NCBI GenBank assembly: GCA_937873695.1
Contig: CALMYL010000006.1
Coordinates: 1-64,000, forward strand
Reading direction: 5' to 3'
Origin: an uncultured Ignavibacteria bacterium
Lineage (GTDB): Bacteria > Bacteroidota > Ignavibacteria > Tepidaquicellales > OLB5
DNA length: 64,000 bases
Of this stretch, positions 1 through 64,000 are shown piece by piece; the stretch's first letter is position 1, and each line of letters begins with the position of its first letter. The position numbers were made by a program, and so were the translations under genes. The notes beneath the pieces were generated by a model. The model saw only the letters and a program-made list of their open reading frames with translations, was not told where the DNA came from and made no database searches.

Positions 1-119
1 ATTATGAAAACCATTTAATTAATTTTGGCTTGCCTTTTTACATAAAAGGGGGAGACTGTTCTTCGATTAGTTAAGAATTTGATGTCAATTTTTCGGTGGA
101 ATAGAAATGATTATGCCCT

Positions 120-127
120 TATTTTTG
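120..127 (+). promoter_or_regulatory. TAnnTTTG-type -10 (-7) box upstream of ada
   Basis: TATTTTTG matches the Bacteroidetes TAnnTTTG element and lies 23 bases before the ada start. I see no convincing TTG -33 element, so this is a sequence-match prediction only. Confidence 0.4.
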
Positions 128-150
128 TATTAATATAAAACGAATAAGTT

Positions 151-1212
151 ATGGAAATGAAGTATTTTCAATTGCCGCCTGCCGCAGAAATGAAACGCGC
201 CGTTTACAGCAAAGATAAAAGTTATGACGGGATATTTTTTGTTGCCGTAAAGAGCACAAATATTTTCTGCAGACCGGCATGCACTGCGCGCAAACCTTTG
301 GAAAAGAACATGGTGTTCTATTCATCAGCGCGTGACGCGCTGTTTGCAGGCTACAGAGCCTGCAAACGCTGCAAACCATTGGAGCTCAGCGGTACACATC
401 CTGACTGGGTACAAAAATTGCTTGCGAAGATCGACAGCTCTGAAGATAAACGTATGCGTGATGGCGAGCTTCGGCAATTGGGGATACCCCCTGAAAAAGC
501 GCGCAGGTATTTCATGAAAAATTACGGTATGACTTTCCACGCTTACCAGCGAAGTCGCAGGCTCGGCTCCGCATTTACGCAGATACGCGAAGGCTCAAAA
601 ATTGATGATGCGGTTTTTAACAACGGGTATAATTCACACAGCGGCTTCCGCGATGCATTTTCAAAAGTTTTCGGTAAACCGCCGGGCAGATCAGAATCCA
701 CTGATTGCATTGTAACATCACTGTATCAGAGTAAGCTGGGTCCGATCATAATCGGGGCAACATCAAAGGGTATATGTCTGGTTGAATTCAGTGACCGCAG
801 AATGCTGGAGTACCAGCTCAAAACTATCCGCAAAAGATTTAACGCGGCTATAATTCCCGGCAGCAATAAACATATTGAACAGGTAAAAAGTGAGCTTGAT
901 GAATACTTTAAGGGTAACTTAAAGAACTTTAAGACTCCGTTGGTTTACCCCGGCACCGATTTCCAGGAGAATGTTTGGAATAATCTAAAGAAAATACCAT
1001 TCGGCAAAACGATTTCGTATATTGATCTCGCGGAAAAGATAGGATTAAAAGGCGCTTCCCGCGCCGTTGGTACGGCAAATGGTATGAACAGGATCGCGAT
1101 ACTTATTCCCTGTCACCGTGTTGTGAATAAAGATGGCAGGCTTGGCGGATACGGCGGCGGCTTGTGGCGCAAGCAGTGGCTATTGGATTTGGAAAGAACT
1201 CATAAATCCTGA
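151..1212 (+). CDS. ada: Ada-type methylated-DNA repair protein / transcriptional activator
   Basis: Removes methyl groups from alkylated DNA and, in characterised Ada proteins, activates its own regulon once methylated. The N-terminal zinc domain (about residues 20-80) has four cysteines in the expected pattern, C40 and C44 (FCRPAC) and C71 and C74 (CKRC). An AraC-type helix-turn-helix region follows (about 95-170), and the C-terminal methyltransferase domain carries IPCHRVV with acceptor C321. The length of 353 aa fits a full three-domain Ada. Start taken at 151; an ATG two codons later is equally possible. No alkA or alkB lies next to it, so it appears to be a single-gene unit. Autoregulation is inferred from the family, not visible here. 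Confidence 0.95.
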   Translation: MEMKYFQLPPAAEMKRAVYSKDKSYDGIFFVAVKSTNIFCRPACTARKPLEKNMVFYSSARDALFAGYRACKRCKPLELSGTHPDWVQKLLAKIDSSEDKRMRDGELRQLGIPPEKARRYFMKNYGMTFHAYQRSRRLGSAFTQIREGSKIDDAVFNNGYNSHSGFRDAFSKVFGKPPGRSESTDCIVTSLYQSKLGPIIIGATSKGICLVEFSDRRMLEYQLKTIRKRFNAAIIPGSNKHIEQVKSELDEYFKGNLKNFKTPLVYPGTDFQENVWNNLKKIPFGKTISYIDLAEKIGLKGASRAVGTANGMNRIAILIPCHRVVNKDGRLGGYGGGLWRKQWLLDLERTHKS

Positions 1213-1254
1213 ACACAGCAGCATGCCTAACAACTTGCGCGGCGCTACGCCTTA

Positions 1255-1270
1255 CTCCGCCAGAGCGGAG
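1255..1270. repeat. Short GC-rich hairpin downstream of ada
   Basis: CTCCGC and GCGGAG pair around a 4-nt loop within a locally GC- and purine-rich patch (about 1236-1290) that differs from the AT-rich surroundings. There is no T-run after it, so it is not a clear terminator. It may be a fragment of a palindromic repeat. Confidence 0.3.
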
Positions 1271-1476
1271 GAAGGGAGGAAGGAAGGATCTCATTCAGGA
1301 AACACCATACCACATTTTGGAATTCTCATTGGTCAATTTCCTCAGTAAAAACAGAGTAAGTCAAGAAAAGCCATTAACCGGGATTAAATTTGAGTGTTTT
1401 TGGCATAAAAATATCTGATTAATAACCTTTACAATTGTAAATAATCTTATTAAATTTTACAAATTAAACAAAGTAT

Positions 1477-1704
1477 ATGAGCTCAAAATTTAATGATGTA
1501 CTGGAGTTAATTGATTCATTTTCAATTGAGGAGCGTGAGCAAATAATTGAAATTGAAAAGAACAGACTTCAGGCAGATAAGAGAGAAAAACTAATTGAAA
1601 GAGTCAAAGAGGGTAAAAAGGATATTAAAGAAGGCAGGTTTATCGAGGGTGAAGTTCAGGATATTATGAAAGCCATAGATGATGAAGTTAAAGATATCAA
1701 ATAG
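1477..1704 (+). CDS. Putative antitoxin of a RelE/YafQ-type toxin-antitoxin pair
   Basis: 75 aa, highly charged and predicted helical, with no cysteine or membrane segment. I do not recognise a specific antitoxin family from sequence. The assignment rests on position: its 3' end overlaps the following RelE-like toxin gene by 26 bases, the tight arrangement typical of type II antitoxin-toxin operons. The C-terminal Lys/Glu-rich half would be the toxin-wrapping part in such proteins; this is inference. It could alternatively be an unrelated small helical protein. Confidence 0.65.
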   Translation: MSSKFNDVLELIDSFSIEEREQIIEIEKNRLQADKREKLIERVKEGKKDIKEGRFIEGEVQDIMKAIDDEVKDIK

Positions 1705-1957
1705 ATTTAAAAGAGATTCATCCCGTATCATTAAAAAAAACCCTGAATTAAGGGAAAAACTTGCAGATACCTTATTATTATTAAAAGCAGATATATTCAA
1801 TCCAGTTTTAAAAACTCATAAACTTAAAGGCGAATTAAAAGGACTATATTCCTCAAGTTGGGGATATGATCTCAGGGTAATTTTTGAATTATCCGGAGAA
1901 GATGACAATAAGGTTATTGAGATGATTACAGCCGGTACTCATGACGAAGTTTATTGA
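1679..1957 (+). CDS. RelE/YafQ-like toxin (predicted mRNA interferase)
   Basis: 92 aa with the compact fold signature of the RelE/ParE superfamily: an N-terminal strand KLKISNRFKRD, two basic helices, the HKLKGELKGLYSSSW turn that is typical of YafQ/RelE-type toxins, then the strand DLRVIFELSG. Such toxins cleave mRNA on the ribosome and are neutralised by the upstream gene product. It overlaps the antitoxin gene at its 5' end and the start of trmB by 17 bases at its 3' end, so all three are probably translated from one transcript. Start at 1679, with a second ATG directly after it. The catalytic residues cannot be fixed by eye. Confidence 0.8.
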   Translation: MMKLKISNRFKRDSSRIIKKNPELREKLADTLLLLKADIFNPVLKTHKLKGELKGLYSSSWGYDLRVIFELSGEDDNKVIEMITAGTHDEVY

Positions 1958-2624
1958 TTACACAAAATACCCGGTGCCGCGTATTCGTCACCATGCCAAT
2001 CCCGTACTGTACTTTCCGTTAAAGCAGCACAAAGGAAATAATTTCTATTACCCGCCGGTTTTTGAAGAGATTCGGTGGGCTGAAGTATTCGCCGATGGCA
2101 GGCCGCCGGATATGCTTGATATCGGCTGCGGATTGGGCAGATTTCTGCTTGAGATGTCACTTGAAAACAGCGATAAAAATATTCTCGGGTTTGAAGTTCG
2201 TCAGACTGCGGTTGAGTGGATAGAAGGCGTTGTTAAGGGAGAGAAACTTCCAAATGTTCAGGCGCTGTGGTACAGCGCGGTAAACGGGATGCATTTTATA
2301 AAATCCGGAACAATTGAAAAGGTTTTTTATTTTTTCCCAGACCCGTGGATAAAAAAAAGGCACTATAAACGCAGAGCGTTTTCTGCTGAAATGCTGAATG
2401 AAATTTACCGGGTGTTAAAACCTGATGGTTTATTTTATCTTATGACTGATGTTCCCGAAGTAGACGAATTCCAGCAGGAAGTGTTGAGGGATTCGGGTCT
2501 TTTTGATTTTGATTATATAGATGATGATAAATGGGACCTGACCACGAAAACCAACCAGGAAGAATTTTGCATTGATAAGAAGATCCCGTTTAAAAGGATG
2601 ATCTGCAGGAAGAAAGTAACGTAA
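1941..2624 (+). CDS. trmB: tRNA (guanine-N7)-methyltransferase
   Basis: Makes m7G46 in the variable loop of tRNAs using S-adenosylmethionine. The Rossmann motif I is DIGCGLGRFLLEM (about residues 59-71), GFEVRQ follows, and the family signature FPDPWIKKRHYKRR is intact near residue 132. The length of 227 aa is normal for TrmB. The first available ATG lies inside the toxin gene (17-base overlap), so this housekeeping gene shares a transcript with the toxin-antitoxin pair. The N-terminus between the start and motif I is long enough to be complete. Confidence 0.93.
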   Translation: MTKFIDYTKYPVPRIRHHANPVLYFPLKQHKGNNFYYPPVFEEIRWAEVFADGRPPDMLDIGCGLGRFLLEMSLENSDKNILGFEVRQTAVEWIEGVVKGEKLPNVQALWYSAVNGMHFIKSGTIEKVFYFFPDPWIKKRHYKRRAFSAEMLNEIYRVLKPDGLFYLMTDVPEVDEFQQEVLRDSGLFDFDYIDDDKWDLTTKTNQEEFCIDKKIPFKRMICRKKVT

Positions 2625-2715
2625 GATTCAGCCCGAAAGCTGATAAATCTGTTTCATTTGTTCCGGGGTATAGTTACAGAGTTCTTTCAATGTTTTAAAA
2701 CTCAACACTTATTAG

Positions 2716-2723
2716 TAAATTTG
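2716..2723 (+). promoter_or_regulatory. TAnnTTTG-type box four bases before a start codon
   Basis: TAAATTTG ends only four bases before the ATG of the response-regulator gene. If used as a -7 element, transcription would start at or next to the start codon, giving a leaderless mRNA. No clear -33 element is visible. Confidence 0.35.
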
Positions 2724-2727
2724 ATCC

Positions 2728-3402
2728 ATGAGAATACTTGTCATTGAAGATGAGAAAAAAGTCTCTGAGTTTATCAGGAAAGGTCTTGAAGAACAGTCTT
2801 ATGTAGTTGATACAGCCGCGGATGGTTCAGAAGGTGAACGGCTTGCCGGCTTTAATGAGTATGATGTAATAATACTTGATGTTCTTCTGCCTAAACAGAA
2901 TGGATGGATCACTTGCAGGAATATCAGGTCCAACGGAGTTAAAACACCCATTTTGATGCTGACCTCACTTGGTGAAACTGAAGATAAAGTAAAAGGACTG
3001 GATCTTGGAGCCGATGATTATCTGACTAAACCCTTTGCATTTGATGAATTCCTCGCGCGCGTACGCGCGCTTATACGCCGTTCAGGCAGTGGTGAAACCA
3101 CTTCATTCACCCTGGCTGATCTGGAAATGGATTTGCTTGAAAGGAAAGTTAACCGGGCCGGAAAAGATGTTCAGTTAACACAGAAGGAATTTGCACTTCT
3201 TGAATATCTGCTGAGAAATAAGAAAAAGGTTATGACACGTACACAGATATCAGAACACGTATGGGGAATGGATTTTGATTCAGGCAGCAATGTAGTAGAT
3301 TCATACATCAAAATGCTTCGCAAAAAGATCGATAAGGATTTTTCACCACAGCTTATTCACACAATTGTTGGAGTAGGGTACGTAATGCGTGAGGAAAAAT
3401 GA
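2728..3402 (+). CDS. OmpR/PhoB-family response regulator
   Basis: DNA-binding output half of a two-component system. The receiver domain occupies residues 1-115, with acidic pocket residues IEDE near the N-terminus, phospho-acceptor D51 (IILDVLLP) and the conserved TKPF lysine near 101. A winged-helix domain of the OmpR type follows (about 128-222; TQKEFALLEYLL, VWGMDFDSGSNVVDSYIKMLRKKI), very close to CusR/QseB-type regulators. It overlaps the histidine kinase gene by four bases (ATGA), so the two are co-translated. The small Lys/His-rich secreted protein downstream is a possible target; that link is inferred from position only. Confidence 0.93.
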   Translation: MRILVIEDEKKVSEFIRKGLEEQSYVVDTAADGSEGERLAGFNEYDVIILDVLLPKQNGWITCRNIRSNGVKTPILMLTSLGETEDKVKGLDLGADDYLTKPFAFDEFLARVRALIRRSGSGETTSFTLADLEMDLLERKVNRAGKDVQLTQKEFALLEYLLRNKKKVMTRTQISEHVWGMDFDSGSNVVDSYIKMLRKKIDKDFSPQLIHTIVGVGYVMREEK

Positions 3403-4898
3403 TCGTATCAAAAGAGGACAGCAGTCTTAAAAAAGAGCCGCGGCGAAATTTTCTGCGGATCTTTAAAACAATTCGGGGCAAACTAACTCTTTCTTTCATA
3501 ATAATTTTCGGAATTACGCTTATAGGCTTCAGCCTTGTTCTGTACAATGTTTTTGCTAAACAGAGCAGGGATGATTTTGATATAGTGATGAGCGTACTTG
3601 CTTCTTCAATTTCAGAAACCATCCGCGAGAACGGTATCAACCAGGATATACTGAACGAGGTAAAAGAATTCAATAATCCGGGTCTCTCGGCGTTTTACGG
3701 TTATACACAGGTTATGAATTCAGCTGAGAGTGTTGTGATGCAGTCATCGCAGCTTAAAGACAAAGCGCTGCCGATCCAGAGGCAGTATGTACTTTCGGCG
3801 CTTAATGGCGGAAGGGAGATAACAACAGTTTTCACTGAGGGTCCATCGGAATTATGGGATAAACAGGGTGCAAGAATCCTCTACTTCCCCGCGGTACACC
3901 ATCAGCATAAATATGCGGTAATACTGATAGCGCCGCTATCCAGCGTTGAAACATCACTAAGCAACTTAAGACTTATTATTTTCGCGGCAATACCGGTTAC
4001 CCTGCTGCTGGCTTCTGTTGTGGGCTGGCTGTTTTCGAAGCGCGCTTATGCGCCTGTAAACGAACTGGTTATTAAAACCAACACAATTACCGCCGAAAAG
4101 CTGCACTCCAGGCTTAGAGTAAGCGATGCAGATGATGAAATTTCGCATCTTGCTGAAACGCTGAATGATATGATCGAGAGACTTGAGCAGTCATTTAATA
4201 CTCTCAAACAATTTACCTCAGATGCTTCACATGAGCTGAGAACGCCGCTTACAATTATCAGGGGAGAGATTGAAGTTGCGCTCAAGAAGCGGAGGGATAA
4301 CAATGAATATGAAAATATTCTCAAAGATAATCTTGATGAAGTGAAAAGACTTCAAAATATTGTGGAAGGTCTGCTTACTTTAAGTCAGTACGAAAATAAC
4401 AGAGTTACCGTGCAGGAAGAAATTATTAATCTGAACGATGTAGTGATTGAAGCCTTAACCAAAAGCAGGATAATTGCCGGGAGAAAGGAAATAAAGCTGA
4501 TACTGAAGCTGGAAGAAAACACTGCGGACGGAATTATGATAAAGGGCGATTCCACAAAACTGCTCAATGTATTCCTCAACATCTTTGATAATGCTGTAAA
4601 ATATTCCAATACCGGCTCTGAGGTTTATTGTTTTACAGGAAAGACAAAGAAGGGTGACTTTGCATTTGTGACAATTAAAGATGAAGGTATAGGAATACCT
4701 GAGGGCTCATTACTGAATATTTTTGAAAGATTTTACCGCGAAGATTCATCAAGAACACGGGGAGAAAGTTACAGCCTCGGTTTGGGTCTATCAATTGTTA
4801 AAGCAGTAGTTGAAGCACACAACGGAAGAATAGAAGTAAAAAGCGAAGATAACAAAGGATCGGAATTTACTATATTCCTGCCATGTATCCTTAATTGA
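3399..4898 (+). CDS. Membrane sensor histidine kinase with HAMP domain
   Basis: Partner of the preceding regulator. Two membrane segments (about 29-50 and 190-212) bracket a periplasmic sensor of roughly 140 residues. A HAMP linker ends near residue 262; then come the dimerisation/phospho-acceptor motif SDASHELRTPL with H278, the N box (NIFDNAVKYS), the DEGIGIP G1 box and GLGLSIVKAVVEAHNG. All catalytic elements are present, and 499 aa suits the family. The architecture resembles heavy-metal (CusS-like) sensor kinases, but the sensor domain shows no obvious metal-ligand cluster, so the signal is unknown. Confidence 0.93.
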   Translation: MIVSKEDSSLKKEPRRNFLRIFKTIRGKLTLSFIIIFGITLIGFSLVLYNVFAKQSRDDFDIVMSVLASSISETIRENGINQDILNEVKEFNNPGLSAFYGYTQVMNSAESVVMQSSQLKDKALPIQRQYVLSALNGGREITTVFTEGPSELWDKQGARILYFPAVHHQHKYAVILIAPLSSVETSLSNLRLIIFAAIPVTLLLASVVGWLFSKRAYAPVNELVIKTNTITAEKLHSRLRVSDADDEISHLAETLNDMIERLEQSFNTLKQFTSDASHELRTPLTIIRGEIEVALKKRRDNNEYENILKDNLDEVKRLQNIVEGLLTLSQYENNRVTVQEEIINLNDVVIEALTKSRIIAGRKEIKLILKLEENTADGIMIKGDSTKLLNVFLNIFDNAVKYSNTGSEVYCFTGKTKKGDFAFVTIKDEGIGIPEGSLLNIFERFYREDSSRTRGESYSLGLGLSIVKAVVEAHNGRIEVKSEDNKGSEFTIFLPCILN

Positions 4899-4907
4899 TT
4901 TAATACT

Positions 4908-4964
4908 CATTATCTGAAAACCCCTTCATTATCTGAAAGCCCCTGCATTATGAAAATTTTTTCA
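4908..4964. repeat. 19-bp direct repeats plus A/T palindrome
   Basis: CATTATCTGAAA recurs at 4908 and 4927, with a shortened third copy at 4946, giving a 19-base period. It is followed by TGAAAA-TT-TTTTCA (4951-4964). The block sits between the two-component system and the secreted Lys/His-rich gene, just before a TATTTTTG box at 4998-5005. It could be a tandem binding site for an OmpR-type regulator. Confidence 0.45.
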
Positions 4965-4997
4965 TTTCATTTTCATTTCATTTCCAGAACTGTGTTC

Positions 4998-5005
4998 TAT
5001 TTTTG
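4998..5005 (+). promoter_or_regulatory. TAnnTTTG-type -7 box upstream of the Lys/His-rich gene
   Basis: TATTTTTG matches the Bacteroidetes -7 consensus and lies 55 bases before the start codon chosen for the downstream gene. No clear -33 TTG is present at the usual distance. Confidence 0.4.
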
Positions 5006-5060
5006 TATTGTTAAAATTATTCAGGTTATTGCAATGACCCTAAACTAAATGGAGCAAAAA

Positions 5061-5333
5061 ATGAAGTACACAGGTTTTTTGAAAGCATCAATGTTAATAC
5101 TGGCTGCAGCAATATTTATGACTTTTTCGCCGGTACAAAACAGCGTTTTTGCTAAAAACACAGCAAAAACAGAATTGACAGGTAAACACAAGCACAAACA
5201 CAAACATAAAAGGAGCAGTAAAAAGAAGACAAAAAGCACTACAGGTAACAACAAAACGGATAATAAAACCGTAGTAAACAAAGGAAAAGATAACAAAAAT
5301 AATCAAAACAACACAAAAACAAACAAAAAATAA
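5061..5333 (+). CDS. Small secreted Lys/His/Asn-rich protein
   Basis: A predicted signal peptide (MKYTGFLKASMLILAAAIF through about residue 31, cleavage near VFA-KN) is followed by a low-complexity mature part of about 60 residues containing the alternating run KHKHKHKHK and many Lys, Asn and Thr. The start at 5061 is preferred over the upstream ATG at 5049 because GGAG lies six bases before it and the resulting peptide begins with a canonical signal sequence. No known family is recognised. The His-Lys run could bind metal or polyanions such as lipopolysaccharide. Being next to a CusRS-like two-component system favours a metal-related role, but that is speculation. Confidence 0.7.
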   Translation: MKYTGFLKASMLILAAAIFMTFSPVQNSVFAKNTAKTELTGKHKHKHKHKRSSKKKTKSTTGNNKTDNKTVVNKGKDNKNNQNNTKTNKK

Positions 5334-5376
5334 CCAAAAAACTCGTTTAATAAAAGTTAGCTGTGGTGGCTAGGAT

Positions 5377-5403
5377 GCGGCGGATAAAAAGTACCCCCGC
5401 CGC
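5377..5403. other. GC-rich hairpin in the 3' region of the Lys/His-rich gene
   Basis: GCGGCGG (5377-5383) pairs with CCGCCGC (5397-5403) around a 13-base A-rich loop, just ahead of a strong terminator. The pair of hairpins could be a 3' UTR structure or a short independent RNA. Confidence 0.4.
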
Positions 5404-5410
5404 TCAATCA

Positions 5411-5446
5411 AAAAGGCCTGTCTGTCTAAGACAGGCTTTTTTGTTT
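5411..5446 (+). terminator. Rho-independent terminator
   Basis: GCCTGTCT (5416-5423) and AGACAGGC (5429-5436) form a perfect 8-bp stem with loop GTCTA, followed by TTTTTTG. It ends the transcript of the Lys/His-rich gene. Confidence 0.85.
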
Positions 5447-5576
5447 TATCACCAAAAACAGGTTTTTTAACCTTTTAAATTATTTGATTTTCAGATATAT
5501 TTACGGTTCAGCCTTTTAAATTCTACTATTGACATTACAGTAAGCAGTAACAGGGTATTGTTGAAGTAATTACTTG

Positions 5577-5584
5577 TAATTTTG
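5577..5584 (+). promoter_or_regulatory. Candidate promoter of citrate synthase
   Basis: TAATTTTG fits the TAnnTTTG -7 element, and TTG triplets occur 14-19 bases upstream. It would give a leader of roughly 110 bases before gltA. The rest of 5447-5700 holds no open reading frame or structure I can name. Confidence 0.4.
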
Positions 5585-5700
5585 GGTTTTGAACTATGTT
5601 TAATATTACAACTCTCAGATAATACGGGATCGTAGTATTGTAGATTATAATGAGTTTTTTTAATTCTATATTTTCCAGGAAAGGAAGTTAAATAATAATC

Positions 5701-6981
5701 ATGTCTTTGTTGAAAGCAAAACTTGCTTCTCAAATTCCGGATTTGAAAGATCGAGTACGGAATTTGGGAAAGAATCACGGAAGTAAAGTTATATCACAGG
5801 TCACTGTAGAACAGGTTCTTGGCGGTATGAGAGGAGTTAAATCACTTATCTGCGATACATCTGAAGTCGGGTTGGATTACGGACTGGTGATAAGAGGAAT
5901 TCCGATCTTAGAACTTACCGAAAAATTACCTGAAGATGTTTTGTGGCTTATGCTTACGGGTGAGCTGCCAAGCGCAGAAGAATCAAAGGACCTTCAGAAG
6001 GAAATTAACAGCAGAATGGATGTACCGGAATTTGTCTGGAACATACTGAACGCTTTTCCGGCGGATGCCCATCCGATGAATATGCTCAGTGCGCTGGTTA
6101 CTGCGCTTGGGTATGATTCAAAGTTCAAGCGTGAATATGATAAGGGCTTAAAGAAAGATCTTTACTGGGATTACACACTTGAAGACTCACTTGATCTTAT
6201 CGCCAAAATGCCCGTAATTGCTTCGGCTATTTACCGCAAAAGATTTGGCAAAGGCGAGATCATTCTGCCTAAAAAAGATCTTGACTGGGGTGCAAACTAC
6301 GCATACATGCTTGGAATTGAAGGCAGCATGGATGAATGGTACAAGTTAATGAGAATGTATATGGTAATTCACTGCGACCATGAAAGCGGGAACGTAAGTG
6401 CGTTCACTTCTCATGTAGTTGGTTCAGCATTAAGTGACGCATATTATTCACTTGCGGCAGGTCTTAACGGTCTTGCCGGCCCGCTGCACGGACTCGCGAA
6501 CCAGGAATGCCTGAAATTTGTCCTGGAAACACTGGATAAATTCGGCAAGGTACCCACGGATGATGAACTTAGAGCGTATGCAAAAGAAAGATTAGACAGC
6601 GGACTTGTTATACCCGGTTACGGACACGCAGTTTTAAGAGTGACTGACCCGCGTTTTACCGCTTCGGTTGAATGGGGTAAAAAAGTTATACCAAACGATG
6701 ACAGGTTTGTAATGGTTGAGAAGTTATTCAGGATAGTACCCGATCTGTTGATAGAACAGGGCAAAGCCAAAGACCCCTGGCCCAATGTTGATGCGGCTAC
6801 AGGCGCGCTGTTGTATCATTACGGGATAAAAGAATTTGAGTATTATACCGTAATATTCAGTGTTTCCAGGGCTCTTGGTATCTGTTCGCAGCTTATTTTA
6901 AGCCGCGCAATGGGTGAACCTATCACAAGACCTAAATCGGTTACAATGCATTGGATGGAACACGAAGTTAATAAATCATAA
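5701..6981 (+). CDS. gltA: Citrate synthase, mitochondrial/eukaryote-like type
   Basis: Condenses acetyl-CoA and oxaloacetate into citrate. The three catalytic residues are in place: H263 (GPLHGLANQE), H309 (PGYGHAVLR) and D364 (PNVDAATGALLYHYG). Their spacing of 46 and 55 residues equals that of H274, H320 and D375 in pig citrate synthase. H224 and H227 match the substrate-binding HxxH. The long N-terminal helical extension and these motifs place it with the eukaryote-like citrate synthases rather than the hexameric GltA of proteobacteria. The L,D-transpeptidase gene begins immediately after its stop codon. An AAGGAAGT purine tract upstream may be a ribosome-binding site. Confidence 0.95.
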   Translation: MSLLKAKLASQIPDLKDRVRNLGKNHGSKVISQVTVEQVLGGMRGVKSLICDTSEVGLDYGLVIRGIPILELTEKLPEDVLWLMLTGELPSAEESKDLQKEINSRMDVPEFVWNILNAFPADAHPMNMLSALVTALGYDSKFKREYDKGLKKDLYWDYTLEDSLDLIAKMPVIASAIYRKRFGKGEIILPKKDLDWGANYAYMLGIEGSMDEWYKLMRMYMVIHCDHESGNVSAFTSHVVGSALSDAYYSLAAGLNGLAGPLHGLANQECLKFVLETLDKFGKVPTDDELRAYAKERLDSGLVIPGYGHAVLRVTDPRFTASVEWGKKVIPNDDRFVMVEKLFRIVPDLLIEQGKAKDPWPNVDAATGALLYHYGIKEFEYYTVIFSVSRALGICSQLILSRAMGEPITRPKSVTMHWMEHEVNKS

Positions 6982-8115
6982 TTGAACAATTTGGAAGAAC
7001 CGCCGCAAATAACGGAAGAGCGACCCGCAGAAGATGTTGATGTACCTGCGGTGAGTGAAGAGATCACAGAACAGCACGGTAAAGCTAATGCCGCGGCATA
7101 TCTTTTACCTTTACTGTTGTGTGTATTTTTATTTGCGGGGTTTGTTTCAGAGCCGGTTAAGAATAAAAAGTTTCCGGGACAGGATCCCAAAGAAGATGTG
7201 ACTGAAAACCAGGATAAAACTCCTAAGGTCAATTTTTCAGCACTTCTTGCCGCAGAAGAATTTTCGAAAAATCTCAGGGATACAATTTATACTGCAGATA
7301 ATTTGTGGCTTGAGTTCAGGATCGATCAGCAGAGGCTTTATGTGCACTACAGGGATGGACGCACTATTACTTACCCGGTTTCTTCGGGAATTCCGGGAGC
7401 GCATAAAAGCGTCGATTCACGCCCGGGGTTGTTTGCTATTTTCCATATGAATGAGGCTCACAAGTCTTCTCAGTTCCAATCTCAACTGAATTATTTTATG
7501 GCATTCAATATGGGTGTCGGATTTCACGGACTCCCCGGAACAGGATATTATGTTCATCTGGGCGTAAGACCTTCATCACACGGCTGCATAAGGATGAGAA
7601 ATGAAGATGTTAGAGAATTGTTCAGGCAATGCAAGATTGGTACGCTGGTACTTTCTCACAAAGGACGCACAAACCGTGTGATCGCTTTTGCTCCGGAGGG
7701 ATTCAAAAACGACGGTGAATACACAAAGGATGATTATATAAATATGCTGGCATATAATCTTGGTTCTATCATGGAAGGGAAGTATTTTATTAATCCTCCG
7801 AAAAGATTCATTATTGATGGAACAGTGATCCCCAAAAGCGGCGTTAATGTTCTATCGACTGCCGATATTCCTGAAAAGCAAATGCTGCCATTTGCGGTTG
7901 CGAGATTCGACATCCGAAGCGACCTGCTGAAGGATTCAAGGTTTGTACTGACCTCAGAGATCAAAGAACCTAACCGGCTGAACGAGAACTTTGGAGTAGC
8001 CGGGGAAGATTCTATTAGTACCGGAAGCGTTCAATTGGCAGTTGGACCTGATATGATAAAGAAATACGTTTACAATCCCCTGGGAATATTGCCGTATTTT
8101 CCGCCAAACAGGTAA
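6982..8115 (+). CDS. Membrane-anchored L,D-transpeptidase (YkuD family)
   Basis: Predicted peptidoglycan cross-linking or lipoprotein-attaching enzyme. A single membrane segment (about 41-56, LLPLLLCVFLFAGFV) places the rest outside the cytoplasm. The YkuD domain (about 105-230) carries the catalytic signature SSHGCIRMRNED, with the nucleophilic cysteine. A C-terminal extension of about 140 residues has no recognised domain. The TTG start at 6982 is directly adjacent to the gltA stop, which implies translational coupling; another TTG three codons later is possible. The acidic, proline-containing cytoplasmic tail (residues 1-35) is unusual for the family. Confidence 0.9.
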   Translation: MNNLEEPPQITEERPAEDVDVPAVSEEITEQHGKANAAAYLLPLLLCVFLFAGFVSEPVKNKKFPGQDPKEDVTENQDKTPKVNFSALLAAEEFSKNLRDTIYTADNLWLEFRIDQQRLYVHYRDGRTITYPVSSGIPGAHKSVDSRPGLFAIFHMNEAHKSSQFQSQLNYFMAFNMGVGFHGLPGTGYYVHLGVRPSSHGCIRMRNEDVRELFRQCKIGTLVLSHKGRTNRVIAFAPEGFKNDGEYTKDDYINMLAYNLGSIMEGKYFINPPKRFIIDGTVIPKSGVNVLSTADIPEKQMLPFAVARFDIRSDLLKDSRFVLTSEIKEPNRLNENFGVAGEDSISTGSVQLAVGPDMIKKYVYNPLGILPYFPPNR

Positions 8116-8145
8116 TTTTTTATAATCTATTAAGTTACAGAAGAA

Positions 8146-8445
8146 ATGATAAAGTTAGTAGCAATGTATAAAACCCCATCTGATGTGGAAATGTTTGAAA
8201 AACATTACTTTGAAAAACATATGCCGCTTGTTGAAAAGATTCCCGGACTTTTAAAGTCCGAAGTATCAAAACTTAAGGATCTTCCGGGAACCGAAACGCG
8301 GTATTATATGATGACAGAGATGTATTATGATGATATGGATTCATTTAACGCAGCAATGGCTTCTCCGGAAGGCAAAGCTTCTGCAAGAGACCTGGTGAAT
8401 TTTGCAAAGGATAATGTTGATTTCTTCCTGGGGAAAGTTAAGTAG
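8146..8445 (+). CDS. EthD-family (dimeric alpha/beta barrel) protein
   Basis: 99 aa with the EthD pattern: an N-terminal strand IKLVAMYKTP, FEKHYFEKHMPLVEKIPGL, then an acidic YYDDMDSFNAAMASPEGKASARDL segment. Family members form small dimeric barrels; the name comes from an ethyl-tert-butyl-ether degradation cluster, but most members have no known substrate. No catabolic genes are nearby. It may be transcribed with the preceding transpeptidase (30-base gap). Confidence 0.85.
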   Translation: MIKLVAMYKTPSDVEMFEKHYFEKHMPLVEKIPGLLKSEVSKLKDLPGTETRYYMMTEMYYDDMDSFNAAMASPEGKASARDLVNFAKDNVDFFLGKVK

Positions 8446-8552
8446 TTAGCTGTATTTTTTAACTGTTTTTTAATTATTTTAGCAAAAAGTGGGCTTGTAT
8501 TTATTTTCTTTTTTGTCTATAATGCAATCCCAAACAGCTATAAATTGGAACA

Positions 8553-8579
8553 AAATTTATACAAAACTCGTATAAATTT
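8553..8579. promoter_or_regulatory. Palindrome upstream of tonB (candidate operator)
   Basis: AAATTTATAC (8553-8562) and GTATAAATTT (8570-8579) are perfect inverted repeats around a 7-base spacer, 39 bases before the tonB start. This may be a regulator site or an AT-rich promoter hairpin. No T-run makes it a terminator. Confidence 0.4.
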
Positions 8580-8618
8580 AAAGAATTAATAAATTGTTTT
8601 CATTTTAACGGAGGTACT

Positions 8619-9416
8619 ATGGTTACCGATAATATTGAGATCCTGCAGGATACAGGATACGGTGCAACAGAGCTAAAGAAGACATATCAGAAATATCTGC
8701 AGCGCGGGCTTGTTTTTGCAATTTTGATCCATGGCTTCATAATTGGTACATATTTGTTTGCCAATTATATAAGCAAGATGGAAGAGCAGAAGAAAAGTGA
8801 TATACAGCAGAGGATAATTAATGTGAGCGATCTTGAACCGCCGCCATCTGCAACAGATGAAGAAGAACCGCCTCCGCCCAAAATTGAAGAGCCTCCGGTA
8901 GCTCCGCCTAAAGATCTCACTGCACTGACTCCTGAGCCGGTTGCAAAGGAAAAAGCTGAAGAGCAGACCATTAAAACTCAGCAGGAGCTTGAAGAAATTA
9001 AAGCGCCTGTGGGCAATAATGATTCAGGTAAGTTCCAATTTACAGGCAACGTAAAAGTTGAAGAGAAGAAGATCGAAGAGAAGATCGAAAAGAAAGAAAA
9101 AGTAGTTGAAGAAAAAACCGTATTCCAGTCTTTTGAAGTTGAAAAGGCTCCGGAGTGTGTAAATCTTTCACAGGTCAGATCTTCAATGAAATACCCTGAA
9201 ATAGCAAGGGAAGCAGGCATGGAAGGCAGAGTAACCGTAAAAGTATTAGTTGGACCAGACGGAAATGTTATCAAGGTCGGTTCAGTAAGCGGGCCTGATG
9301 TATTCCATGATGAAGTCAGGGATAAAGCAAATAATCTGCAGTTTACACCTGGTTTGCAGAACGGAAAACCCGTTAAAGTTTGGGTTACGGTTCCGTTTAA
9401 CTTCAAGCTGAAATAG
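8619..9416 (+). CDS. tonB: Energy transducer TonB
   Basis: Couples inner-membrane proton motive force to outer-membrane receptors. One N-terminal membrane helix (about 33-50, VFAILIHGFIIGTYLF) is followed by a Pro/Glu-rich periplasm-spanning region (about 65-170) and a C-terminal TonB domain (about 180-265; YPEIAREAGMEGRVTVKVLV and PVKVWVTVPFNFKLK). A strong GGAGG ribosome-binding site precedes the ATG at 8619. ExbB and ExbD are not adjacent. The downstream order (small membrane protein, PstS-like lipoprotein, TPR protein) resembles the exbBD-tonB-pstS-TPR clusters known from Bacteroidetes, here lacking the exb part. Confidence 0.93.
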   Translation: MVTDNIEILQDTGYGATELKKTYQKYLQRGLVFAILIHGFIIGTYLFANYISKMEEQKKSDIQQRIINVSDLEPPPSATDEEEPPPPKIEEPPVAPPKDLTALTPEPVAKEKAEEQTIKTQQELEEIKAPVGNNDSGKFQFTGNVKVEEKKIEEKIEKKEKVVEEKTVFQSFEVEKAPECVNLSQVRSSMKYPEIAREAGMEGRVTVKVLVGPDGNVIKVGSVSGPDVFHDEVRDKANNLQFTPGLQNGKPVKVWVTVPFNFKLK

Positions 9417-9422
9417 TTTATG

Positions 9423-9461
9423 AATGCTGCTTTTCTGAAAAGAAAGCAGCATTATTTTTAT
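9423..9461 (+). terminator. Terminator after tonB
   Basis: AATGCTGCTTT (9423-9433) pairs with AAAGCAGCATT (9443-9453) as an 11-bp stem, followed by ATTTTTATTT. Confidence 0.75.
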
Positions 9462-9498
9462 TTAAATTTTCGGCTTTTAATTGATTCGAAAATATTAA

Positions 9499-9732
9499 TT
9501 GAAAGTATATAATTATGTAACAATAGGAATTTCCCTCATCTTTCTGGTGATGGGAATTCTTATTTTAACAGGTGCCTATAACACGGGCGAGCTGTTTAAA
9601 AACAATGAATTTTTCCGCTGGATATTCGGGGGGATACTGGTTGTATACGGAATTTTCAGGGCCTACAACGCATACTTAAAAATGCAGAATCATGGCAGAA
9701 AATTAAGATATTACGACCGGGACGAAGAATAG
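9499..9732 (+). CDS. Small two-helix membrane protein in the tonB-pstS cluster
   Basis: 77 aa with two predicted membrane helices (about 6-25 and 42-60) joined by a short polar loop, and a charged C-terminal tail KLRYYDRDEE. TTG is the likely start. No known domain is recognised; position between tonB and a PstS-like lipoprotein gene suggests a conserved cluster member of unknown role. It lies downstream of the tonB terminator and so may have its own promoter or depend on readthrough. Confidence 0.7.
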   Translation: MKVYNYVTIGISLIFLVMGILILTGAYNTGELFKNNEFFRWIFGGILVVYGIFRAYNAYLKMQNHGRKLRYYDRDEE

Positions 9733-9765
9733 AACATAATCCTCACATAATCTGTTTAAAATAAT

Positions 9766-10707
9766 ATGAAAGCAAAAACAAAAATAATATTGCTTTTTAC
9801 TGCGCTTTTAAGTGCGGCGGTATTTAACGCTTGTGATTATACGGTAAAAAAATCAGCTTCAACCACCGGCGAGCTTACCGTAGGAGTTGATGAAGGTATT
9901 TCACCAGTTGTACAGGAAGAAGCATCTGAATTTATGAGGCTGAACAATGAATCCAAAATTACCCTTAATGTAAAGACCACAAAAGAAGTTATCGCCGATC
10001 TGAATAACGGAACGTATAAATCTGTAGTTGTTGGCAGAGAGCTTACTAAAGAAGAAGCAGATATTTTTGCCAATAATAAAATTGAACTTAAAAAAACCGC
10101 TTTCGCGCTTGACGGTATCGGTGTGATAGTTAACCCAAAGAACCCTGTTGCCAAGCTTAATTTCAATGAGCTCAGAAGGATCTTTATGGGCGAGCAAAAG
10201 GAATGGAACTCACTTGATGGCGATAACAAAGATGTTTACAGCGGAAAGATCAAAGTTTTTATCGCAAGGAAGAATGCTTCTATTCACGATATTTTCAAGC
10301 AGAAAGTGCTTGCCGGCGCTGAGTTTGGCGCAAACGATGTGATCTGCAGCACATCATCGCAGATGATGCGCGAGATCAAACAGGATGAAAACGCTATCGG
10401 ATTTATTTCAATGGCGTGGATAACCGTTTCAAACGATACACTTGATGAATCGGTTAAACCGCTTAAGATAGCGGCTGTTGATCCTAATACAGGCGCAATA
10501 GGCAATTATGTCGGGCTTCACCAGGGTTATATCGCAAATAAGACGTATCCCCTGATTACGGAAGCATTTATACTTACTACCGATTTTTCCATGAATCTAT
10601 CGGTAGGATTTTCAAGTTTTATGGCCTCTTATGACGGGCAGAGGATTGTTCTGAAATCGGGTCTGGTTCCGGTAACGCAGCCGGTGAAAATTATTCAGCT
10701 GAATTAA
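9766..10707 (+). CDS. PstS-like phosphate-binding-type lipoprotein
   Basis: Periplasmic-binding-protein fold of the PstS (PBP-like) family. The lipoprotein signal ends at FNAC, so C23 would be lipidated. The mature part has the features of this family: GELTVGVDEGISP, GIGVIVNPKNPVAKL, FNELRRIFMGEQKEWNSL and IGFISMAW. The transporter genes pstC, pstA and pstB are absent nearby; instead it follows tonB. In Bacteroidetes such stand-alone PstS-like lipoproteins are linked to TonB/ExbBD rather than to an ABC transporter. A phosphate ligand is not established. Confidence 0.85.
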   Translation: MKAKTKIILLFTALLSAAVFNACDYTVKKSASTTGELTVGVDEGISPVVQEEASEFMRLNNESKITLNVKTTKEVIADLNNGTYKSVVVGRELTKEEADIFANNKIELKKTAFALDGIGVIVNPKNPVAKLNFNELRRIFMGEQKEWNSLDGDNKDVYSGKIKVFIARKNASIHDIFKQKVLAGAEFGANDVICSTSSQMMREIKQDENAIGFISMAWITVSNDTLDESVKPLKIAAVDPNTGAIGNYVGLHQGYIANKTYPLITEAFILTTDFSMNLSVGFSSFMASYDGQRIVLKSGLVPVTQPVKIIQLN

Positions 10708-10804
10708 AATTCAGCTGAATGAAGAGTGAGTTAAGTTATAAGAGAGCTATTTTAAGAAGTTAGAGAGAGCTATTTTAAGAAGTTAGAAAGAGCTATTTTA
10801 AGAG
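10693..10804. repeat. Duplicated palindrome and 23-bp tandem repeats after the pstS-like gene
   Basis: The self-complementary ATTCAGCTGAAT occurs at 10693-10704 (end of the coding region) and again at 10709-10720, separated by TAAA. Then GAGCTATTTTAAG recurs at 10744, 10767 and 10790, a 23-base tandem period with nearly identical units. The array is non-coding and precedes the TPR gene. Confidence 0.7.
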
Positions 10805-10927
10805 ATCCCGGGTTACAAATTTTTACACATATAACAGCTTATAATCGAAACAATAAATCATAAAAAATACTTTAAAATTAAGAACAAAGTATAATTAAGC
10901 TAAACTAAAAATTTAATATTATTTGAT

Positions 10928-12388
10928 ATGTTTACTAAATATATGTTAAGAGCGGTTATGTTTTTCATGATATTTGCTGCAGCGGTTAATGCGCAGGATA
11001 ATCTTGAAAAAGGTATGAATGCAATCAAACGAGGCGATTACCTTGGCGCGCTGAATTTGTTGAAGGGAGTTTCAAAAGATTCATATGAAGCTAATTTATA
11101 TTACGGAATTGCATTGTTCCAGACGGGGTCTGTAAAAGAAGCAGAAAAATTCCTTAAGGATGCGATCAAAAAAGATGAAGAACGCCCGGAAGCTTATTCA
11201 GCTTTGGGTGAACTCTATTCATCACAGAAAAATTACGGCGAAGCTTCTTCGCAGTTCGAAAAAGCGAAGAAATACCTTCCGCTTAACAAAACAAAAGACG
11301 ACCTTGAAAAATCTGAAATTGAAACAATAATAGATGTTTTAAGCGCAGAAGCGGATAATTTTATTGCTGATGGCAAGGTTGATAAAGCTATTTCATCGTT
11401 AACTATGGCAAAAACATATGATGACAAGAATCCTATGATTTACGTAGGACTTGGTGATGCGTATCTTGCACGCGGAGCGTTTGACCCGGCTAAAACGAAT
11501 TATGACCAGTCGCTCAAATTGAAACCAAATTATGCCCCGGCATTATTCGGTTTGGGCAAAATTTCATTTAAACAGAAAAAATACAGTGCTGCGCTTGAAA
11601 ATTATATTAAATCAACAGAAGCAGATAATAATTTCGCGCCTGCATTTTTCGAAAAAGGATTGATGTTTTACCTGCTTGATAAGTTCACAGATGCAATTGA
11701 AGCGTTTGAAAGATATGACGTATTAGTACCGGGTTCACCAAGAGGAAAAACATACCTTGCAAAAGCCCGTTACGGTAAAGGCGAGTATGATGAAGCTATG
11801 ACCATACTTAATGATGTACTTGCTATTGATCCTAATTACAGCGAAGCCAATAAGTACGCTGCATATGTAATGATCGAAAAGAAAGACTACGTAAAAGCTG
11901 AAGAATATTTCAGCAAAGTAAAGCCTGAAGAACTTAACGCCGAAGATTACCAGAAATGGTCAAAGATCTACGTGGATAAAAAAGAATTTGCAAAAGCATA
12001 CGAGCTTCTGGATAAAGCAGTAGCGCTGGATCCAAATGACGAAAACACATACTTTGAATACGGTAAAGCAATGTTTGCAGAACAGAAATACGGTGATGCA
12101 AGAGTTAAATTTGGTAAAGCAATTGAGCTAGGAATACTTAATGTAGCGGCTTACGTATATGCAGGGATTTGCGATTTCTACCTGAACGAATTTGATAAGG
12201 GTGCAGAAATTCTTACTAAAAGTATGGAGCTTAACCCAAATATCGCAAGCGCATATTTATGGCGCGCAAACAACTATGCGGGTGTATCAAAGAATGCTGA
12301 GGCTTGCGCTGATTACCAGAAGTACCTGACGTTTGAGCCAAACGATACGTTTGCACAGGAACAGGTTAAGAAATTCTGCGGAAAGTAA
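10928..12388 (+). CDS. Secreted tetratricopeptide-repeat protein
   Basis: 486 aa. An N-terminal signal peptide (cleavage near VNAQ, residue 23) is followed by about twelve TPR units across the whole mature protein, recognisable by repeated patterns such as ALFGLGKISFKQKKYSAALE and AYVMIEKKDYVKAEEYF. TPR superhelices serve as protein-protein scaffolds; this one is predicted periplasmic. It follows the tonB and pstS-like genes, the order found in related Bacteroidetes clusters, so a role alongside TonB is plausible but unproven. The M20 peptidase gene starts 24 bases downstream and may be co-transcribed. Confidence 0.88.
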   Translation: MFTKYMLRAVMFFMIFAAAVNAQDNLEKGMNAIKRGDYLGALNLLKGVSKDSYEANLYYGIALFQTGSVKEAEKFLKDAIKKDEERPEAYSALGELYSSQKNYGEASSQFEKAKKYLPLNKTKDDLEKSEIETIIDVLSAEADNFIADGKVDKAISSLTMAKTYDDKNPMIYVGLGDAYLARGAFDPAKTNYDQSLKLKPNYAPALFGLGKISFKQKKYSAALENYIKSTEADNNFAPAFFEKGLMFYLLDKFTDAIEAFERYDVLVPGSPRGKTYLAKARYGKGEYDEAMTILNDVLAIDPNYSEANKYAAYVMIEKKDYVKAEEYFSKVKPEELNAEDYQKWSKIYVDKKEFAKAYELLDKAVALDPNDENTYFEYGKAMFAEQKYGDARVKFGKAIELGILNVAAYVYAGICDFYLNEFDKGAEILTKSMELNPNIASAYLWRANNYAGVSKNAEACADYQKYLTFEPNDTFAQEQVKKFCGK

Positions 12389-12412
12389 GATAACAAAAGA
12401 ACTGAACAAACT

Positions 12413-13783
12413 ATGAGCAACATAACGGATTTTATTAAGAGCAATAACGAGAGATACTTGAATGAGCTTAAACATTTTTTAAGCTATCCAAGCATAAGCA
12501 CTGACCCTGAAAACAAAAAAGATGTTCTGGAATGCGCTGAATATTTGAAGCAGCATATGGAGTCTATAGGCATGCAGAATGCCAAAGTATATCCAACTAA
12601 GGGTCACCCGGTTGTTTATTCAGAGTGGCTGAATGCAGGCGCTGATAGACCCACTGTGCTTATTTACGGACATTATGACGTGCAGCCAGTTGATCCAATT
12701 GAATTGTGGACATCGCCGCCGTTTGAGGCAGAAGTGCGGGGTGAAAATCTCTACGCACGCGGCTCTGCCGATGATAAAGGGCAGGTGTTCATTCATTTAA
12801 AGGCAATAGAAGCGCATTTAAGCCGGAACAAATCTTTGCCCGTAAATATCAAATTACTGATAGAAGGTGAAGAGGAAATAGGTAGCGTACATTTGGGTGA
12901 TTTTATAAAGGATAATACCGAATTGCTTAAATGTGATGTAATTGTTGTATCTGATACCTCAATGTTTTCCAAAGAGCTTCCTGCATTAGGCTACGCTTTA
13001 AGAGGTTTGTGCTATATGCAGATAGATCTTGTTGGTCCAAACCGCGATCTGCATTCTGGTCAGTATGGCGGTGCGGTTGAAAATCCCATTAACGCACTTG
13101 CTGAAATGATATCAAAGATGAAGGATGCTGACGGCAGGATATTGATTGACGGATTCTATGATGACGTTGCTCCTTTAAGTAAGGAAGAAAAAGATAACTT
13201 TGCAAAACTTCCGTTTGATGATAAGGAATATGCTGCGGGTCTTGAAGTAGACGCGCTGGCAGGTGAAAAAGGCTACACCACACTAGAGAGATTATGGTCA
13301 AGGCCCACACTGGATTGTAACGGTATATGGGGCGGGTTTACAGGTGAAGGAGCGAAGACAGTGCTCCCGTCAAAAGCTTCGGCTAAGATCAGTATGAGGC
13401 TTGTGCCTAACCAGGACCCCGATAAGATTGCTCAATTGTTTGTTGATTATGTTAAGAAGATAACTCCCAAAGGTATTAAAGCCGATGTTTACGGACAGCA
13501 TCACGGCAAACCGTGGATATCGCCTATTGACAGCAAATGGAATAAAGCTGCGTTCAGGGCGCTTAAAGCGGGATTCGGCAAAGAGCCTGTGTATATGAGA
13601 GAGGGCGGCTCTATACCAATTGTATTTACACTTGAAGAATATTTAAAAGCACCTACGGTGCTGCTTGGTTTCGGCCTGCCGGATGAAAACGCGCACTCAC
13701 CTGATGAGCATCTGAATATGAACAATTTCTATAATGGTATTTTAACTAGTGCCGATTTCTATGAAGAGCTTGCAAAAGCTTAA
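12413..13783 (+). CDS. M20-family metallopeptidase (dipeptidase)
   Basis: 456 aa zinc peptidase of the M20 family (carnosinase/CNDP-like). Metal and catalytic motifs are visible in order: YGHYDVQPVDP (about 82-92), ARGSADDKGQ (about 118), IEGEEEIGS (about 150) and NAHSPDEH near the C-terminus. A dimerisation domain lies between. Substrate is probably small peptides. No signal peptide is present, so it is cytoplasmic. Start at 12413 gives a normal family N-terminus. Confidence 0.93.
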   Translation: MSNITDFIKSNNERYLNELKHFLSYPSISTDPENKKDVLECAEYLKQHMESIGMQNAKVYPTKGHPVVYSEWLNAGADRPTVLIYGHYDVQPVDPIELWTSPPFEAEVRGENLYARGSADDKGQVFIHLKAIEAHLSRNKSLPVNIKLLIEGEEEIGSVHLGDFIKDNTELLKCDVIVVSDTSMFSKELPALGYALRGLCYMQIDLVGPNRDLHSGQYGGAVENPINALAEMISKMKDADGRILIDGFYDDVAPLSKEEKDNFAKLPFDDKEYAAGLEVDALAGEKGYTTLERLWSRPTLDCNGIWGGFTGEGAKTVLPSKASAKISMRLVPNQDPDKIAQLFVDYVKKITPKGIKADVYGQHHGKPWISPIDSKWNKAAFRALKAGFGKEPVYMREGGSIPIVFTLEEYLKAPTVLLGFGLPDENAHSPDEHLNMNNFYNGILTSADFYEELAKA

Positions 13784-13820
13784 AAGACCTAATTGGATTG
13801 AAATTACTTTAACATTAGTT

Positions 13821-13828
13821 TATCTTTG
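13821..13828 (+). promoter_or_regulatory. TAnnTTTG-type -7 box
   Basis: TATCTTTG matches the consensus and precedes the DUF3098-like gene by about 47 bases. No strong -33 TTG is seen at the usual spacing. Confidence 0.35.
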
Positions 13829-13875
13829 AAGTACGATTGAAGTTAATACAATAAATAACAAGAGTTTAAAACAGT

Positions 13876-14193
13876 ATGCAGCCAAAAACTAAAGGTAAAA
13901 AAACACAGATAGGTAAATCAAAGGGCCCCAAAAGAGAGTTTTCTTTTCCGCTGGAAAAAGAGAACTTTATGATAATTGGGTTAGGAGTAGCGCTGCTTAT
14001 TGTAGGGTACTTCTTAATGTCAGAAAATTCTGTAGATGGCTTTTTGCCGACAGTTGTTGCGCCGATTTTGTTAGTTGCAGGATATTGCGTTGTGATACCT
14101 TACGGCATTTTAAAGAAACCTAAGAGCGAAATGATTGCAGCGGCAACAGAAAACGCACCTGAGGCTGAAACATCAAATATAAAGACAAGTTAA
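13876..14193 (+). CDS. Two-helix membrane protein, DUF3098-like
   Basis: 105 aa: a basic cytoplasmic N-terminus (KTKGKKTQIGKSKGPKR), two membrane helices (about 34-51 and 58-80) and a charged tail. The layout and the FPLEKENFMIIGLGVALLIVG segment fit DUF3098, a small membrane family of Bacteroidetes often near cell-division or envelope genes. Function unknown. A terminator follows directly. Confidence 0.7.
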   Translation: MQPKTKGKKTQIGKSKGPKREFSFPLEKENFMIIGLGVALLIVGYFLMSENSVDGFLPTVVAPILLVAGYCVVIPYGILKKPKSEMIAAATENAPEAETSNIKTS

Positions 14194-14217
14194 ATTCAAA
14201 ATCATAGTTTATTATTT

Positions 14218-14246
14218 AAAGGAGAGTGAATAATCTCTCCTTTTTT
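14218..14246 (+). terminator. Rho-independent terminator
   Basis: AAAGGAGAG (14218-14226) pairs with CTCTCCTTT (14235-14243), followed by further T residues. Confidence 0.75.
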
Positions 14247-14251
14247 GTATC

Positions 14252-14282
14252 TTGCAGGTATCATAATAATGACTTAATTTTG
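14252..14282 (+). promoter_or_regulatory. Promoter of the second toxin-antitoxin operon
   Basis: A TTG element (14252-14254) lies 20 bases before TAATTTTG (14275-14282), matching the Bacteroidetes TTG/TAnnTTTG arrangement. The antitoxin start follows after 22 bases. Confidence 0.5.
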
Positions 14283-14304
14283 ATAAAATAATGATAACAA
14301 TTAT

Positions 14305-14583
14305 ATGCCAATAATAAAACCAATATCTGCGTTAAGGAATAAATCCAAAGAAATATCGAAGTTGGTTCACGAAAGCCGGGAACCGGTATTTATTACAAAG
14401 AACGGTGAAGGTGATATGGTGCTGATGTCTATGCCGGAGTATGAAAAACTAACATTTGAAAAAGTATTGATTAGTAAGTTAGATGTAGCAGAAAAGGAAT
14501 TTGCTAAAGGAGAAAGAGGAAAAGATGCTTTTGAGGTAATTGAAAGATTAAGGAAAAAACATAGATCAGCAAAAGCAAAATGA
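14305..14583 (+). CDS. Phd/YefM-family antitoxin
   Basis: 92 aa. The N-terminal half has the Phd/YefM DNA-binding fold: MPIIKPISALRNKSKEISKL, then the beta-hairpin EPVFITKNGEGDMVLMSMPEYE. The C-terminal half is charged and helical and should wrap the toxin. Stop and start of the next gene overlap by four bases (ATGA), the usual translational coupling. Such antitoxins repress their own operon together with the toxin. Confidence 0.92.
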   Translation: MPIIKPISALRNKSKEISKLVHESREPVFITKNGEGDMVLMSMPEYEKLTFEKVLISKLDVAEKEFAKGERGKDAFEVIERLRKKHRSAKAK

Positions 14584-14873
14584 GAATAAAGCTTTTACCT
14601 GCTGCCGAAAGCGACCTTGAGGAAATATATGATTACTTGTATCCGGAAAGTCCGGGCTACGCTGATGAATTTCTAAATAAATTTTACTCTTCTCTTAAGA
14701 AACTTGAAAGATTTCCCAGATCCGGGAAGATTACTGACATTTTTAATCTTAGCAGAGCTGGTTACAGATACTTCAAAATGGGAAAATATTATATTTATTA
14801 TAAGATAGAAGAAAGTACAATTTATATATTCAGGATAATTCACACAGCAAGAGACCAAAGCACAATTTTATAA
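14580..14873 (+). CDS. RelE/ParE-superfamily toxin
   Basis: 97 aa with the ParE-like pattern: LLPAAESDLEEIYDYLYPES at the N-terminus, the helical core KFYSSLKKLERFPRSGK, the strand YRYFKMGKYYIYYKIEE and the terminal IFRIIHTARDQSTIL. ParE toxins poison DNA gyrase and RelE toxins cleave mRNA. The segment around AESDLEEI and the terminal HTARD are more like ParE, but target cannot be decided by eye. Forms an operon with the upstream Phd-type antitoxin. Confidence 0.9.
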   Translation: MRIKLLPAAESDLEEIYDYLYPESPGYADEFLNKFYSSLKKLERFPRSGKITDIFNLSRAGYRYFKMGKYYIYYKIEESTIYIFRIIHTARDQSTIL

Positions 14874-14875
14874 TA

Positions 14876-14907
14876 AATAACCCCGGCACCACAGTACCGG
14901 GGTTATT
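14876..14907. terminator. Bidirectional terminator between convergent genes
   Basis: AATAACCCCGG (14876-14886) and CCGGGGTTATT (14897-14907) form a perfect 11-bp stem between the toxin gene (+) and the beta-barrel gene (-). The stem ends are A/T-rich on both sides. Confidence 0.75.
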
Positions 14908-14951
14908 AACGTCATTGAGTATAGAAGGATGGAACTCGTGCTGCTTTGAAT

Positions 14952-15569
14952 TTATAATTTGAACTTTACGCCGCCTGTTATCTGGATTCCATAGTTCTTT
15001 ACTGTTACAGTCGTTGTCTGTTTCCATATATTAGAAAGACCAAAACCATAACCTGCCTGTATAAAGAGATCTGTTTTATTGGCAACATTGAAGTCTAGCC
15101 CTCCGCCAAAAAGCAAGCCAAAGTCAATAGTTTCGTATGCCGAAGAAGCATCAACATCTGCGGTTTGTGTGCCATTGCTCTGTTCTTCACTTGCAGAAAC
15201 TCTTATTCCCAGAACCGGACCCCCAACAAGGTAAGGCTTTACTTCAGTTAAGGGAAATTTTACTTTTAATAAAGCGGGAACCTCAAGATAATTTAGTTTG
15301 TCGGTAAAAGTAGCTCCGCCATTTGTTATCTGGAAACCTTTCATTGTGAATCTCAGACCGGTTGATACCCCTATGTTCCTGGATATTCCAATATCAAGTA
15401 CGCCGCCTATTATTAAGCCTGTTCTTGAATTGGATGTCTGTGAAGGGGTAATGCTTACGTTCGCAAGATTCAAGCCGCCTTCAAGACCAATTGAGAGTGA
15501 TGGCTGTGAGTATACGGTAATTGTTGATATTGCAAGAATTGCTGCAAGTAAAATTGTTTTAAGCTTCAT
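14952..15569 (-). CDS. Outer-membrane beta-barrel protein (PorT-like)
   Basis: 205 aa with a signal peptide (cleavage after VYSQ, about residue 21) and alternating amphipathic strands with many Gly and aromatic residues, ending in VKNYGIQITGGVKFKL. The N-terminal GLEGGLNLANVS pattern is typical of the outer-membrane beta-barrel family common in Bacteroidetes. Probable eight-stranded barrel; function unknown. It lies 35 bases downstream of a small lipoprotein gene on the same strand and is likely co-transcribed with it. Confidence 0.85.
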   Translation of the reverse strand: MKLKTILLAAILAISTITVYSQPSLSIGLEGGLNLANVSITPSQTSNSRTGLIIGGVLDIGISRNIGVSTGLRFTMKGFQITNGGATFTDKLNYLEVPALLKVKFPLTEVKPYLVGGPVLGIRVSASEEQSNGTQTADVDASSAYETIDFGLLFGGGLDFNVANKTDLFIQAGYGFGLSNIWKQTTTVTVKNYGIQITGGVKFKL

Positions 15570-15604
15570 TTTTTTCTCCTTTAGTTTTTTGATATGATAG
15601 TGAT

Positions 15605-15991
15605 TTATGGAATTGTTAAGTTAGCCGTTGCTGTGTATCCCTGGTTTAGCGAATCGGTACCTGTAAAACTGAACTGCCACTGCTGACCCGAGGTAACGCC
15701 GGTGTATTCATTTGGATACGCCCAAACTTCATTTCCTGTATAAAGCTGGTTTGAATTATCTGTAATGGTATCAGAAAATCCATTTGTACCAAGTATCATT
15801 TGGCTTACTCTTACGCTTACATTGGGCTGCCAGGTGAACTGTACGCCGTTTGTACTTTGCTGAACTCCCATTGTAAAAGTAACGTTATTGTTACCCTGAC
15901 CCAATAAACCCGTTCCTGTATTATTGCCGCAAGCTGCTATTAGTACAGCCAGTAAGAACACCGGGATAAAAAGTAATAATGTTTTTTTCAT
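15605..15991 (-). CDS. Small lipoprotein
   Basis: 128 aa. Signal with lipobox LIAAC, followed by a Gly/Asn-rich linker and a beta-rich domain (about 35-128) with regular polar and aromatic alternation that suggests an immunoglobulin- or fibronectin-like sandwich; no family is recognised. The start at 15991 is chosen over the ATG at 16009 because AAAGGA lies nine bases upstream and the protein then begins MKKTLLLF, a canonical signal. First gene of a two-gene unit with the beta-barrel protein. Confidence 0.75.
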   Translation of the reverse strand: MKKTLLLFIPVFLLAVLIAACGNNTGTGLLGQGNNNVTFTMGVQQSTNGVQFTWQPNVSVRVSQMILGTNGFSDTITDNSNQLYTGNEVWAYPNEYTGVTSGQQWQFSFTGTDSLNQGYTATANLTIP

Positions 15992-16055
15992 TTTATTGTT
16001 TCCTTTCATATTAAGTTGCGAATAATCTAATCCCCCAAACCCATAATTTTCTGAA

Positions 16056-16151
16056 TTCGTCGGCTATACGATGCTCCAGGAAGTGTTATGGAGTGTTCGG
16101 GGGATGAATAATATTTTATTGAGTATTGAATGCATCATATAGCCTGACGAA
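16056..16151. repeat. Long-range inverted repeat in a divergent intergenic region
   Basis: The arm at 16056-16074 and the arm at 16132-16151 are complementary over about 18 of 20 positions (TTCGTCGGCTATACGATGC against a copy with one extra base and one change), separated by 57 bases. The element lies in the leader of the lipoprotein operon and upstream of the divergent NSPYF-type gene. Either a structured leader or a small foldback insertion. Confidence 0.55.
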
Positions 16152-16259
16152 GCAAACTTAATCTCTGAAAAACGTTCTTCAAAAGTAAAATTTTTCCGGT
16201 TTTAGAAAAAATTTTACCTCCGCCTTTGAAAAAAACACTCTTTTTAAGAGATTTTTGAG

Positions 16260-16267
16260 TATTTTTG
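16260..16267 (+). promoter_or_regulatory. TAnnTTTG-type -7 box
   Basis: TATTTTTG lies 26 bases before the GTG start of the downstream gene; a supporting -33 element is not clear. Confidence 0.35.
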
Positions 16268-16293
16268 TATATTCGTTTTAGAAAAATTTGTAA

Positions 16294-17748
16294 GTGAAAA
16301 ACACAAAACTTATTAAATTACTTCAGACGTTTTCACCGGCGGAGATCAAAAAGTTCGGTGATTTTGTAAATTCGCCTTACTTTAACAAAAATAAGAACGT
16401 CATTATGCTGAATAATGAACTGAAAAAGTATTATCCCTGCTTTGAAGATGAAAAATTGACCGAAGAACTGGTTTTCAGGAAGGTTTTTGGAAATATAGAG
16501 TTTGACTATTTTAAGATCAAAAATATTATTTCAGACCTTTACAATCTCGGGCTTGAATACCTGAAGCAGCAACCTAACATATTTACTTCTTTTTCAGGCG
16601 AATTCAATATGTTGACGCAGCTTAGAAGCAGAAAGCTATGGAAAAGCCATGCTAAACTTATTGAGAGTTACGTGAAAATATTTCAGAAGACCGAAGTTAA
16701 AGACAGATTTTTTCTTTTTAATGAGCATCTCCTAATATCCGAAAAACAGCTTTCAGTAATTCTTAAGACACCCAACAGTACAGAATCCCTTCAGGAATAT
16801 TTTGATAGTTTCCATGATTTTGCACTATTGAGTATGTTAAGAGCTTACGCCTTAATGCTTCATGTTGGTAAGGAAAATCGTTCTAAGTTCGAACTGAAAA
16901 TGTTCACTGATGTGTATAATTATATAGAGAATACGGATTTTACCGGCAAACCGTTAATAAACGTATATAAGTTCATTATTCTGCTTACAATAAACAGAAA
17001 TGAAGAGTTTTATTTTAAATTGAAAAAACTGTTTATCGCAAATTACGGTTCTTTAAGTGATGAAGATACTTATTACACCCATATGTATATATTCGGATTT
17101 TGTATGGATAAATATAATATTGAAGCGGATCGTAAATATATAAAAGAATGTTATGAGCTGTTCTTTCACGCATACCAAAATAATTTTGTCTCCCTGGGTG
17201 AACTTCTTTACCCGGATTTTATTAACTATGTAAAAGTATTCATGCGTATGGGTGATAAAAAGATCACACAGGAATTCATGGAAACCTACAAGAATAGCCT
17301 GCCCGAGGACCAATATGATAACTGTATGAATTTTTCAAATGCTTACATAGCTCACAGTGAAGGAAAGTTTAAAGAGGCGTTATCATTAATTCAGAAGGTA
17401 AATTTTCCATTAATGATAATGAAGGTTCAGGTTAAAATATTACAGGTGCAGCTTAACTATGAACTTGGTTATTTTGAAGAAACAAGAGAGGTTGCCGGTT
17501 ATTTCAGGAAATCCATTAAGAAAGAAGAAGGGATTTCAAAAGAACATAAACATTCAATTCTTGCTTTTATTAAAAATATTATTTCACTTATTGATCTTGG
17601 ATTAATAACAGATAGAACCACTTTAAGGCTTCAACGGGAGAAATTATTGGAGGATATTACGAAATCACAGCTCAATCATTTCGGCGTAAGATTTTGGCTT
17701 GAAGATAAACTTGAGGAAACTAAATTCAATAAAGTAAAATATAGATAA
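16294..17748 (+). CDS. Helical protein of unknown function, NSPYF type
   Basis: 484 aa, predicted almost entirely alpha-helical, no signal peptide or membrane segment. The N-terminus has the pattern KFGDFVNSPYFNKNKNV, shared with the protein at 62213-63628 (ERFINSPYFLKRKSL); the two also align at the C-terminus around EALSLIQKV and ELGYFEET, so they are paralogues. The C-terminal third resembles degenerate TPR repeats. I know of no characterised function for such proteins. GTG start at 16294. The SRPBCC and zinc-ribbon genes follow two bases downstream, suggesting a three-gene operon. Confidence 0.8.
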   Translation: MKNTKLIKLLQTFSPAEIKKFGDFVNSPYFNKNKNVIMLNNELKKYYPCFEDEKLTEELVFRKVFGNIEFDYFKIKNIISDLYNLGLEYLKQQPNIFTSFSGEFNMLTQLRSRKLWKSHAKLIESYVKIFQKTEVKDRFFLFNEHLLISEKQLSVILKTPNSTESLQEYFDSFHDFALLSMLRAYALMLHVGKENRSKFELKMFTDVYNYIENTDFTGKPLINVYKFIILLTINRNEEFYFKLKKLFIANYGSLSDEDTYYTHMYIFGFCMDKYNIEADRKYIKECYELFFHAYQNNFVSLGELLYPDFINYVKVFMRMGDKKITQEFMETYKNSLPEDQYDNCMNFSNAYIAHSEGKFKEALSLIQKVNFPLMIMKVQVKILQVQLNYELGYFEETREVAGYFRKSIKKEEGISKEHKHSILAFIKNIISLIDLGLITDRTTLRLQREKLLEDITKSQLNHFGVRFWLEDKLEETKFNKVKYR

Positions 17749-17750
17749 TA

Positions 17751-18218
17751 ATGTCTGAAAAATTCAAATACAACTGGAAAGAATTCACACTGCAGGCGGC
17801 TTTTAAAGGTTCCCCTGAGAAATTGTTTAAAATGTGGACTGAGCCGAAGTTGTTGTGCAAATGGTTCTTAACCGGGGCAAAAGTTGATCTTAAAGCCCGG
17901 GGGGATTATTCATTTATGTGGGTAATGGATGTCATGGAACGCGGAAAAGTACTGGCCGTGAGGAAAAATTCCTTTTTTAGTTTTACTTTTGCAGGCGGAA
18001 AGTGTGATGTTAAATTCAGAAAATCAGGTAAAGATTGTATAGTATCTTTGCGTCAATACGGTATCCCCACTGATGAGAGACATAAGGTAGGTACTCATAT
18101 GAGCTGCCAGATAGGGTGGACATTTTTCCTCGCTAATCTTAAATCAGTCTTGGAAACAGGTAAAGACCTGAGAGAATTCAATCCAAAATATCTAAAAGAA
18201 GGAACGGTATTTTATTAA
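17751..18218 (+). CDS. SRPBCC/AHSA1-like domain protein
   Basis: 155 aa with the START/AHSA1-like helix-grip fold: EFTLQAAFKGSPEKLFKMWTEP at the N-terminus, a beta-sheet core, and the closing helix GWTFFLANLKSVLETGKDLR. Proteins of this fold bind hydrophobic ligands or act as chaperone cofactors; the ligand here is unknown. Its stop codon overlaps the next start by one base (TAATG), so translation of the two is coupled. The pairing with a multi-zinc-ribbon protein is unusual. Confidence 0.85.
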   Translation: MSEKFKYNWKEFTLQAAFKGSPEKLFKMWTEPKLLCKWFLTGAKVDLKARGDYSFMWVMDVMERGKVLAVRKNSFFSFTFAGGKCDVKFRKSGKDCIVSLRQYGIPTDERHKVGTHMSCQIGWTFFLANLKSVLETGKDLREFNPKYLKEGTVFY

Positions 18219-19321
18219 TGCTGAAAACATCGGTCTTCAAGTTACAGTTAGTCTGCCCCGGTTGCAATAATAATATTGCGGTTTCGGGTATAACAGATAT
18301 TGATACTTGCCAGAATTGCGGAAAGAATGTCAGTGTTTCTATGGTGATAAATGATAAGATGTTTGGGATCATGCATAAGGAAAAATATATGAACGGTTTT
18401 CTTTCAGGCGGAATTGAACAAATGGGGGGCACAGGTGCGTATAAACTTGTATATTCATCCGGGCAGCCATATTGTGAAGAATGTTACACAGTAATTGATG
18501 AAGAGTCAGCAATGAGAGCAATTAATTCAGGGAAAGCATTCTCATGCCCTGATTGCAGTCATAAAATGCCCGTAAGGGCAGCGGATGCAGTGCTGAAGGA
18601 GTTTCACCCCCGGGTAGTGGGCGTACTTAATGATTCATTTGGTAAAGATCACGCGGAGAAAAATACCGATAAAGAATCTTTGCTTGTGTTCAAGTGTATG
18701 ACCTGCGGAGCGGGGCTTGAACTATCTGATGATACCGACCGAAAGATCAAATGTAAATATTGTGATAATGAAAACTACCTGCCCGATGCAATATGGATGA
18801 AGCTGCACCCTGATAAAGAAGTTCAGCCGCTGTTTGTGATACTTGATCTCACCGAAGCGGAACTGAAAGGCTCAATTGATTATTTCCTTAACGTTACTGC
18901 GTTGAATGTTTTCAGTAAGCATTTCGAAAATTTCATTCGCGAATATTTTGAAAAACCGTTTGTATCTCCTGCATTTCTTTCATGGCTTAGATCATTTTTA
19001 AGTGCTAAGAATAACGAGGAAATCAGCTTCAACATGGATATTACCAAAATACAGAAATATTTTTATGATAACCTTAAATTAGGATTAAGTTCTCATCCGG
19101 TTGAAATAAGAATTACCGCTGCGGAGTTCGGGTACAATTTACCGGTTGATCTGCAGAAAGAACTGGCTGCCGACGCAAATGAAATGGTAAGGGCTTCTCT
19201 TGCAAAAAATAACGGTCTGAAGAAAGAAATAATTAAAAAACTGCAAAGTGATAGCTCCCCCTCAGTACAGGCAGAAGCAAAAAAACTGAAAACAGGCTTT
19301 TTTAAAGGATTATTCGGCTAA
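18218..19321 (+). CDS. Protein with three zinc ribbons and a C-terminal helical repeat
   Basis: 367 aa. Three CxxC...CxxC pairs are visible: C13/C16 with C31/C34, C86/C89 with C110/C113, and C160/C163 with C179/C182. A helical middle (about 200-290) and a repeat-like C-terminus follow, including ITAAEFGYNLPVDLQ and VRASLAKNN that resembles leucine-rich-variant or HEAT repeats. No named family is recognised. Zinc ribbons of this kind often contact nucleic acid or other proteins. Start overlaps the SRPBCC gene by one base. Confidence 0.75.
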   Translation: MLKTSVFKLQLVCPGCNNNIAVSGITDIDTCQNCGKNVSVSMVINDKMFGIMHKEKYMNGFLSGGIEQMGGTGAYKLVYSSGQPYCEECYTVIDEESAMRAINSGKAFSCPDCSHKMPVRAADAVLKEFHPRVVGVLNDSFGKDHAEKNTDKESLLVFKCMTCGAGLELSDDTDRKIKCKYCDNENYLPDAIWMKLHPDKEVQPLFVILDLTEAELKGSIDYFLNVTALNVFSKHFENFIREYFEKPFVSPAFLSWLRSFLSAKNNEEISFNMDITKIQKYFYDNLKLGLSSHPVEIRITAAEFGYNLPVDLQKELAADANEMVRASLAKNNGLKKEIIKKLQSDSSPSVQAEAKKLKTGFFKGLFG

Positions 19322-19365
19322 GCGAGGTAATTTCCTTTTCTGTATTTTTTATCTTCAAATAATGA

Positions 19366-19373
19366 TATTTTTG
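19366..19373 (+). promoter_or_regulatory. TAnnTTTG-type box six bases before a start codon
   Basis: TATTTTTG ends six bases before the ATG at 19380. If real, the transcript would be leaderless or nearly so. Confidence 0.35.
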
Positions 19374-19379
19374 TAAATT

Positions 19380-19928
19380 ATGACACAACTTCTTGAATCA
19401 AGATCAAATAAGATAGCATTAACATTACTTGTTATTGCCGGGATATTCTGGCTTGGCGGCATAAATATCAGGACGTTAATTGGCAACGAACTGCTTGATT
19501 ACGACCAGTTCGATTTCCGTACTTCAATTCCCCCTGACAGGGAAAATACACTTTTCCAGATGCTCTCCAACGCTTCGCTTGTTGTGGTGATAAGTTATTT
19601 TATCGTATTGGTTTCAGCAATTTGGTTTACAGCCACTACAAAACATAAAATGAAAGAGAACGGCTGGCTTTTAATGAGCGCAATACTGTTCTTCATGTTC
19701 GTGCCTGTTGAGTTCTACACCAATTATCTGGATATCAGGTTCATGATACTTTTTCACCAGGGCCCGCCGAATCATGATGAGCTGCTTAAACTATTCGGAG
19801 AGAGGATCGGTGCGTTCCGGGGTGTGCCCGTAATTGCGATGCTCTGTTATTATACAATTATACCTATTGTCATATTTAAGCCGTTAAAGAAGATGAAAGA
19901 TACCAATGAAGAAAAAAAAGCCGGTTGA
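19380..19928 (+). CDS. Four-helix membrane protein of unknown function
   Basis: 182 aa with four predicted membrane helices (about 13-29, 62-82, 95-113 and 150-168). A conserved-looking extracytoplasmic loop between helices 1 and 2 holds DYDQFDFRTSIPPDREN, and another between helices 3 and 4 is rich in charged residues. No family is recognised. The 3' end overlaps the next small gene by 23 bases, so they are co-expressed. Confidence 0.7.
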   Translation: MTQLLESRSNKIALTLLVIAGIFWLGGINIRTLIGNELLDYDQFDFRTSIPPDRENTLFQMLSNASLVVVISYFIVLVSAIWFTATTKHKMKENGWLLMSAILFFMFVPVEFYTNYLDIRFMILFHQGPPNHDELLKLFGERIGAFRGVPVIAMLCYYTIIPIVIFKPLKKMKDTNEEKKAG

Positions 19929-20229
19929 TCCTGAATTAAAACAAATGCTTGCAGAGCTTGAAGATGTTGCAGACAGGCTTGGCTTTAAAGTCCGTTACGA
20001 AAAAGGCAACTTTGCAGGCGGCTACTGCATTTTAAAAGAATCAAGGCTGCTTGTTGTGAATTCACGTAACGAAGTTGAGCGCAGGATAATTATTGTGGCA
20101 AAAAGCCTTAAGGAAATTGGCATTGATGATATTTTTGTGAAGCCTAATGTAAGAGAAATAATTGAAAAGGAAAGTTCCAGAAAACTTTCACATAACGAAG
20201 AAGTAACAGAAACCGCCGAGAGTGAGTAA
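19906..20229 (+). CDS. Small conserved cytoplasmic protein
   Basis: 107 aa, alpha/beta composition: a helix PELKQMLAELEDVADRLGF, a hairpin KVRYEKGNFAGGYCILKESR, a strand and a helix RRIIIVAKSLKEIG, then an acidic tail. No known domain. A cysteine in the GGYC turn stands out. It overlaps the membrane protein gene by 23 bases and precedes the metallo-hydrolase gene by 30 bases, so all three may form one unit. Confidence 0.65.
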   Translation: MKKKKPVDPELKQMLAELEDVADRLGFKVRYEKGNFAGGYCILKESRLLVVNSRNEVERRIIIVAKSLKEIGIDDIFVKPNVREIIEKESSRKLSHNEEVTETAESE

Positions 20230-20259
20230 CCAGAGGGAAACGATGAACGGGGAGCATGA

Positions 20260-21042
20260 ATGAAAGTAACAGTTCTGGGAAGCGGTACTTCACAGGGTGT
20301 CCCCATTGTCGGGTGCAGGTGTCCCGCATGTACCTCAAATGATCCCAAAGATAAGAGATTAAGAGTATCTGTATATATTGAAACAGATGTTAACATAAAC
20401 GATAAGCCTTTAAGAATTTTAATAGATACATCACCTGATTTCCGCCAGCAAATGCTGTTGAATGATATTACCGATATTGACGCAGTGTTATATACGCATT
20501 ATCATATCGATCATATAATGGGACTTGATGATATCCGTCAGATAAATCAGCTTCACAGAAAACATGTTGAGCTTTATGCAAACACTGAAACTGCCGGCAA
20601 ATTAAGGCAGGCGTTCAGTTATATCTTTGATGAAAATACCTATAAAGGCGGCGGTATACCACTTGTAAACCTGCATGAAATTGACCTGAATCCATTTGAC
20701 GTTTTGGGGCAAAATGTAATTCCAATAGAATATAAACATGGACCAACAACCGTTTACGGTTTCCGAATAGGTGATTTTGCTTATTTAACCGACTGTAACT
20801 TTATCCCTGAGTCAGAATTCCGGAAACTTGAAGGATTGAAAGTATTGATAATTGACGCCCTGAGATATCGTAAACATGAAACACATTATTCAGTTGATGA
20901 AGCAATCGCGGTATCCCAAAGGATAAATGCCGGGCACACATATTTTACTCATATGACACATGATATTGTTCACGCTGAGGCAAGCAGTAAACTTCCCGCA
21001 AATATTGAATTTGCATATGATGGATTGAAATTTGATGTATGA
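20260..21042 (+). CDS. Metallo-beta-lactamase-fold hydrolase, PhnP-like
   Basis: 260 aa. The N-terminal GSGTSQGVPIVGCRCPACTS is the PhnP-type start with a cysteine cluster for a structural zinc; HYHIDHIMGLDD is the HxHxDH metal-binding motif; a DC near 187 (YLTDCNF) and a C-terminal histidine-rich stretch THMTHD complete the site. PhnP proper hydrolyses cyclic ribose phosphates in phosphonate use, but no phn genes are nearby, so the substrate may be another cyclic phosphodiester. GGGGAG precedes the ATG. Confidence 0.88.
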   Translation: MKVTVLGSGTSQGVPIVGCRCPACTSNDPKDKRLRVSVYIETDVNINDKPLRILIDTSPDFRQQMLLNDITDIDAVLYTHYHIDHIMGLDDIRQINQLHRKHVELYANTETAGKLRQAFSYIFDENTYKGGGIPLVNLHEIDLNPFDVLGQNVIPIEYKHGPTTVYGFRIGDFAYLTDCNFIPESEFRKLEGLKVLIIDALRYRKHETHYSVDEAIAVSQRINAGHTYFTHMTHDIVHAEASSKLPANIEFAYDGLKFDV

Positions 21043-21064
21043 AGATATGAATTCAGAAGCTTTT

Positions 21065-21566
21065 CACCACTAAGACACTAAGTACACTAAGTTCATTGTA
21101 AAGTTAATTGTTAACCTAATATAAATTAATATGACACAAAAATATATCAATGATTTAGCGTATAAAGTAGTTGGGTGTGCCATTGAAGTGCATAAAATCA
21201 TGGGTCCTGGTCTGCTTGAAAGCATATACCAAAAATGTATGCTTAAAGAATTAAGTTTAAACAAAATAGAAGCAAGACAGGAACACAGAATACCTTTGAT
21301 TTACAAAGGTGAAGACCTTGATTCAGAATTAATAATTGATATTTTAATAAAGGATTGTCTTGTAGTAGAATTAAAGTCAGTTGAAAAAACTTTACCTATT
21401 CATAAGGCTCAACTACTTACGTATCTTAAGTTAACAGAAAAACCGAAGGGTTTATTAATAAATTTTAACACTGAGAACATTACTTCGAGCTTAGTCCCAA
21501 TTGTGACCGAAAAATTTGCAGGTTTATCAAAGGAGTAAACTTAGTGTACTTAGTGTCTTAGTGGTG
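21065..21566. mobile_element. GxxExxY unit bounded by perfect 29-bp inverted repeats
   Basis: Positions 21065-21093 and 21538-21566 are exact reverse complements over 29 bases. Each arm is built from three spaced copies of CACTAAG. They enclose only the GxxExxY gene, whose stop codon TAA uses the first base of the right arm. The right arm ends 11 bases before the pyrophosphatase start. Partial complementarity continues just outside (a run of T on the left, of A on the right). No transposase is present. Symmetry suggests a small non-autonomous mobile unit or a cassette. Confidence 0.7.
21131..21538 (+). CDS. GxxExxY-family protein, nuclease-like motifs
   Basis: 135 aa. The family signature GLLESIY is at residues 27-33. 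The core also shows D70, E80-x-K82 (VVELKS) and Q94-xxx-Y98 (AQLLTY), the spacing of a PD-(D/E)xK fold with a RecB/Cas4-like QxxxY motif, so nuclease activity is plausible though not demonstrated for the family as far as I know. The gene fills an inverted-repeat-bounded unit and is transcribed toward inorganic pyrophosphatase. GxxExxY proteins are common and multi-copy in environmental Bacteroidetes-type genomes. Confidence 0.85.
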   Translation: MTQKYINDLAYKVVGCAIEVHKIMGPGLLESIYQKCMLKELSLNKIEARQEHRIPLIYKGEDLDSELIIDILIKDCLVVELKSVEKTLPIHKAQLLTYLKLTEKPKGLLINFNTENITSSLVPIVTEKFAGLSKE

Positions 21567-21577
21567 GAAAAAGAGAA

Positions 21578-22273
21578 ATGGATATAGATAATTTACAGGA
21601 AATATGGGCACAGATAAGGCTTGTGCTTAAATCGCATCCCTGGCACGGTGTGCCAATAGGTAACAATATACCTTCGGTTGTGAATACTTATATTGAAATT
21701 GTACCGACTGATACTGTTAAGTATGAGATAGAAAAGAACAGCGGGTATCTGAAGGTAGACAGACCCCAGAAGTACAGTAATATTTGTCCAACACCGTACG
21801 GGTTCGTGCCGCAAACACTTTGCGGCACAAGAACAGCCGAATTCTGCATGGAAAAAACCGGCAGGACCGGCATCAAAGGAGATGGCGACCCGCTGGATAT
21901 TTGTGTGCTTACCGAAAAGGAAATCACACACAGTGATATATTCCTTAAAGCGGTGCCAATAGGCGGACTTAGAATGATAGACGGCAATGAGGCTGATGAC
22001 AAAATTATCGCTGTAATGGAAGGTGACGGAATTTTCGGTCACTGGATAGATATCACAGATGCCCCTATAACATTGACCGAAAGATTAAAACATTACTTCT
22101 TAACGTACAAAGATGCACCGGGTGCTGAGCACAGGAATTGCGAGATCACACATGTTTACGGCAGGGATGAAGCCCACGAGGTGATAAACAGGAGCTATGA
22201 AGATTATATTGCGAAATACGGGGATCTTGACCGCCTGCTTAAGATGGATCATGACAGACTTAGAGATAAATAA
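21578..22273 (+). CDS. ppa: Inorganic pyrophosphatase (family I)
   Basis: Hydrolyses pyrophosphate to phosphate, driving biosynthesis. The active-site signature GDGDPLDICVL lies near residue 106; further family features are YLKVDRPQKYSN, PTPYGFVPQT and the EGDGIFGHW segment. 231 aa, slightly longer than the bacterial norm and closer to the larger form with an N-terminal extension. The upstream inverted-repeat unit ends 11 bases before the ATG, so the native promoter may have been displaced or may lie further upstream. Confidence 0.93.
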   Translation: MDIDNLQEIWAQIRLVLKSHPWHGVPIGNNIPSVVNTYIEIVPTDTVKYEIEKNSGYLKVDRPQKYSNICPTPYGFVPQTLCGTRTAEFCMEKTGRTGIKGDGDPLDICVLTEKEITHSDIFLKAVPIGGLRMIDGNEADDKIIAVMEGDGIFGHWIDITDAPITLTERLKHYFLTYKDAPGAEHRNCEITHVYGRDEAHEVINRSYEDYIAKYGDLDRLLKMDHDRLRDK

Positions 22274-22276
22274 AAT

Positions 22277-22347
22277 TTCCGCAAGGATACCAAACCACCA
22301 CTTGGCTTAGCCAGGCTAATGACTGACTAATTAGTATCCCTGCGGAA
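22277..22347. repeat. 71-bp foldback element after ppa
   Basis: TTCCGCAAGGATAC (22277-22290) pairs with GTATCCCTGCGGAA (22334-22347), 13 of 14 positions. The interior holds a smaller palindrome TGGCTTAGCCA. No T-run follows, so this looks more like a palindromic repeat element than a simple terminator. Confidence 0.55.
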
Positions 22348-22476
22348 TAAACTTGCTCTCTAATACTTTGATGCCCTGATTTTAAAAAATTTTCCAAATC
22401 TGTTTTTATCGATCTGTTGTTACTTTACCCGATTACTTTTTTTGCCTTTTCATTTCTGATTTTTGCCTTCTCAATA

Positions 22477-23391
22477 CTACCATTCACCGAATATAAAGCT
22501 GTTCTGGCCGGTGATCTTGTGTCCTGCAATATTATCACTTACAGAAACTGTAAAGCCTACTGAGTAAGGGGAATCCTTGTTATCAGTGAAGTTATCAAAA
22601 GCCGATCTTGAACCAAATGCATTCATTGTTATATCATATACACCTGCTCCAACAGTCTTAACAGTTACCGGACCGTTGAACTTAACATCAAGCTGACCCG
22701 GGAAGTCATCAGAAATGGTTACCCTGTAACAAGTGCTGCTTTGAAGCTGCGTTACTCTTGTATCTTCACCCATCGATGCAACTCTCTGCATGTTGATCTT
22801 CGGTTTTTCGTTAGGCTTCAGCTCAACTGTCTTGGTTGAATTCCCCACTTTAATAGTAACAGTGCTCTGTCCGCCCGTCTGGAAGGTCTTTGAACTCTTT
22901 GGAGGTATAGATGTGATTCCTTCTACTTCCAAAGGAGTATCATACGGATTGTTAAGCGTATTATTAGTGTACTGCGTAAGCTGAATGTTACCTATCCTGA
23001 TCTCCTGCATTTCACCCGGATCTTTTTTCTCCTCTTCCTTCTTAATCTCCGGCTGCTGTATCTGCGGATTGTTGGTAGTAAATGTATTTACAGGTGTGGA
23101 TGATATCTGGACATTCATTGGATTTACGACAAGCTGTTTTATCTTGTCATCCATTTTTGCAAGGTCCTCTTTCTTTATTATTACATAAAGATTTGTATCA
23201 ACTATAATAGATTGTTTGATGATCTCATACAGTTTCTGAAGTGAATCTGGTGATAGGAAAACCTTCGGTTTTCCGTCATCTTCTACCACCTGGGTAAGAT
23301 CAAGGTTAGCGCCTTTGATGGCAATTACACACACTACAAATATGTATAACGCCTGGTAGATTATAAATTTTACGTCTTTCTGTTTTTTCAT
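22477..23391 (-). CDS. Membrane-anchored extracytoplasmic protein of unknown function
   Basis: 304 aa. One N-terminal membrane helix (about 10-26, FIIYQALYIFVVCVIAI) leaves the rest outside the cytoplasm. A helical segment (about 45-95) is followed by a Pro/Asn/Gln-rich linker and a beta-rich C-terminal half (about 130-304). The overall plan, one helix then periplasmic domains, recalls GldM-type gliding/secretion proteins, but I see no diagnostic GldM signature, and no gldK/L/N genes are adjacent. Its own transcription unit is likely, since a terminator for the upstream gene lies in front. Confidence 0.65.
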   Translation of the reverse strand: MKKQKDVKFIIYQALYIFVVCVIAIKGANLDLTQVVEDDGKPKVFLSPDSLQKLYEIIKQSIIVDTNLYVIIKKEDLAKMDDKIKQLVVNPMNVQISSTPVNTFTTNNPQIQQPEIKKEEEKKDPGEMQEIRIGNIQLTQYTNNTLNNPYDTPLEVEGITSIPPKSSKTFQTGGQSTVTIKVGNSTKTVELKPNEKPKINMQRVASMGEDTRVTQLQSSTCYRVTISDDFPGQLDVKFNGPVTVKTVGAGVYDITMNAFGSRSAFDNFTDNKDSPYSVGFTVSVSDNIAGHKITGQNSFIFGEW

Positions 23392-23419
23392 GGTATTTTA
23401 GCAGTAATTATTAAACAAA

Positions 23420-23446
23420 AATAGCCTTTACAAAAGGCTATTCAAA
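23420..23446 (-). terminator. Terminator of the NarL-type two-component operon
   Basis: AATAGCCTTT (23420-23429) and AAAGGCTATT (23433-23442) form a perfect 10-bp stem with a 3-base loop. Read on the minus strand it is followed by TTTTTG, ending the regulator transcript. Confidence 0.75.
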
Positions 23447-23487
23447 TAGAGAGCTATACCTGTTTTTCTAGGTAGAACTACTTAGTG

Positions 23488-24129
23488 CTAAAATACTGAT
23501 TTATGCTGAATTGCGTACAAAAGCAGGGCATGGGGACCCTTAAGTCCAAGTTTATTACAAATATTATTTCTGTGGTTCTCAATCGTCCTGACACTGCGGA
23601 AAAGTTCATCGGCTATCTGCGCGCTGGTTTTGTTTTGCGCTATTAGTTTTAATATCTCCTTTTCGGCATTTGTTAATTTATCAAGTTCCGTTTGTTTTGG
23701 TGAGGTCTTGTTTTTTTCAACCAGGTAACCTGATATCGCCGAGCTAATGTAATATTCACCCTCGGCAACACGCTTAATGCAGTCAATAAGATCATTTGCG
23801 ATACTTTCCTTTAGTACATATGCTTTTATATCAAGCTCTAATGCTTCATCAAAATATTCTTTATCTTTATGAATAGTAAGTATTACAATTTTTACCGGCA
23901 GTTTCTCTGATTTCACTTTTCTTGCAACATCAAGTCCGCTTAAGCCGGGCATATCAATATCAAGTATCGCAATATCAGGTTTCTTCTCTTCAATCAGCTT
24001 CAATGCATCATCGCCGTTTGCCGCTTCGCCGGTGATCTCAATGCCGTCATCTTCTGATACAATGCTCAAAATTCCCTTGCGGAAAATATGATGGTCGTCG
24101 GCTATTATTAATTTTATTTTATCTGTCAT
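23488..24129 (-). CDS. NarL/FixJ-family response regulator
   Basis: 213 aa. Receiver domain (1-120) with acidic pair DD near residue 11, phospho-acceptor D57 (ILDIDMPG) and the switch lysine in YVLKES. A LuxR-type helix-turn-helix follows (about 148-210; LTNAEKEILKLIAQNKTSAQ, RSVRTIENHRNNI). The sensor kinase gene ends three bases upstream, so the two are one operon. Target genes are unknown; nothing adjacent points to a specific regulon. Confidence 0.93.
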   Translation of the reverse strand: MTDKIKLIIADDHHIFRKGILSIVSEDDGIEITGEAANGDDALKLIEEKKPDIAILDIDMPGLSGLDVARKVKSEKLPVKIVILTIHKDKEYFDEALELDIKAYVLKESIANDLIDCIKRVAEGEYYISSAISGYLVEKNKTSPKQTELDKLTNAEKEILKLIAQNKTSAQIADELFRSVRTIENHRNNICNKLGLKGPHALLLYAIQHKSVF

Positions 24130-24132
24130 TTA

Positions 24133-24963
24133 TTATTTTATGGGCACAGTTATCTTAAAATTTGTTCCTTTTCCTTTTTCTGAACTGAACTCATACACAG
24201 CTTTTATCATCCGTAACCGTTCATCTATGTTTATCAGCCCAAAACCAAGCTTTGCAGGGTCTGTATTTTCAAATCCCACGCCATCATCAATAATTTCGGT
24301 TACTATAAACATCACGGACCTCCTCACATAAAATGTAACGTTTTTAGCGCCGGAATGTTTCATGATATTGTTCAGCAGTTCCTGTACTACCCTGAAATAC
24401 TGTACCTCATTTTCACGGGTAAGGATGTTATCAATATTATCAATTTTGCATGTGAAGCTAATTCCCGAAGCTGAAGATATCCGTTCTATCATTGCTTCGA
24501 TTGATACGGTTAACCCGAGTCTTTCAATCTGCTTGGGGTAGAGCCTTTGCGATATTCTGCGGACTTCATCAACGGTTTCCATTACAAGTGATGAGGCTTC
24601 AATGACTTTTGGAGAAGGCTCGGGAGTGTTTTTCAATTCCTGCTGCAGGAAAATATTTATTGCGCTCAGGTTCTGACCAATACTGTCATGAAGCTCACCT
24701 GCAATTACTTTCCATTCTGATTCCTGCTGCTCAATTATCTTTTCTTTGAATTCTTCAAGCTCTTTTTTCTTTTTCTTTGAGGCTTCTATGTAATAGTAGA
24801 ATAATGCTCCCAGCACAATTAACAGCACGGCGCACATGCGCCAGAAGAACCACTGAGTCTGCCAAATGGGCACAGGTGAACTTTGCACCTGGTAATAGCC
24901 GTCAATTACCAGAATGGTAAGCAGCATGAAGAGCACCCAAACGTAACCTGATCTTTTACCCAT
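24133..24963 (-). CDS. Membrane histidine kinase, NarX/DegS (HisKA_3) type
   Basis: 276 aa. Two N-terminal membrane helices (about 8-22 and 40-58) enclose only a very short external loop, so there is no real periplasmic sensor domain. A coiled-coil-like basic stretch follows, then the HisKA_3 motif GELHDSIGQNLSAI with H92 and a HATPase domain (ELLNNIMKHSGAKNV, DDGVGF, GFGLINIDERL). Signal detection may occur in the membrane or through another protein. Upstream of the response regulator with a three-base gap. Confidence 0.92.
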   Translation of the reverse strand: MGKRSGYVWVLFMLLTILVIDGYYQVQSSPVPIWQTQWFFWRMCAVLLIVLGALFYYYIEASKKKKKELEEFKEKIIEQQESEWKVIAGELHDSIGQNLSAINIFLQQELKNTPEPSPKVIEASSLVMETVDEVRRISQRLYPKQIERLGLTVSIEAMIERISSASGISFTCKIDNIDNILTRENEVQYFRVVQELLNNIMKHSGAKNVTFYVRRSVMFIVTEIIDDGVGFENTDPAKLGFGLINIDERLRMIKAVYEFSSEKGKGTNFKITVPIK

Positions 24964-25028
24964 AAAGCAAAAATAAGGGATTTATTGTTTAATTTAAGTG
25001 GAGAATTTTCAATAGAATATTATTCGAA

Positions 25029-25059
25029 TTGTTACGTAATTATACTATGATTATTTTTG
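25029..25059 (+). promoter_or_regulatory. Promoter of the zinc-less MDR oxidoreductase
   Basis: TTG (25029-25031), a 20-base spacer, then TATTTTTG (25052-25059), matching the same arrangement seen at 14252-14282. The start codon follows after 26 bases. Confidence 0.5.
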
Positions 25060-25085
25060 CTGAATCATAAAACTTAAATCAAATT

Positions 25086-26120
25086 ATGAAGGCAGTAATA
25101 CTTAACGAAAACGGCGGCACAGATAAACTTGTTTACACCGAAGAGCACCCATTGCCGGAGATAAAGCCCAATGAAGTACTGGTAAACATTAAAGCTACAT
25201 CGGTCAACAGGGCTGATCTTGTCATTCGCGGCGGGTATCCGGGACTCGCTCTCAACTTTCCGCACATTCTGGGCGGTGATATATCAGGAGTTGTAGCAAA
25301 AACCGGCAGTGAAGTTAAAGGATTTAAAGAGGGCGAGAGAGTCGCCGCATGGTCAATTGTATCAGAAGCTGATGATGACTGGGCTAGAAAAGGCAAGGCG
25401 GGGCAATCAATAAGTTGGCAGTATTTTGGCATGCACCGCAACGGTTCATATGCTGAGTATTCCGCAGTACCCGCATCTTCACTTGTAAAACTTCCTGATA
25501 ATGTTTCCTTCGAAGATGCGGCATGTCTGCCGGTCGCGGGGCTTACCGCCTATCACGCTGTCAAAACCGTTGGCGGCCTTCAAAACGGCGATAAGTTCTT
25601 TATCTGGGGCGGCACCAGCGGACTTGGTATAATTGCAATTCAGTTAGCCAAAGCTATTGGAGCAGAGGTATTTGCAACTGCTGGATTTCCGCATAAGATC
25701 GATTTCCTTAAGCAATTGGGTATTGACCATATCTTCAATCACAGGGATGGCTCAGCGATAGATGATGAAGTTATGGCTTTAACTAAGGGGTTGGGAATAG
25801 ATGTAATCCTGGATTACGTGGGACCCGAGGCTTTCCCCAAGAATTTTAAGATGGTTAAAAAAGGCGGTAAGATATTATTCTGCGGCATACTAACCGGCAG
25901 GGAAGCAATGGTATCGCTCCATCAGACATATTTGCGTCACATAAGTCTGCTGGGATTGTACCTTGGCGATAAGCATGAGCTTGAAGAATTGATTAAACTG
26001 GTAAGTGAAGGAAAAGTCAAACCACACATTGGCGCAGCGCTGGAATTGAAAGATGCCGCAAGGGCTCATGAGATGATGGTCAAAGGTGAGGTGATAGGGA
26101 AGATAGTATTAAAACCCTGA
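25086..26120 (+). CDS. MDR-family quinone-oxidoreductase-like enzyme
   Basis: 344 aa NADPH-dependent medium-chain dehydrogenase/reductase. N-terminal GroES-like domain (LPEIKPNEVLVNIKATSVNR, HILGGDISGVV), then a Rossmann domain with the coenzyme motif WGGTSGLGIIAIQLAKAIGA (about 178-197). The catalytic-zinc cysteine of true alcohol dehydrogenases is replaced (GGDISG rather than GHE), and no structural-zinc cysteine cluster is seen, as in quinone reductases of the QOR type. Substrate unknown. Transcribed divergently from the NarL-type two-component operon. Confidence 0.88.
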   Translation: MKAVILNENGGTDKLVYTEEHPLPEIKPNEVLVNIKATSVNRADLVIRGGYPGLALNFPHILGGDISGVVAKTGSEVKGFKEGERVAAWSIVSEADDDWARKGKAGQSISWQYFGMHRNGSYAEYSAVPASSLVKLPDNVSFEDAACLPVAGLTAYHAVKTVGGLQNGDKFFIWGGTSGLGIIAIQLAKAIGAEVFATAGFPHKIDFLKQLGIDHIFNHRDGSAIDDEVMALTKGLGIDVILDYVGPEAFPKNFKMVKKGGKILFCGILTGREAMVSLHQTYLRHISLLGLYLGDKHELEELIKLVSEGKVKPHIGAALELKDAARAHEMMVKGEVIGKIVLKP

Positions 26121-26174
26121 ACGAATCGTGATGCATAAATCACATGCTGTGAGAGAAAGAAGACTATATTATTC

Positions 26175-26200
26175 CATTCCCAAACTGGAGTTTGGGAATG
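26175..26200. repeat. Perfect palindrome in intergenic island
   Basis: CATTCCCAAACT and AGTTTGGGAATG are exact reverse complements separated by GG. No T-run follows. Part of a 620-base non-coding island (26121-26743) dense in palindromes. Confidence 0.7.
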
Positions 26201-26254
26201 AGAAACTAATGCGAATCCGGAGTTTTGGGTATGAGAAAAACTATAACAGGTGAC

Positions 26255-26288
26255 GTTACTTTCTTTTGAGCGATCAAAAGAAAGTAAC
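26255..26288. repeat. 14-bp inverted repeat heading a foldback element
   Basis: GTTACTTTCTTTTG (26255-26268) and CAAAAGAAAGTAAC (26275-26288) form a perfect stem with loop AGCGAT. It directly precedes the larger foldback at 26302-26440, and the two probably belong to one element. Confidence 0.7.
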
Positions 26289-26301
26289 CAAAGAAAAATC
26301 G

Positions 26302-26440
26302 CCCGCTGCAGAAAAATTGTCTGAAATTATTCTCACTACACTACAGGAAAATAACTCATTCGGCTTTCGCCGAATTCAAACAAATTTTCCTGTTACGTTT
26401 CGTTCGAATAATTTCTTAACGCCAATTTTTCTGAGGCGGG
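26302..26440. repeat. Foldback (MITE-like) element
   Basis: Left and right halves are imperfect reverse complements: the outer arms are CCCGCTGCAGAAAAATTG (26302-26319) and CAATTTTTCTGAGGCGGG (26423-26440), inner blocks GAAATTATTC and ACAGGAAAAT also recur inverted, and the centre is the hairpin ATTCGGC-TTTC-GCCGAAT (26358-26375). The 60-codon reading frame across it (26266-26448) is a by-product of the repeat. Confidence 0.65.
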
Positions 26441-26604
26441 TTAACTGAAGATGTAATAATTTATTATCCACAAAAATTGTTATTACAACAAATTTTAATC
26501 CAGGTATTTATATATGATGAATGTTGGCTCATAATGATTTTTCGCTTTAATCTTAACTTATAAGTAAAATTTCTTAAGATTCGGAGTATTAACTCACTAT
26601 TTGT

Positions 26605-26669
26605 CATAATATTTTGTGATTCAATTCACAAATTATTATAATATTCGGTGAATGTATTCACGAATTATA
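26605..26669. repeat. Two degenerate ~32-bp direct repeats with internal dyads
   Basis: The units at about 26605-26639 and 26640-26669 share the plan ATAATATT..GTGA..TTCAC.AATTAT; each has a GTGAnnnnnnTTCAC-like centre (GTGATTCAATTCAC, GTGAATGTATTCAC). AT-rich and non-coding, between the palindromic element and the minus-strand ATPase gene. Confidence 0.5.
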
Positions 26670-26743
26670 AGAATTTTTAGCTAAGTTATTGATATTACTT
26701 AACTGGAAGGGTCAAAAATAGCGAAATTTTCATCATCAAATTC

Positions 26744-27250
26744 TCAATCTTCCATCTTGTATCTTATTTCGCGCTGCTCTATGTAGTATAATATATCGCT
26801 AAGGGTTTCTTCGGGGGTTTGCATTGTGTTGTCAATCGTAATGCCAAATCCGGGATTGTTCACACCTGTTTTGTAATGATATTTAATTCTTTCAATTTCC
26901 CATTCGGTGAGCTCCCGGCTACCGCGGTTTGTTAATGCATGGTCAAGCCTTGGATTCAGTGTGAAGAAAAACCTTTGTATTTCCAATGGCAGGTTTTTGT
27001 TAAAGTATTCATATTCATCCCTGCTGAGCGGATAAGTTATGATCACATCAATTTCTTCTTCAATAAAATTCTGCGTAAGGCTTAATGCATTCTTCAGGTT
27101 TAACGGAATTGCCTCTTTAAGCGGCATCCAGTCATACATATCATGAATTGTATCCACTTCAATATGCGCAGAGCGCGGAAATTGTTTCTTCAGAAAGCCT
27201 GCTATTATTGTTTTGCCGGAATTAATTGAGCCGGAAAGGAAAATTATCAT
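26744..27250 (-). CDS. Small P-loop ATPase/kinase
   Basis: 168 aa. A Walker A motif GSINSGKT at residues 7-14 is followed by a short nucleotide-kinase-like fold (EVDTIHDM, DVIITYPLSRDEY, TNRGSRELTEWEIERIKYHY). This resembles the small AAA/zeta- or chloramphenicol-phosphotransferase-like kinases, in which the second motif acidic residue (D in VDTIHD) may be catalytic. The substrate cannot be named. It lies 36 bases downstream of trpS on the same strand. Confidence 0.75.
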   Translation of the reverse strand: MIIFLSGSINSGKTIIAGFLKKQFPRSAHIEVDTIHDMYDWMPLKEAIPLNLKNALSLTQNFIEEEIDVIITYPLSRDEYEYFNKNLPLEIQRFFFTLNPRLDHALTNRGSRELTEWEIERIKYHYKTGVNNPGFGITIDNTMQTPEETLSDILYYIEQREIRYKMED

Positions 27251-27286
27251 TATTTTTTACAGGCAGGAATGCCTGTATTGCTGATT

Positions 27287-28282
27287 TTAAATTGATAAGC
27301 CTGTTTTATCCCAAACTTCTTTTTTCGTTTCGGAGGCAACTATTCTGGCTTTTTCGGCGCCTTTTCTTAGGATATCTTTAACGTAAGCAATATCGTTTTT
27401 CAGGCGTTCGCGTTCTTCGCGGTAGGGTTTGAAGGTTTCAATGACCTTTTCAAGAAGCATTTTTTTCGCATCGCCGTAACCCATTCCGCCCGCGCGGTAG
27501 CGCTCAAGAAGCGCTGCTTTTTCATCATCATTCGCAAAGTATGAGTAAAGCTTATAAATAGTATCAGGCTCTTTGGGAGCTTCAACGGGAGTTGAATCAG
27601 TTACAATTCCCATTATCTGTTTCTTCAAAGCCTTATCTGAAGCGAAAATTTCTATGGCATTGCCGTAGCTTTTGCTCATCTTCTGCCCGTCGGTTCCAAT
27701 CACCACTGCGACTTCTTCAGGTATAAATGGCACGGGTAATTTGAATACTTCTCCATATGTACGGTTGAACTTTCCGGCTAAGTCACGTGCTATTTCCACA
27801 TGCTGCTTCTGGTCCTTGCCAACCGGAACAATATCAGGTTTGTAAATTAATATATCAACAGCCATCAGTACGGGATAAGTGAAGAGTCCCGCGTTTATTT
27901 CCTTAACTCCCTTTGCAACAGCATCTTTGTACGCATGCGCAAGCTCCAGCATCGGCATTGGGGTTAGACAACTGAGTACCCAGGTAAGCTCTGCATGCTC
28001 AGGCACATCACTTTGCCTGAAAAACACTGCTTTGTTTGGATCCAGGCCAAGAGCAAGGTAATCAAGGGCAATATCAAGTATCAGTTCCTGTAGCTTTGCC
28101 TTGTTTTTAACTGTGGTAAGCGAGTGCAGGTCAGCAATAAAAATATAATTTTCACAATCTGACTGCATATTAACATGATTGAACATTGCGCCAAGGTAAT
28201 TGCCAATATGTACCTTGCCTGTGGGCTTAACCCCGGAAAGTATTCTTTTTTTCTGTGATGTAGGCTGTGAGGGTGAAACCAT
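27287..28282 (-). CDS. trpS: Tryptophan--tRNA ligase
   Basis: 331 aa class I aminoacyl-tRNA synthetase that charges tRNA-Trp. PTGKVHIGNYLGA (about 20-32) is the HIGH-type motif and KMSKSYGN (about 201-208) the KMSKS loop; family length is normal. The start ATG overlaps the stop of nuoJ by one base (TAATG), so expression of the synthetase is coupled to a respiratory-complex subunit gene. No leader peptide or T-box-like element is visible upstream because the nuoJ coding region abuts it. Confidence 0.96.
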   Translation of the reverse strand: MVSPSQPTSQKKRILSGVKPTGKVHIGNYLGAMFNHVNMQSDCENYIFIADLHSLTTVKNKAKLQELILDIALDYLALGLDPNKAVFFRQSDVPEHAELTWVLSCLTPMPMLELAHAYKDAVAKGVKEINAGLFTYPVLMAVDILIYKPDIVPVGKDQKQHVEIARDLAGKFNRTYGEVFKLPVPFIPEEVAVVIGTDGQKMSKSYGNAIEIFASDKALKKQIMGIVTDSTPVEAPKEPDTIYKLYSYFANDDEKAALLERYRAGGMGYGDAKKMLLEKVIETFKPYREERERLKNDIAYVKDILRKGAEKARIVASETKKEVWDKTGLSI

Positions 28283-28800
28283 TATTCGAATTTCTTTTGT
28301 GCGAGAACTATAGCGCCGACAATTGCCGCAAGCAGTACGAACGAAACAAGCTCAAACGGGAATGAATATGTAGTGTAAAGCTCTTTTCCAACCGATTGAA
28401 TTGTACCCATAATTTCGGCGTTTGGATTCATTGTTTTGTACTTGCCGAAGAATGCGAAAAATGCGGTAATACCAAGCGAAGCAAACAGCATTAAACCAAG
28501 AATTATCGCGGAGATCTTTTTGTATGAAAATGTTTCCATCATTTTCTTTTCGCCGCTTAAGTTCAATAACATAATTACAAAAAGGAAGAGCACCATAATA
28601 GCGCCGGCGTAAACAAGTATCTGTATTATTGCAACAAATTGCGAGCGCAGCATAAGGTAAACCCCTGAAATTGAAAAGAAATTGACGATCAAATATAAAG
28701 CGCTGGTTATAGGATTGCGCCTGGTAATCATCATTATTGCCGAACCCAGTGCCAGGATGGCAAATGAAAGTGTTATTATATTTTCAGCATTCCAGATCAT
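28282..28800 (-). CDS. nuoJ: NADH-quinone oxidoreductase subunit J
   Basis: 172 aa membrane subunit of respiratory complex I with five predicted helices; the third contains the family pattern VYAGAIMVLFLFVIMLLNL. The start at 28800 (MIWNAENII) is chosen because the longer reading frame, to 28950, runs backwards through the tRNA-Leu gene, and a length near 170 aa is normal for NuoJ. No other nuo genes are in the window, so this subunit is detached from the main operon. It overlaps trpS by one base. Confidence 0.9.
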   Translation of the reverse strand: MIWNAENIITLSFAILALGSAIMMITRRNPITSALYLIVNFFSISGVYLMLRSQFVAIIQILVYAGAIMVLFLFVIMLLNLSGEKKMMETFSYKKISAIILGLMLFASLGITAFFAFFGKYKTMNPNAEIMGTIQSVGKELYTTYSFPFELVSFVLLAAIVGAIVLAQKKFE

Positions 28801-28828
28801 TGTAGTAGTAAAAAAATTTTGAAGCAAG

Positions 28829-28854
28829 TGCCCGGAGTTCGGCATCCGCCGAAC
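28829..28854. repeat. Partial copy of the tRNA-Leu 3' end with a hairpin
   Basis: GTGCCCGGAG at 28829-28838 repeats exactly the ten bases at 28869-28878 that contain the tRNA 3' end. The next bases form GTTCGGC-ATCC-GCCGAAC (28837-28854). Located between the tRNA and nuoJ; it could be a processing/termination structure or a remnant attachment site. Confidence 0.4.
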
Positions 28855-28870
28855 ATTGAGCAGTTTTTGT

Positions 28871-28956
28871 GCCCGGAGCCGGAATCGAACCGGCACTGAG
28901 ATATTATCCCAACAGGATTTTAAGTCCTGCGCGTCTACCAGTTCCGCCATCCGGGC
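28871..28956 (-). tRNA. tRNA-Leu (anticodon UAA)
   Basis: 86 nt on the minus strand. The acceptor stem GCCCGGA pairs with TCCGGGC; the anticodon arm CAGGA-CTTAAAA-TCCTG presents UAA; a long type II variable arm (TTGGGATAATATCTCA) and the T arm GCCGG-TTCGATT-CCGGC follow. The length and long variable arm fit leucine. No CCA is encoded at the 3' end. Confidence 0.95.
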
Positions 28957-29082
28957 AATATTTCAAAGAATTTTCAGCCGTTTTAGTGCTTTTTAGCTGA
29001 ATTTTTGCGGTTATAGAACACATAAATAATAATTTTTTCCAATTAAATCTAACCTAAAATTCGGTAGTTTTGGGGATAAATA

Positions 29083-30849
29083 TCACTTTTTTTGGATAAA
29101 CTTCATTACATCTTCAATTTTTGTTTTGGCTGTCATTTTCAGTATTCTGGATGGCTTATAATTGCGGTACACCCAGTTGGAAACTATCTTCAGTGTATCA
29201 ATTTCATCGATCCTGAATTTATGGTACGCTTTCGAAAAAACAAAATCCTTAAATAGCGCCCCGTGGAAATACAAATAATTTATTTCCTCTTTGATATTTT
29301 CAATGTAATCGCTATCTGCTTTGTTGTCTTCATTGATTATAAATGTCTTTGCTGCTTTGCCGTTAACCATCAAAAATATTTCATACGCGTTTTCATCATT
29401 ATCATTTCTGCATTTTATGATATAGTTCTGGAGTTCAACTATTGAATTTGTGAGCTCAATATTCAGCATCACCTTTTTCAGGTCGTTAATGTTATCTCTA
29501 ATGTGCGAAGCGTGCTCAAAGTTCATTTCTTCGGCGGCGATTTCCATTTCGCGCTCAAGGAATCTGACAGCCCCTTCTTCTGAATCAGATAGCAGGAATT
29601 TATCAACCCGTTTAACTTCCCGGTGATACTCCGGCGCCGAAGAAGTGAAATTGCACGGCGCACCGCACTGTCCTATTTCATGGTACAGGCATGTACCGTG
29701 AGATTTTGCCGGCTTAAGGTTAATATCATCGCACTTGCGCAGCTTGTAAAGCTTATTGATTCTTTCTATAAGGTTATTTACAGTAAATGAGCTTGCAAAG
29801 GGTCCGTAATACTTTGCCCCATCGGGAAGTATTTCATATACTTTATGTATTTTTGGGAATGTGCGCTGCACATCAATTTTGATAAAAGGGAACTTGCGGT
29901 ATGACTTTATCGCGGAATTAAACCTTGGCTTGTGGGTTTTTATCATTCGGCTTTCTGCCAATAGAGCTGAAAGCTCTGAGCCCGTGCACTCCCAATCAAC
30001 CTTATGAACATAGCGCACAAGCTTCTTAATTTTACTTGTGTGAGATACGTTATGGTAAAAGTATGAGCCAAGCCTTTCTTTTAAATTCTTTGCTTTACCA
30101 ATGTAAATAATTTCATCTTTCTTGTTGAGCATAAAATATATACCCGGCTGCTTTGGTACTTCTTTCAGGTCAAACTTAATCTTCCTGAACCTTGGTGTAG
30201 TTTTGGTTTCGTCGTAAATTTTCCTGAACTGGAATCCGAGGATATCATCAACCGTTTCAAATTCAAATTCATTTACAAGCTGGTCAATGAATATGGCAAG
30301 GATCTGGGCAGTTGCCCGCGCATCATCAATTGCGCGGTGTTTGCGTTTTGCGTGAATACCAAAGTGGCGCTTGAGTGAATCAAGCGATTTTGAGGGCAGT
30401 GCGCGGCTGAGCCTGCGCGCAAGCCTGGCGGTGCAAAGCGCGGGGTAGTCCAGTTTATTATATCCCGCCCTAATGAGCGATGCATTCAGAAAGCTGTAAT
30501 CGAATCGAACATTATGTCCGCCAAGCACCGGAAAGACTGTATCGCCGCCTTTGATGAAATCCAGGATGCCCTGCGCAAGTTCTTCAAAGGGAGGCTTTTT
30601 GTGTACCATTTCGTTTGTTATACCCGTAAGCTGCGTTATATATGGGGGTACAAATTCACCGGGATTCATCAGGGTTTCGTATTCATCGATAATTTCACCT
30701 CCCCGCATTTTGACTATTCCAATTTCTGTCATGCGGTTGCTCTCAGCGCTCAAACCTGTGGTTTCAACATCAAACACTGTGAAAACAGTATCATGCAGTG
30801 AGATCGTGTTATCTGCGGTGATTAGCGGTATGTTGGTTTTCTTTTTCAA
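29083..30849 (-). CDS. DEDDh exonuclease fused to a UvrC-like GIY-YIG endonuclease
   Basis: 588 aa. Residues 20-180 form a DnaQ/epsilon-type 3'-5' exonuclease with FDVETTG, HNVRFDYSFL and HRAIDDARA (motifs I-III, histidine variant). Residues about 225-305 hold a GIY-YIG nuclease (GIYFMLNKKDEIIYIGKAKNL), followed by the UvrC-type CLYHEIGQCGAPC cysteines near 382 and a UVR-like helical segment near 430. The C-terminal RNase H-like and HhH domains of UvrC are missing, so only the 3' incision half is present, as in Cho. Such fusions are known in other phyla and are thought to act in DNA repair; the exact role here is inferred. Confidence 0.88.
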   Translation of the reverse strand: MKKKTNIPLITADNTISLHDTVFTVFDVETTGLSAESNRMTEIGIVKMRGGEIIDEYETLMNPGEFVPPYITQLTGITNEMVHKKPPFEELAQGILDFIKGGDTVFPVLGGHNVRFDYSFLNASLIRAGYNKLDYPALCTARLARRLSRALPSKSLDSLKRHFGIHAKRKHRAIDDARATAQILAIFIDQLVNEFEFETVDDILGFQFRKIYDETKTTPRFRKIKFDLKEVPKQPGIYFMLNKKDEIIYIGKAKNLKERLGSYFYHNVSHTSKIKKLVRYVHKVDWECTGSELSALLAESRMIKTHKPRFNSAIKSYRKFPFIKIDVQRTFPKIHKVYEILPDGAKYYGPFASSFTVNNLIERINKLYKLRKCDDINLKPAKSHGTCLYHEIGQCGAPCNFTSSAPEYHREVKRVDKFLLSDSEEGAVRFLEREMEIAAEEMNFEHASHIRDNINDLKKVMLNIELTNSIVELQNYIIKCRNDNDENAYEIFLMVNGKAAKTFIINEDNKADSDYIENIKEEINYLYFHGALFKDFVFSKAYHKFRIDEIDTLKIVSNWVYRNYKPSRILKMTAKTKIEDVMKFIQKK

Positions 30850-30911
30850 AATAAATCAGATGCAAATTAATTAAATTAAACATAACTTTGTAAAGAAAAA
30901 TTTCTAGTCTT

Positions 30912-31113
30912 TTCGTGCCACGAATACAAAATAGTGAAGTATTGATCTATGAACGTGAATCCTATATAGCGATATTCTCAATTATTCTGATTTCGTGGCA
31001 CGATTAAAATGAAAAAATATTCATGCCACGAAATGAGATACAAGGAAATTGTTCAAAATTCATTAATTATTAGTTTTACAAAGATTTTTGTATAGTTTTA
31101 TTCGTGGCACGAA
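30912..31113. repeat. Four-copy CGTGCCACG palindromic cluster
   Basis: The motif TTCGTGCCACGAA or its complement appears at 30912-30926, 30991-31003, 31021-31034 (one changed base) and 31100-31113. The outer two are inverted and complementary over about 15 bases; the inner two form an 11-bp hairpin (30990-31000 with 31024-31034). The 202-base block fills the gap before the TPMT-like gene and has no reading frame. Confidence 0.65.
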
Positions 31114-31133
31114 GGATAGGATATTAACTAACA

Positions 31134-31715
31134 ATGGATAACACACAGGAATTCTGGCAGAAACGCTGGCTTGAAAGCAAAACCGGATGGGATATCGGGT
31201 ACGCGGCTCCGCCCATAACCGATTATATAGATACAATTACAAATAAGAACATTAAAATACTCATACCCGGTGCAGGCAATGCATATGAAGCTGAATACCT
31301 GTACAAAAACGGATTCACAAATGTTTATGTGATGGATATTGCTCCTAAACCGCTTGAAAATTTTAAGGAGCGCGTAAAAGATTTCCCCGGGGAGCATTTG
31401 CTGAATGAAGATTTCTTTGAGCATACGGGTCAGTATGATCTTATTATTGAGCAGACCTTTTTTATTGCAATTGATCCCGCGCTGCGGGGCAAGTATGCGC
31501 TTAAAATGCGTGAGCTGCTGAAGCCCGGCGGACATTTAACGGGCTTATTGATATTCAAAAATGAACCATCGCCGGGCGGACCGCCCTATGTTGATACAAA
31601 GGAAGAATACTTGAGGCACTTTGAAGGAGTATTTAACATTCAAAAGTTTGAAATAGCGCAGAATTCCATTAAGCCCAGGGCAGGGTGGGAAGTGTTTATT
31701 GATATGGTGAGGTGA
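31134..31715 (+). CDS. TPMT-family S-adenosylmethionine-dependent methyltransferase
   Basis: 193 aa. The N-terminus WQKRWLESKTGWDIGYAAPP is the thiopurine-methyltransferase-type lid, motif I is ILIPGAGNAYEAEYL, and the C-terminal half contains FIAIDPALRGKYALKMRELL and GPPYVDTKEEY, typical of bacterial TPMT-like proteins. Substrates of bacterial members include thiols, selenium and tellurium compounds; which one applies here is unknown. Single gene, preceded by a palindromic repeat cluster that may contain its promoter. Confidence 0.88.
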   Translation: MDNTQEFWQKRWLESKTGWDIGYAAPPITDYIDTITNKNIKILIPGAGNAYEAEYLYKNGFTNVYVMDIAPKPLENFKERVKDFPGEHLLNEDFFEHTGQYDLIIEQTFFIAIDPALRGKYALKMRELLKPGGHLTGLLIFKNEPSPGGPPYVDTKEEYLRHFEGVFNIQKFEIAQNSIKPRAGWEVFIDMVR

Positions 31716-31746
31716 TTATTTAACCAATTAGTTCATCATGGATGCT

Positions 31747-32280
31747 TTAATCATAAAATAACCCCCATTCATCTCTGATATCGTTTTCTTTATCAAAGGA
31801 TTTGACCCATTCAACAAATAATTTCCTGAAATTTTCTATTTCATCTCTCAACAATTTTAAATACTCGGGTTTAGAGAGTTTTTCAGCTTTACAGAATGAT
31901 GTTTGCGTGAGAAGCTCGCGGGCATGAATTTTTATGATAACGGCATTTTCCATTCTGAGCGTATACATATCACCCGCTTCCGCGCCGGCAATTTTGGGTC
32001 CCAGCATAAATGCATTCATAAGCATCTGGTCCTTCATCATAAGCGTATCATCCTCTTCATTAATTGTTTCAGCCAGCGAGGTTGTCAGTTTCCTGATATT
32101 TACCGCGCTTTTGTAAAGCGGCATTTCCTTCAGGCGCTTGCGCTCATTTTTAATTTCTTCCTCTGCTTCTTTGTAATCTTCCTCATCCATTTCATTTAAG
32201 TATTCCTCGGGATCAAATCCTTCCTCGCGGTTTTCATCGTCATCATCATCTTCAAACGGATCTTTAGGGTCAATTGCCAT
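31747..32280 (-). CDS. Acidic protein of unknown function
   Basis: 177 aa with an extremely acidic N-terminus (about 1-50, many Asp and Glu), then a helical domain (about 55-177) with mixed charge and hydrophobic stretches such as DQMLMNAFMLGPKIAGAEAG. No signal peptide or known family. It is the last gene of the seven-gene minus-strand run that starts with the WYL regulator; its start is 18 bases after the stop of the upstream membrane protein gene. Confidence 0.65.
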   Translation of the reverse strand: MAIDPKDPFEDDDDDENREEGFDPEEYLNEMDEEDYKEAEEEIKNERKRLKEMPLYKSAVNIRKLTTSLAETINEEDDTLMMKDQMLMNAFMLGPKIAGAEAGDMYTLRMENAVIIKIHARELLTQTSFCKAEKLSKPEYLKLLRDEIENFRKLFVEWVKSFDKENDIRDEWGLFYD

Positions 32281-32298
32281 AAATTTTATGTAGTTTTA

Positions 32299-32697
32299 TT
32301 AGATTGTTCTGTAAGCCAGAAAATAAATTACCGTTAAGTAGATCCACGCTAAAGTGAATATTATATGCATAACAGTTTCAAAGGTTTTGCCCTTCCATAG
32401 TTCTTTTGAATAAACAAAGAACTGGAAAACAAGCCTTATGAACCAGAATATCGCAAAACCAAGCGATATAACCCTGCCAAACGGTGTATTTACAAGCTCG
32501 GCGGAGTAAAACAGGCTGAGCACTCCCATCATAAATACTGTGAGCGCTATAAAGAAAGTATGAACAACCATCATCTGCTTATTTATCAGGCTCAGCGGCC
32601 CGAGTTCATCCTTCCAGTTGAAGCGTTTTGGGAATGCAATATGTACAATTCCCAAAATGATAAGTATTATTCCCGCAATTTTTAAATATATTTCCAT
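32299..32697 (-). CDS. Four-helix membrane protein of unknown function
   Basis: 132 aa with four predicted membrane helices (about 5-22, 42-64, 76-95 and 108-129). Sequence pattern LGPLSLINKQMMVVHTFFIAL in the second region carries a His and charged residues near the membrane. No named family is recognised. Twelve bases separate it from the upstream methyltransferase gene, so it belongs to the same operon. Confidence 0.65.
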   Translation of the reverse strand: MEIYLKIAGIILIILGIVHIAFPKRFNWKDELGPLSLINKQMMVVHTFFIALTVFMMGVLSLFYSAELVNTPFGRVISLGFAIFWFIRLVFQFFVYSKELWKGKTFETVMHIIFTLAWIYLTVIYFLAYRTI

Positions 32698-32709
32698 TTG
32701 GTAAACTTA

Positions 32710-33459
32710 TTAAGCCAAGTTATAAATATTCAGAAATGGTGTCAGCTTTTTTGAATCAAGCAGCTTTAAACCTGCAGAACTAAAATTTTCATTCCAGGTT
32801 TTTGGTGAGTGAAAATGCAGAAACCCAATATTGAACGCCATAAAATTAGCAATATCCCTTTGATGTTCAACAATAATTATTCTGCCGTTTGGCGTGAGTG
32901 ATCCTTTCAGCTGCCTGAAAAAATCTGTACGTTCACGGTTATCTCTTATTTCATGAACGGCAAGAATGAGGAAAATTATATCATAGTATCCCTGTTCCAG
33001 TTCAACTTTGCCTGTATCCAGCAGACGTGTTCCCGGATAAGAGGGGTATGCGCTCCGGGCACGCTCAATTGAAATTTCTGTGTGCTTTTGGGGATCGTAA
33101 AAATCAAACACATTAAGAACGGAACCGGGAAACTTTTTCTGAAGCAATGCACTTGTTTCATCAAATCCTGCGTTGATATTAGCTATGTGTTTTGGTACCG
33201 GGATATTAAAGCCCTCAATCCAGTCTAAAGTGTAAAGGTTCGATCTGTCATAAATATACCAGGAAGCTGCAAGAGATATCATAATGCTTAAAGCAGCTAA
33301 AGCTGCGGCAGTGAAATGCAGCCACGATATCGGACCCGAAAAATACCAGCCCACATACGCCACAAATAATACGATCGGAATTGCTATAAGATAAAAATGC
33401 CAGTTGAAACGGATTATATTCAGCACGCCCTGAAATGGTTTTCTTTTCATCTGTTCCAA
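32710..33459 (-). CDS. Membrane-anchored class I methyltransferase-like protein
   Basis: 249 aa. Two N-terminal membrane helices (about 20-38 and 45-66) precede a soluble domain with methyltransferase features: NVFDFYDP (about 116), YYDIIFLILAVHEIRD (about 158-173), FFRQLKGSLTPNGRIIIVEHQRD (about 180-202) and a terminal AGLKLLDSKK. The glycine-rich SAM-binding motif I is degenerate, and INAGFDETSALLQKKFPG lies in that region. Substrate unknown. Overlaps the DUF2071 gene by 13 bases. Confidence 0.75.
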   Translation of the reverse strand: MEQMKRKPFQGVLNIIRFNWHFYLIAIPIVLFVAYVGWYFSGPISWLHFTAAALAALSIMISLAASWYIYDRSNLYTLDWIEGFNIPVPKHIANINAGFDETSALLQKKFPGSVLNVFDFYDPQKHTEISIERARSAYPSYPGTRLLDTGKVELEQGYYDIIFLILAVHEIRDNRERTDFFRQLKGSLTPNGRIIIVEHQRDIANFMAFNIGFLHFHSPKTWNENFSSAGLKLLDSKKLTPFLNIYNLA

Positions 33460-34184
33460 ACTTCTTTCCGCCCTTTTTTCCAGTGGTAGGGTACATTTTC
33501 GACCATAAACGCATTGGCAAGCACAACACCCTGTAGCTTCTTATCCTGAATAAAACCAATTTCATCTTTTAAAACTTCAACGGGTTTTGGTGTCCAGTTT
33601 TGTCTTACGCCTTCAATTATTAATACTTCTTTGGTTTTATAATTGTATGTAAATGTAAAAGGCAAGGGACCCGCATAGCGGCGGGCTTCTACCCAGGTAG
33701 AAAAGGGAGAACCCGGAGGCAATGGAATATTATCATCGCCTGTGCGAACTGCTATATCCAGCCCTGAGTTTTCTGAAGTTACCGAAACCATGCCGTCTTT
33801 TTGGATGAATTTTATATCAGTGGTTGTATAGTTATAATGAGTGAAAATGTTACCCCAGAACTCCATCTTCTTTTTATTGGTCTGTGATTTAAGGATATAA
33901 AGTCCCCGCATTTTTTTACCTTTGCTGTTCGTAAAAGTTACAAATACCCTGTAGCCAATCAATATAAAATCGTTGCCTGTGAATTCAGGAAAGCCCTTCG
34001 GGCGGAGCTTTTTCGTCTTAACCAGAGCAACGGCTAAAAATGCCCATTTATCTTTAAATACATCAAGCTCAAGGCACTCAGGTATGAATTTTTCAAGTTC
34101 AGCCATGGGTACAGCATAAGTAAGCACAAGCGAGTTCTCGAAGAATGTTTCAACGGTAAATGGATGATCTTTTAATGAAAGCAT
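33447..34184 (-). CDS. DUF2071 (YqjF-like) protein
   Basis: 245 aa. N-terminal PFTVETFFENSLVLTYAVP and FIPECLELDVFKDKWAFLAVALVKT match DUF2071, a soluble beta-rich fold related to acetoacetate decarboxylase. No catalytic residue can be assigned. Its start overlaps the stop of the DoxX-like gene by one base, and its end overlaps the methyltransferase gene by 13 bases, showing tight co-translation. The role is unknown. Confidence 0.82.
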   Translation of the reverse strand: MLSLKDHPFTVETFFENSLVLTYAVPMAELEKFIPECLELDVFKDKWAFLAVALVKTKKLRPKGFPEFTGNDFILIGYRVFVTFTNSKGKKMRGLYILKSQTNKKKMEFWGNIFTHYNYTTTDIKFIQKDGMVSVTSENSGLDIAVRTGDDNIPLPPGSPFSTWVEARRYAGPLPFTFTYNYKTKEVLIIEGVRQNWTPKPVEVLKDEIGFIQDKKLQGVVLANAFMVENVPYHWKKGRKEVWNR

Positions 34185-34564
34185 TAAGCTGATTTTGGTT
34201 TTAGAATAAATTCATTAACGTAAACAACGCATACAAACACCAGTGCAATTATTATGTTCATTCTGCCAAACAGCAGAAGATCCGGGACAAGAATAAATTC
34301 CATAACATTCATCGTCATTACAATTATGATCTGCATAACAGCTGCCAGGCGGGAAAATTTCCTGCTAATGACCCAGATGAACATACAGATCTCGAGAGCA
34401 CCAATTACTTTTACTGCCAAGAATGAAATATCGTTTCCCAGTATCCTTGCCACTATTTCCTGATGTCGCGGAACGAATCCGAGTACTTTGGCATACAAAC
34501 CATTTATCAGCCATACAAGAGAAATAAGGATAGTGAGTATTTTGTGGAAAGCTGCTCTTTTCAT
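34184..34564 (-). CDS. DoxX-like four-helix membrane protein
   Basis: 126 aa with four membrane helices, beginning HKILTILISLVWLINGLYAKV and containing KVIGALEICMFIWVIS and RMNIIIALVFVCVVYVNEF, the pattern of the DoxX-like family often found beside DUF2071 proteins. DoxX relatives are membrane partners in sulfur or redox processes, but no activity is established for this subgroup. One-base overlap with the downstream gene and a ten-base gap to the YiiX-like gene upstream. Confidence 0.8.
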   Translation of the reverse strand: MKRAAFHKILTILISLVWLINGLYAKVLGFVPRHQEIVARILGNDISFLAVKVIGALEICMFIWVISRKFSRLAAVMQIIIVMTMNVMEFILVPDLLLFGRMNIIIALVFVCVVYVNEFILKPKSA

Positions 34565-34574
34565 TTATCTTATG

Positions 34575-35258
34575 TTATGGATAAATTTGTTTCAGTTTAT
34601 CAGAATTAAAAATTGATACAGGAGATATGACATCTTCTTCAAGCGGCGGTGAACTTCCATATCTTTCTTCCATAATTTTTTTCACTTCCGGGTCAGTTAA
34701 GTCAAAATCTCTTAGTTTCTGCAGATTTCCAATTTTGATATTAATTGCCCTGTCATAGATCTTCCAGACATACTCTGAACAATACAGCTTTTCATCTGAC
34801 CATCCAAAGTGTATATCATAATTTTTGCCAAGTTCTTTTTCGGCTGTACTCCTGATCTTCTGTAAATTATCCGAGTTCAAAATGCTTTCAGAATTGATAA
34901 GTCTTTTAACCGCAAAAATACCATCAGGACTTTTCGAAAGCCAAACAGCAAGCGGAGTAATTTTAACCGGCTGAACAGCTTCATAGACATATAGTTCATT
35001 GTTATGTTTCAGGATAATCCCTACATGGCTCCATTGAGAGTGCGTTGCAAGCTGGATTGCCCTTGTTTGACGTGATGAACTTGCTTGAAATATTATATCA
35101 CCTTCCTTAAAAACATCTTTTGAAGTCAATTCTTTTGTTCTGCTTTCCCACTCAGACAATCTTAATTTTGGAGCAAGATATCTGGAATAGGCATAGTATC
35201 CCGAAAGCGCCAAGACCAGAACAACAATGATGCTTATGGTTATTTTTTTGACACTCAT
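34575..35258 (-). CDS. YiiX/YebB-like membrane-anchored cysteine hydrolase
   Basis: 227 aa. An N-terminal membrane helix (about 5-24) leads to a permuted papain-like (NlpC/P60-related) domain: GDIIFQASSSRQTRAIQLAT, then SQWSHVGII with the catalytic histidine, and YCSEYVWKIYD with the catalytic cysteine. Such enzymes cleave peptides, amides or lipid esters at the envelope; substrate unknown. Overlaps the upstream WYL regulator gene by four bases. Confidence 0.85.
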   Translation of the reverse strand: MSVKKITISIIVVLVLALSGYYAYSRYLAPKLRLSEWESRTKELTSKDVFKEGDIIFQASSSRQTRAIQLATHSQWSHVGIILKHNNELYVYEAVQPVKITPLAVWLSKSPDGIFAVKRLINSESILNSDNLQKIRSTAEKELGKNYDIHFGWSDEKLYCSEYVWKIYDRAINIKIGNLQKLRDFDLTDPEVKKIMEERYGSSPPLEEDVISPVSIFNSDKLKQIYP

Positions 35259-36115
35259 TTATAATTCTTCAATACGCCTTCTGCAAGTTCAATAACTCGT
35301 GTTTTGAGTTCAGGTGGTTCGATTACCTTTACGCCTTCGCCGCGTGTAACAATCCACCCTGCGATTTCATCAAGTGAATTCACAGTAGCAGTATATTCAA
35401 TTGAGCCGTCAGGCATGGTTGTAAATGTTTCGGAATCCAGCAATTGTTTGGGTTTTAATCTATCTGCCCAGTATGATGAAAACGACAGCTTAATTTTAAA
35501 AGTATCCTCGCCCAGCCAGCTGCGGAATGAATATTTAAATACATCATCAATTTTTTCTTTTGATACAGGCTTAAATGTCCTCGGCGAAGCTTTTGCGTGC
35601 ATTATCTTATTCATCAGGAATTGTTTTATCCTGCCGTCATTTAGTGTTAAGAGCCGCCAGTAATTATCGGTTTGGAAAATCAGCAGTGGGGAGATTTCCA
35701 GTGAGCGCTCATAAACATCCGCGTCCTTTTCGTAATCAATTACAGCCATTGTGTTTGTATCAATGCACATCTGTAAAACGACCATGTTTGCAAGCGCTTC
35801 TTCCTTCAGGCGGGTTACAAGAAGGGCAGTTGATTTTTCCACAAAACTACCTGATGATATTAGTGCGGAATACTGTTTGATAAGCTCACGTATCTTTTCA
35901 GCCGAAGGCTTTTTATCTATTATCACTCCTTTGCCCTTTGCTGAGTGAATCAGTATCCCCGAAGTACGGAGATCATTCAGATCACGTTTGATGGTAAGCT
36001 CTTCCACTCCGAACAGCTGAGCAAAATCACTTAGTGACATACCTTCGTAATTTTTGCCAAGGCACAGCCCCAAAATTTCGATTTGGCGCTTGAATTTTAT
36101 TTTAAAGTCCAGCAT
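35255..36115 (-). CDS. WYL-domain transcriptional regulator
   Basis: About 286 aa. N-terminal winged HTH (about 5-60; MSLSDFAQLFGVEELTIKRD, LRTSGILIHSAKGKG) followed by a WYL domain (about 130-200; ISPLLIFQTDNYWRLLTLND, in which YWRL replaces the name-giving WYL) and a WCX-like C-terminus. The ATG at 36115 is preferred; a GTG at 36151 would add 12 residues, and neither has a clear ribosome-binding site. First gene of a seven-gene run. WYL proteins bind nucleic-acid or nucleotide ligands and often control stress or defence operons, so autoregulation is likely. Confidence 0.88.
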   Translation of the reverse strand: MLDFKIKFKRQIEILGLCLGKNYEGMSLSDFAQLFGVEELTIKRDLNDLRTSGILIHSAKGKGVIIDKKPSAEKIRELIKQYSALISSGSFVEKSTALLVTRLKEEALANMVVLQMCIDTNTMAVIDYEKDADVYERSLEISPLLIFQTDNYWRLLTLNDGRIKQFLMNKIMHAKASPRTFKPVSKEKIDDVFKYSFRSWLGEDTFKIKLSFSSYWADRLKPKQLLDSETFTTMPDGSIEYTATVNSLDEIAGWIVTRGEGVKVIEPPELKTRVIELAEGVLKNYK

Positions 36116-36316
36116 AAGCCGTAAAATAAGCGCAATTTTATGGTAATTCACGGGTTAATTTTTTGCATAATTAGTGAAGTATAAACACACCCGTCATTTG
36201 GACACCACATGTCAAAGCCAGTTCTTCGACCTCTTAAGAGGGGAATTTACAATCGGTTTCCTCAAAAATGATAAAAAAACGAAACAAACTTATGGAACAT
36301 TAACATTTACAAAAAA

Positions 36317-36362
36317 GTATCATTCAATGATACACATAGAGGGTTTTTGGGGAATATATTTG
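36317..36362 (+). promoter_or_regulatory. 17-bp palindrome and -7 box upstream of a small membrane protein
   Basis: GTATCATT-C-AATGATAC (36317-36333) is a perfect dyad; TATATTTG (36355-36362) fits the TAnnTTTG box. The dyad covers the position of the -33 region, where a repressor would block polymerase. It lies in the divergent gap between the WYL regulator and the 42-aa membrane protein gene. Confidence 0.55.
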
Positions 36363-36389
36363 TAGAGTAATTAAGAAAGGGGAAATAAA

Positions 36390-36518
36390 ATGGTATCATT
36401 AAAGAATTTTGTAGAGGACTTAAGGGAAGAAAGACGCGAGCAAAAAGACCGCGGACTTATGGCGTTAACACTCGGACTCATGGTATTTTTCCTGGTGCTC
36501 AGCATATGGGCAGCGTAA
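36390..36518 (+). CDS. 42-residue single-helix membrane protein
   Basis: A reading frame of 42 codons with a strong purine-rich ribosome-binding site (AAAGGGGAAA) six bases before the ATG. The product has a charged amphipathic N-terminus (MVSLKNFVEDLREERREQKD) and one membrane helix (about residues 23-41, ALTLGLMVFFLVLSIWA). It is preceded by a dyad and a -7 box. No family is known to me. The next gene begins 42 bases downstream and may share its transcript. Confidence 0.7.
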   Translation: MVSLKNFVEDLREERREQKDRGLMALTLGLMVFFLVLSIWAA

Positions 36519-36560
36519 AAAAGAATCTTAATTAAATAAAAGAAATAAGGAATAATTAAA

Positions 36561-37136
36561 ATGAATATTACAACAAACTCAAATAAAGTAATAAGGATCA
36601 ATCAGTCAGATGTACTTGCAGCAAACATCTGTATGAATGTAATTAAAGAGCTAATACTGCGCTCAGATAAATACAATGTGTCTCCGGTAAAGTTCAACAC
36701 ACTTGTGAAAGCTTATTATACACTTGAAAGCTTTCCGGTAAAGAAGATAACAGGTTACATTGATATATCGGCAAATACGCATTTACCGGGCGGTTCGCTT
36801 GATTACAGCTCATTTACAATTGGCGAAGATTACTTTGAAGTTTACACCGGCTTTGTAAGCTATGAAGGCGGCGAGTGTGATGACAGTTCATGGGAGAAAA
36901 TATATTCATCAAAAGATGAAACGCACAGAGCAAGCTTTGTAAAAGCTATGGAGTGCTGGGCTGAGAGCTTCCTGCTTCATCTTGATGAAAACCCGGCAAG
37001 GTCACTGCTTATTATTGACCGCTCACAGCTTGAAGGCGACCAGTCAGTTCACGCGGAAATTGTTCCCGATCCGGTGGTTGTTACGCCTGAATATGCAAAA
37101 TATGCCAGGGCTGATTATGAAGAAGTTCCTTTTTAA
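36561..37136 (+). CDS. Cytoplasmic protein of unknown function
   Basis: 191 aa with no signal peptide or membrane segment. Mixed alpha/beta composition; the segment ITGYIDISANTHLPGGSLDY, a central acidic stretch EGGECDDSSWEKI and a C-terminal region rich in acidic residues are notable. No domain is recognised. Follows the small membrane protein gene and ends at a clear terminator, so it probably forms a bicistronic unit with it. Confidence 0.7.
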   Translation: MNITTNSNKVIRINQSDVLAANICMNVIKELILRSDKYNVSPVKFNTLVKAYYTLESFPVKKITGYIDISANTHLPGGSLDYSSFTIGEDYFEVYTGFVSYEGGECDDSSWEKIYSSKDETHRASFVKAMECWAESFLLHLDENPARSLLIIDRSQLEGDQSVHAEIVPDPVVVTPEYAKYARADYEEVPF

Positions 37137-37190
37137 GTTTTCAGGAATTGCGATTTTAGAATTTTACACCATCCTTACAGATTAATCAGG

Positions 37191-37221
37191 AAGGACAGTC
37201 ACCCGCAGGCTGTCCTTTTTT
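37191..37221 (+). terminator. Rho-independent terminator
   Basis: AAGGACAG (37191-37198) pairs with CTGTCCTT (37210-37217), followed by TTTTT. Ends the plus-strand unit 36390-37136. Confidence 0.85.
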
Positions 37222-37253
37222 ATTTATTGGGGAATAATCAAATGACCGGCATC

Positions 37254-37282
37254 AAAAAAACAGGGCAGTGGTAAACTGCCCT
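37254..37282 (-). terminator. Terminator for the minus-strand TPR gene
   Basis: AGGGCAGT (37262-37269) and ACTGCCCT (37275-37282) form an 8-bp stem; on the minus strand it is followed by GTTTTTTT. Confidence 0.8.
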
Positions 37283-37327
37283 TAAATGGAGGTAAATATA
37301 GTTGTGAAGCTCAATTTCTGTTTGCAG

Positions 37328-38365
37328 CTACTTTGCAGCTTTTTCCATATAGCTTTTCAGAGAGCTATCAAGTGCGGGTTTCTGGCTCACAGCTGTCTGC
37401 CAGTCCTTTAAGGCTGCAGGTTTATCCATTGAATTGAAAAATGAGAAACCGCGGTTTACATATGCATCTGTAAGATTGGGGTCGAGCTCAATAGCCTTTG
37501 TGTAATCATTTATTGCCTGCGGATACTGCCTCAGGTTAGAGAATGCGAACCCGCGCGCGTTAAAGTTCAGCGCGGCAGTTGAACCCAGCTTGATTGCTTT
37601 ATCAAAATCTTCCAGTGCGAACTGGTATTGTGAAGTATTCAGGAATACGTAACCCCTGTTTATGTAAGCATCCGCAAGTGCTGAATCGGTCTGGATTGCC
37701 TTATCATAATCGGGCAGTGCGTCAAACAGTCTTTTCATGTTAGCGTACGCATACCCGCGCGTATTGTAATACACGGCGCGGTTAGGGTTAAGCTCAATTG
37801 CTTTGGTAAAGTCACTTACAACATTTTCAAATTTGTTCAGGCTTAAGTAAGCAAACCCGCGGTTTGAATAAGCGTCTTCATACTTCGGGTTAAGCTCAAT
37901 TGCTTTGGAATAATCTTTAACAGCCTGCACAAAATCTTTAAGCAGTGCGTAAACATACCCGCGCCTGTTTATGTAAATTGCGCTTTTGGGATCTTTTTCA
38001 ACTGCCTTTTCGTAATCCTCCATCGCTTTGCCGTATTCATTCATGGTAATATAAACATACCCGCGCGCATCATAAAATCTTGCAGTATCCGGTGCAATAT
38101 CAATTGCTTCGGTCAAATCTTCTATTCCTTTGGGGAAATTGTTTCTTGAAACATTCAATACTCCGCGGTGATACCAGGCTGTCTGATTCTTTTTATCCGT
38201 TTCAATCGCCTTGTTGTATTCATTCATCGCGTCATCAAGTTTGCCTTTGTTCTGAAGCTCTATCCCTGCTTTTAGATGTTTGGCTGATTCTTCGGGGTTT
38301 CTGCCGGCGCAGCCAAGAATAAGAGCTGATAATATTAAAACAATAATTAAGTATTTATATAACAT
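37328..38365 (-). CDS. TPR lipoprotein
   Basis: 345 aa. The signal ends in the lipobox LILGCAG, so the protein is predicted to be lipid-anchored in the envelope. The mature part consists of about eight consecutive 34-residue TPR units with the canonical pattern (AYINRGYVFLNTSQYQFALE, AIELNPKYEDAYSNRGFAYL). This is a regular TPR superhelix, the kind that organises envelope complexes. It lies in a stretch with two more lipoproteins (38451 and 38963) but is transcribed on its own terminator. Confidence 0.88.
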   Translation of the reverse strand: MLYKYLIIVLILSALILGCAGRNPEESAKHLKAGIELQNKGKLDDAMNEYNKAIETDKKNQTAWYHRGVLNVSRNNFPKGIEDLTEAIDIAPDTARFYDARGYVYITMNEYGKAMEDYEKAVEKDPKSAIYINRRGYVYALLKDFVQAVKDYSKAIELNPKYEDAYSNRGFAYLSLNKFENVVSDFTKAIELNPNRAVYYNTRGYAYANMKRLFDALPDYDKAIQTDSALADAYINRGYVFLNTSQYQFALEDFDKAIKLGSTAALNFNARGFAFSNLRQYPQAINDYTKAIELDPNLTDAYVNRGFSFFNSMDKPAALKDWQTAVSQKPALDSSLKSYMEKAAK

Positions 38366-38450
38366 ATTTAAGTTGAATTTTTGTAATAATTATAGTAAGT
38401 TTAGATAATTAAAAATCGATTTGTAATACCGTAAAAAAGTTAGAAAATAG

Positions 38451-38849
38451 ATGAAAAATCAAGTTAAAACCGCGTTTTTTGTAATATTGATAGCAATACT
38501 GTTTGCCGGCTGCGGCAAAGATAAAGGAAAGAATTTTGTTGATAACTACAAAGTTCAGCCCAAAGATACCGCTGGCATTAATAAAGACCAGTACAGGATT
38601 GCTGAAATTTTTGAAGGCGATAAAAACCAGATGCACGACCTTATAAAGGGACCTGCTACTTTTGATATTATGCACCAGGGAACCGGCCCGTTTAAGATAA
38701 CGCTTCTTAAAAATGACGGAACATTGTTTGCGGTACTTGCTGAAGGTACCGGAGATTTTAAAGGGAAGAAAGAACTGGAAATACCGGAAACAACCGCATA
38801 CATTCTGGATGTAAAATCAACAGGTAAGTGGTCTGTATACAGAGAGTAA
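38451..38849 (+). CDS. Small lipoprotein
   Basis: 132 aa. Signal with lipobox LFAGC, then a short basic linker (GKDKGKNF) and a beta-rich C-terminal domain (about 60-132) with the pattern GPFKITLLKNDGTLFAVLAE and a final TAYILDVKSTGKWSVYRE. The fold looks like a small beta-sandwich; no family is recognised. A strong terminator follows. Divergent from the TPR lipoprotein gene upstream, 85 bases apart. Confidence 0.75.
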   Translation: MKNQVKTAFFVILIAILFAGCGKDKGKNFVDNYKVQPKDTAGINKDQYRIAEIFEGDKNQMHDLIKGPATFDIMHQGTGPFKITLLKNDGTLFAVLAEGTGDFKGKKELEIPETTAYILDVKSTGKWSVYRE

Positions 38850-38874
38850 TTTTATTTTACACGCAATAAACAAA

Positions 38875-38907
38875 AAGGAATGACATGATTGTCATTCCTT
38901 TTTTTAT
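38875..38907 (+). terminator. Strong terminator
   Basis: AAGGAATGACA (38875-38885) and TGTCATTCCTT (38890-38900) make a perfect 11-bp stem with a 4-base loop, followed by TTTTT. Confidence 0.9.
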
Positions 38908-38962
38908 TTCCCCACTTAAATCCTTTTCAGGTCTTTAAGCGTAAAATTGACTGCTTCTATAT

Positions 38963-39757
38963 TTACCTTATCAAAGGACGTATTTTATTTATCTTCGGTC
39001 TGAGTTCCGCCTCGTAAGTTCTGTTAAGCAGAATAGCCTGTTCCCAGTCACGTGCGGCCTCCTTAAATTTACGCTGCGCAAGATATGAGGTACCCCTGTT
39101 ATAATATCCTTTGGCAAGCCTTGGGTCTTTTATTATAACGGTATCGTACTGGTAAACTGCCGAATCAGGTTTGCCAAGAATATCATAAATATTTCCCTTA
39201 TTGAAATTAGCTATTGTATCATCCGGTTTAAGGTAAAGTACCATATTATAATCAGCCATCGCGGAATCATAGATCTTAAATCTCTCGTATGCATTGCCTC
39301 TGTTCATGTAGGCAGAGTGATTTGACTGTGTGAGCCTGATGTATTCATTGTAATCTGAAATTGCTTCGCGGTAGAACTTTATGTTCTGGAAGTGATTTCC
39401 CCTGTCAAGATATGGTCCGGGGTTAACCGGTTTCTTCTTGATAAGTTCGTTCAGTTCCTTGAATGCCTGGGTATTCCATACTTTGTAAATGCTGTCTCTG
39501 GGGATGCTGTAACCCCTGTGATATGATTCCAGAGAATCCCTGTAATCAAAATTTCCTGTGCCGTAAACATCTGTGCTGTCTCTTTGCCTTATCAAATTAG
39601 AATCGATAAGCTCCCTTATTATCTCGTCATACCTGACAAGTTCAAGTGAATCTTTTTCCCGGCGAAGTTCTGACTCGCTTTTTTTGGTACAACCATTAAA
39701 TGTTACCGAAACTGCCAGTATGAAGAATGCGGCAATGATCACTGTAATTTTACTCAT
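38963..39757 (-). CDS. TPR lipoprotein
   Basis: 264 aa. Lipobox TFNGC at the end of a standard signal; a charged coiled-coil-like segment (about 28-95, ELRREKDSLELVRYDEIIRE) precedes four to five TPR units (SAYMNRGNAYERFKIYDSAM, RLAKGYYNRGTSYLAQRKFK). Likely envelope scaffold, related in style to the protein at 37328-38365 but with a distinct N-terminal region. Partner unknown. Confidence 0.85.
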   Translation of the reverse strand: MSKITVIIAAFFILAVSVTFNGCTKKSESELRREKDSLELVRYDEIIRELIDSNLIRQRDSTDVYGTGNFDYRDSLESYHRGYSIPRDSIYKVWNTQAFKELNELIKKKPVNPGPYLDRGNHFQNIKFYREAISDYNEYIRLTQSNHSAYMNRGNAYERFKIYDSAMADYNMVLYLKPDDTIANFNKGNIYDILGKPDSAVYQYDTVIIKDPRLAKGYYNRGTSYLAQRKFKEAARDWEQAILLNRTYEAELRPKINKIRPLIR

Positions 39758-39917
39758 AAACTTTGATATTTTATAACGAATTCAAATATATTGAATTAGA
39801 TACATAATTATTAAACAAAAATTAAGTATTGCAAAGATTAGCTAATTTAGGTTATATTTGAATACCGTAAATACGGCATTTAAAATTTGGTAGAGTTTGA
39901 TTTATAAATTAGATTTT

Positions 39918-40412
39918 TCAGCGTTTTTTGAGCTTTTTGTTTTTTGCCATCGATTCTGCAGCAAGCTTCTTTTTGTAAAGCAAAATCTTCCTTAATAACG
40001 ATTTATTGCTTACGGCAAGTATTTCCATTGCAAGCAAACCCGCATTTTTTGCGTTGCCTATGGCAACGGTTGCAACCGGTATCCCGGCCGGCATTTGAAC
40101 AATTGATAGAAGTGAATCAATTCCTTCGAGAGCTTTCGATCTGATAGGTACGCCAATAACAGGCAGGGGTGAGTGGGATGCAGCCATACCTGGTAAATGC
40201 GCTGCGCCTCCGGCGCCGGCAATAATTATCTTTATACCGCGTTTGTGAGCTCCTTCGGCATATTGCGCCATATAATGCGGCGTGCGGTGAGCTGAAGTTA
40301 TTTTCACTTCATATGCTACGCCGAATTCTTCACAGATATTTGCGGCTTCCTGCATTGTGGGAAGGTCCGAATCGCTTCCCATAATTATTCCGATGATTGG
40401 TTTTGTTTTCAT
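39918..40412 (-). CDS. purE: N5-carboxyaminoimidazole ribonucleotide mutase
   Basis: 164 aa class I PurE, which moves the carboxyl group from N5-CAIR to C4 in purine synthesis. [16 protein letters not shown] is the phosphate-binding motif, SAHRTPHYM the catalytic histidine region and [13 protein letters not shown] the third signature. A basic C-terminal extension ([17 protein letters not shown]) is unusual. purK lies 59 bases upstream on the same strand, giving the usual purK-purE pair in reverse order. Confidence 0.95.
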
Positions 40413-40471
40413 GGTAAAATTTTAATTTGTCCTTGCTGCAATTTAAGATAGAGACAAAAGAAAGTTTAAAT

Positions 40472-41608
40472 TCAAATCACAATTTTCTTCTCTGCTGCTT
40501 TTGCTTTCTTCAGTATTACTTTTGCATTGCTGCCGGTAATAGTTATGTGTCCCATTTTTCTGCCGATGCGTGAAGATCTCTTTCCATAAATGTGCAGATG
40601 AATATCTTTATCACTCAAAGCGTTTTTATAATTCTTTACCTCCCCTGACCTGTTTGTTTTACCCAGCAGGTTTATCATAACAGCGGCTGGATTTATCATT
40701 TCAGCGGAGCCTAGCGGCAACCCTAAAACTGCCCTCACGTGATTTTCAAATTGCGAGGTTACGCAGCCTTCAATGGTGTAATGACCCGAATTATGGGGCC
40801 TCGGAGCCATTTCGTTTACAAGTATTCTTCCATCTTTGGTGTAGAACATCTCTACACCAAACAGTCCATACCCTTTTACAGCTTTAACGCAATCTACTGC
40901 AATTTTTCTTGCTTTGTTTAAGATATTTTCGTCCAGTTTGGCCGGTGCTATTACAGTATGGCAAATGTGGTTCTTCTGAATTGTTTCGACTACCGGATAA
41001 ACACAGGATTCCTTTTTTGTTCTTACTGCCATTACAGCAAGTTCTTTAGTGAAATGTACAAATTCTTCAGCGAGAAGTTTTGAATGTCTGTGAGTAAGTT
41101 TATCAAAAGCATTCAAATATTCTTTTCTATTCTTTACCAGCGCATTACCATAACCGTCGTAGCCCATCTTCCGGGATTTAAGTACAAATGGTAAACCCAG
41201 AAATTTTACGATCTGTTCAAAATCAGCTTTATGCTCCGCCGCAGTGAATTTTGGCAGGGGAATATTATGTTTGTCCAGTGTTTGTTTCTGTATCAGTTTA
41301 TCCTGAATCAGAGATATTGTTACTGAAGATGGAAACACTTTTTTTCCCAGTGATTCAAGATATTCAATAATATGATAATCAATAAATTCATTTTCAAGCG
41401 TTATAATATCTGAATATGCGGCTAATTTTCTGAGGAGCTTTTTATCTGAAGCGGAACCGGTAATTTCCATTGATGTAAGCTGACCTGCGGGCGAGCCTGC
41501 TTCTTTTTCAAGAATAGCAATATCGAATCCCATACGTTTTCCGGCCATTGCTGACATCCTGGCTAATTGCCCGCCGCCTAAGATCCCTATACATTTTGGT
41601 TTATTCAA
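40472..41608 (-). CDS. purK: 5-(carboxyamino)imidazole ribonucleotide synthase
   Basis: 378 aa ATP-grasp enzyme that carboxylates AIR with bicarbonate to N5-CAIR for PurE. N-terminal IGILGGGQLARMSAMAGKRM is the family start, VLKSRKMGYDGYGN the ATP-binding loop, and EMAPRPHNSGHYTIEGC the conserved late motif. The order purK then purE on the minus strand suggests an operon. Presence of both shows that the two-step bacterial route is used. Confidence 0.95.
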   Translation of the reverse strand: MNKPKCIGILGGGQLARMSAMAGKRMGFDIAILEKEAGSPAGQLTSMEITGSASDKKLLRKLAAYSDIITLENEFIDYHIIEYLESLGKKVFPSSVTISLIQDKLIQKQTLDKHNIPLPKFTAAEHKADFEQIVKFLGLPFVLKSRKMGYDGYGNALVKNRKEYLNAFDKLTHRHSKLLAEEFVHFTKELAVMAVRTKKESCVYPVVETIQKNHICHTVIAPAKLDENILNKARKIAVDCVKAVKGYGLFGVEMFYTKDGRILVNEMAPRPHNSGHYTIEGCVTSQFENHVRAVLGLPLGSAEMINPAAVMINLLGKTNRSGEVKNYKNALSDKDIHLHIYGKRSSRIGRKMGHITITGSNAKVILKKAKAAEKKIVI

Positions 41609-41742
41609 TAATACAGAAGAAGTGATATTGATTAGTTAGAAATGATGATACCTTGGAAAAACAAATATCAAAAAAAATTTACATAAATAAAATCTAATTA
41701 ACAGATGTAAAATTTGGAATTGTAAGGAGGAGTTTGCCGGGA

Positions 41743-42573
41743 TCAGTTTGCCGCATGAGCCTTGACGAGCTCAAGTACCTCCCCTACAGCATCTTCGTTG
41801 TTTGTAGAATTTGTTACATAGTCAGCTTTGCGTTTCAATTCAGGTATTGCATTCTGAACCGCAATATTGTATGCACCAAATTCAAAAAGCGGCATATCGT
41901 TATGCCAGTCGCCAATTACAGCTACGTTCTTTTTTTCGAACCCCAGGTGTTTAACGAGGCGTTTAACACTTTCAAGTTTATTGCTTTGTTTTTTCTTTAT
42001 GGTAAGCAGGTAGTAATCGTTTCGGGGTGATTTTGTAACGCTTAAATTTACGCCAAGCTTCTCAAAAAATCCGAAGTTGTGTTTTATATGTTTCATGCTG
42101 GCTTTATCTTCGCAATAAATAAGTATCTCCAGAATATCTTTTACTCCTGTGAAATCCGGGATCTCTTTTATCGGGGCAGATAGTTTTGTGTATTCTTTTA
42201 CGACGGCATTATTAGGTGTAACAAACAGGTTGAATTCATCACACATTGTGATCTTCCCGTAATTTGCTTCAGCCAGAGAAATTGCTTTGTGAACGAATGA
42301 ATCTTTCAGAATTCCCCTGTAAAGAGCCTCGCCTTTTCTGCCTTTTATCAGAGCGCCATCCAGAGTAACAAAAGGAATATCAATTTCAAGATCATCGGCA
42401 ATATGAGCCGAATAATGAAATGATCTTGCTGAAGACAAAGTGCAGAATATATTTTGTTTTTTCAGTTCTTTGGCAAGCTGCAGGGTTTTCGCTCCCACAT
42501 TTCCATGCTGGTCAACCAGTGTACCGTCAATATCAATGACTATCAGTTTTATGTTTTTAAGCCTGTGGGTCAA
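41743..42573 (-). CDS. Cof-type HAD-family phosphatase
   Basis: 276 aa. HAD motif I is VIDIDGTLVDQHG, motif II SSARS (about 59), the lysine near 195 and motif IV GDWHNDMPLF near 217; a Cof-type (C2B) cap lies between. Cof enzymes remove phosphate from sugar phosphates, nucleotides or cofactors; substrate not assignable from sequence. Transcribed alone, between purK and a CPBP protease gene on the same strand. Confidence 0.9.
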   Translation of the reverse strand: MTHRLKNIKLIVIDIDGTLVDQHGNVGAKTLQLAKELKKQNIFCTLSSARSFHYSAHIADDLEIDIPFVTLDGALIKGRKGEALYRGILKDSFVHKAISLAEANYGKITMCDEFNLFVTPNNAVVKEYTKLSAPIKEIPDFTGVKDILEILIYCEDKASMKHIKHNFGFFEKLGVNLSVTKSPRNDYYLLTIKKKQSNKLESVKRLVKHLGFEKKNVAVIGDWHNDMPLFEFGAYNIAVQNAIPELKRKADYVTNSTNNEDAVGEVLELVKAHAAN

Positions 42574-42714
42574 ATTTTAAATATGGTTTAGGATAGTTAT
42601 ATACTGTAAACAAGATACTTAACTGACTGCAAATTTAGCTATATGAATACTTAAAAAAAATTCAAATTTTGCAGGTTTGTAGTCCATGAAATAGACTAAC
42701 ACTTTGCATAAAAC

Positions 42715-43491
42715 TCATTTCCCGGATGGTTTGCTGCTTTTGAGAAATAAAAATGCTGTGTATGGAATGACCATGCTTGCAGCCATCCAAAGTGTAACTG
42801 CCATTGTTGCGTCAGCATCCATTTGTCCCGCAGCCAGTATCGGAATGATTGTATCAATTGCAGCATGAACAATAGCCGGAGCCCAGATAGTGTTGTTCCC
42901 TTTTTCATACAAGTAAGAAAACGGAATTGATGATATAACAGCAAGCAGTACTGCCATTCCCCCGACAAGGAACCCCTGGTTTAATATAATTGGAATGTGC
43001 GCTATCGTAAAGAAGATCACAGCTATAAATGCCGCATTCCAAAAGCTTCTGCCTTTCCGCAGGCGTCTGAACAAAAAACCCCTGTACAGGACTTCTTCTG
43101 CTATGCCGTGTAATGCAAACACACCAATTGCCGGCATGAACCAGTTATCGGGTATCGCGAATCTGTAGCCTGTAATAATAGTAATTAAGGGGTAGCATAA
43201 AAATAACAGCAAAGTAATTACAAGTGATGCTGCCATAGCTTTGAAACCCGGTTTTCCTAAACCTAAATTCTTCACAAGTCCGGAAAGTCTGCTTCTGAAA
43301 AATATTAGTTCAACAATCACTGCTGCCGCCAATACACAAACAGAGATAAGGAGGGCGTTTTGTGGTGATATGGTATCTCCGGTAACTTTTGCCGTAAGTT
43401 CAAAGACACCGTACAAAATAAGGTATCCGGTTATTATAAGGATTATCTTATTTTGTTTTCCGTTTTCAGCTGAAGTATTTTCTGTCATCAT
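42715..43491 (-). CDS. CPBP-family intramembrane metalloprotease
   Basis: 258 aa, about seven or eight membrane helices. The CPBP signature is complete: EEVLYRGFLFRRL (EExxxR), FFTIAHIP with a metal-binding histidine and IVHAAIDT. Family members include Rce1-like CAAX proteases and bacterial immunity or processing proteases; the target here is unknown. Start has two consecutive ATG codons at 43491. Confidence 0.9.
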   Translation of the reverse strand: MMTENTSAENGKQNKIILIITGYLILYGVFELTAKVTGDTISPQNALLISVCVLAAAVIVELIFFRSRLSGLVKNLGLGKPGFKAMAASLVITLLLFLCYPLITIITGYRFAIPDNWFMPAIGVFALHGIAEEVLYRGFLFRRLRKGRSFWNAAFIAVIFFTIAHIPIILNQGFLVGGMAVLLAVISSIPFSYLYEKGNNTIWAPAIVHAAIDTIIPILAAGQMDADATMAVTLWMAASMVIPYTAFLFLKSSKPSGK

Positions 43492-43620
43492 TTATCTAAA
43501 GTTATATTTAAGAATAAGATCAGCATAAATACCCGCAAACAATCAATTTAATAAATAAAACCGAATCAAAACAGTATTTTATACAACCATATTTCCACTG
43601 ATTATTAGCTTACAATTTTG

Positions 43621-43628
43621 TAATTTTG
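43621..43628 (+). promoter_or_regulatory. TAnnTTTG-type box six bases before leuS
   Basis: TAATTTTG ends six bases before the leuS ATG, so transcription would start almost at the start codon. A second near match, CAATTTTG, lies directly upstream at 43613-43620. Confidence 0.35.
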
Positions 43629-43634
43629 TAAGAT

Positions 43635-46091
43635 ATGAAGTATAATTTTAGTGAAATTGAGAAAAAATGGCAGGATTTTTGGGAAACTAATAAAACCTTT
43701 GCCGCTAAAACAGATCACACAAAACCAAAGTACTACGTACTTGATATGTTCCCGTATCCATCAAGCGATGGATTGCATGTAGGTCACCCGGAAGGTTATA
43801 CTGCAACCGATATAATAGCGCGGTATAAAAGAATGAAAGGCTTTAACGTTATGCACCCGATGGGGTGGGATGCGTTTGGCCTGCCGGCTGAACAGTTTGC
43901 CATAAAAACGGGAATTCATCCGCGCATAACCACGCAGAAAAGTATTGATAATTTTAAGCGTCAGCTCAAGTCAATTGGTCTATCAATTGACTGGTCGAGG
44001 GAAATTGCAACCATTGACCCCAAGTATTACAAATGGACCCAATGGATCTTTATGCAGCTTTATAAGAAAGGACTTGCATACCAGGCGGAAATTCCCGTGA
44101 ACTGGTGTCCTGAATTGGGAACGGTACTTGCAAACGAAGAAGTACCTGAACAGATAGAAAAAGGATATACTGTTGTACGCAGACCCATGAAACAATGGAT
44201 GCTGAAGATCACAGAGTATGCCGAAAGATTACTGATTGATCTGGATATGCTTGACTGGCCCGAGAGCACAAAAGAAATGCAGCGCAACTGGATAGGAAAA
44301 TCAGAAGGCGCGAGGGTAATATTTAAGATTATTGACCCCACCCCAGCCCTCCCCGAAGGGGAGGGGGCAGAAGTTGAGGTTTTCACTACACGCCCCGATA
44401 CACTTTGGGGTGCTACGTACATGGTGCTTGCACCGGAGCATCCTTTGGTAGATAAGATCACAACTGCTGAGTGCAAAACTGCCGTTGATATATATAAGGA
44501 AAACGCCAAACACAAAAGCGACCTTGAAAGACAGGCGCTGGAAAAAGAAAAGTCCGGAGTGTTTACCGGCGCTTACGCTGTGAATCCTGTGAATGATGAA
44601 CAAATACCGATATGGATAAGCGATTATGTGCTGATGGGTTATGGCACAGGCGCAATTATGGCTGTTCCGGGTCACGATGAACGTGACTGGGAGTTTGCAA
44701 CGAAATTCCATTTGCCCATAATTGAAGTTGTAAAACCCGCAGGCGGCGAAACTATTGATCTTACAAAAGAAGCATTTGCTTCCGAAGGTATTTCGGTAAA
44801 TTCAGGTTTTATCACCGGACTTAAAACTGAAAAAGCTAAGAAAAAAGTAATTGAATGGCTGGAAGCCAAAGGATATGGCAAGGGTACAGTTCAGTATAAG
44901 CTTCGCGACTGGTTGTTTTCACGCCAGAGATTCTGGGGCGAACCTTTCCCGGTTATTCATTTGGAAGACGGTACCGTTAAATTACTGCCGGAAAATGTTC
45001 TGCCTGTAATGCTTCCTGAAGTTGATAATTATAAAACCATTGGTACAGGCGAGAGTCCTTTGGCCGGCATTAGCGAATGGGTTAATACTACCGATCCTGA
45101 AACAGGTAAGCCCGCTAAACGCGAAACCAATACGATGCCGCAATGGGCAGGCTCATGCTGGTATTATTTAAGATTTCTTGATCCTGATAACGATAAAGAA
45201 TTTGTGAACAAAGAAGCAGAAAAGTACTGGATGCCCGTTAATCTATATCTTGGCGGAGCAGAGCATGCAGTGCTGCATTTATTGTACGCCAGGTTCTGGC
45301 ATAAGGTACTTTTTGATCTTGGTTACGTTTCTACCCGTGAGCCCTTTGTAAGGCTGTACCACCAGGGTATGATATTGGGCGAAGATTCAAACAAAATGTC
45401 AAAAAGCCGGGGTAATGTTATTAATCCTGATGATGTGATTTCATCATACGGCGCCGATTCGCTGAGATTGTTTGAAATGTTTCTGGGTCCGCTTTCTGCC
45501 ACTAAACCATGGTCAACCAATGGTATCGAAGGAGTTTACAGGTTCCTTAACAGGATATGGAGACTTATAGTTGCCGATGACGGTAGCATTAACCCAAAGA
45601 TCACACATGCTCTTCCTGAAGGTGAAGCTGAACGCGTAATGCACAGAACAATAATGAACATTACCGAAGATATTGAAGATATGGATATGAAATTCAATAC
45701 CTGCGTAAGCGAGCTTATGATATATGTAAATGAAATTTCAAGGTATGAAACAATTCCGATGCAGCTTATTGTTACACTGGTAAAGCTGCTCTCACCATTT
45801 GCGCCGCACCTGGCAGAGGAACTTTGGAGCAGGCTTGGAAACACCGGCACAATTGCTTTCGAGAAGTGGCCTGCATTTGATCCTGCAAAAGTGCAGAAAA
45901 ATGTTGTTACAATTATAGGACAGGTAAACGGTAAGGTAAGATCAAAGATAGAAGCCGAACTTGATCTGCCGGATGAAAAGCTTGTTGAGCTTATGAAACA
46001 GGATGAGAAGATAAGGTCCTACATTGAGGGTAAACAGATTGTAAAGGAAATTGTTGTAAAAAATAAGCTTGTAAACATAGTTGTAAAGTGA
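43635..46091 (+). CDS. leuS: Leucine--tRNA ligase
   Basis: 818 aa class I synthetase that charges tRNA-Leu. HVGHPEGY (about 50-57) is the HIGH-type motif, [14 protein letters not shown] begins the CP1 editing domain near 250, [15 protein letters not shown] is the editing-site signature, and KMSKSRGN lies near 588. Between residues 234 and 246 a Pro/Glu/Gly stretch ([12 protein letters not shown]) is encoded by a G/C-rich palindrome at 44335-44368, just before the editing motif. The following DUF2203 gene begins seven bases after its stop. Confidence 0.96.
44335..44368. repeat. G/C-rich palindrome in frame inside leuS
   Basis: CCCTCCCC (44347-44354), GAA, GGGGAGGG (44358-44365) form a perfect hairpin with CACCCCAG before it. 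The same layout is found between genes at 48447-48480. Translated here as [10 protein letters not shown], it sits in a loop before the editing domain, where an insertion is likely to be tolerated. Confidence 0.65.
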
Positions 46092-46098
46092 TTAATAA

Positions 46099-46491
46099 AT
46101 GAATTACCATCACAGCATACATTTTACCCTGGAAGAAGCCAACGATAAGCTGGATTCCATAAAGGGTGATATAGAAGAGATGATTAATCTAAAGCGCAAA
46201 CTTGACCAGAAGGGATATGATGTATATTCTCACAGGTATCTTGGCGGTTCTGGTCCCAACGGCAAAGGCGCTTTCCCTGAAGAAATGGAGAGGCTTATTG
46301 ATATACTAAGGGAATTAACTGATGACGGAGTGATGGTAAAAGGAATTGACAGAGGGCTTGTTGACTTTCCGCACCTGCGCAATAACGGCGAAGAGGTTTA
46401 CCTTTGCTGGAAATTCGGCGAGGGCGAAATTAGCTGGTGGCACACAATTCCCGATGGGTTTTCAGGCAGAAGAAATATCAGTGAATTATGA
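46099..46491 (+). CDS. DUF2203 protein
   Basis: 130 aa. N-terminal HFTLEEANDKLDSIKGDIEE and the C-terminal signature MVKGIDRGLVDFPHLRNNGE followed by YLCWKFGEGEISWWH match DUF2203, a small conserved family of unknown function often encoded beside tRNA-related or metabolic genes. Here it is placed directly after leuS (seven-base gap) and before a terminator, so it is likely the last gene of the leuS operon. Confidence 0.88.
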   Translation: MNYHHSIHFTLEEANDKLDSIKGDIEEMINLKRKLDQKGYDVYSHRYLGGSGPNGKGAFPEEMERLIDILRELTDDGVMVKGIDRGLVDFPHLRNNGEEVYLCWKFGEGEISWWHTIPDGFSGRRNISEL

Positions 46492-46499
46492 TTTTTTTT

Positions 46500-46527
46500 A
46501 AGGGAACAGTTTACTGTTCCCTTTTTT
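46500..46527 (+). terminator. Terminator of the leuS operon
   Basis: AAGGGAACAGT (46500-46510) and ACTGTTCCCTT (46513-46523) form an 11-bp stem, followed by TTTT. Confidence 0.85.
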
Positions 46528-46610
46528 ATGATTTAGTTTATTTTTTTGAGTTTCAAAGCGGTAAACAACAAGACTTTTGAGATTTGAATAAAGTGGTTTT
46601 TTATTATTAT

Positions 46611-46739
46611 AGCCACGCCCTTTAGGGCGTGGATAATTTGAGAAGATAAACGGGCTTTAGCCCTGAACTAATAAGTTTTTGTTTTCGGCTAAAGCCATTA
46701 AATAACTAATAAATAGCCCACGACCTAAAGGTTGTGGCA
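46611..46739. repeat. REPIN-like pair of nested palindromes
   Basis: CCACGCCCT-TT-AGGGCGTGG (46613-46632) and, inverted, CCACGACCT-AA-AGGTTGTGG (46718-46737) flank GGGCT-TT-AGCCC (46652-46663) and GGCT-AA-AGCC (46687-46696), again inverted copies. The layout, two palindromic units in opposite orientation each followed by a smaller one, matches REP/REPIN elements. A degraded copy of AGCCCTGAA..CTAATA occurs at 46772-46796. No RAYT-type transposase is in the window. Confidence 0.65.
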
Positions 46740-46819
46740 ATTCAGAAAAGGTACAAAACATTTAAGAAACTAGCCCTGAAGAATTCAACTAATAGGTTTT
46801 GGGGCAGGAAAATAAATAT

Positions 46820-47722
46820 ATGGGAATAATTAATAAAGTAGTTGTAGGAACCCTGCCGCTTGTTCCAAAAAGTATCGTAAGGAGATTTGCGAACCGTTAT
46901 ATAGCCGGCGAATCACTTGAGCATGCAGTGGCAACATCAAAAAAACTGAATGCCAAAGGCATAATGGGCACAATAGATGTTCTGGGTGAGGACGTTTTCA
47001 GCAAAGAAGATGCGACACGTTCTAAAGAAGAATGTCTTTTGGTGCTTGATGCAATAAACAAACATAAACTTAATTCCAATCAGTCAATTAAACTGACTTC
47101 ACTTGGACTGAAAATAGATCTTGATTTCTGTTTGGGCAATGTGAAGGAAATATTCGCAAAAGCAAAAAGTTATAATATTTTTGTGCGGATCGATATGGAA
47201 GATTCAAGCGTTACTTCTGATACAATTCATATTTTCAATGAAGCAAGGAAAGATTACAGCAACTGCGGAATTGTACTGCAGTCATACATGCGCCGAACTT
47301 ATGATGATGCGGCTAAACTCATTGAAACGGGAACTAACTTCAGGTTATGCAAAGGAATTTATGTCGAGCCGGCCGAAGTTGCATATAAAGACAGGCAGGA
47401 AGTCCGTGATAATTTTCTGAAAGTACTGAGGCTTATGCTTGAAAAAGATTCTTACGTTGGCATAGCTACGCATGATGAATATTTGATTGACGGCGCATAT
47501 AAATTAATTAAAGAACTTAAAAAACCCAATGACCGCTATGAATTCCAGATGCTGCTGGGAGTTAGAGAAGGTATGCGTGATAAGATCGTTAAAGACGGGC
47601 ACCGTATGCGTATATACATACCATTTGGAACGCACTGGTACCAATATTCCATCAGGCGTTTTAAGGAAAATCCAAAGATGGCGGGATACGTTGTAAAGAG
47701 TATTCTGACAGGCGGAAAATAA
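46820..47722 (+). CDS. Proline dehydrogenase
   Basis: About 300 aa flavoprotein that oxidises proline to pyrroline-5-carboxylate and feeds electrons to the quinone pool. Family elements in order: IKLTSLGLKIDLDFCLGNV, RIDMEDSS, RLCKGIYVEPAEVAYKDR, ATHDEYLI, EFQMLLGVREGMR and RIYIPFGTHWYQYSIRR, all typical of the catalytic barrel. The ATG at 46820, with AGGA upstream, is preferred over a TTG at 46799. The partner P5C dehydrogenase is not adjacent. Confidence 0.93.
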   Translation: MGIINKVVVGTLPLVPKSIVRRFANRYIAGESLEHAVATSKKLNAKGIMGTIDVLGEDVFSKEDATRSKEECLLVLDAINKHKLNSNQSIKLTSLGLKIDLDFCLGNVKEIFAKAKSYNIFVRIDMEDSSVTSDTIHIFNEARKDYSNCGIVLQSYMRRTYDDAAKLIETGTNFRLCKGIYVEPAEVAYKDRQEVRDNFLKVLRLMLEKDSYVGIATHDEYLIDGAYKLIKELKKPNDRYEFQMLLGVREGMRDKIVKDGHRMRIYIPFGTHWYQYSIRRFKENPKMAGYVVKSILTGGK

Positions 47723-47743
47723 AATTCACATTTACAGAAACAA

Positions 47744-47777
47744 AAAAAGGCTGTACCTTTTCAGATACAGCCTTTTT
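47744..47777. terminator. Bidirectional terminator
   Basis: AAAAAGGCTGTA (47744-47755) and TACAGCCTTTTT (47766-47777) form a 12-bp stem between convergent proline dehydrogenase and Rieske genes, with A and T ends that serve both directions. Confidence 0.85.
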
Positions 47778-47796
47778 ATTTGTAATAGTTAAATAA

Positions 47797-48261
47797 TTAT
47801 TGTTCTTTTACATTTTCGCCGGTCTTAATTGTTACGGTGCCCTTATCGCTGTCAAAAATAGTCTCAAATGTTTTCAGGTTAGTCTTTGCCGGACCCTGTG
47901 TGACCTTGCCATCCATTGTGTACTCGCTGCCATGGCACGGGCATACAAATTTATCACCTTCAAGCTCTACATCGCAGCCTTTGTGAGTGCAGATAGTCCT
48001 AACCGCGAGGAAACTTGTTTCCGAGCTCCTTATGAGCATGAGTTCATCATTTATCTTTACGCTTCCGCCTGCTTTAGTTAGCGCGGCGTTTTCAGAAAGT
48101 TTTACTACAACATCATCGCCTGACTTGCGGAACACAGCTTTTGCCGCAACTGCTGATCTTGTTAACGCTTCTATATTTATTGTAGAAAGCATTGCCCCCG
48201 AGGCTATCACACCAACGGCTGAACGCTTTATGAAATCTCTTCTTGATAATTTGCCTGCCAT
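47797..48261 (-). CDS. Tat-exported Rieske 2Fe-2S protein
   Basis: 154 aa. A twin-arginine signal (KLSRRDFIKRSAVGVIASGA) opens the protein. The Rieske cluster motifs CTHKGC and CPCHGS are both complete, about 17 residues apart. Start at 48261 chosen over the longer frame because AAGGAG lies nine bases upstream and the Tat motif then sits at the N-terminus. No cytochrome b gene is adjacent, so it may act alone, for example as a soluble electron carrier or in an alternative complex. Confidence 0.92.
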   Translation of the reverse strand: MAGKLSRRDFIKRSAVGVIASGAMLSTINIEALTRSAVAAKAVFRKSGDDVVVKLSENAALTKAGGSVKINDELMLIRSSETSFLAVRTICTHKGCDVELEGDKFVCPCHGSEYTMDGKVTQGPAKTNLKTFETIFDSDKGTVTIKTGENVKEQ

Positions 48262-48446
48262 TTGAATAAACTCCTTAAGTTGTTGTGCGTTTTTAATTTT
48301 ACTGCATAAAATTACTGTTTCATTATTAAACAATCAATATAATTGCGTTAAAGTTACAATTATTCACAAATTGTGCATTAAACAGGCGTTTATGTATCGT
48401 TGTATCAATTGAAAAATGTTAAAATTACCGGTATTTTGCAAAAATG

Positions 48447-48480
48447 ACCTCACCCCAACCCCTCTCTAAAGGAGAGGGGC
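48447..48480. repeat. G/C-rich palindromic repeat between genes
   Basis: CCCCTCTC (48459-48466) and GAGAGGGG (48472-48479) form a perfect 8-bp hairpin, with CTCACCCCAA before it. Same layout as the copy inside leuS at 44335-44368, in the same strand orientation. Confidence 0.65.
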
Positions 48481-48532
48481 ATTTGTTTAATCAAGTTATA
48501 TCTCAAATTTATTTAACCATTAAATTAATTAT

Positions 48533-49369
48533 ATGAGTTTAGAGCAGGATATCGAAAAATATTTTTCAGCGGGTGAGCTTAGCCCTGCAGATAAGAAAAA
48601 AGCCATGGCTGCATTTAAAGAAATGGTTAAGCTGCTTAACGCTGGTGCAGTGCGCAGCGCTGAAAAAACCGGCGACATCTGGAAAGCAAACACCTGGGTC
48701 AAAAAAGGCATACTGCTTGGCTTCAGGCTTGGTAAAAATAAAGACATGTCGATTTATAGACAGATGTTATTTTTCGATAAAGATACACTGCCCATAAAAC
48801 CCATGAAACTTTCCGATGGCGTAAGAATTGTACCGGGAGGCTCAACCATACGCACAGGTGCGTATATAGGAAAAGGTGTAATTTGTATGCCGCCAATGTA
48901 CGTTAATATTGGCGCATATGTTGATGATAACTCATTAATTGATTCACATGCGCTTGTTGGCTCCTGCGCTCAGCTGGGGAAGAAAATCCATCTTTCAGCG
49001 GCAGCGCAGATAGGGGGAGTACTTGAGCCGATCAACTCTGTGCCCGTAATAATTGAAGATGAAGTGATGATAGGCGGCAACAGCGGAATATATGAAGGCA
49101 CAATTGTTCAGAAGAGGGCAGTGATAGGTGCAGGCTGCATAATAACAGGCTCAACCCCGGTTTATGATACAGTTAAAGGAAAAATTTACCGCAAGACAAA
49201 AGATGAACCGCTGGTTATACCCGAAGGAGCAGTTGTTGTTGCCGGCTCACGCCCGCTTGCAAACCAGTTCGGTATGGAAAATCATTTATCGGTTTACACT
49301 CCAATGATAATTAAGTACCGCGATGAGAAGACCGATGCAGGAACTGCGCTGGAAGAGAGTTTGAGATGA
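48533..49369 (+). CDS. dapD: Tetrahydrodipicolinate N-succinyltransferase
   Basis: 278 aa left-handed beta-helix acyltransferase of the lysine/diaminopimelate pathway. Hexapeptide repeats run from about 90 to 230 ([50 protein letters not shown]). An N-terminal helical domain precedes them. This shows that the succinylase branch supplies meso-diaminopimelate for peptidoglycan. Stands alone, not next to other dap genes. Confidence 0.94.
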
Positions 49370-49455
49370 AGCAGAATGTTAAATGACAAAGTCCGAATTT
49401 CGAAAATTACAATTTCAAAGACAAATAATACCTGTTTTGCTAAAATAGTTTAATC

Positions 49456-50175
49456 TTGAAATACGCCATTATATCCGATGTTCACGCGAATCTTGAAGCA
49501 GTTGAGACCTGCTTCAGGGAAATTGAAAGATTAAAAGCTGACCGTGTTATTTGCCTGGGTGACCTGGTTGATTACTGTGCACAGCCTAATGAAGTAATTT
49601 CAATTATAAAAAATAATTGTGATGTTGTGCTGCTTGGAAATCACGATGAAGCGCAGTATAACTATCCGCTATCAGAAAGATTTAACGAAAGAGCGAGAGC
49701 ATCTTCTATTCATACACGCACTGTGTTACAATCGCAGAATCTTGAGTACATTAAATCACTTAAACTAACGCATTCAGAAAATAGTTTATACTTTGTTCAT
49801 GCGTCTCCCATGGACCCTCAGGTATATGATTATGTACGCGATGTGGAAACCGCTTCGGCAAATTTTAACGCATTCAATGAAAAAATTTGTTTCATTGGAC
49901 ACTCACACAGACCCGTTATATTCGAAAATTCTGACTCAGAAATAAAAATCGTTACCGAAGGAAAACTGAATATAAATAACCGTTATATCATTAATGTGGG
50001 AAGCGTGGGTCAGCCCCGCGATAATAACAATAAATTGTCATTCGGCTTTTTTGATACGGATGATTTTAATTATACCAATATTAGAGTTGATTACGACAGG
50101 GTATCTGCAAGTATAAAGATCTACAAAGAGGGCCTCCCGGTTTTTCTGGCGCAGCGCATTTTGGAAGGTAAATAA
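49456..50175 (+). CDS. Metallophosphoesterase
   Basis: 239 aa calcineurin-like phosphoesterase. Motifs for the dimetal site are in order: ISDVHANLEA, CLGDLVDYCAQP, LLGNHDEAQ and FIGHSHRPV, plus VNVGSVGQPRD-like INVGSVGQPRD. Close in plan to small bacterial phosphodiesterases (YfcE-like). Substrate unknown. TTG start at 49456. Confidence 0.9.
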   Translation: MKYAIISDVHANLEAVETCFREIERLKADRVICLGDLVDYCAQPNEVISIIKNNCDVVLLGNHDEAQYNYPLSERFNERARASSIHTRTVLQSQNLEYIKSLKLTHSENSLYFVHASPMDPQVYDYVRDVETASANFNAFNEKICFIGHSHRPVIFENSDSEIKIVTEGKLNINNRYIINVGSVGQPRDNNNKLSFGFFDTDDFNYTNIRVDYDRVSASIKIYKEGLPVFLAQRILEGK

Positions 50176-50291
50176 ATTTCCTGACAAGATGCAGTTAATT
50201 TCCTGCTTTTTCTCCCCGCAATTCTGTTAAATAATGCAATATCATAACTTTAAATTATGACTACAATCATATCAACCATTGATATATATCA

Positions 50292-50322
50292 TTTGGTACA
50301 ATGATACTTAGGCTTAATTTTG
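50292..50322 (+). promoter_or_regulatory. Promoter of the sulfur cluster
   Basis: TTTG (50292-50295), a 19-base spacer, then TAATTTTG (50315-50322); the best match in the window to the Bacteroidetes -33/-7 pair. The start codon follows after 19 bases. Confidence 0.6.
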
Positions 50323-50341
50323 TATAGTAAGTTAAGCAAAG

Positions 50342-51652
50342 ATGGAAGCACAATTGAAAAATCTTGTAATATTAGGCGCGGGTACCGCAGGCACAATGAT
50401 GTTAAACAAACTGCACAATGCCCTGGACCTTAGCGAATGGAAACTGACAATTGTTGATAACGAAAAGTCACATTACTATCAGCCGGGATTCCTGTTTATT
50501 CCGTTCGGAGTTTATACTGAATCAGATGTAGTAAAACCGAAAGAGAAGTTTTTTCCTGAAGGGATAAAAATGATCAATTCAGGGATATGGAAAGTTATAC
50601 CGGAATATAACAAAGTTCACCTTGAAAGCGGCATTACTCTTGATTACGATATCTTGATAATTGCAACCGGTTCAAGGATCGCCCCTGAAGAAACCGAGGG
50701 TTTGACAGGCAAATTATGGAAGAAAGATATTTTTGATTTCTACACGCTTGATGGCGCATTAGCGCTTGCTGAGAAATTCAGTAAATGGGATGGCGGCAAA
50801 CTTGTAATAAATATTACCGAAATGCCAATTAAGTGCCCTGTAGCTCCGCTTGAATTTGCATTTCTTGCTGATGCTTTCTTTGAAGAAAGGGGCATCCGCG
50901 AAAAAGTACATATTCAGTATGTTACGCCGCTTGCAGAAGCATTCACTAAACATAAATGTTCAGAAGTATTGGGGCACTTCCTGGAAGATAAAGGAATTGA
51001 GCTTGTTTCTGAATTTAATACCGGCAGAATTGATAATGATGAAAAGAAACTCATCTCATGGGATGAGCGCGAGATTGAATTTGACCTGCTGGTTACCGTG
51101 CCTACTAATAAAGGGGCTGATTACATTGAAACATCAGGTCTGGGTGATGAACTTAATTTTGTACCAACAGATAAACATACGCTTCAGTCGGTAGCAAGTA
51201 AGAATATTTTTGTAATTGGTGATGCGGCGAATATTCCCGCAAGCAAAGCAGGCTCTGTAGCGCACTTTGAATCGGAAATACTGACTGAGAATATTTTAAA
51301 TTTTATTAACGCCAGGCCGCTTGCAGCAAGGTTTGATGGCCATGCAAACTGTTTTATTGAATCAGGCCGCGGCAAGGCGTTTTTGATCGATTTCAACTAT
51401 GATGTTGAACCTATGCCGGGAAATTTTCCCATGGCGCATGTGGGTCCGTTCTCGCTTCTTAAAGAAACAAGAATGAATCACCTGGGAAAACTTATGTTCA
51501 GGTGGGCTTACTGGAATGTTCTGCTCAAAGGTAAAGAGCTTCCTATAGGTCCTCATATGTCCTTAAAAGGAAAGATCCTTGACGACATATACAAATCGGA
51601 TGATTTTATAACAGATGAGCAGCAAATTACGAAGCTCTCGGGAGGAATATAG
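50342..51652 (+). CDS. Sulfide:quinone oxidoreductase-like flavoprotein
   Basis: 436 aa. N-terminal FAD motif VILGAGTAGTMMLNKL, a second nucleotide-binding region IFVIGDAANIPASKAG, and two well-placed cysteines, C165 (IKCPVAPLE) and C337 (ANCFIESG), which match the redox-active pair of sulfide:quinone oxidoreductases. C-terminal amphipathic segments may attach it to the membrane. Likely oxidises sulfide or a persulfide and passes electrons to quinone. It leads a three-gene cluster with TusE/DsrC-like and DsrE-like proteins; the sulfur-relay reading of the cluster is inferred. Confidence 0.88.
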   Translation: MEAQLKNLVILGAGTAGTMMLNKLHNALDLSEWKLTIVDNEKSHYYQPGFLFIPFGVYTESDVVKPKEKFFPEGIKMINSGIWKVIPEYNKVHLESGITLDYDILIIATGSRIAPEETEGLTGKLWKKDIFDFYTLDGALALAEKFSKWDGGKLVINITEMPIKCPVAPLEFAFLADAFFEERGIREKVHIQYVTPLAEAFTKHKCSEVLGHFLEDKGIELVSEFNTGRIDNDEKKLISWDEREIEFDLLVTVPTNKGADYIETSGLGDELNFVPTDKHTLQSVASKNIFVIGDAANIPASKAGSVAHFESEILTENILNFINARPLAARFDGHANCFIESGRGKAFLIDFNYDVEPMPGNFPMAHVGPFSLLKETRMNHLGKLMFRWAYWNVLLKGKELPIGPHMSLKGKILDDIYKSDDFITDEQQITKLSGGI

Positions 51653-51654
51653 AA

Positions 51655-51984
51655 ATGTCAGCAGCAGTTGCAGAAAAAGTTATTCTTGGCAAAACATTGG
51701 CAATAGATGCAGATGGGAACCTGGCAAATTTAACTGACTGGGACGAAGAAATAGCTAATGAACTTGCAAAAGAAGAAGGAATAGATTCACTCAGCGAAAA
51801 GCACTGGCAGGTTATAAACTATATGCGCAAAGTATATACAGATACCGGTGACGCGCCTTCGATCCGTAAACTTACAAAGGAAAGCGGAGTTGATACTAAA
51901 GAATTGTATGCGTTGTTCCCAAAGGGACCGGCTAAAAAAGCGGCACGTATAGCGGGTTTGCCAAAGCCAAAAGGATGCATATAG
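51655..51984 (+). CDS. TusE/DsrC-family sulfur-carrier protein
   Basis: 109 aa. The C-terminal arm LFPKGPAKKAARIAGLPKPK ends with the conserved GCI, so the penultimate cysteine (C108, CysA) is present. The second cysteine of true DsrC (CysB, eleven residues earlier) is replaced by alanine in KKAARIAG, which makes it TusE/RspA-like rather than a dissimilatory sulfite-reductase DsrC. Two bases after the flavoprotein gene, so co-transcribed. Probably carries a persulfide between the neighbouring proteins. Confidence 0.9.
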   Translation: MSAAVAEKVILGKTLAIDADGNLANLTDWDEEIANELAKEEGIDSLSEKHWQVINYMRKVYTDTGDAPSIRKLTKESGVDTKELYALFPKGPAKKAARIAGLPKPKGCI

Positions 51985-52040
51985 ACGTGAAGCGTCAAAC
52001 GTGAAACGTCAAACGTGAAACGTTAAGCGTGAAATCTCAA
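51985..52040. repeat. 14-bp tandem repeats between TusE-like and DsrE-like genes
   Basis: Four consecutive 14-base units (51985, 51999, 52013, 52027), consensus ACGTGAAACGTCAA, begin right after the stop codon at 51984 and end 24 bases before the DsrE-like start. Units 1-3 differ at one or two positions each and unit 4 is more degenerate. Confidence 0.75.
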
Positions 52041-52064
52041 AAAAAGCAATATAAGGGTGTTGAA

Positions 52065-52547
52065 ATGTCAGAAGAAAATAATTACGAACCTATTAAAAAA
52101 GTATCAATTATTGTTTCTAAAGGGTCGCTGGAAGGTGTTTACCCCGGTTTAATTATGGCAAATGGCGCCAGGATGGAAGGTATTGAGGCGAATTTATTTT
52201 TTACTTTCTTCGGGATGGAGGCGATAATCGATAAGAAGATGGATCATATTAAAGTTGCAACAGTCGGGAATCCCGCTATGCATATGCCCACACTCATTGG
52301 TTCGCTTCCCGGAATGAGCGCTCTTGCAACCCATATGATGGAAAAAGAAATGGAAAAAATAGATATTCCCCCGGTGAGGGAATTTCTTGAGATGATACAT
52401 GATGCAGGATGCAATATATATGCATGTAAGGCTTCTGTTGATATGTTTCACCTGAAAAAAGAAGACTTCTGTTCACAGGTTGATGAAGTAATTACAGTGG
52501 GAGAGTTTTACGAAAAATCAGCCGGTGCAAGTATCATATTTACATAA
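52065..52547 (+). CDS. DsrE/DsrF-like (DrsE superfamily) protein
   Basis: 160 aa. Features of the DsrE2-like branch: KVSIIVSKGSLEGVYPGLIM, the NGARMEGIEANLFFTFFG segment, and a cysteine in GCNIYACKAS that is the usual persulfide site of the superfamily. Start at 52065 chosen (AAGGG seven bases upstream) rather than a GTG inside the tandem repeat at 52029. Third gene of the sulfur cluster. A hydrophobic helix-like stretch (HMPTLIGSLPGMSALATHMM) is also typical. Confidence 0.85.
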   Translation: MSEENNYEPIKKVSIIVSKGSLEGVYPGLIMANGARMEGIEANLFFTFFGMEAIIDKKMDHIKVATVGNPAMHMPTLIGSLPGMSALATHMMEKEMEKIDIPPVREFLEMIHDAGCNIYACKASVDMFHLKKEDFCSQVDEVITVGEFYEKSAGASIIFT

Positions 52548-52627
52548 TATTACAAAGTGTTTTTTGTAGTTTAAATCATTACAGAAATATCGTACAAAAT
52601 GCGCTGACAGCTAACGTTATCACGGTG

Positions 52628-52635
52628 TATTTTTG
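52628..52635 (+). promoter_or_regulatory. TAnnTTTG-type -7 box
   Basis: TATTTTTG lies about 120 bases upstream of the exported protein gene at 52759. No -33 element is apparent. Confidence 0.3.
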
Positions 52636-52758
52636 TATATGAATAAAACGCATTCCTGCCTTTATAGCGCTCTTTTAAGATAAGAAGAAATCATTACAAA
52701 GAAAACAGGTCTGCAATTCGGAATTTTTTAACTTTTACTTAACTAAATATATATTAAC

Positions 52759-54018
52759 ATGATCGCCTTATTAAGAATTACAGCCCTTTTGATATTTACC
52801 TTCCTTTTATTTGCAGGCAAAGCTTTTGCACAGCAGGAAGATGATCCCGCTAATCCGCGAACCTGGAAGTATTTTAAGATCTACGCCAGAGCTGAAGATG
52901 ACAGCATCTTCATAACCGGGCAGGATGATATGGGAATTGACCCGAAGCTGGAGAGTTATACAATTGTGGTTAACCTGATGGATGGAAATACACAAAATCA
53001 GTACGTAGTGCTTGGTGATGAATCAGACCCTTCGGCTCAAAGATTCGCATGGAGCCAACTCTCAAAAAAAGTTCAGGATGGTTTAATAAACTGGACAGGT
53101 ACTAATAAAGAGAATATGAACGCCAAACGCCTTGATTATGCAAGCGTATTCCTTGATGTGATCAGACAAATTAAGATAAAAGAATTTGTTGCTCCGCCTA
53201 AAAAAGAAAGATCTATCAGAAGCACAACAGCATACATTAATCCGTATTTTCAGCTGTTTGGCGGTGAGAAGCTTGGCATCCCGCTTAAAAGATCAATAGG
53301 GTTTACATTCGGAATTGGGAACAAATACAGCGCTCCGTTTGAAAGTGATCTTGTGAGCATAGGAATGAATATCATCGGTGTCAGCATTAATTACAACACA
53401 ACAATAGATAATCTGAATACGCATACTATCAATAAAGAAACCGGTGATAATTACCCGTGGAAGCAGTATAATAATATTTTTTCACCTCTAAGGGCAATAG
53501 AACTGAGTTATGTTATACCTCTTGGGAATTTTCTGGAAGTAGGCGTGTTAAGCGATATTAAATTCGGCGGGTATTCAACTTCCGCCCTGGGACCTCAGTA
53601 CAAATTCTATGAAAATGGCGACACGACAAAACAGCTTCCAAACAATATACTCAAAGGCACATATCTGAATGCAGAATTCCGCTACCCGTTCAGAATGTTC
53701 GGTTCAACCCGTTCACAGGTATATGTGGCATATTACGCAAACGAAACAAACATCGGGCTCATAACCCGCGAGAGCAGGCTGGCAGGCGCAGTGTTTGATT
53801 TCAGAACGAATATTACACTGCAAAAGATAAGAAACTTTCAGATATTGCTGGAGGTAATGGTCTCAAATATAGGCGAAGGTTTCGCGCTCAACTCTTTTGC
53901 ATTCGGCCCGTCAATCAGGCTTTCAAAAACAGAAAGCGGCAGATTCGGGGTTATTACTGCATTTGTTAATGCCAGGTTTAAGCTGGGTGATTTTTTTGAT
54001 GAGCGTGAAAAAAAGTAA
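52759..54018 (+). CDS. Exported outer-membrane-type protein of unknown function
   Basis: 419 aa. Signal peptide with cleavage after KAFAQ (about residue 25). The N-terminal domain (about 30-135) is mixed alpha/beta, and the C-terminal 270 residues alternate polar and hydrophobic residues with many aromatic ends (FGIGNKYSAPF, FRYPFRMFG, LNARFKLGDFF-like ARFKLGDFFD), consistent with a beta-barrel. No family recognised. Probably monocistronic. Confidence 0.72.
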   Translation: MIALLRITALLIFTFLLFAGKAFAQQEDDPANPRTWKYFKIYARAEDDSIFITGQDDMGIDPKLESYTIVVNLMDGNTQNQYVVLGDESDPSAQRFAWSQLSKKVQDGLINWTGTNKENMNAKRLDYASVFLDVIRQIKIKEFVAPPKKERSIRSTTAYINPYFQLFGGEKLGIPLKRSIGFTFGIGNKYSAPFESDLVSIGMNIIGVSINYNTTIDNLNTHTINKETGDNYPWKQYNNIFSPLRAIELSYVIPLGNFLEVGVLSDIKFGGYSTSALGPQYKFYENGDTTKQLPNNILKGTYLNAEFRYPFRMFGSTRSQVYVAYYANETNIGLITRESRLAGAVFDFRTNITLQKIRNFQILLEVMVSNIGEGFALNSFAFGPSIRLSKTESGRFGVITAFVNARFKLGDFFDEREKK

Positions 54019-54088
54019 TTAGTTACGGATATTAAGATTCAAAAAAACATATTATACAATCTATTACAATATATAGTAACAGGAGAAA

Positions 54089-55438
54089 ATGGCTGTGTTA
54101 AACAAAATTAAAGAACAATCCAACAAAACAAAGGAGAAATACTCTCAAAAGTATATTACCCCAGAAGAAGCAGTAAAAGTTATAAAATCAAATGACAGAA
54201 TATACATCCAGTCCGGATGCGCTTATCCGCAAAGACTGGTTGAAGCCATGACGGCGCGGGGACCCGAGCTGAACAATGTAGAGATTTGCCATCTTATGGT
54301 ATTCGGAGAAGCGCCATACATGAAACCCGAAATGGAAGGACATTTCAGGCATAACGGGTTCTTTCTTGGCGGCAACACAAGGAAACATGTAAACGCGGGC
54401 AAAGCCGATTTTATGCCCATTTTTCTGAGTGAAATTCCGAAACTGATACAGCATGATACAAAACACAGGGTTGATGTAGTGTTAATACAGGTTTCACCGC
54501 CTGATAACCACGGTTTCTGCAGTATGGGTGTTGCAGTTGACTGCACTAAGGCTGCAGTTCATGTAGCAAAATACGTGATCGCGCAGATCAATCCATTAAT
54601 GCCCAGAGTTCACGGGGATAGTTTTATTCATATTAATGATATTGACTTCGCTTTTGAATATGAACAGCCATTGCAGGAATTGCCCGGCATGCATGCTGAA
54701 AAGGATCCCGAAGAAGCAAAGATTTTCGAGAAGATCGGACAGAATATTGCAGATCTTATCGAAGATGGTTCAACCCTTCAGATGGGTATCGGTGCTATTC
54801 CTGATGCAGTGCTTGCAAGACTTACCGATAGAAAAGACCTGGGAATTCACACTGAAATGTTCAGTGACGGAGCGATACCGTTAATTGAAAGCGGTGTGAT
54901 TAATTGCGATAAGAAATCACTGCTTCGCGGAAAGATAGTAACATCGTTCGTTCTGGGGTCACACAAACTTTTTGAGTACATTCATGAGAATCCGTTTGTT
55001 GAAATGAGAACAACTGAATTTGTAAATGATCCCTTCACTATAGCAAGAAACGATAAAATGATAGCTATAAATTCATGTCTGCAGGTTGATATGACCGGAC
55101 AGGTTTGCTCAGATTCAATTGGTTATAATTTTTACAGCGGTTTTGGAGGGCAGGTTGATTTTATCCGCGGTGCGTCACGTTCAAAGGGCGGTAAACCGAT
55201 TATTGCTCTGCAGTCAACCGCCAAAAAGGGTTCAATTTCCAGGATTGTACCTCACCTTGATGAGGGCGCAGGCGTTACAACATCAAGAGGTGACGTTCAC
55301 TGGATCGTAACCGAATACGGCGCAGTGGATCTGCATGGTATGAATGTAAGAGAGAGAGTTAATGCTCTTATCAGTGTTGCTCATCCAAAGTTCCGCGAAG
55401 AAATTGAAAAGGCCGCTAAAGAAAAGAAGTTCATATAA
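54089..55438 (+). CDS. Acetyl-CoA hydrolase/CoA-transferase family protein
   Basis: 449 aa two-domain class I CoA-transferase of the 4-hydroxybutyrate/acetate CoA-transferase type. The catalytic glutamate lies in GIHTEMFSDGAIP (about 250-262); FVNDPFTIARNDKMIAINSC and GVTTSRGDVHWIVTEYGAVD are C-terminal signatures. It moves CoA between organic acids, for instance acetate and an acyl-CoA. An OsmC protein gene follows 50 bases downstream. The substrate pair is uncertain. Confidence 0.9.
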   Translation: MAVLNKIKEQSNKTKEKYSQKYITPEEAVKVIKSNDRIYIQSGCAYPQRLVEAMTARGPELNNVEICHLMVFGEAPYMKPEMEGHFRHNGFFLGGNTRKHVNAGKADFMPIFLSEIPKLIQHDTKHRVDVVLIQVSPPDNHGFCSMGVAVDCTKAAVHVAKYVIAQINPLMPRVHGDSFIHINDIDFAFEYEQPLQELPGMHAEKDPEEAKIFEKIGQNIADLIEDGSTLQMGIGAIPDAVLARLTDRKDLGIHTEMFSDGAIPLIESGVINCDKKSLLRGKIVTSFVLGSHKLFEYIHENPFVEMRTTEFVNDPFTIARNDKMIAINSCLQVDMTGQVCSDSIGYNFYSGFGGQVDFIRGASRSKGGKPIIALQSTAKKGSISRIVPHLDEGAGVTTSRGDVHWIVTEYGAVDLHGMNVRERVNALISVAHPKFREEIEKAAKEKKFI

Positions 55439-55488
55439 TACCTGGATAAAGTAAACGTAAAGTTCAATTAAATTAAGAAATATTTCCA

Positions 55489-55896
55489 ATGACAAAAACA
55501 GCCAGGGTAGACTGGATCGAAGGTTACAAATTAGAAGGCTTAACCGATAACGGTAAAAAAGTGATGATGGATACCGGAGAAAATGCTTCCGCTGCTTCTC
55601 CGGCACAGCTGCTTCTGCAATCCCTTGCAGGCTGCACTATGATGGACTGTGTATTGATAATAAGCAAGTCTCGTAAAAAGATTGATAAGTTCTGGGTAGA
55701 TGTTGCCGCAGAAGAATCTGAAGGCCACCCTAAGATTTTTGAAAAGATACATCTTACGTACAACTTTCTCGGAGCCGGGCTTGATGATGAGATCATAAAA
55801 AGAGCTATCAGTCTTTCTGAAGAAAAGTACTGCAGGGTACATGCTATGTTGTGCAAGATATCTGATATAACTTCTTCATATAATCTGAATAAATAA
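55489..55896 (+). CDS. OsmC-family protein
   Basis: 135 aa. Fits OsmC/Ohr: ENASAASPAQLLLQSLAGCT with the first active-site cysteine near 49, and a second in EEKYCRVHAML near 118, the peroxidatic pair. Members reduce organic hydroperoxides or act in redox stress. It sits after the CoA-transferase gene; co-transcription is possible. A second OsmC-like gene starts at 63704. Confidence 0.88.
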   Translation: MTKTARVDWIEGYKLEGLTDNGKKVMMDTGENASAASPAQLLLQSLAGCTMMDCVLIISKSRKKIDKFWVDVAAEESEGHPKIFEKIHLTYNFLGAGLDDEIIKRAISLSEEKYCRVHAMLCKISDITSSYNLNK

Positions 55897-56132
55897 ATCA
55901 CAAATTAATCATAAGTTAATCTGAATTACTCAGCTTTTGTGAAGAATACTGACGATTACAATTTTACCGAAAGGTAAACACAGCCAGCCCCCGTAATATC
56001 CTGATTTTTGGATGTTTCGGGGGTATTTTCTTAACACAAATTTAATATAAATCTTACAATACTCTAACGGCTTAACTTTAAATTTACAAATATTATTAGG
56101 AGTTTAACACAAAACAAATAAACCAACTGCAT

Positions 56133-57197
56133 ATGAAAAGAACATTTTTACTGTTTTTAGCTGTTACTGTTTTAAGCACCATGGCTTTTTCGCAGGATAA
56201 GAAACCCGGCGAAAGAGGCGGCAAAGTATGGGGCTATGTTTTCGGGGACTATTTCTTTAAGGCGTCAGGTGATTCTACCGGCAGCGGAACGCAATATTCG
56301 TCCTACGGCAACTCATACCAGGCATTTGAAATACGCAGGGCATATCTGGGATATGATTATACATTCAATGATAAATTTTCATCACAGATTCTGCTGGAAG
56401 GAAATGAAAAGATACTAACAAGCACAAGGCTTGGTGTATTTATCAAAACTGCGTATGTTGAATGGAAGGCATTTGAGAAAGTCAGTTTTGCGATAGGACT
56501 TGTACCAACACCTACATGGAGCTGGGCCTTGAACGAAAAAGCTTGGAACTACCGCGCGGTTGAAAAAACCATTGTTGATATGCGCGGTTTTGGTAATGCA
56601 AGCGATCTGGGTGTATCCGCGCGCGGAAAGTTTGATAAAGCCGGAAATTACGGCTTTGGATTAATGATTGGAAACGGAAACGGTCAGAAACCCGAAATTA
56701 ATAAATTTAAAAAATACTACGGTACATTATTTGCAAAACCCGTTAAGGGTCTGCAAATGGAAGTTTACGGCGACTATGAACCCGCTGCCGATGATAAAAA
56801 TAAAACTACACTCAGAGGATTTGTTGGTTATACCTATGAGAAATTCAATTTTGGGGCTGAAGTATTCCAGCAAACCCAGAAAAATGCCGGCGGAAAAGAT
56901 ATTGACGCTGTTCCGTTCGGGATAAGCGGTTTTGTTTGGGGTAATTTGCTTGGCAGGGAAAATATTCCAATATTGAATGTATTTGCAAGATATGATATGT
57001 ATAACCCGAACACAAAAAATGATTCTACAGGATACAAAGAGAATTTCATAACCGTTGGGCTTGATTATATGCCGATTGACAATGTTCACTTCATGCCGAA
57101 CGTTTGGGTGAATTCATACTCAGCGAAAAATTCATCGGCAACTGAGCGTAAAGCTGATGTAGTTGCCAGAATGTCATTCTATTTTGTGTTTAAATAG
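56133..57197 (+). CDS. Porin-like outer-membrane beta-barrel protein
   Basis: 354 aa. Signal peptide (MKRTFLLFLAVTVLSTMAFS, cleavage near SQ) followed by about sixteen predicted amphipathic strands: KVWGYVFGDYFFKASGDS, YQAFEIRRAYLGYDY and VDVMARMSFYF-like closing VVARMSFYFVFK. Aromatic C-terminal residue as in porins. It is clearly paralogous to the protein at 57467-58537, sharing the GDYF..K..GDS and RAVEKTI.D.RG patterns. Substrate unknown; nearby nrfHA suggests a role in ion or nitrite uptake, which is only inference. Confidence 0.85.
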   Translation: MKRTFLLFLAVTVLSTMAFSQDKKPGERGGKVWGYVFGDYFFKASGDSTGSGTQYSSYGNSYQAFEIRRAYLGYDYTFNDKFSSQILLEGNEKILTSTRLGVFIKTAYVEWKAFEKVSFAIGLVPTPTWSWALNEKAWNYRAVEKTIVDMRGFGNASDLGVSARGKFDKAGNYGFGLMIGNGNGQKPEINKFKKYYGTLFAKPVKGLQMEVYGDYEPAADDKNKTTLRGFVGYTYEKFNFGAEVFQQTQKNAGGKDIDAVPFGISGFVWGNLLGRENIPILNVFARYDMYNPNTKNDSTGYKENFITVGLDYMPIDNVHFMPNVWVNSYSAKNSSATERKADVVARMSFYFVFK

Positions 57198-57230
57198 TAA
57201 GCACATAATAACTATACTTAAATATGTATA

Positions 57231-57254
57231 AAGGGGCTCTTCGCCCCTTTTTTA
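57231..57254 (+). terminator. Terminator of the first porin-like gene
   Basis: AAGGGGC (57231-57237) and GCCCCTT (57243-57249) around a 5-base loop, followed by TTTTA. Confidence 0.8.
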
Positions 57255-57298
57255 TTGACTTAAGTCAAATGAAAACCAAATAAAATTTCAGATCTTTG
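57255..57298 (+). promoter_or_regulatory. FNR-like site and -7 box upstream of the second porin-like gene
   Basis: TTGACTTAAGTCAA (57255-57268) is a 14-bp palindrome of the CRP/FNR type (TTGAC-N4-GTCAA). GATCTTTG (57291-57298) resembles TAnnTTTG. The dyad centre is 29.5 bases upstream of the box, i.e. about -43 relative to the expected start, as for class II activation. The same arrangement recurs at 58600-58643. Confidence 0.6.
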
Positions 57299-57299
57299 T

Positions 57300-57372
57300 A
57301 TTGCCGGCAGAAGTAATTCTGCAGGCAATCCTGTATCAAACTGCCGTCCGGGTAATGGATCATCCGGACGGC
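57300..57372 (+). other. Two leader hairpins before the second porin-like gene
   Basis: ATTGCC-G-GCAGAA pairs with TTCTGC-A-GGCAAT (57300-57329), and GCCGTCCGG with CCGGACGGC (57343-57351 with 57364-57372). They would lie in a leader of about 160 bases if the promoter at 57291 is used. A TATCTTTG box further down (57438-57445) offers an alternative start with a short leader. Confidence 0.5.
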
Positions 57373-57466
57373 TTATTAATATACATTTATCATATTTGCA
57401 AGTGACCTGTATCAATTTTAATATCTTTCTTTTGTGTTATCTTTGAGTATTATATTGGAGAAATTT

Positions 57467-58537
57467 ATGAAGTTCATACAGATATTTTTGACCGCTTTAT
57501 TACTTTTTGCACCTCACTACCAATCTATACTGGCACAGGAAAAACCATCATTTAAATTATCGGGTTATGCATTTGGTGATTACTTTTACAAAGTTCAGGG
57601 TGATTCATCAGGTTCTAACGGCGAATATTCTCCGTATAATAAGGATCACCAGGCGTTTGATCTGAGAAGAGTTATGTTTATTTACGAACATTATTTATCA
57701 GAAAAATTTACGGCGGGTTTTACACTGGAAGGAGGAAACAAATATTTTACATCAGGAAGATTTGGTGTTATAGTAAAAGCAGCTTATCTGGAATGGAAAG
57801 ATATATTTGACGGAAGTAATTTGTACGCAGGATATTTTCTTACCCCATCATTTGTATGGGGTATAGCTGAAAAAATGTGGGGGTACCGCGCGGTTGAAAA
57901 AACGATAAGTGATATAAGAGGCTTGACAACTGCTGTTGATCTGGGTGTTGGGCTGAAGGGCAGCTTTGATAAAAAAAAGAACTACGGGTATTTTGTTATG
58001 ATAGGCAATGGTACAGCTACAAGACCGGAAAATAATAAGTATAAAAATTATTACGCTTCCGTTACAGCAAAGCCGGTTGAATATCTGAACCTTGAAGCTT
58101 ACACGGAGTTTGAACCTGCGGCAGAAGATAAAAATAAACTTACATTTAAAGGGGTTCTTGCATATCAAGCCCCCGGATTTACAGTTGGAACTGAAATTGT
58201 TAACCAGCTCAGGAAAAATTCCGGAATCAATAACAGCAATGTTAATCCATTTGGAATTTCATTTTACGCGCACAGTACCCTGATAAAAGAAAAAATAACA
58301 AAAGTACCCAAACTCAGAGTGTTTGCCAGATTTGATTACTATGATCCTGATATGAATAGTGATTCGGCGGGATATAAAGAGAACTTCTTTACAGCGGGGC
58401 TTGATTACATGCCAATAGAGAGTGTGCATTTCATGCCTAATATATGGGTGAATACCTACTCCGCAAAGAACCCGGTATATTATGACCGCAAAGCTGATCT
58501 GGTTGGAAGAGTAACATTCTATTATAATTATAAATAG
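57467..58537 (+). CDS. Porin-like outer-membrane beta-barrel protein (paralogue)
   Basis: 356 aa. The start at 57467 (MKFIQIFLTALLLFA, GGAG six bases upstream) is chosen because the upstream GTG at 57434 overlaps a -7 box. Signal peptide cleavage near LAQE. Strands alternate as in the previous gene: LSGYAFGDYFYKVQGDS, DHQAFDLRRVMFIYEH and a closing VTFYYNYK. Preceded by an FNR-like site, two hairpins and a TATCTTTG box (57438-57445). Likely co-regulated with nrfHA; the transported compound is unknown. Confidence 0.85.
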   Translation: MKFIQIFLTALLLFAPHYQSILAQEKPSFKLSGYAFGDYFYKVQGDSSGSNGEYSPYNKDHQAFDLRRVMFIYEHYLSEKFTAGFTLEGGNKYFTSGRFGVIVKAAYLEWKDIFDGSNLYAGYFLTPSFVWGIAEKMWGYRAVEKTISDIRGLTTAVDLGVGLKGSFDKKKNYGYFVMIGNGTATRPENNKYKNYYASVTAKPVEYLNLEAYTEFEPAAEDKNKLTFKGVLAYQAPGFTVGTEIVNQLRKNSGINNSNVNPFGISFYAHSTLIKEKITKVPKLRVFARFDYYDPDMNSDSAGYKENFFTAGLDYMPIESVHFMPNIWVNTYSAKNPVYYDRKADLVGRVTFYYNYK

Positions 58538-58567
58538 TAACCACTTTAAAAAATATTTTACGAGTGC

Positions 58568-58592
58568 AAGGAGCCAGATGGCTCCTTTTTTT
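58568..58592 (+). terminator. Terminator of the second porin-like gene
   Basis: AAGGAGCC-AGAT-GGCTCCTT (58568-58587), followed by TTTTT. Confidence 0.85.
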
Positions 58593-58599
58593 ATCTTCA

Positions 58600-58643
58600 T
58601 TGACTTAAGTCAATTGTTTGAATTTGTAAATTTATTAAATTTG
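58600..58643 (+). promoter_or_regulatory. FNR-like site and -7 box upstream of nrfHA
   Basis: The identical palindrome TTGACTTAAGTCAA (58600-58613) lies with its centre 29.5 bases before TAAATTTG (58636-58643), the same spacing as in front of the second porin-like gene. A TTG at 58615-58617 may be the -33 element. Typical of activation by an FNR/CRP-type regulator under low oxygen. Confidence 0.65.
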
Positions 58644-58722
58644 AATTATAGCAAAACATTATTCACTTGAATATTTTCAAAAAAATTGGAATGTTAGTCA
58701 AACCAAATCAAAAATTTGATGT

Positions 58723-59166
58723 ATGGTAAAGATCTACCTTTTCTTATCTATTCTTATTGGTATTGCGGCAGGGATAGGATCAGCAACATTTTATTACGCA
58801 AAGGGGTATTCATACATGCAGGATGACCCCGCGGCATGTGATAACTGCCACATTATGGATGACCAGTATAACGGCTGGCAGCGGGCTTCGCACCGCTCTG
58901 TTGCTACATGCAATGACTGCCATACCCCTAAGGATTTTGCTGGCAAGTGGTTCACCAAAGCATTAAACGGGTGGAACCACAGCTATGCGTTTACATCAGG
59001 TGATTTCCATGAGCCAATACAGGTTAATCAGAGAAACAGGGATATACTTGAGGCAAACTGCCGTTACTGCCACAGTACAATGGTATCAGGTATTACATTC
59101 CATGAAACCGAAAACACTAAAATTCAGTGTACTTCCTGTCATAGAAGCGTTGGACACATGAAATAG
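58723..59166 (+). CDS. nrfH: Cytochrome c nitrite reductase small subunit
   Basis: 147 aa tetraheme quinol dehydrogenase of the NapC/NirT family that passes electrons to NrfA. One N-terminal membrane helix (about 4-25) anchors it. Four CxxCH sites: CDNCH 39-43, CNDCH 63-67, CRYCH 113-117 and CTSCH 136-140. NrfA follows 53 bases downstream, so nrfHA form an operon. Confidence 0.95.
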   Translation: MVKIYLFLSILIGIAAGIGSATFYYAKGYSYMQDDPAACDNCHIMDDQYNGWQRASHRSVATCNDCHTPKDFAGKWFTKALNGWNHSYAFTSGDFHEPIQVNQRNRDILEANCRYCHSTMVSGITFHETENTKIQCTSCHRSVGHMK

Positions 59167-59219
59167 AAACAAAATATCAAATGTCAAAAATTATCAAAAA
59201 TTAAATATACAATTTCATA

Positions 59220-60515
59220 ATGGCGAACCCGATAAATAAAAAATATTTCCTGATCTTTTTTGTAACAGCCCTGGTAACTGTGGGTATTACGCTGCTGCTA
59301 ATTAATGTTTTCGAAAAGAAACAGGAGGCCCAGCTGTATCCATCGGTATTTAAACCGGTCGGTGACCATGAAACGGACCCAAAAGTCTGGGGTGAGAACT
59401 TCCCGTATGAATATGATACTTATCTTAAGACCCAAACAAACGAAGGGCCAACTTATTATGGCGGCAGCGATAACTACCAAAAGCTTGATAAATACCCCGT
59501 ACTGAAAACACTTTTTGCGGGATACCCGTTCAGCGAAGATTACCGCGAAGAACGCGGCCATTATTGGGCTATAACAGATGTTAAGGAAACAAAAAGAGTA
59601 AATGATAATACCCCGAATACATGCATAAGCTGTAAAAGCTCACAGGTGCTGGTTGATGTTGAAAAAATGGGAACCGAAGCTTTTTATAAAGCAATGTTTA
59701 AAGATGTTGGCGCGCATTATGATAAGGGGATAGGCTGCCTTGATTGCCACAATCCAAAAACAATGGAACTGCGGGTAAGCCGCCCCGGATTCATTGAAGC
59801 AATGCAGCGCAGGGGGATTGATGTTACTAAAGCTACCCGAGAGCAAATGAGAAGTTATGTATGCGGGCAGTGCCACGTTGAGTATTATTTTAAAGGTGAA
59901 GGCAAGTATCTGACTTTCCCCTGGGATAAAGGTTTAAGTGTAGACAGCATTGAAGCATATTATGATGAGTATGGATTTAAGGATTGGGATCACGAAACAT
60001 CAGGCGCGCCGATGATAAAAATGCAGCACCCCGAGTTTGAAACATGGTCAACCGGTATCCATGCAAAAAGCGGCGTAACATGTGTTGATTGTCATATGCC
60101 GTATGAAAGACAGGGCTCGGTTAAAGTTACAAATCACTGGATAAAGAGTCCATTGCGCAATATTAACAATGCGTGCCAAACCTGCCATAAATGGAGCGAA
60201 CAGGAACTTTCAAACAGGGTGAAAACAATTCAGGATAGAGTTTATGAACAAATGATGAGATCAGAAACCGCGATTGTAGATGCTATTAATGCAATAAAGG
60301 CGGCAAAAGATGCCGGCGCCACTGATGAGCAGCTAAAAGAAGCCAGAAAATTACACAGACGCGCACAGTTAAGGTGGGATTTTGTTGCAGCGGAAAATTC
60401 CATGGGATTCCACTCACCCCAGGAAACCCTTAAAACTCTCGGTAATGCTATTGATTACGCCCGTCAGTCACAGCTTGCAGCGGAAAAACTTATAAAAAGC
60501 ATTGCTGCGAAATAA
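59220..60515 (+). CDS. nrfA: Ammonia-forming cytochrome c nitrite reductase
   Basis: 431 aa pentaheme enzyme that reduces nitrite to ammonium in the periplasm. The active-site heme uses CISCK (135-139) with lysine as ligand; the others are CLDCH 173-177, CGQCH 215-219, CVDCH 288-292 and CQTCH 319-323. The catalytic Tyr lies right after CGQCHVEYYF, and KMQHPEFETW holds the Lys, Gln and His of the calcium/active site. An N-terminal uncleaved-looking helix (about 9-30) may be a signal anchor or signal peptide. Shows dissimilatory nitrite reduction to ammonia in this organism. Confidence 0.97.
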   Translation: MANPINKKYFLIFFVTALVTVGITLLLINVFEKKQEAQLYPSVFKPVGDHETDPKVWGENFPYEYDTYLKTQTNEGPTYYGGSDNYQKLDKYPVLKTLFAGYPFSEDYREERGHYWAITDVKETKRVNDNTPNTCISCKSSQVLVDVEKMGTEAFYKAMFKDVGAHYDKGIGCLDCHNPKTMELRVSRPGFIEAMQRRGIDVTKATREQMRSYVCGQCHVEYYFKGEGKYLTFPWDKGLSVDSIEAYYDEYGFKDWDHETSGAPMIKMQHPEFETWSTGIHAKSGVTCVDCHMPYERQGSVKVTNHWIKSPLRNINNACQTCHKWSEQELSNRVKTIQDRVYEQMMRSETAIVDAINAIKAAKDAGATDEQLKEARKLHRRAQLRWDFVAAENSMGFHSPQETLKTLGNAIDYARQSQLAAEKLIKSIAAK

Positions 60516-60543
60516 TGTTTGTTGAAACCGATTATAGAATATT

Positions 60544-60569
60544 AAAAGGGAGCTTAAGCTCCCTTTTTG
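60544..60569 (+). terminator. Terminator of nrfHA
   Basis: AAAAGGGAGC (60544-60553) and GCTCCCTTTT (60558-60567), loop TTAA, followed by TG. Confidence 0.8.
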
Positions 60570-60643
60570 TTTATGCCGTTAAATTCCTTAGGGGAGAACA
60601 GATTATTTAGATTTCAACGGCGTTTCCTCCTTTAGAAGACAGA

Positions 60644-61909
60644 TCACTTTATTAGTATCATCTTTCTGGTTTCAGTGTATTCCCCGGAATTCAGCATGTA
60701 GAAATAAGTTCCGCTTGGTAAACCGGATGCATCGAATTCTGCCTCATATTTTCCTCCAGGAATGACTTCATTCAGCACTACTGAAACTTCTTCACCAAGT
60801 ATATTGAAAATAGAGAGCCTTGTAAATGATTGCAGCGGAATATCAAACGATATTTTTGTTACAGGGTTAAATGGATTTGGGTAATTCTGGTATAAACGGA
60901 ATGTTCCGGGTATTTCGGAGCCATTTGGATTAAAACCCGTAAATGTTCCTCCGTTAGAAGTAAAGATCATTGAACTTTTACCAACTGAGCATCCTTTTAA
61001 AGTATCAGAAAAAAAATTGTCGTTTAAGGTCGTGGTTATGGGTGAGTTTTGACTCAGCCAGTTCACTCCGCCGTTAGTTGATTTTGAAAGATATCCATTT
61101 GATCCGCAGGCGTACCCAGTGTTAACATTGTAAAAGAAAATACTATTGACATCATAAGCCGAAGTTATGTTATAAGTTGACCAGTTTACACCACCATTAG
61201 TTGTTTTAAAAAGGTTACCATTCTTTGCCGCCGCATAACCGGTGTTTGCGTTCAAAAATTGCAGGTCTATAAACGGACAATGCTGGGTTGAAGAATAAGA
61301 AAAGACCTGCGAATACGATACACCGTTATTGGTTGATTTGTGTATATACACCGTATAGTTTCCCGCAATAAGTGTATCCTTTGATGCGACAAAAGAGGTA
61401 TTAGCGTCAATAAAATCAACACAGGTATAATCCAGGTTGGCGGGTCCAGGAACATTAAGCTGGCCGGTTATCCAGTTAACTCCGGCATTTGGTGTATACG
61501 CAAAATGTCTTTGCTGTCCAACTACTATGCCTGTATTCAGATCAAGAAAATCCATATCATAAAAATTAAATGTACCTACTGGACTGATATTTTGCCAGAT
61601 AGATCCTCCATTTGTAGTTTTGATTACAATCCCCGAATCACCACAAACAAATGCAAGATCTGAATTGAAGATCATAGTTTTTCTGAAGCTGGATAAAGTG
61701 CTGTAGTTTTGTATATTCCAGGTAGTGCCGCCAGTTACAGTTTTCCTTATAACGCCTGAATCACCAACTGCAAATCCCCAAATTCCCTGTTTCACCGCAA
61801 CAGAGTTCAGGGATTTAACGCTGTTTGAGACTACTGTCCATTGCGTAAAAACATTAGCAGACGAAAACATTAACGCAGTAACTAAAAGAAAATAAAATTT
61901 GTGTTTCAT
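60644..61909 (-). CDS. T9SS-secreted protein with YCF48-like repeats
   Basis: 421 aa. Signal peptide (cleavage near VFTQ, about residue 22), then about seven beta-propeller-type repeats with GxxGxIxKTTNGGxxW character (GVIRKTVTGGTTWNIQNYS, GIVIKTTNGGSIW, GNLFKTTNGGVNW), resembling YCF48/HCF136-like propeller blades. The last ~85 residues are a type IX secretion C-terminal domain (LYQNYPNPFNPVTKISFDI to ETRKMILIK). Predicted to be secreted and surface attached; binding partner unknown. Confidence 0.9.
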   Translation of the reverse strand: MKHKFYFLLVTALMFSSANVFTQWTVVSNSVKSLNSVAVKQGIWGFAVGDSGVIRKTVTGGTTWNIQNYSTLSSFRKTMIFNSDLAFVCGDSGIVIKTTNGGSIWQNISPVGTFNFYDMDFLDLNTGIVVGQQRHFAYTPNAGVNWITGQLNVPGPANLDYTCVDFIDANTSFVASKDTLIAGNYTVYIHKSTNNGVSYSQVFSYSSTQHCPFIDLQFLNANTGYAAAKNGNLFKTTNGGVNWSTYNITSAYDVNSIFFYNVNTGYACGSNGYLSKSTNGGVNWLSQNSPITTTLNDNFFSDTLKGCSVGKSSMIFTSNGGTFTGFNPNGSEIPGTFRLYQNYPNPFNPVTKISFDIPLQSFTRLSIFNILGEEVSVVLNEVIPGGKYEAEFDASGLPSGTYFYMLNSGEYTETRKMILIK

Positions 61910-62212
61910 ATTTGTTCAGTTTAGATTATTAAATAATACTAATTTTACACATTCAATTAGAGGGTGTTCCCGGAATAAATTTAGCCGTTGTGACAAAGCC
62001 CGGTTACCTTCTTCATCTATCTTTTTTGAGAGATTAAATATTTAGTGTTGATTGTGACAGACTTAATTTTCAAACAGCGAGTAATGAACAAAATTAACCC
62101 AAAACAGCATTGTATTTCAAAGAATAATAAGCTTAATTGTGACTTTATAAATTGATAAAAACGGTAAATGTTACAGTAATATTTAATAATATTTGTTAAT
62201 TGTGACAGCAAA
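61910..62212. other. Intergenic region with four TTGTGAC copies
   Basis: 303 bases without a convincing gene between two divergent genes. TTGTGAC occurs at 61988, 62052, 62137 and 62200, always on the plus strand, with spacing of 64, 85 and 63 bases; the last copy ends six bases before the start at 62213. It resembles a CRP/HcpR half-site but shows no matching inverted half, so it may be chance. Confidence 0.35.
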
Positions 62213-63628
62213 ATGAAAAACAGCAAATTTGTAAAAAGTCTTAAATACTTAAATTATAAGCAGCTTGAAGAATTTGAAAGATTTATCAATTCTCCGTATT
62301 TTTTGAAACGTAAAAGTTTGCCGGTTGTATTTAAGAAGATCAAAATGTATTATCCCGAATACAATGCAGCAAAAGAAGAAATATTTATAGCTGCCACACC
62401 GGGAAAGAAATACAACGATGTGCTGATGAGAAAATATCTTTCTGAACTGAACATCATGCTTAATGATTATCTTGCAGTAAGCAGTTTCAGGAAAGATAAA
62501 ATGACTTACGGCAGCAAACTGATAGACAGACTTATAGAAATAAAGAATTATGATGAAGCAGGCAAATCTGCTATGGAAGCATTGACGGAGCTTGAAAAAA
62601 ATCCTTTAAGAAACGAAAAGTATTATTACAATAAATTTATCTTTGAAAGTTATTCAAAAACTATAAGTAATCTTAAAACCAATTTAAATCCCGATACCGA
62701 CTGGAAAGAGGCAATGGATGGATTTGTCAATTATTCTGCATTAACGGTGTTCCAGTTCTATTACATAATATTGAATGATGCCCGTTTCAGGAAAGAAAAG
62801 AGCAATATAGATCTTGAAATTCTGAATGATCTTGTGAATGTGTATGAAAAAAGGGGTATTACAGATAAGAACCCGATAGCATTTATTTTAAGTAACCTGG
62901 TAAGCTCATACCTGAAGCCTGAAGATGAAGTGTATTACAGGAACATTAAACAAATGATCTCCAGTCATAAACACTTGCTTGATAAAAATGAACTGGCGGC
63001 AATTTACACTTATCTGCACAACTACTGTTTTGTAAAAGTAGATAACGGAAACCTGGATTTTCTGAAAGAAAGATTTGAAATTGTGAACGAAGTACTCAGC
63101 AGCGGGTTCCACCTTAAAGATGGCTACATAATACCCGATATGTATATATCCATGGCAAACAATGCTTTAATGCTTAAAGAGTTTGAATGGGCTGAGGATT
63201 TCATACGGAAATACAATGTTAACCTGCCTGAAGAAGAAAAAAGATCATATGAGCATCTTGCACTATCAATCTTATATATGTTTAAAGGAAATTATGACGA
63301 GGCATTGAAATACCTTAGCCGTGTGAAATTCAGGAAGTACTACGATAAGTTTAAGATAAAAGCATTGAACCTGATGATCTATTATGAGGCCGGATATTTT
63401 GAAGAAGCTTTTTTACTTGCTGATTCATACCGGCATTTTATTTCAAAATACAGGTCTGTAACTCCTTATGTAAAAGAAAGAACCAATAATTTTGTAAAAC
63501 AGGTTCTGCAATTGATCAAATTCCGGCTGAATCAGACAGAAAACCCCAAAATTAATGATTTTGAAACTTGTACCATAATGTACAGGCCATGGCTCATAAG
63601 GAAAATTAACGAAGCAGCGGCAAACTGA
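62213..63628 (+). CDS. Helical protein of unknown function, NSPYF type (paralogue)
   Basis: 471 aa, predicted mostly helical and cytoplasmic. Starts MKNSKFVKSLKYLNYKQLEE and carries ERFINSPYFLKRKSLP; the C-terminal half (about 300-440) holds TPR-like units (GNYDEALKYLSRVKFRKYYD, YYEAGYFEEAFLLADSY). Aligns along its length with the protein at 16294-17748. Function unknown. In front of it is a 303-base gap with repeated TTGTGAC. The OsmC-like gene follows after 75 bases. Confidence 0.8.
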   Translation: MKNSKFVKSLKYLNYKQLEEFERFINSPYFLKRKSLPVVFKKIKMYYPEYNAAKEEIFIAATPGKKYNDVLMRKYLSELNIMLNDYLAVSSFRKDKMTYGSKLIDRLIEIKNYDEAGKSAMEALTELEKNPLRNEKYYYNKFIFESYSKTISNLKTNLNPDTDWKEAMDGFVNYSALTVFQFYYIILNDARFRKEKSNIDLEILNDLVNVYEKRGITDKNPIAFILSNLVSSYLKPEDEVYYRNIKQMISSHKHLLDKNELAAIYTYLHNYCFVKVDNGNLDFLKERFEIVNEVLSSGFHLKDGYIIPDMYISMANNALMLKEFEWAEDFIRKYNVNLPEEEKRSYEHLALSILYMFKGNYDEALKYLSRVKFRKYYDKFKIKALNLMIYYEAGYFEEAFLLADSYRHFISKYRSVTPYVKERTNNFVKQVLQLIKFRLNQTENPKINDFETCTIMYRPWLIRKINEAAAN

Positions 63629-63703
63629 CGTGATTTAATAACTTATTTGGGTATATTAAAGAGTATTATTATTTATTAATTTAGAACCGGAGGTCATAAT
63701 TAT

Positions 63704-64000
63704 ATGGTCGAAATTAATACAATCTACTCAGGCGGCCTGCACTGCAAAGCTGTGCATAAACCAAGCGGAGTAACAATAGAAACAGATGCCCCGGTTGATA
63801 ACCGCGGCAAAGGTGAGAGTTTTTCGCCAACCGATCTTCTGGCAACTTCACTGGCGGTATGTTATTTGACAACAATGGGTATCGCCGCTGAGGACAGGGG
63901 AATAAACATGAAAGGCGCAACCTGCAGAATAGAAAAACACATGAGCACAGATTCACCCCGCAGGGTTGCAAAACTTGTCGCTGAAATCGTTTTTCCTGCC
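63704..64000 (+). CDS. OsmC-family protein (cut by window end)
   Basis: Partial, at least 99 residues; the frame is open to the right edge. GGAGGT lies nine bases before the ATG. The segment GKGESFSPTDLLATSLAVCY contains the OsmC N-terminal motif with the first active-site cysteine (about residue 53); MGIAAEDRGINMKG follows. The second cysteine would be beyond the window. Distinct from the OsmC-like gene at 55489 (different start and spacing). Confidence 0.85.
   Translation, partial: MVEINTIYSGGLHCKAVHKPSGVTIETDAPVDNRGKGESFSPTDLLATSLAVCYLTTMGIAAEDRGINMKGATCRIEKHMSTDSPRRVAKLVAEIVFPA

Follow-up and report, generated by a model that had tools for sequence, protein, structure and literature searches.

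A GxxExxY gene between inverted tandem-site arms in an Ignavibacteria genome: one copy of a putative compact, REP/RAYT-like element family

We analysed a 64,000-nt stretch of DNA from an uncultured Ignavibacteria bacterium (the window) and found a GxxExxY gene enclosed by inverted arms made of short, oriented sites. The original prediction of a discrete cassette holds up well, as the same gene and arm type occur together at many loci and in several phyla, arms are found without the gene, and empty sites exist. This recurrence points to a compact selfish element of a kind little described so far, without a known transposase. We give about an even chance to the reading that the window unit belongs to a family of compact elements with a single gene each, which would be selfish, slow, operon-riding and REP/RAYT-like, with a predicted nuclease working on the arm sites. 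The association links GxxExxY proteins, which have no assigned role, to unexplained arm-like repeats such as CCACAGAGGACGCAGAG that are dispersed in several phyla, and supplies both with a gene, a candidate substrate and a mechanism open to testing. It also gives the S23 intervening sequences, so far unexplained, a place in a broader gene-in-hairpin class.

The unit lies between two forward-strand host genes that are co-directional with it and form the conserved flanks of the site, namely an MBL-fold hydrolase gene upstream (20260-21042) and ppa, coding for inorganic pyrophosphatase, downstream (21578-22273). Pairwise comparison of the arms confirmed the predicted 29-nt inverted repeats (21065-21093 and 21538-21566, exact reverse complements with three CACTAAG copies each) and lengthened them to 33 nt at 97% identity. 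The left arm (21061-21093, forward strand) begins with the tip TTTTCAC, followed by CACTAAG units at 21068-21074, 21076-21082 and 21085-21091. The right arm (21538-21570, reverse strand) is an inverted copy of the left one, with its three units on the reverse strand at 21540-21546, 21549-21555 and 21557-21563. As also predicted, a single gene is enclosed (21131-21538, forward strand, 135 aa), whose TAA codon (21536-21538) shares its last base with the right arm; ppa adjoins the unit. Allowing at most two mismatches, the double unit of the arms has 2 matches in the 64 kb versus 0.19 expected, and the exact double unit has no further copy in the 3.78-Mb genome beyond this pair. A view of the arms as a fixed sequence was rejected, as CACTAAGnCACTAAG is genome-unique to the window element and generality appears only at the level of a degenerate grammar, of which the window arms are one instance. 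Rfam matched only a tRNA in the window.

In HMM searches the gene product is a member of TIGR04256 (138.3 bits, cut-off 35, E = 1.4e-40) and of PF13366, PDDEXK_3 (131.4 bits, cut-off 22, E = 2.7e-38), and is a predicted PD-(D/E)xK nuclease. Matches to Cas4 profiles were weak (E = 0.004), the AlphaFold model had a pLDDT of 47 (too poor to use) and the best PDB match was 4ic1 (E = 0.18). The predicted nuclease residues are E30, D70, E80-x-K82 and Q94-xxx-Y98; all but E30, an extra near-invariant residue, had been correctly named from the sequence. Among 85 GxxExxY proteins, D70 and K82 are invariant (85/85 each), followed by E30 and E80 (84/85 each), Q94 (81/85) and Y98 (74/85, the others mostly having H). 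HMM searches of the unit found neither a transposase of a known class nor a RAYT (Y1 transposase), its only gene being PF13366 without another family match. Carriage by phages was rejected: phage records and IMG/VR contained no relative, and no PHROG match was obtained. Literature mentions of GxxExxY had no bearing on such arms in title, abstract or available passage, and the arm sequences tried were not found in literature text.

All seven PF13366 genes of the window's genome are surrounded by inverted arms, whose sequences vary between elements and agree within an element, with CGCAAAGA, CACAAAGG, CACAGAGG, CACTAAGA or CACGAATT as the unit. Arms framing GxxExxY genes elsewhere, which had been proposed as a check, are thus present as degenerate arms, at 7/7 loci of this genome and in relatives. 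At 76 GxxExxY loci from 36 relatives, the median flanking inverted-repeat score was 15.5 versus 9.0 for a control in which left and right flanks were swapped between elements, and a score of at least 13 was reached at 53/76 loci versus 28/228 swapped flanks. Phylum-wide (30 genomes), the same threshold was reached by 18/30 versus 5/90. The gene is present in 101 of 198 sampled genomes of the phylum, patchily and with up to 12 copies per genome. About one third of the copies, chiefly of one divergent protein clade, have weak or absent arms. Divergent GxxExxY proteins (loci L074, L076, L060 and others) come with CAGGATTT or CTGATTA arm units, or with no clear arms.

The arm grammar consists of a tip, TTaAC, and then 2-4 oriented CRCNRAG units spaced 8-9 nt. 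CRCNRAG lies on the expected strand in 261 cases and on the opposite one in 37, and logos anchored on 64 arms place TTaAC immediately outside the first unit, with information ending ~5 nt outside. At least two oriented units on both sides were found in 45/85 real elements versus 0/4948 pseudo-elements. One protein clade has CRCNRATT in place of CRCNRAG. When elements were compared with their nearest neighbour by protein in a different genome, the arm class was the same in 54 of 57 cases, against 47 at most after label shuffling within genomes, an agreement limited by arm class B being mostly one locus by descent. At a few phylum-wide copies (L250, L255) the CRCNRAG units are directed outward rather than inward.

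Other phyla were sampled through plasmid records only; a single-protein scan of genome contigs gave 6 loci. CRCNRAG arms or hairpins accompany GxxExxY genes in Bacteroides finegoldii (radA-GxxExxY) and in Gemmatirosa kalamazoonensis, and were not seen at the copies of Treponema, Persicobacter and Fusobacteria. In Sphingomonas parapaucimobilis (L118:1430-1920), a GxxExxY unit with CGCGAAG arms is inserted in the fatty-acid operon, between fabD and fabG. The Bacteroides and Sphingomonas copies are not armless, a reading that was rejected, as their arms overlap the ORF ends or lie beyond a mis-called ORF.

A second gene family shows a parallel arrangement. The window's genome has six PF05635 genes (S23, four-helix-bundle), all between inverted arms, as are 31 of the 34 sampled S23 genes. 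Their arms are tandem heptamers with a period-7 autocorrelation of 0.69 and without CRCNRAG, and the CRCNRAG grammar was found at 0/34 S23 loci. These genes share the design of the 23S rRNA intervening sequence (IVS) of Coxiella burnetii, which is 428 nt long and has an S23 ORF, a 28-bp terminal stem and heptamer repeats, and is excised by RNase III (PMC4990558). S23 genes outside rRNA (L010-L015, L121-L149) have a heptamer that differs per element and are in sense orientation in operons.

The Coxiella IVS is the model for the main rival explanation, according to which the unit is an IVS-like RNA element: the arms would pair in the operon transcript, RNase III would cut the stem and the insert would be released with the neighbours little disturbed, the protein being either RNA-acting or incidental. 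In favour of this reading, GxxExxY genes are co-directional with both neighbours in 71/84 cases and opposite to both in 2/84; the co-directional values are 29/30 for S23 genes and 30/44 for background gene triplets in the window. The arms of the window unit also pair in its RNA fold (MFE -136 kcal/mol, z -6.6). However, arm mismatches on the sense strand show no G-U excess over A-C, either for GxxExxY (47 versus 59) or for S23 (30 versus 40), and selection for RNA pairing of the arms was rejected on this account. Variable arm positions are shared within an element at 0.80-0.83, compared with 0.505 between elements, and they match by element more than by register (0.827 in the same register, 0.801 for other units). 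Because this matching hardly depends on register and G-U bias is absent, the arm sites themselves, more than their base pairing, look conserved as far as sequence comparison goes. Solo arms persist though they are unable to pair, and the conserved nuclease site is left without explanation by this mechanism, which we regard as unlikely.

The arrangement of the GxxExxY gene next to ppa, whose strict conservation among relatives would have spoken against the original prediction, is not fixed, because the genus keeps MBL and ppa in synteny but only two of the checked genomes have the element there, the window's own (G000) and G009. Comparison of this site in relatives, as had been proposed, showed that G005 and G011 retain the left arm alone. 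By ppa identity, G005 (98%) and G011 (97%) are closer relatives of G000 than is G009 (91%). Since the G000 and G009 copies have common flanks, the simplest history would be that the gene was lost from G005 and G011. At four further orthologous sites the states are again a full element, an arm pair without the gene, one arm alone or an empty junction of 11 nt. In the TDO-SDR-DUF4286 region, five genomes have a full element at site 1 and two have one at site 2; four genomes have at site 2 a pair of arms of that class without the gene, and G012 is empty at both sites.

Gene-bearing copies with at least 76% DNA identity nearly all share flanks and are orthologous, with two pairs lacking a flank match. 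Pairwise flank comparison found no near-identical gene-bearing copies at unrelated sites, the mark of recent long-range transposition, and a tip-anchored test gave no signal of target-site duplication in 47 elements. Long direct repeats around 12/71 copies are local duplications, and 20-bp direct repeats at L054 and L071 were rejected as target-site duplications, being parts of larger local duplications. The sole moves seen were local, around an SDR gene. Because similar copies are orthologous and moves were seen only locally, long-range movement of gene-bearing copies is, to judge from these comparisons, old or rare. The original description of a mobile or selfish cassette without a classical transposase thus stands as to the transposase, of which no known kind was found; current mobility found no support in these comparisons.

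The window and G009 proteins differ by a dN of 0.070 and a dS of 1.62 (dN/dS about 0.04), and the GxxExxY gene is under purifying selection. This low ratio, the vertical orthologous copies at several loci of the genus and the lack of recent long-range jumps would all suit a host-adapted gene with a useful nucleic-acid job, whose arms regulate it as operators or mRNA-processing sites and which spreads by ordinary transfer. Such a gene is hard to reconcile with the many copies per genome and their patchy presence, with repeated gene loss that leaves arms behind, and with dispersed gene-less arms that are more numerous than the genes. We consider a host-adapted gene quite unlikely.

The gene-less arms are a large population. 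Across 39 genomes the strict arm pattern had 243 matches versus 9 for the reversed pattern, and arms outnumber GxxExxY genes and are dispersed in the genomes as singlets and inverted doublets, a REP-like trait. Arms persist without the gene, because G006, which has no GxxExxY gene, contains 5 strict arms. G037 carries a dispersed family of ~85-nt gene-less arm hairpins; these hairpins (L209-L218) sit inside a larger palindromic dispersed repeat (GAGAGTGTCTCAAAACTA...) and form a composite repeat family. About 60 arm places are spread over two large Gemmatirosa replicons, and further ones over several records of B. finegoldii. One Gemmatirosa locus (L267:740-950) has nested CRCNRAG hairpins, with one arm pair within another. 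One arm of a B. finegoldii unit with the gene is identical over 32 nt to that of a gene-less B. ovatus hairpin that sits between gmd and fcl, where Phocaeicola has no hairpin. S. paeninsulae has a short spacer and no element between fabD and fabG. Solo arms are also found on Scytonema and Anabaena plasmids. Around elements, arms are commonly amplified as local direct arrays of ~50-150 bp (L008, L071, L219).

The arms being far commoner than the gene, and found in G006, could mean that they are an independent MITE-like hairpin repeat of tandem sites, mobilised by a different enzyme of the host or of a transposon, and that GxxExxY is captured cargo; the S23 family, with a similar architecture and other units, could be read in the same way. 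But CRCNRAG arms bracket GxxExxY and not S23, which has its own period-7 arms, and this specificity on both sides makes random cargo capture unlikely. The arm class moreover tracks the protein clade, and we hold this explanation to be improbable. Chance or an assembly artefact can practically be dismissed, as the pattern was seen in dozens of separate assemblies, complete genomes among them, and in none of the pseudo-elements.

We thus return to the reading of gene and arms as a selfish, REP/RAYT-like pair. From the family-specific association, the conserved nuclease residues and the gene-less derivatives, we infer that the GxxExxY protein acts on the arms, in line with the original suggestion that it could process the ends. 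Read-through transcription of the host operon would express the gene, and its product, a predicted PD-(D/E)xK nuclease of Cas4/RecB-like type, would recognise the arm sites, probably on folded arms or on arms that are single-stranded during replication. Nicking or trimming of the arms would lead host repair to copy arm-bounded DNA to new places, the nuclease serving its own gene in cis and solo arms and gene-less pairs in trans. Movement would be rare and inheritance mostly vertical, with the gene often lost while the arms stay. A broader proposal, to which we give somewhat less than an even chance, is that GxxExxY genes with CRCNRAG arms form a widespread, unnamed selfish class in which a nuclease replaces the transposase and mobilises arm-bounded units and gene-less hairpins, and that heptamer-armed S23 genes, among them the rRNA IVS, form a second class built on the same plan.

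By their defining features, the window unit is outside the IS, RAYT and IVS families. It resembles the REP/REPIN-RAYT organisation described in PMC3116915 in having a single gene beside inverted short repeats, dispersed solo and paired gene-less copies, genome-specific flavours and little gene mobility. It differs in that GxxExxY belongs to a PD-(D/E)xK nuclease family, whereas RAYT is a Y1/HUH transposase; each of its arms consists of several arrayed 8-9-nt sites, whereas a REP is one short palindrome; and GxxExxY occurs in several divergent copies per genome. With the 23S rRNA IVS, which is considered selfish (PMC4990558), it shares a size of ~0.4-0.5 kb, one small ORF within terminal inverted repeats and tandem short repeats near the ends. 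Unlike the IVS, the window unit lies between an MBL gene and ppa rather than in rRNA, encodes PF13366 instead of S23, and has arm units of 8-9 nt instead of 7 nt. The GxxExxY unit may work like a mixture of RAYT and IVS.

Terminal inverted repeats and internally deleted derivatives are shared with MITEs and insertion sequences, from which the unit differs in lacking a transposase of a known class and a detectable target-site duplication. The window protein is a member of TIGR04256 and PF13366 by HMM, and the family entry is a protein model. Heptanucleotide repeats such as the cyanobacterial STRR and the TAACTGA repeat of Beggiatoaceae are dispersed intergenic tandem arrays of short units (PMC4679880); their descriptions give direct arrays with no nuclease gene linked to them, whereas the GxxExxY arms are inverted around a gene. 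Elsewhere in the window's genome (L106:1240-1520), a solo arm (ACCACAGAGGCACAGAG) lies shortly after an apparent 5S rRNA gene.
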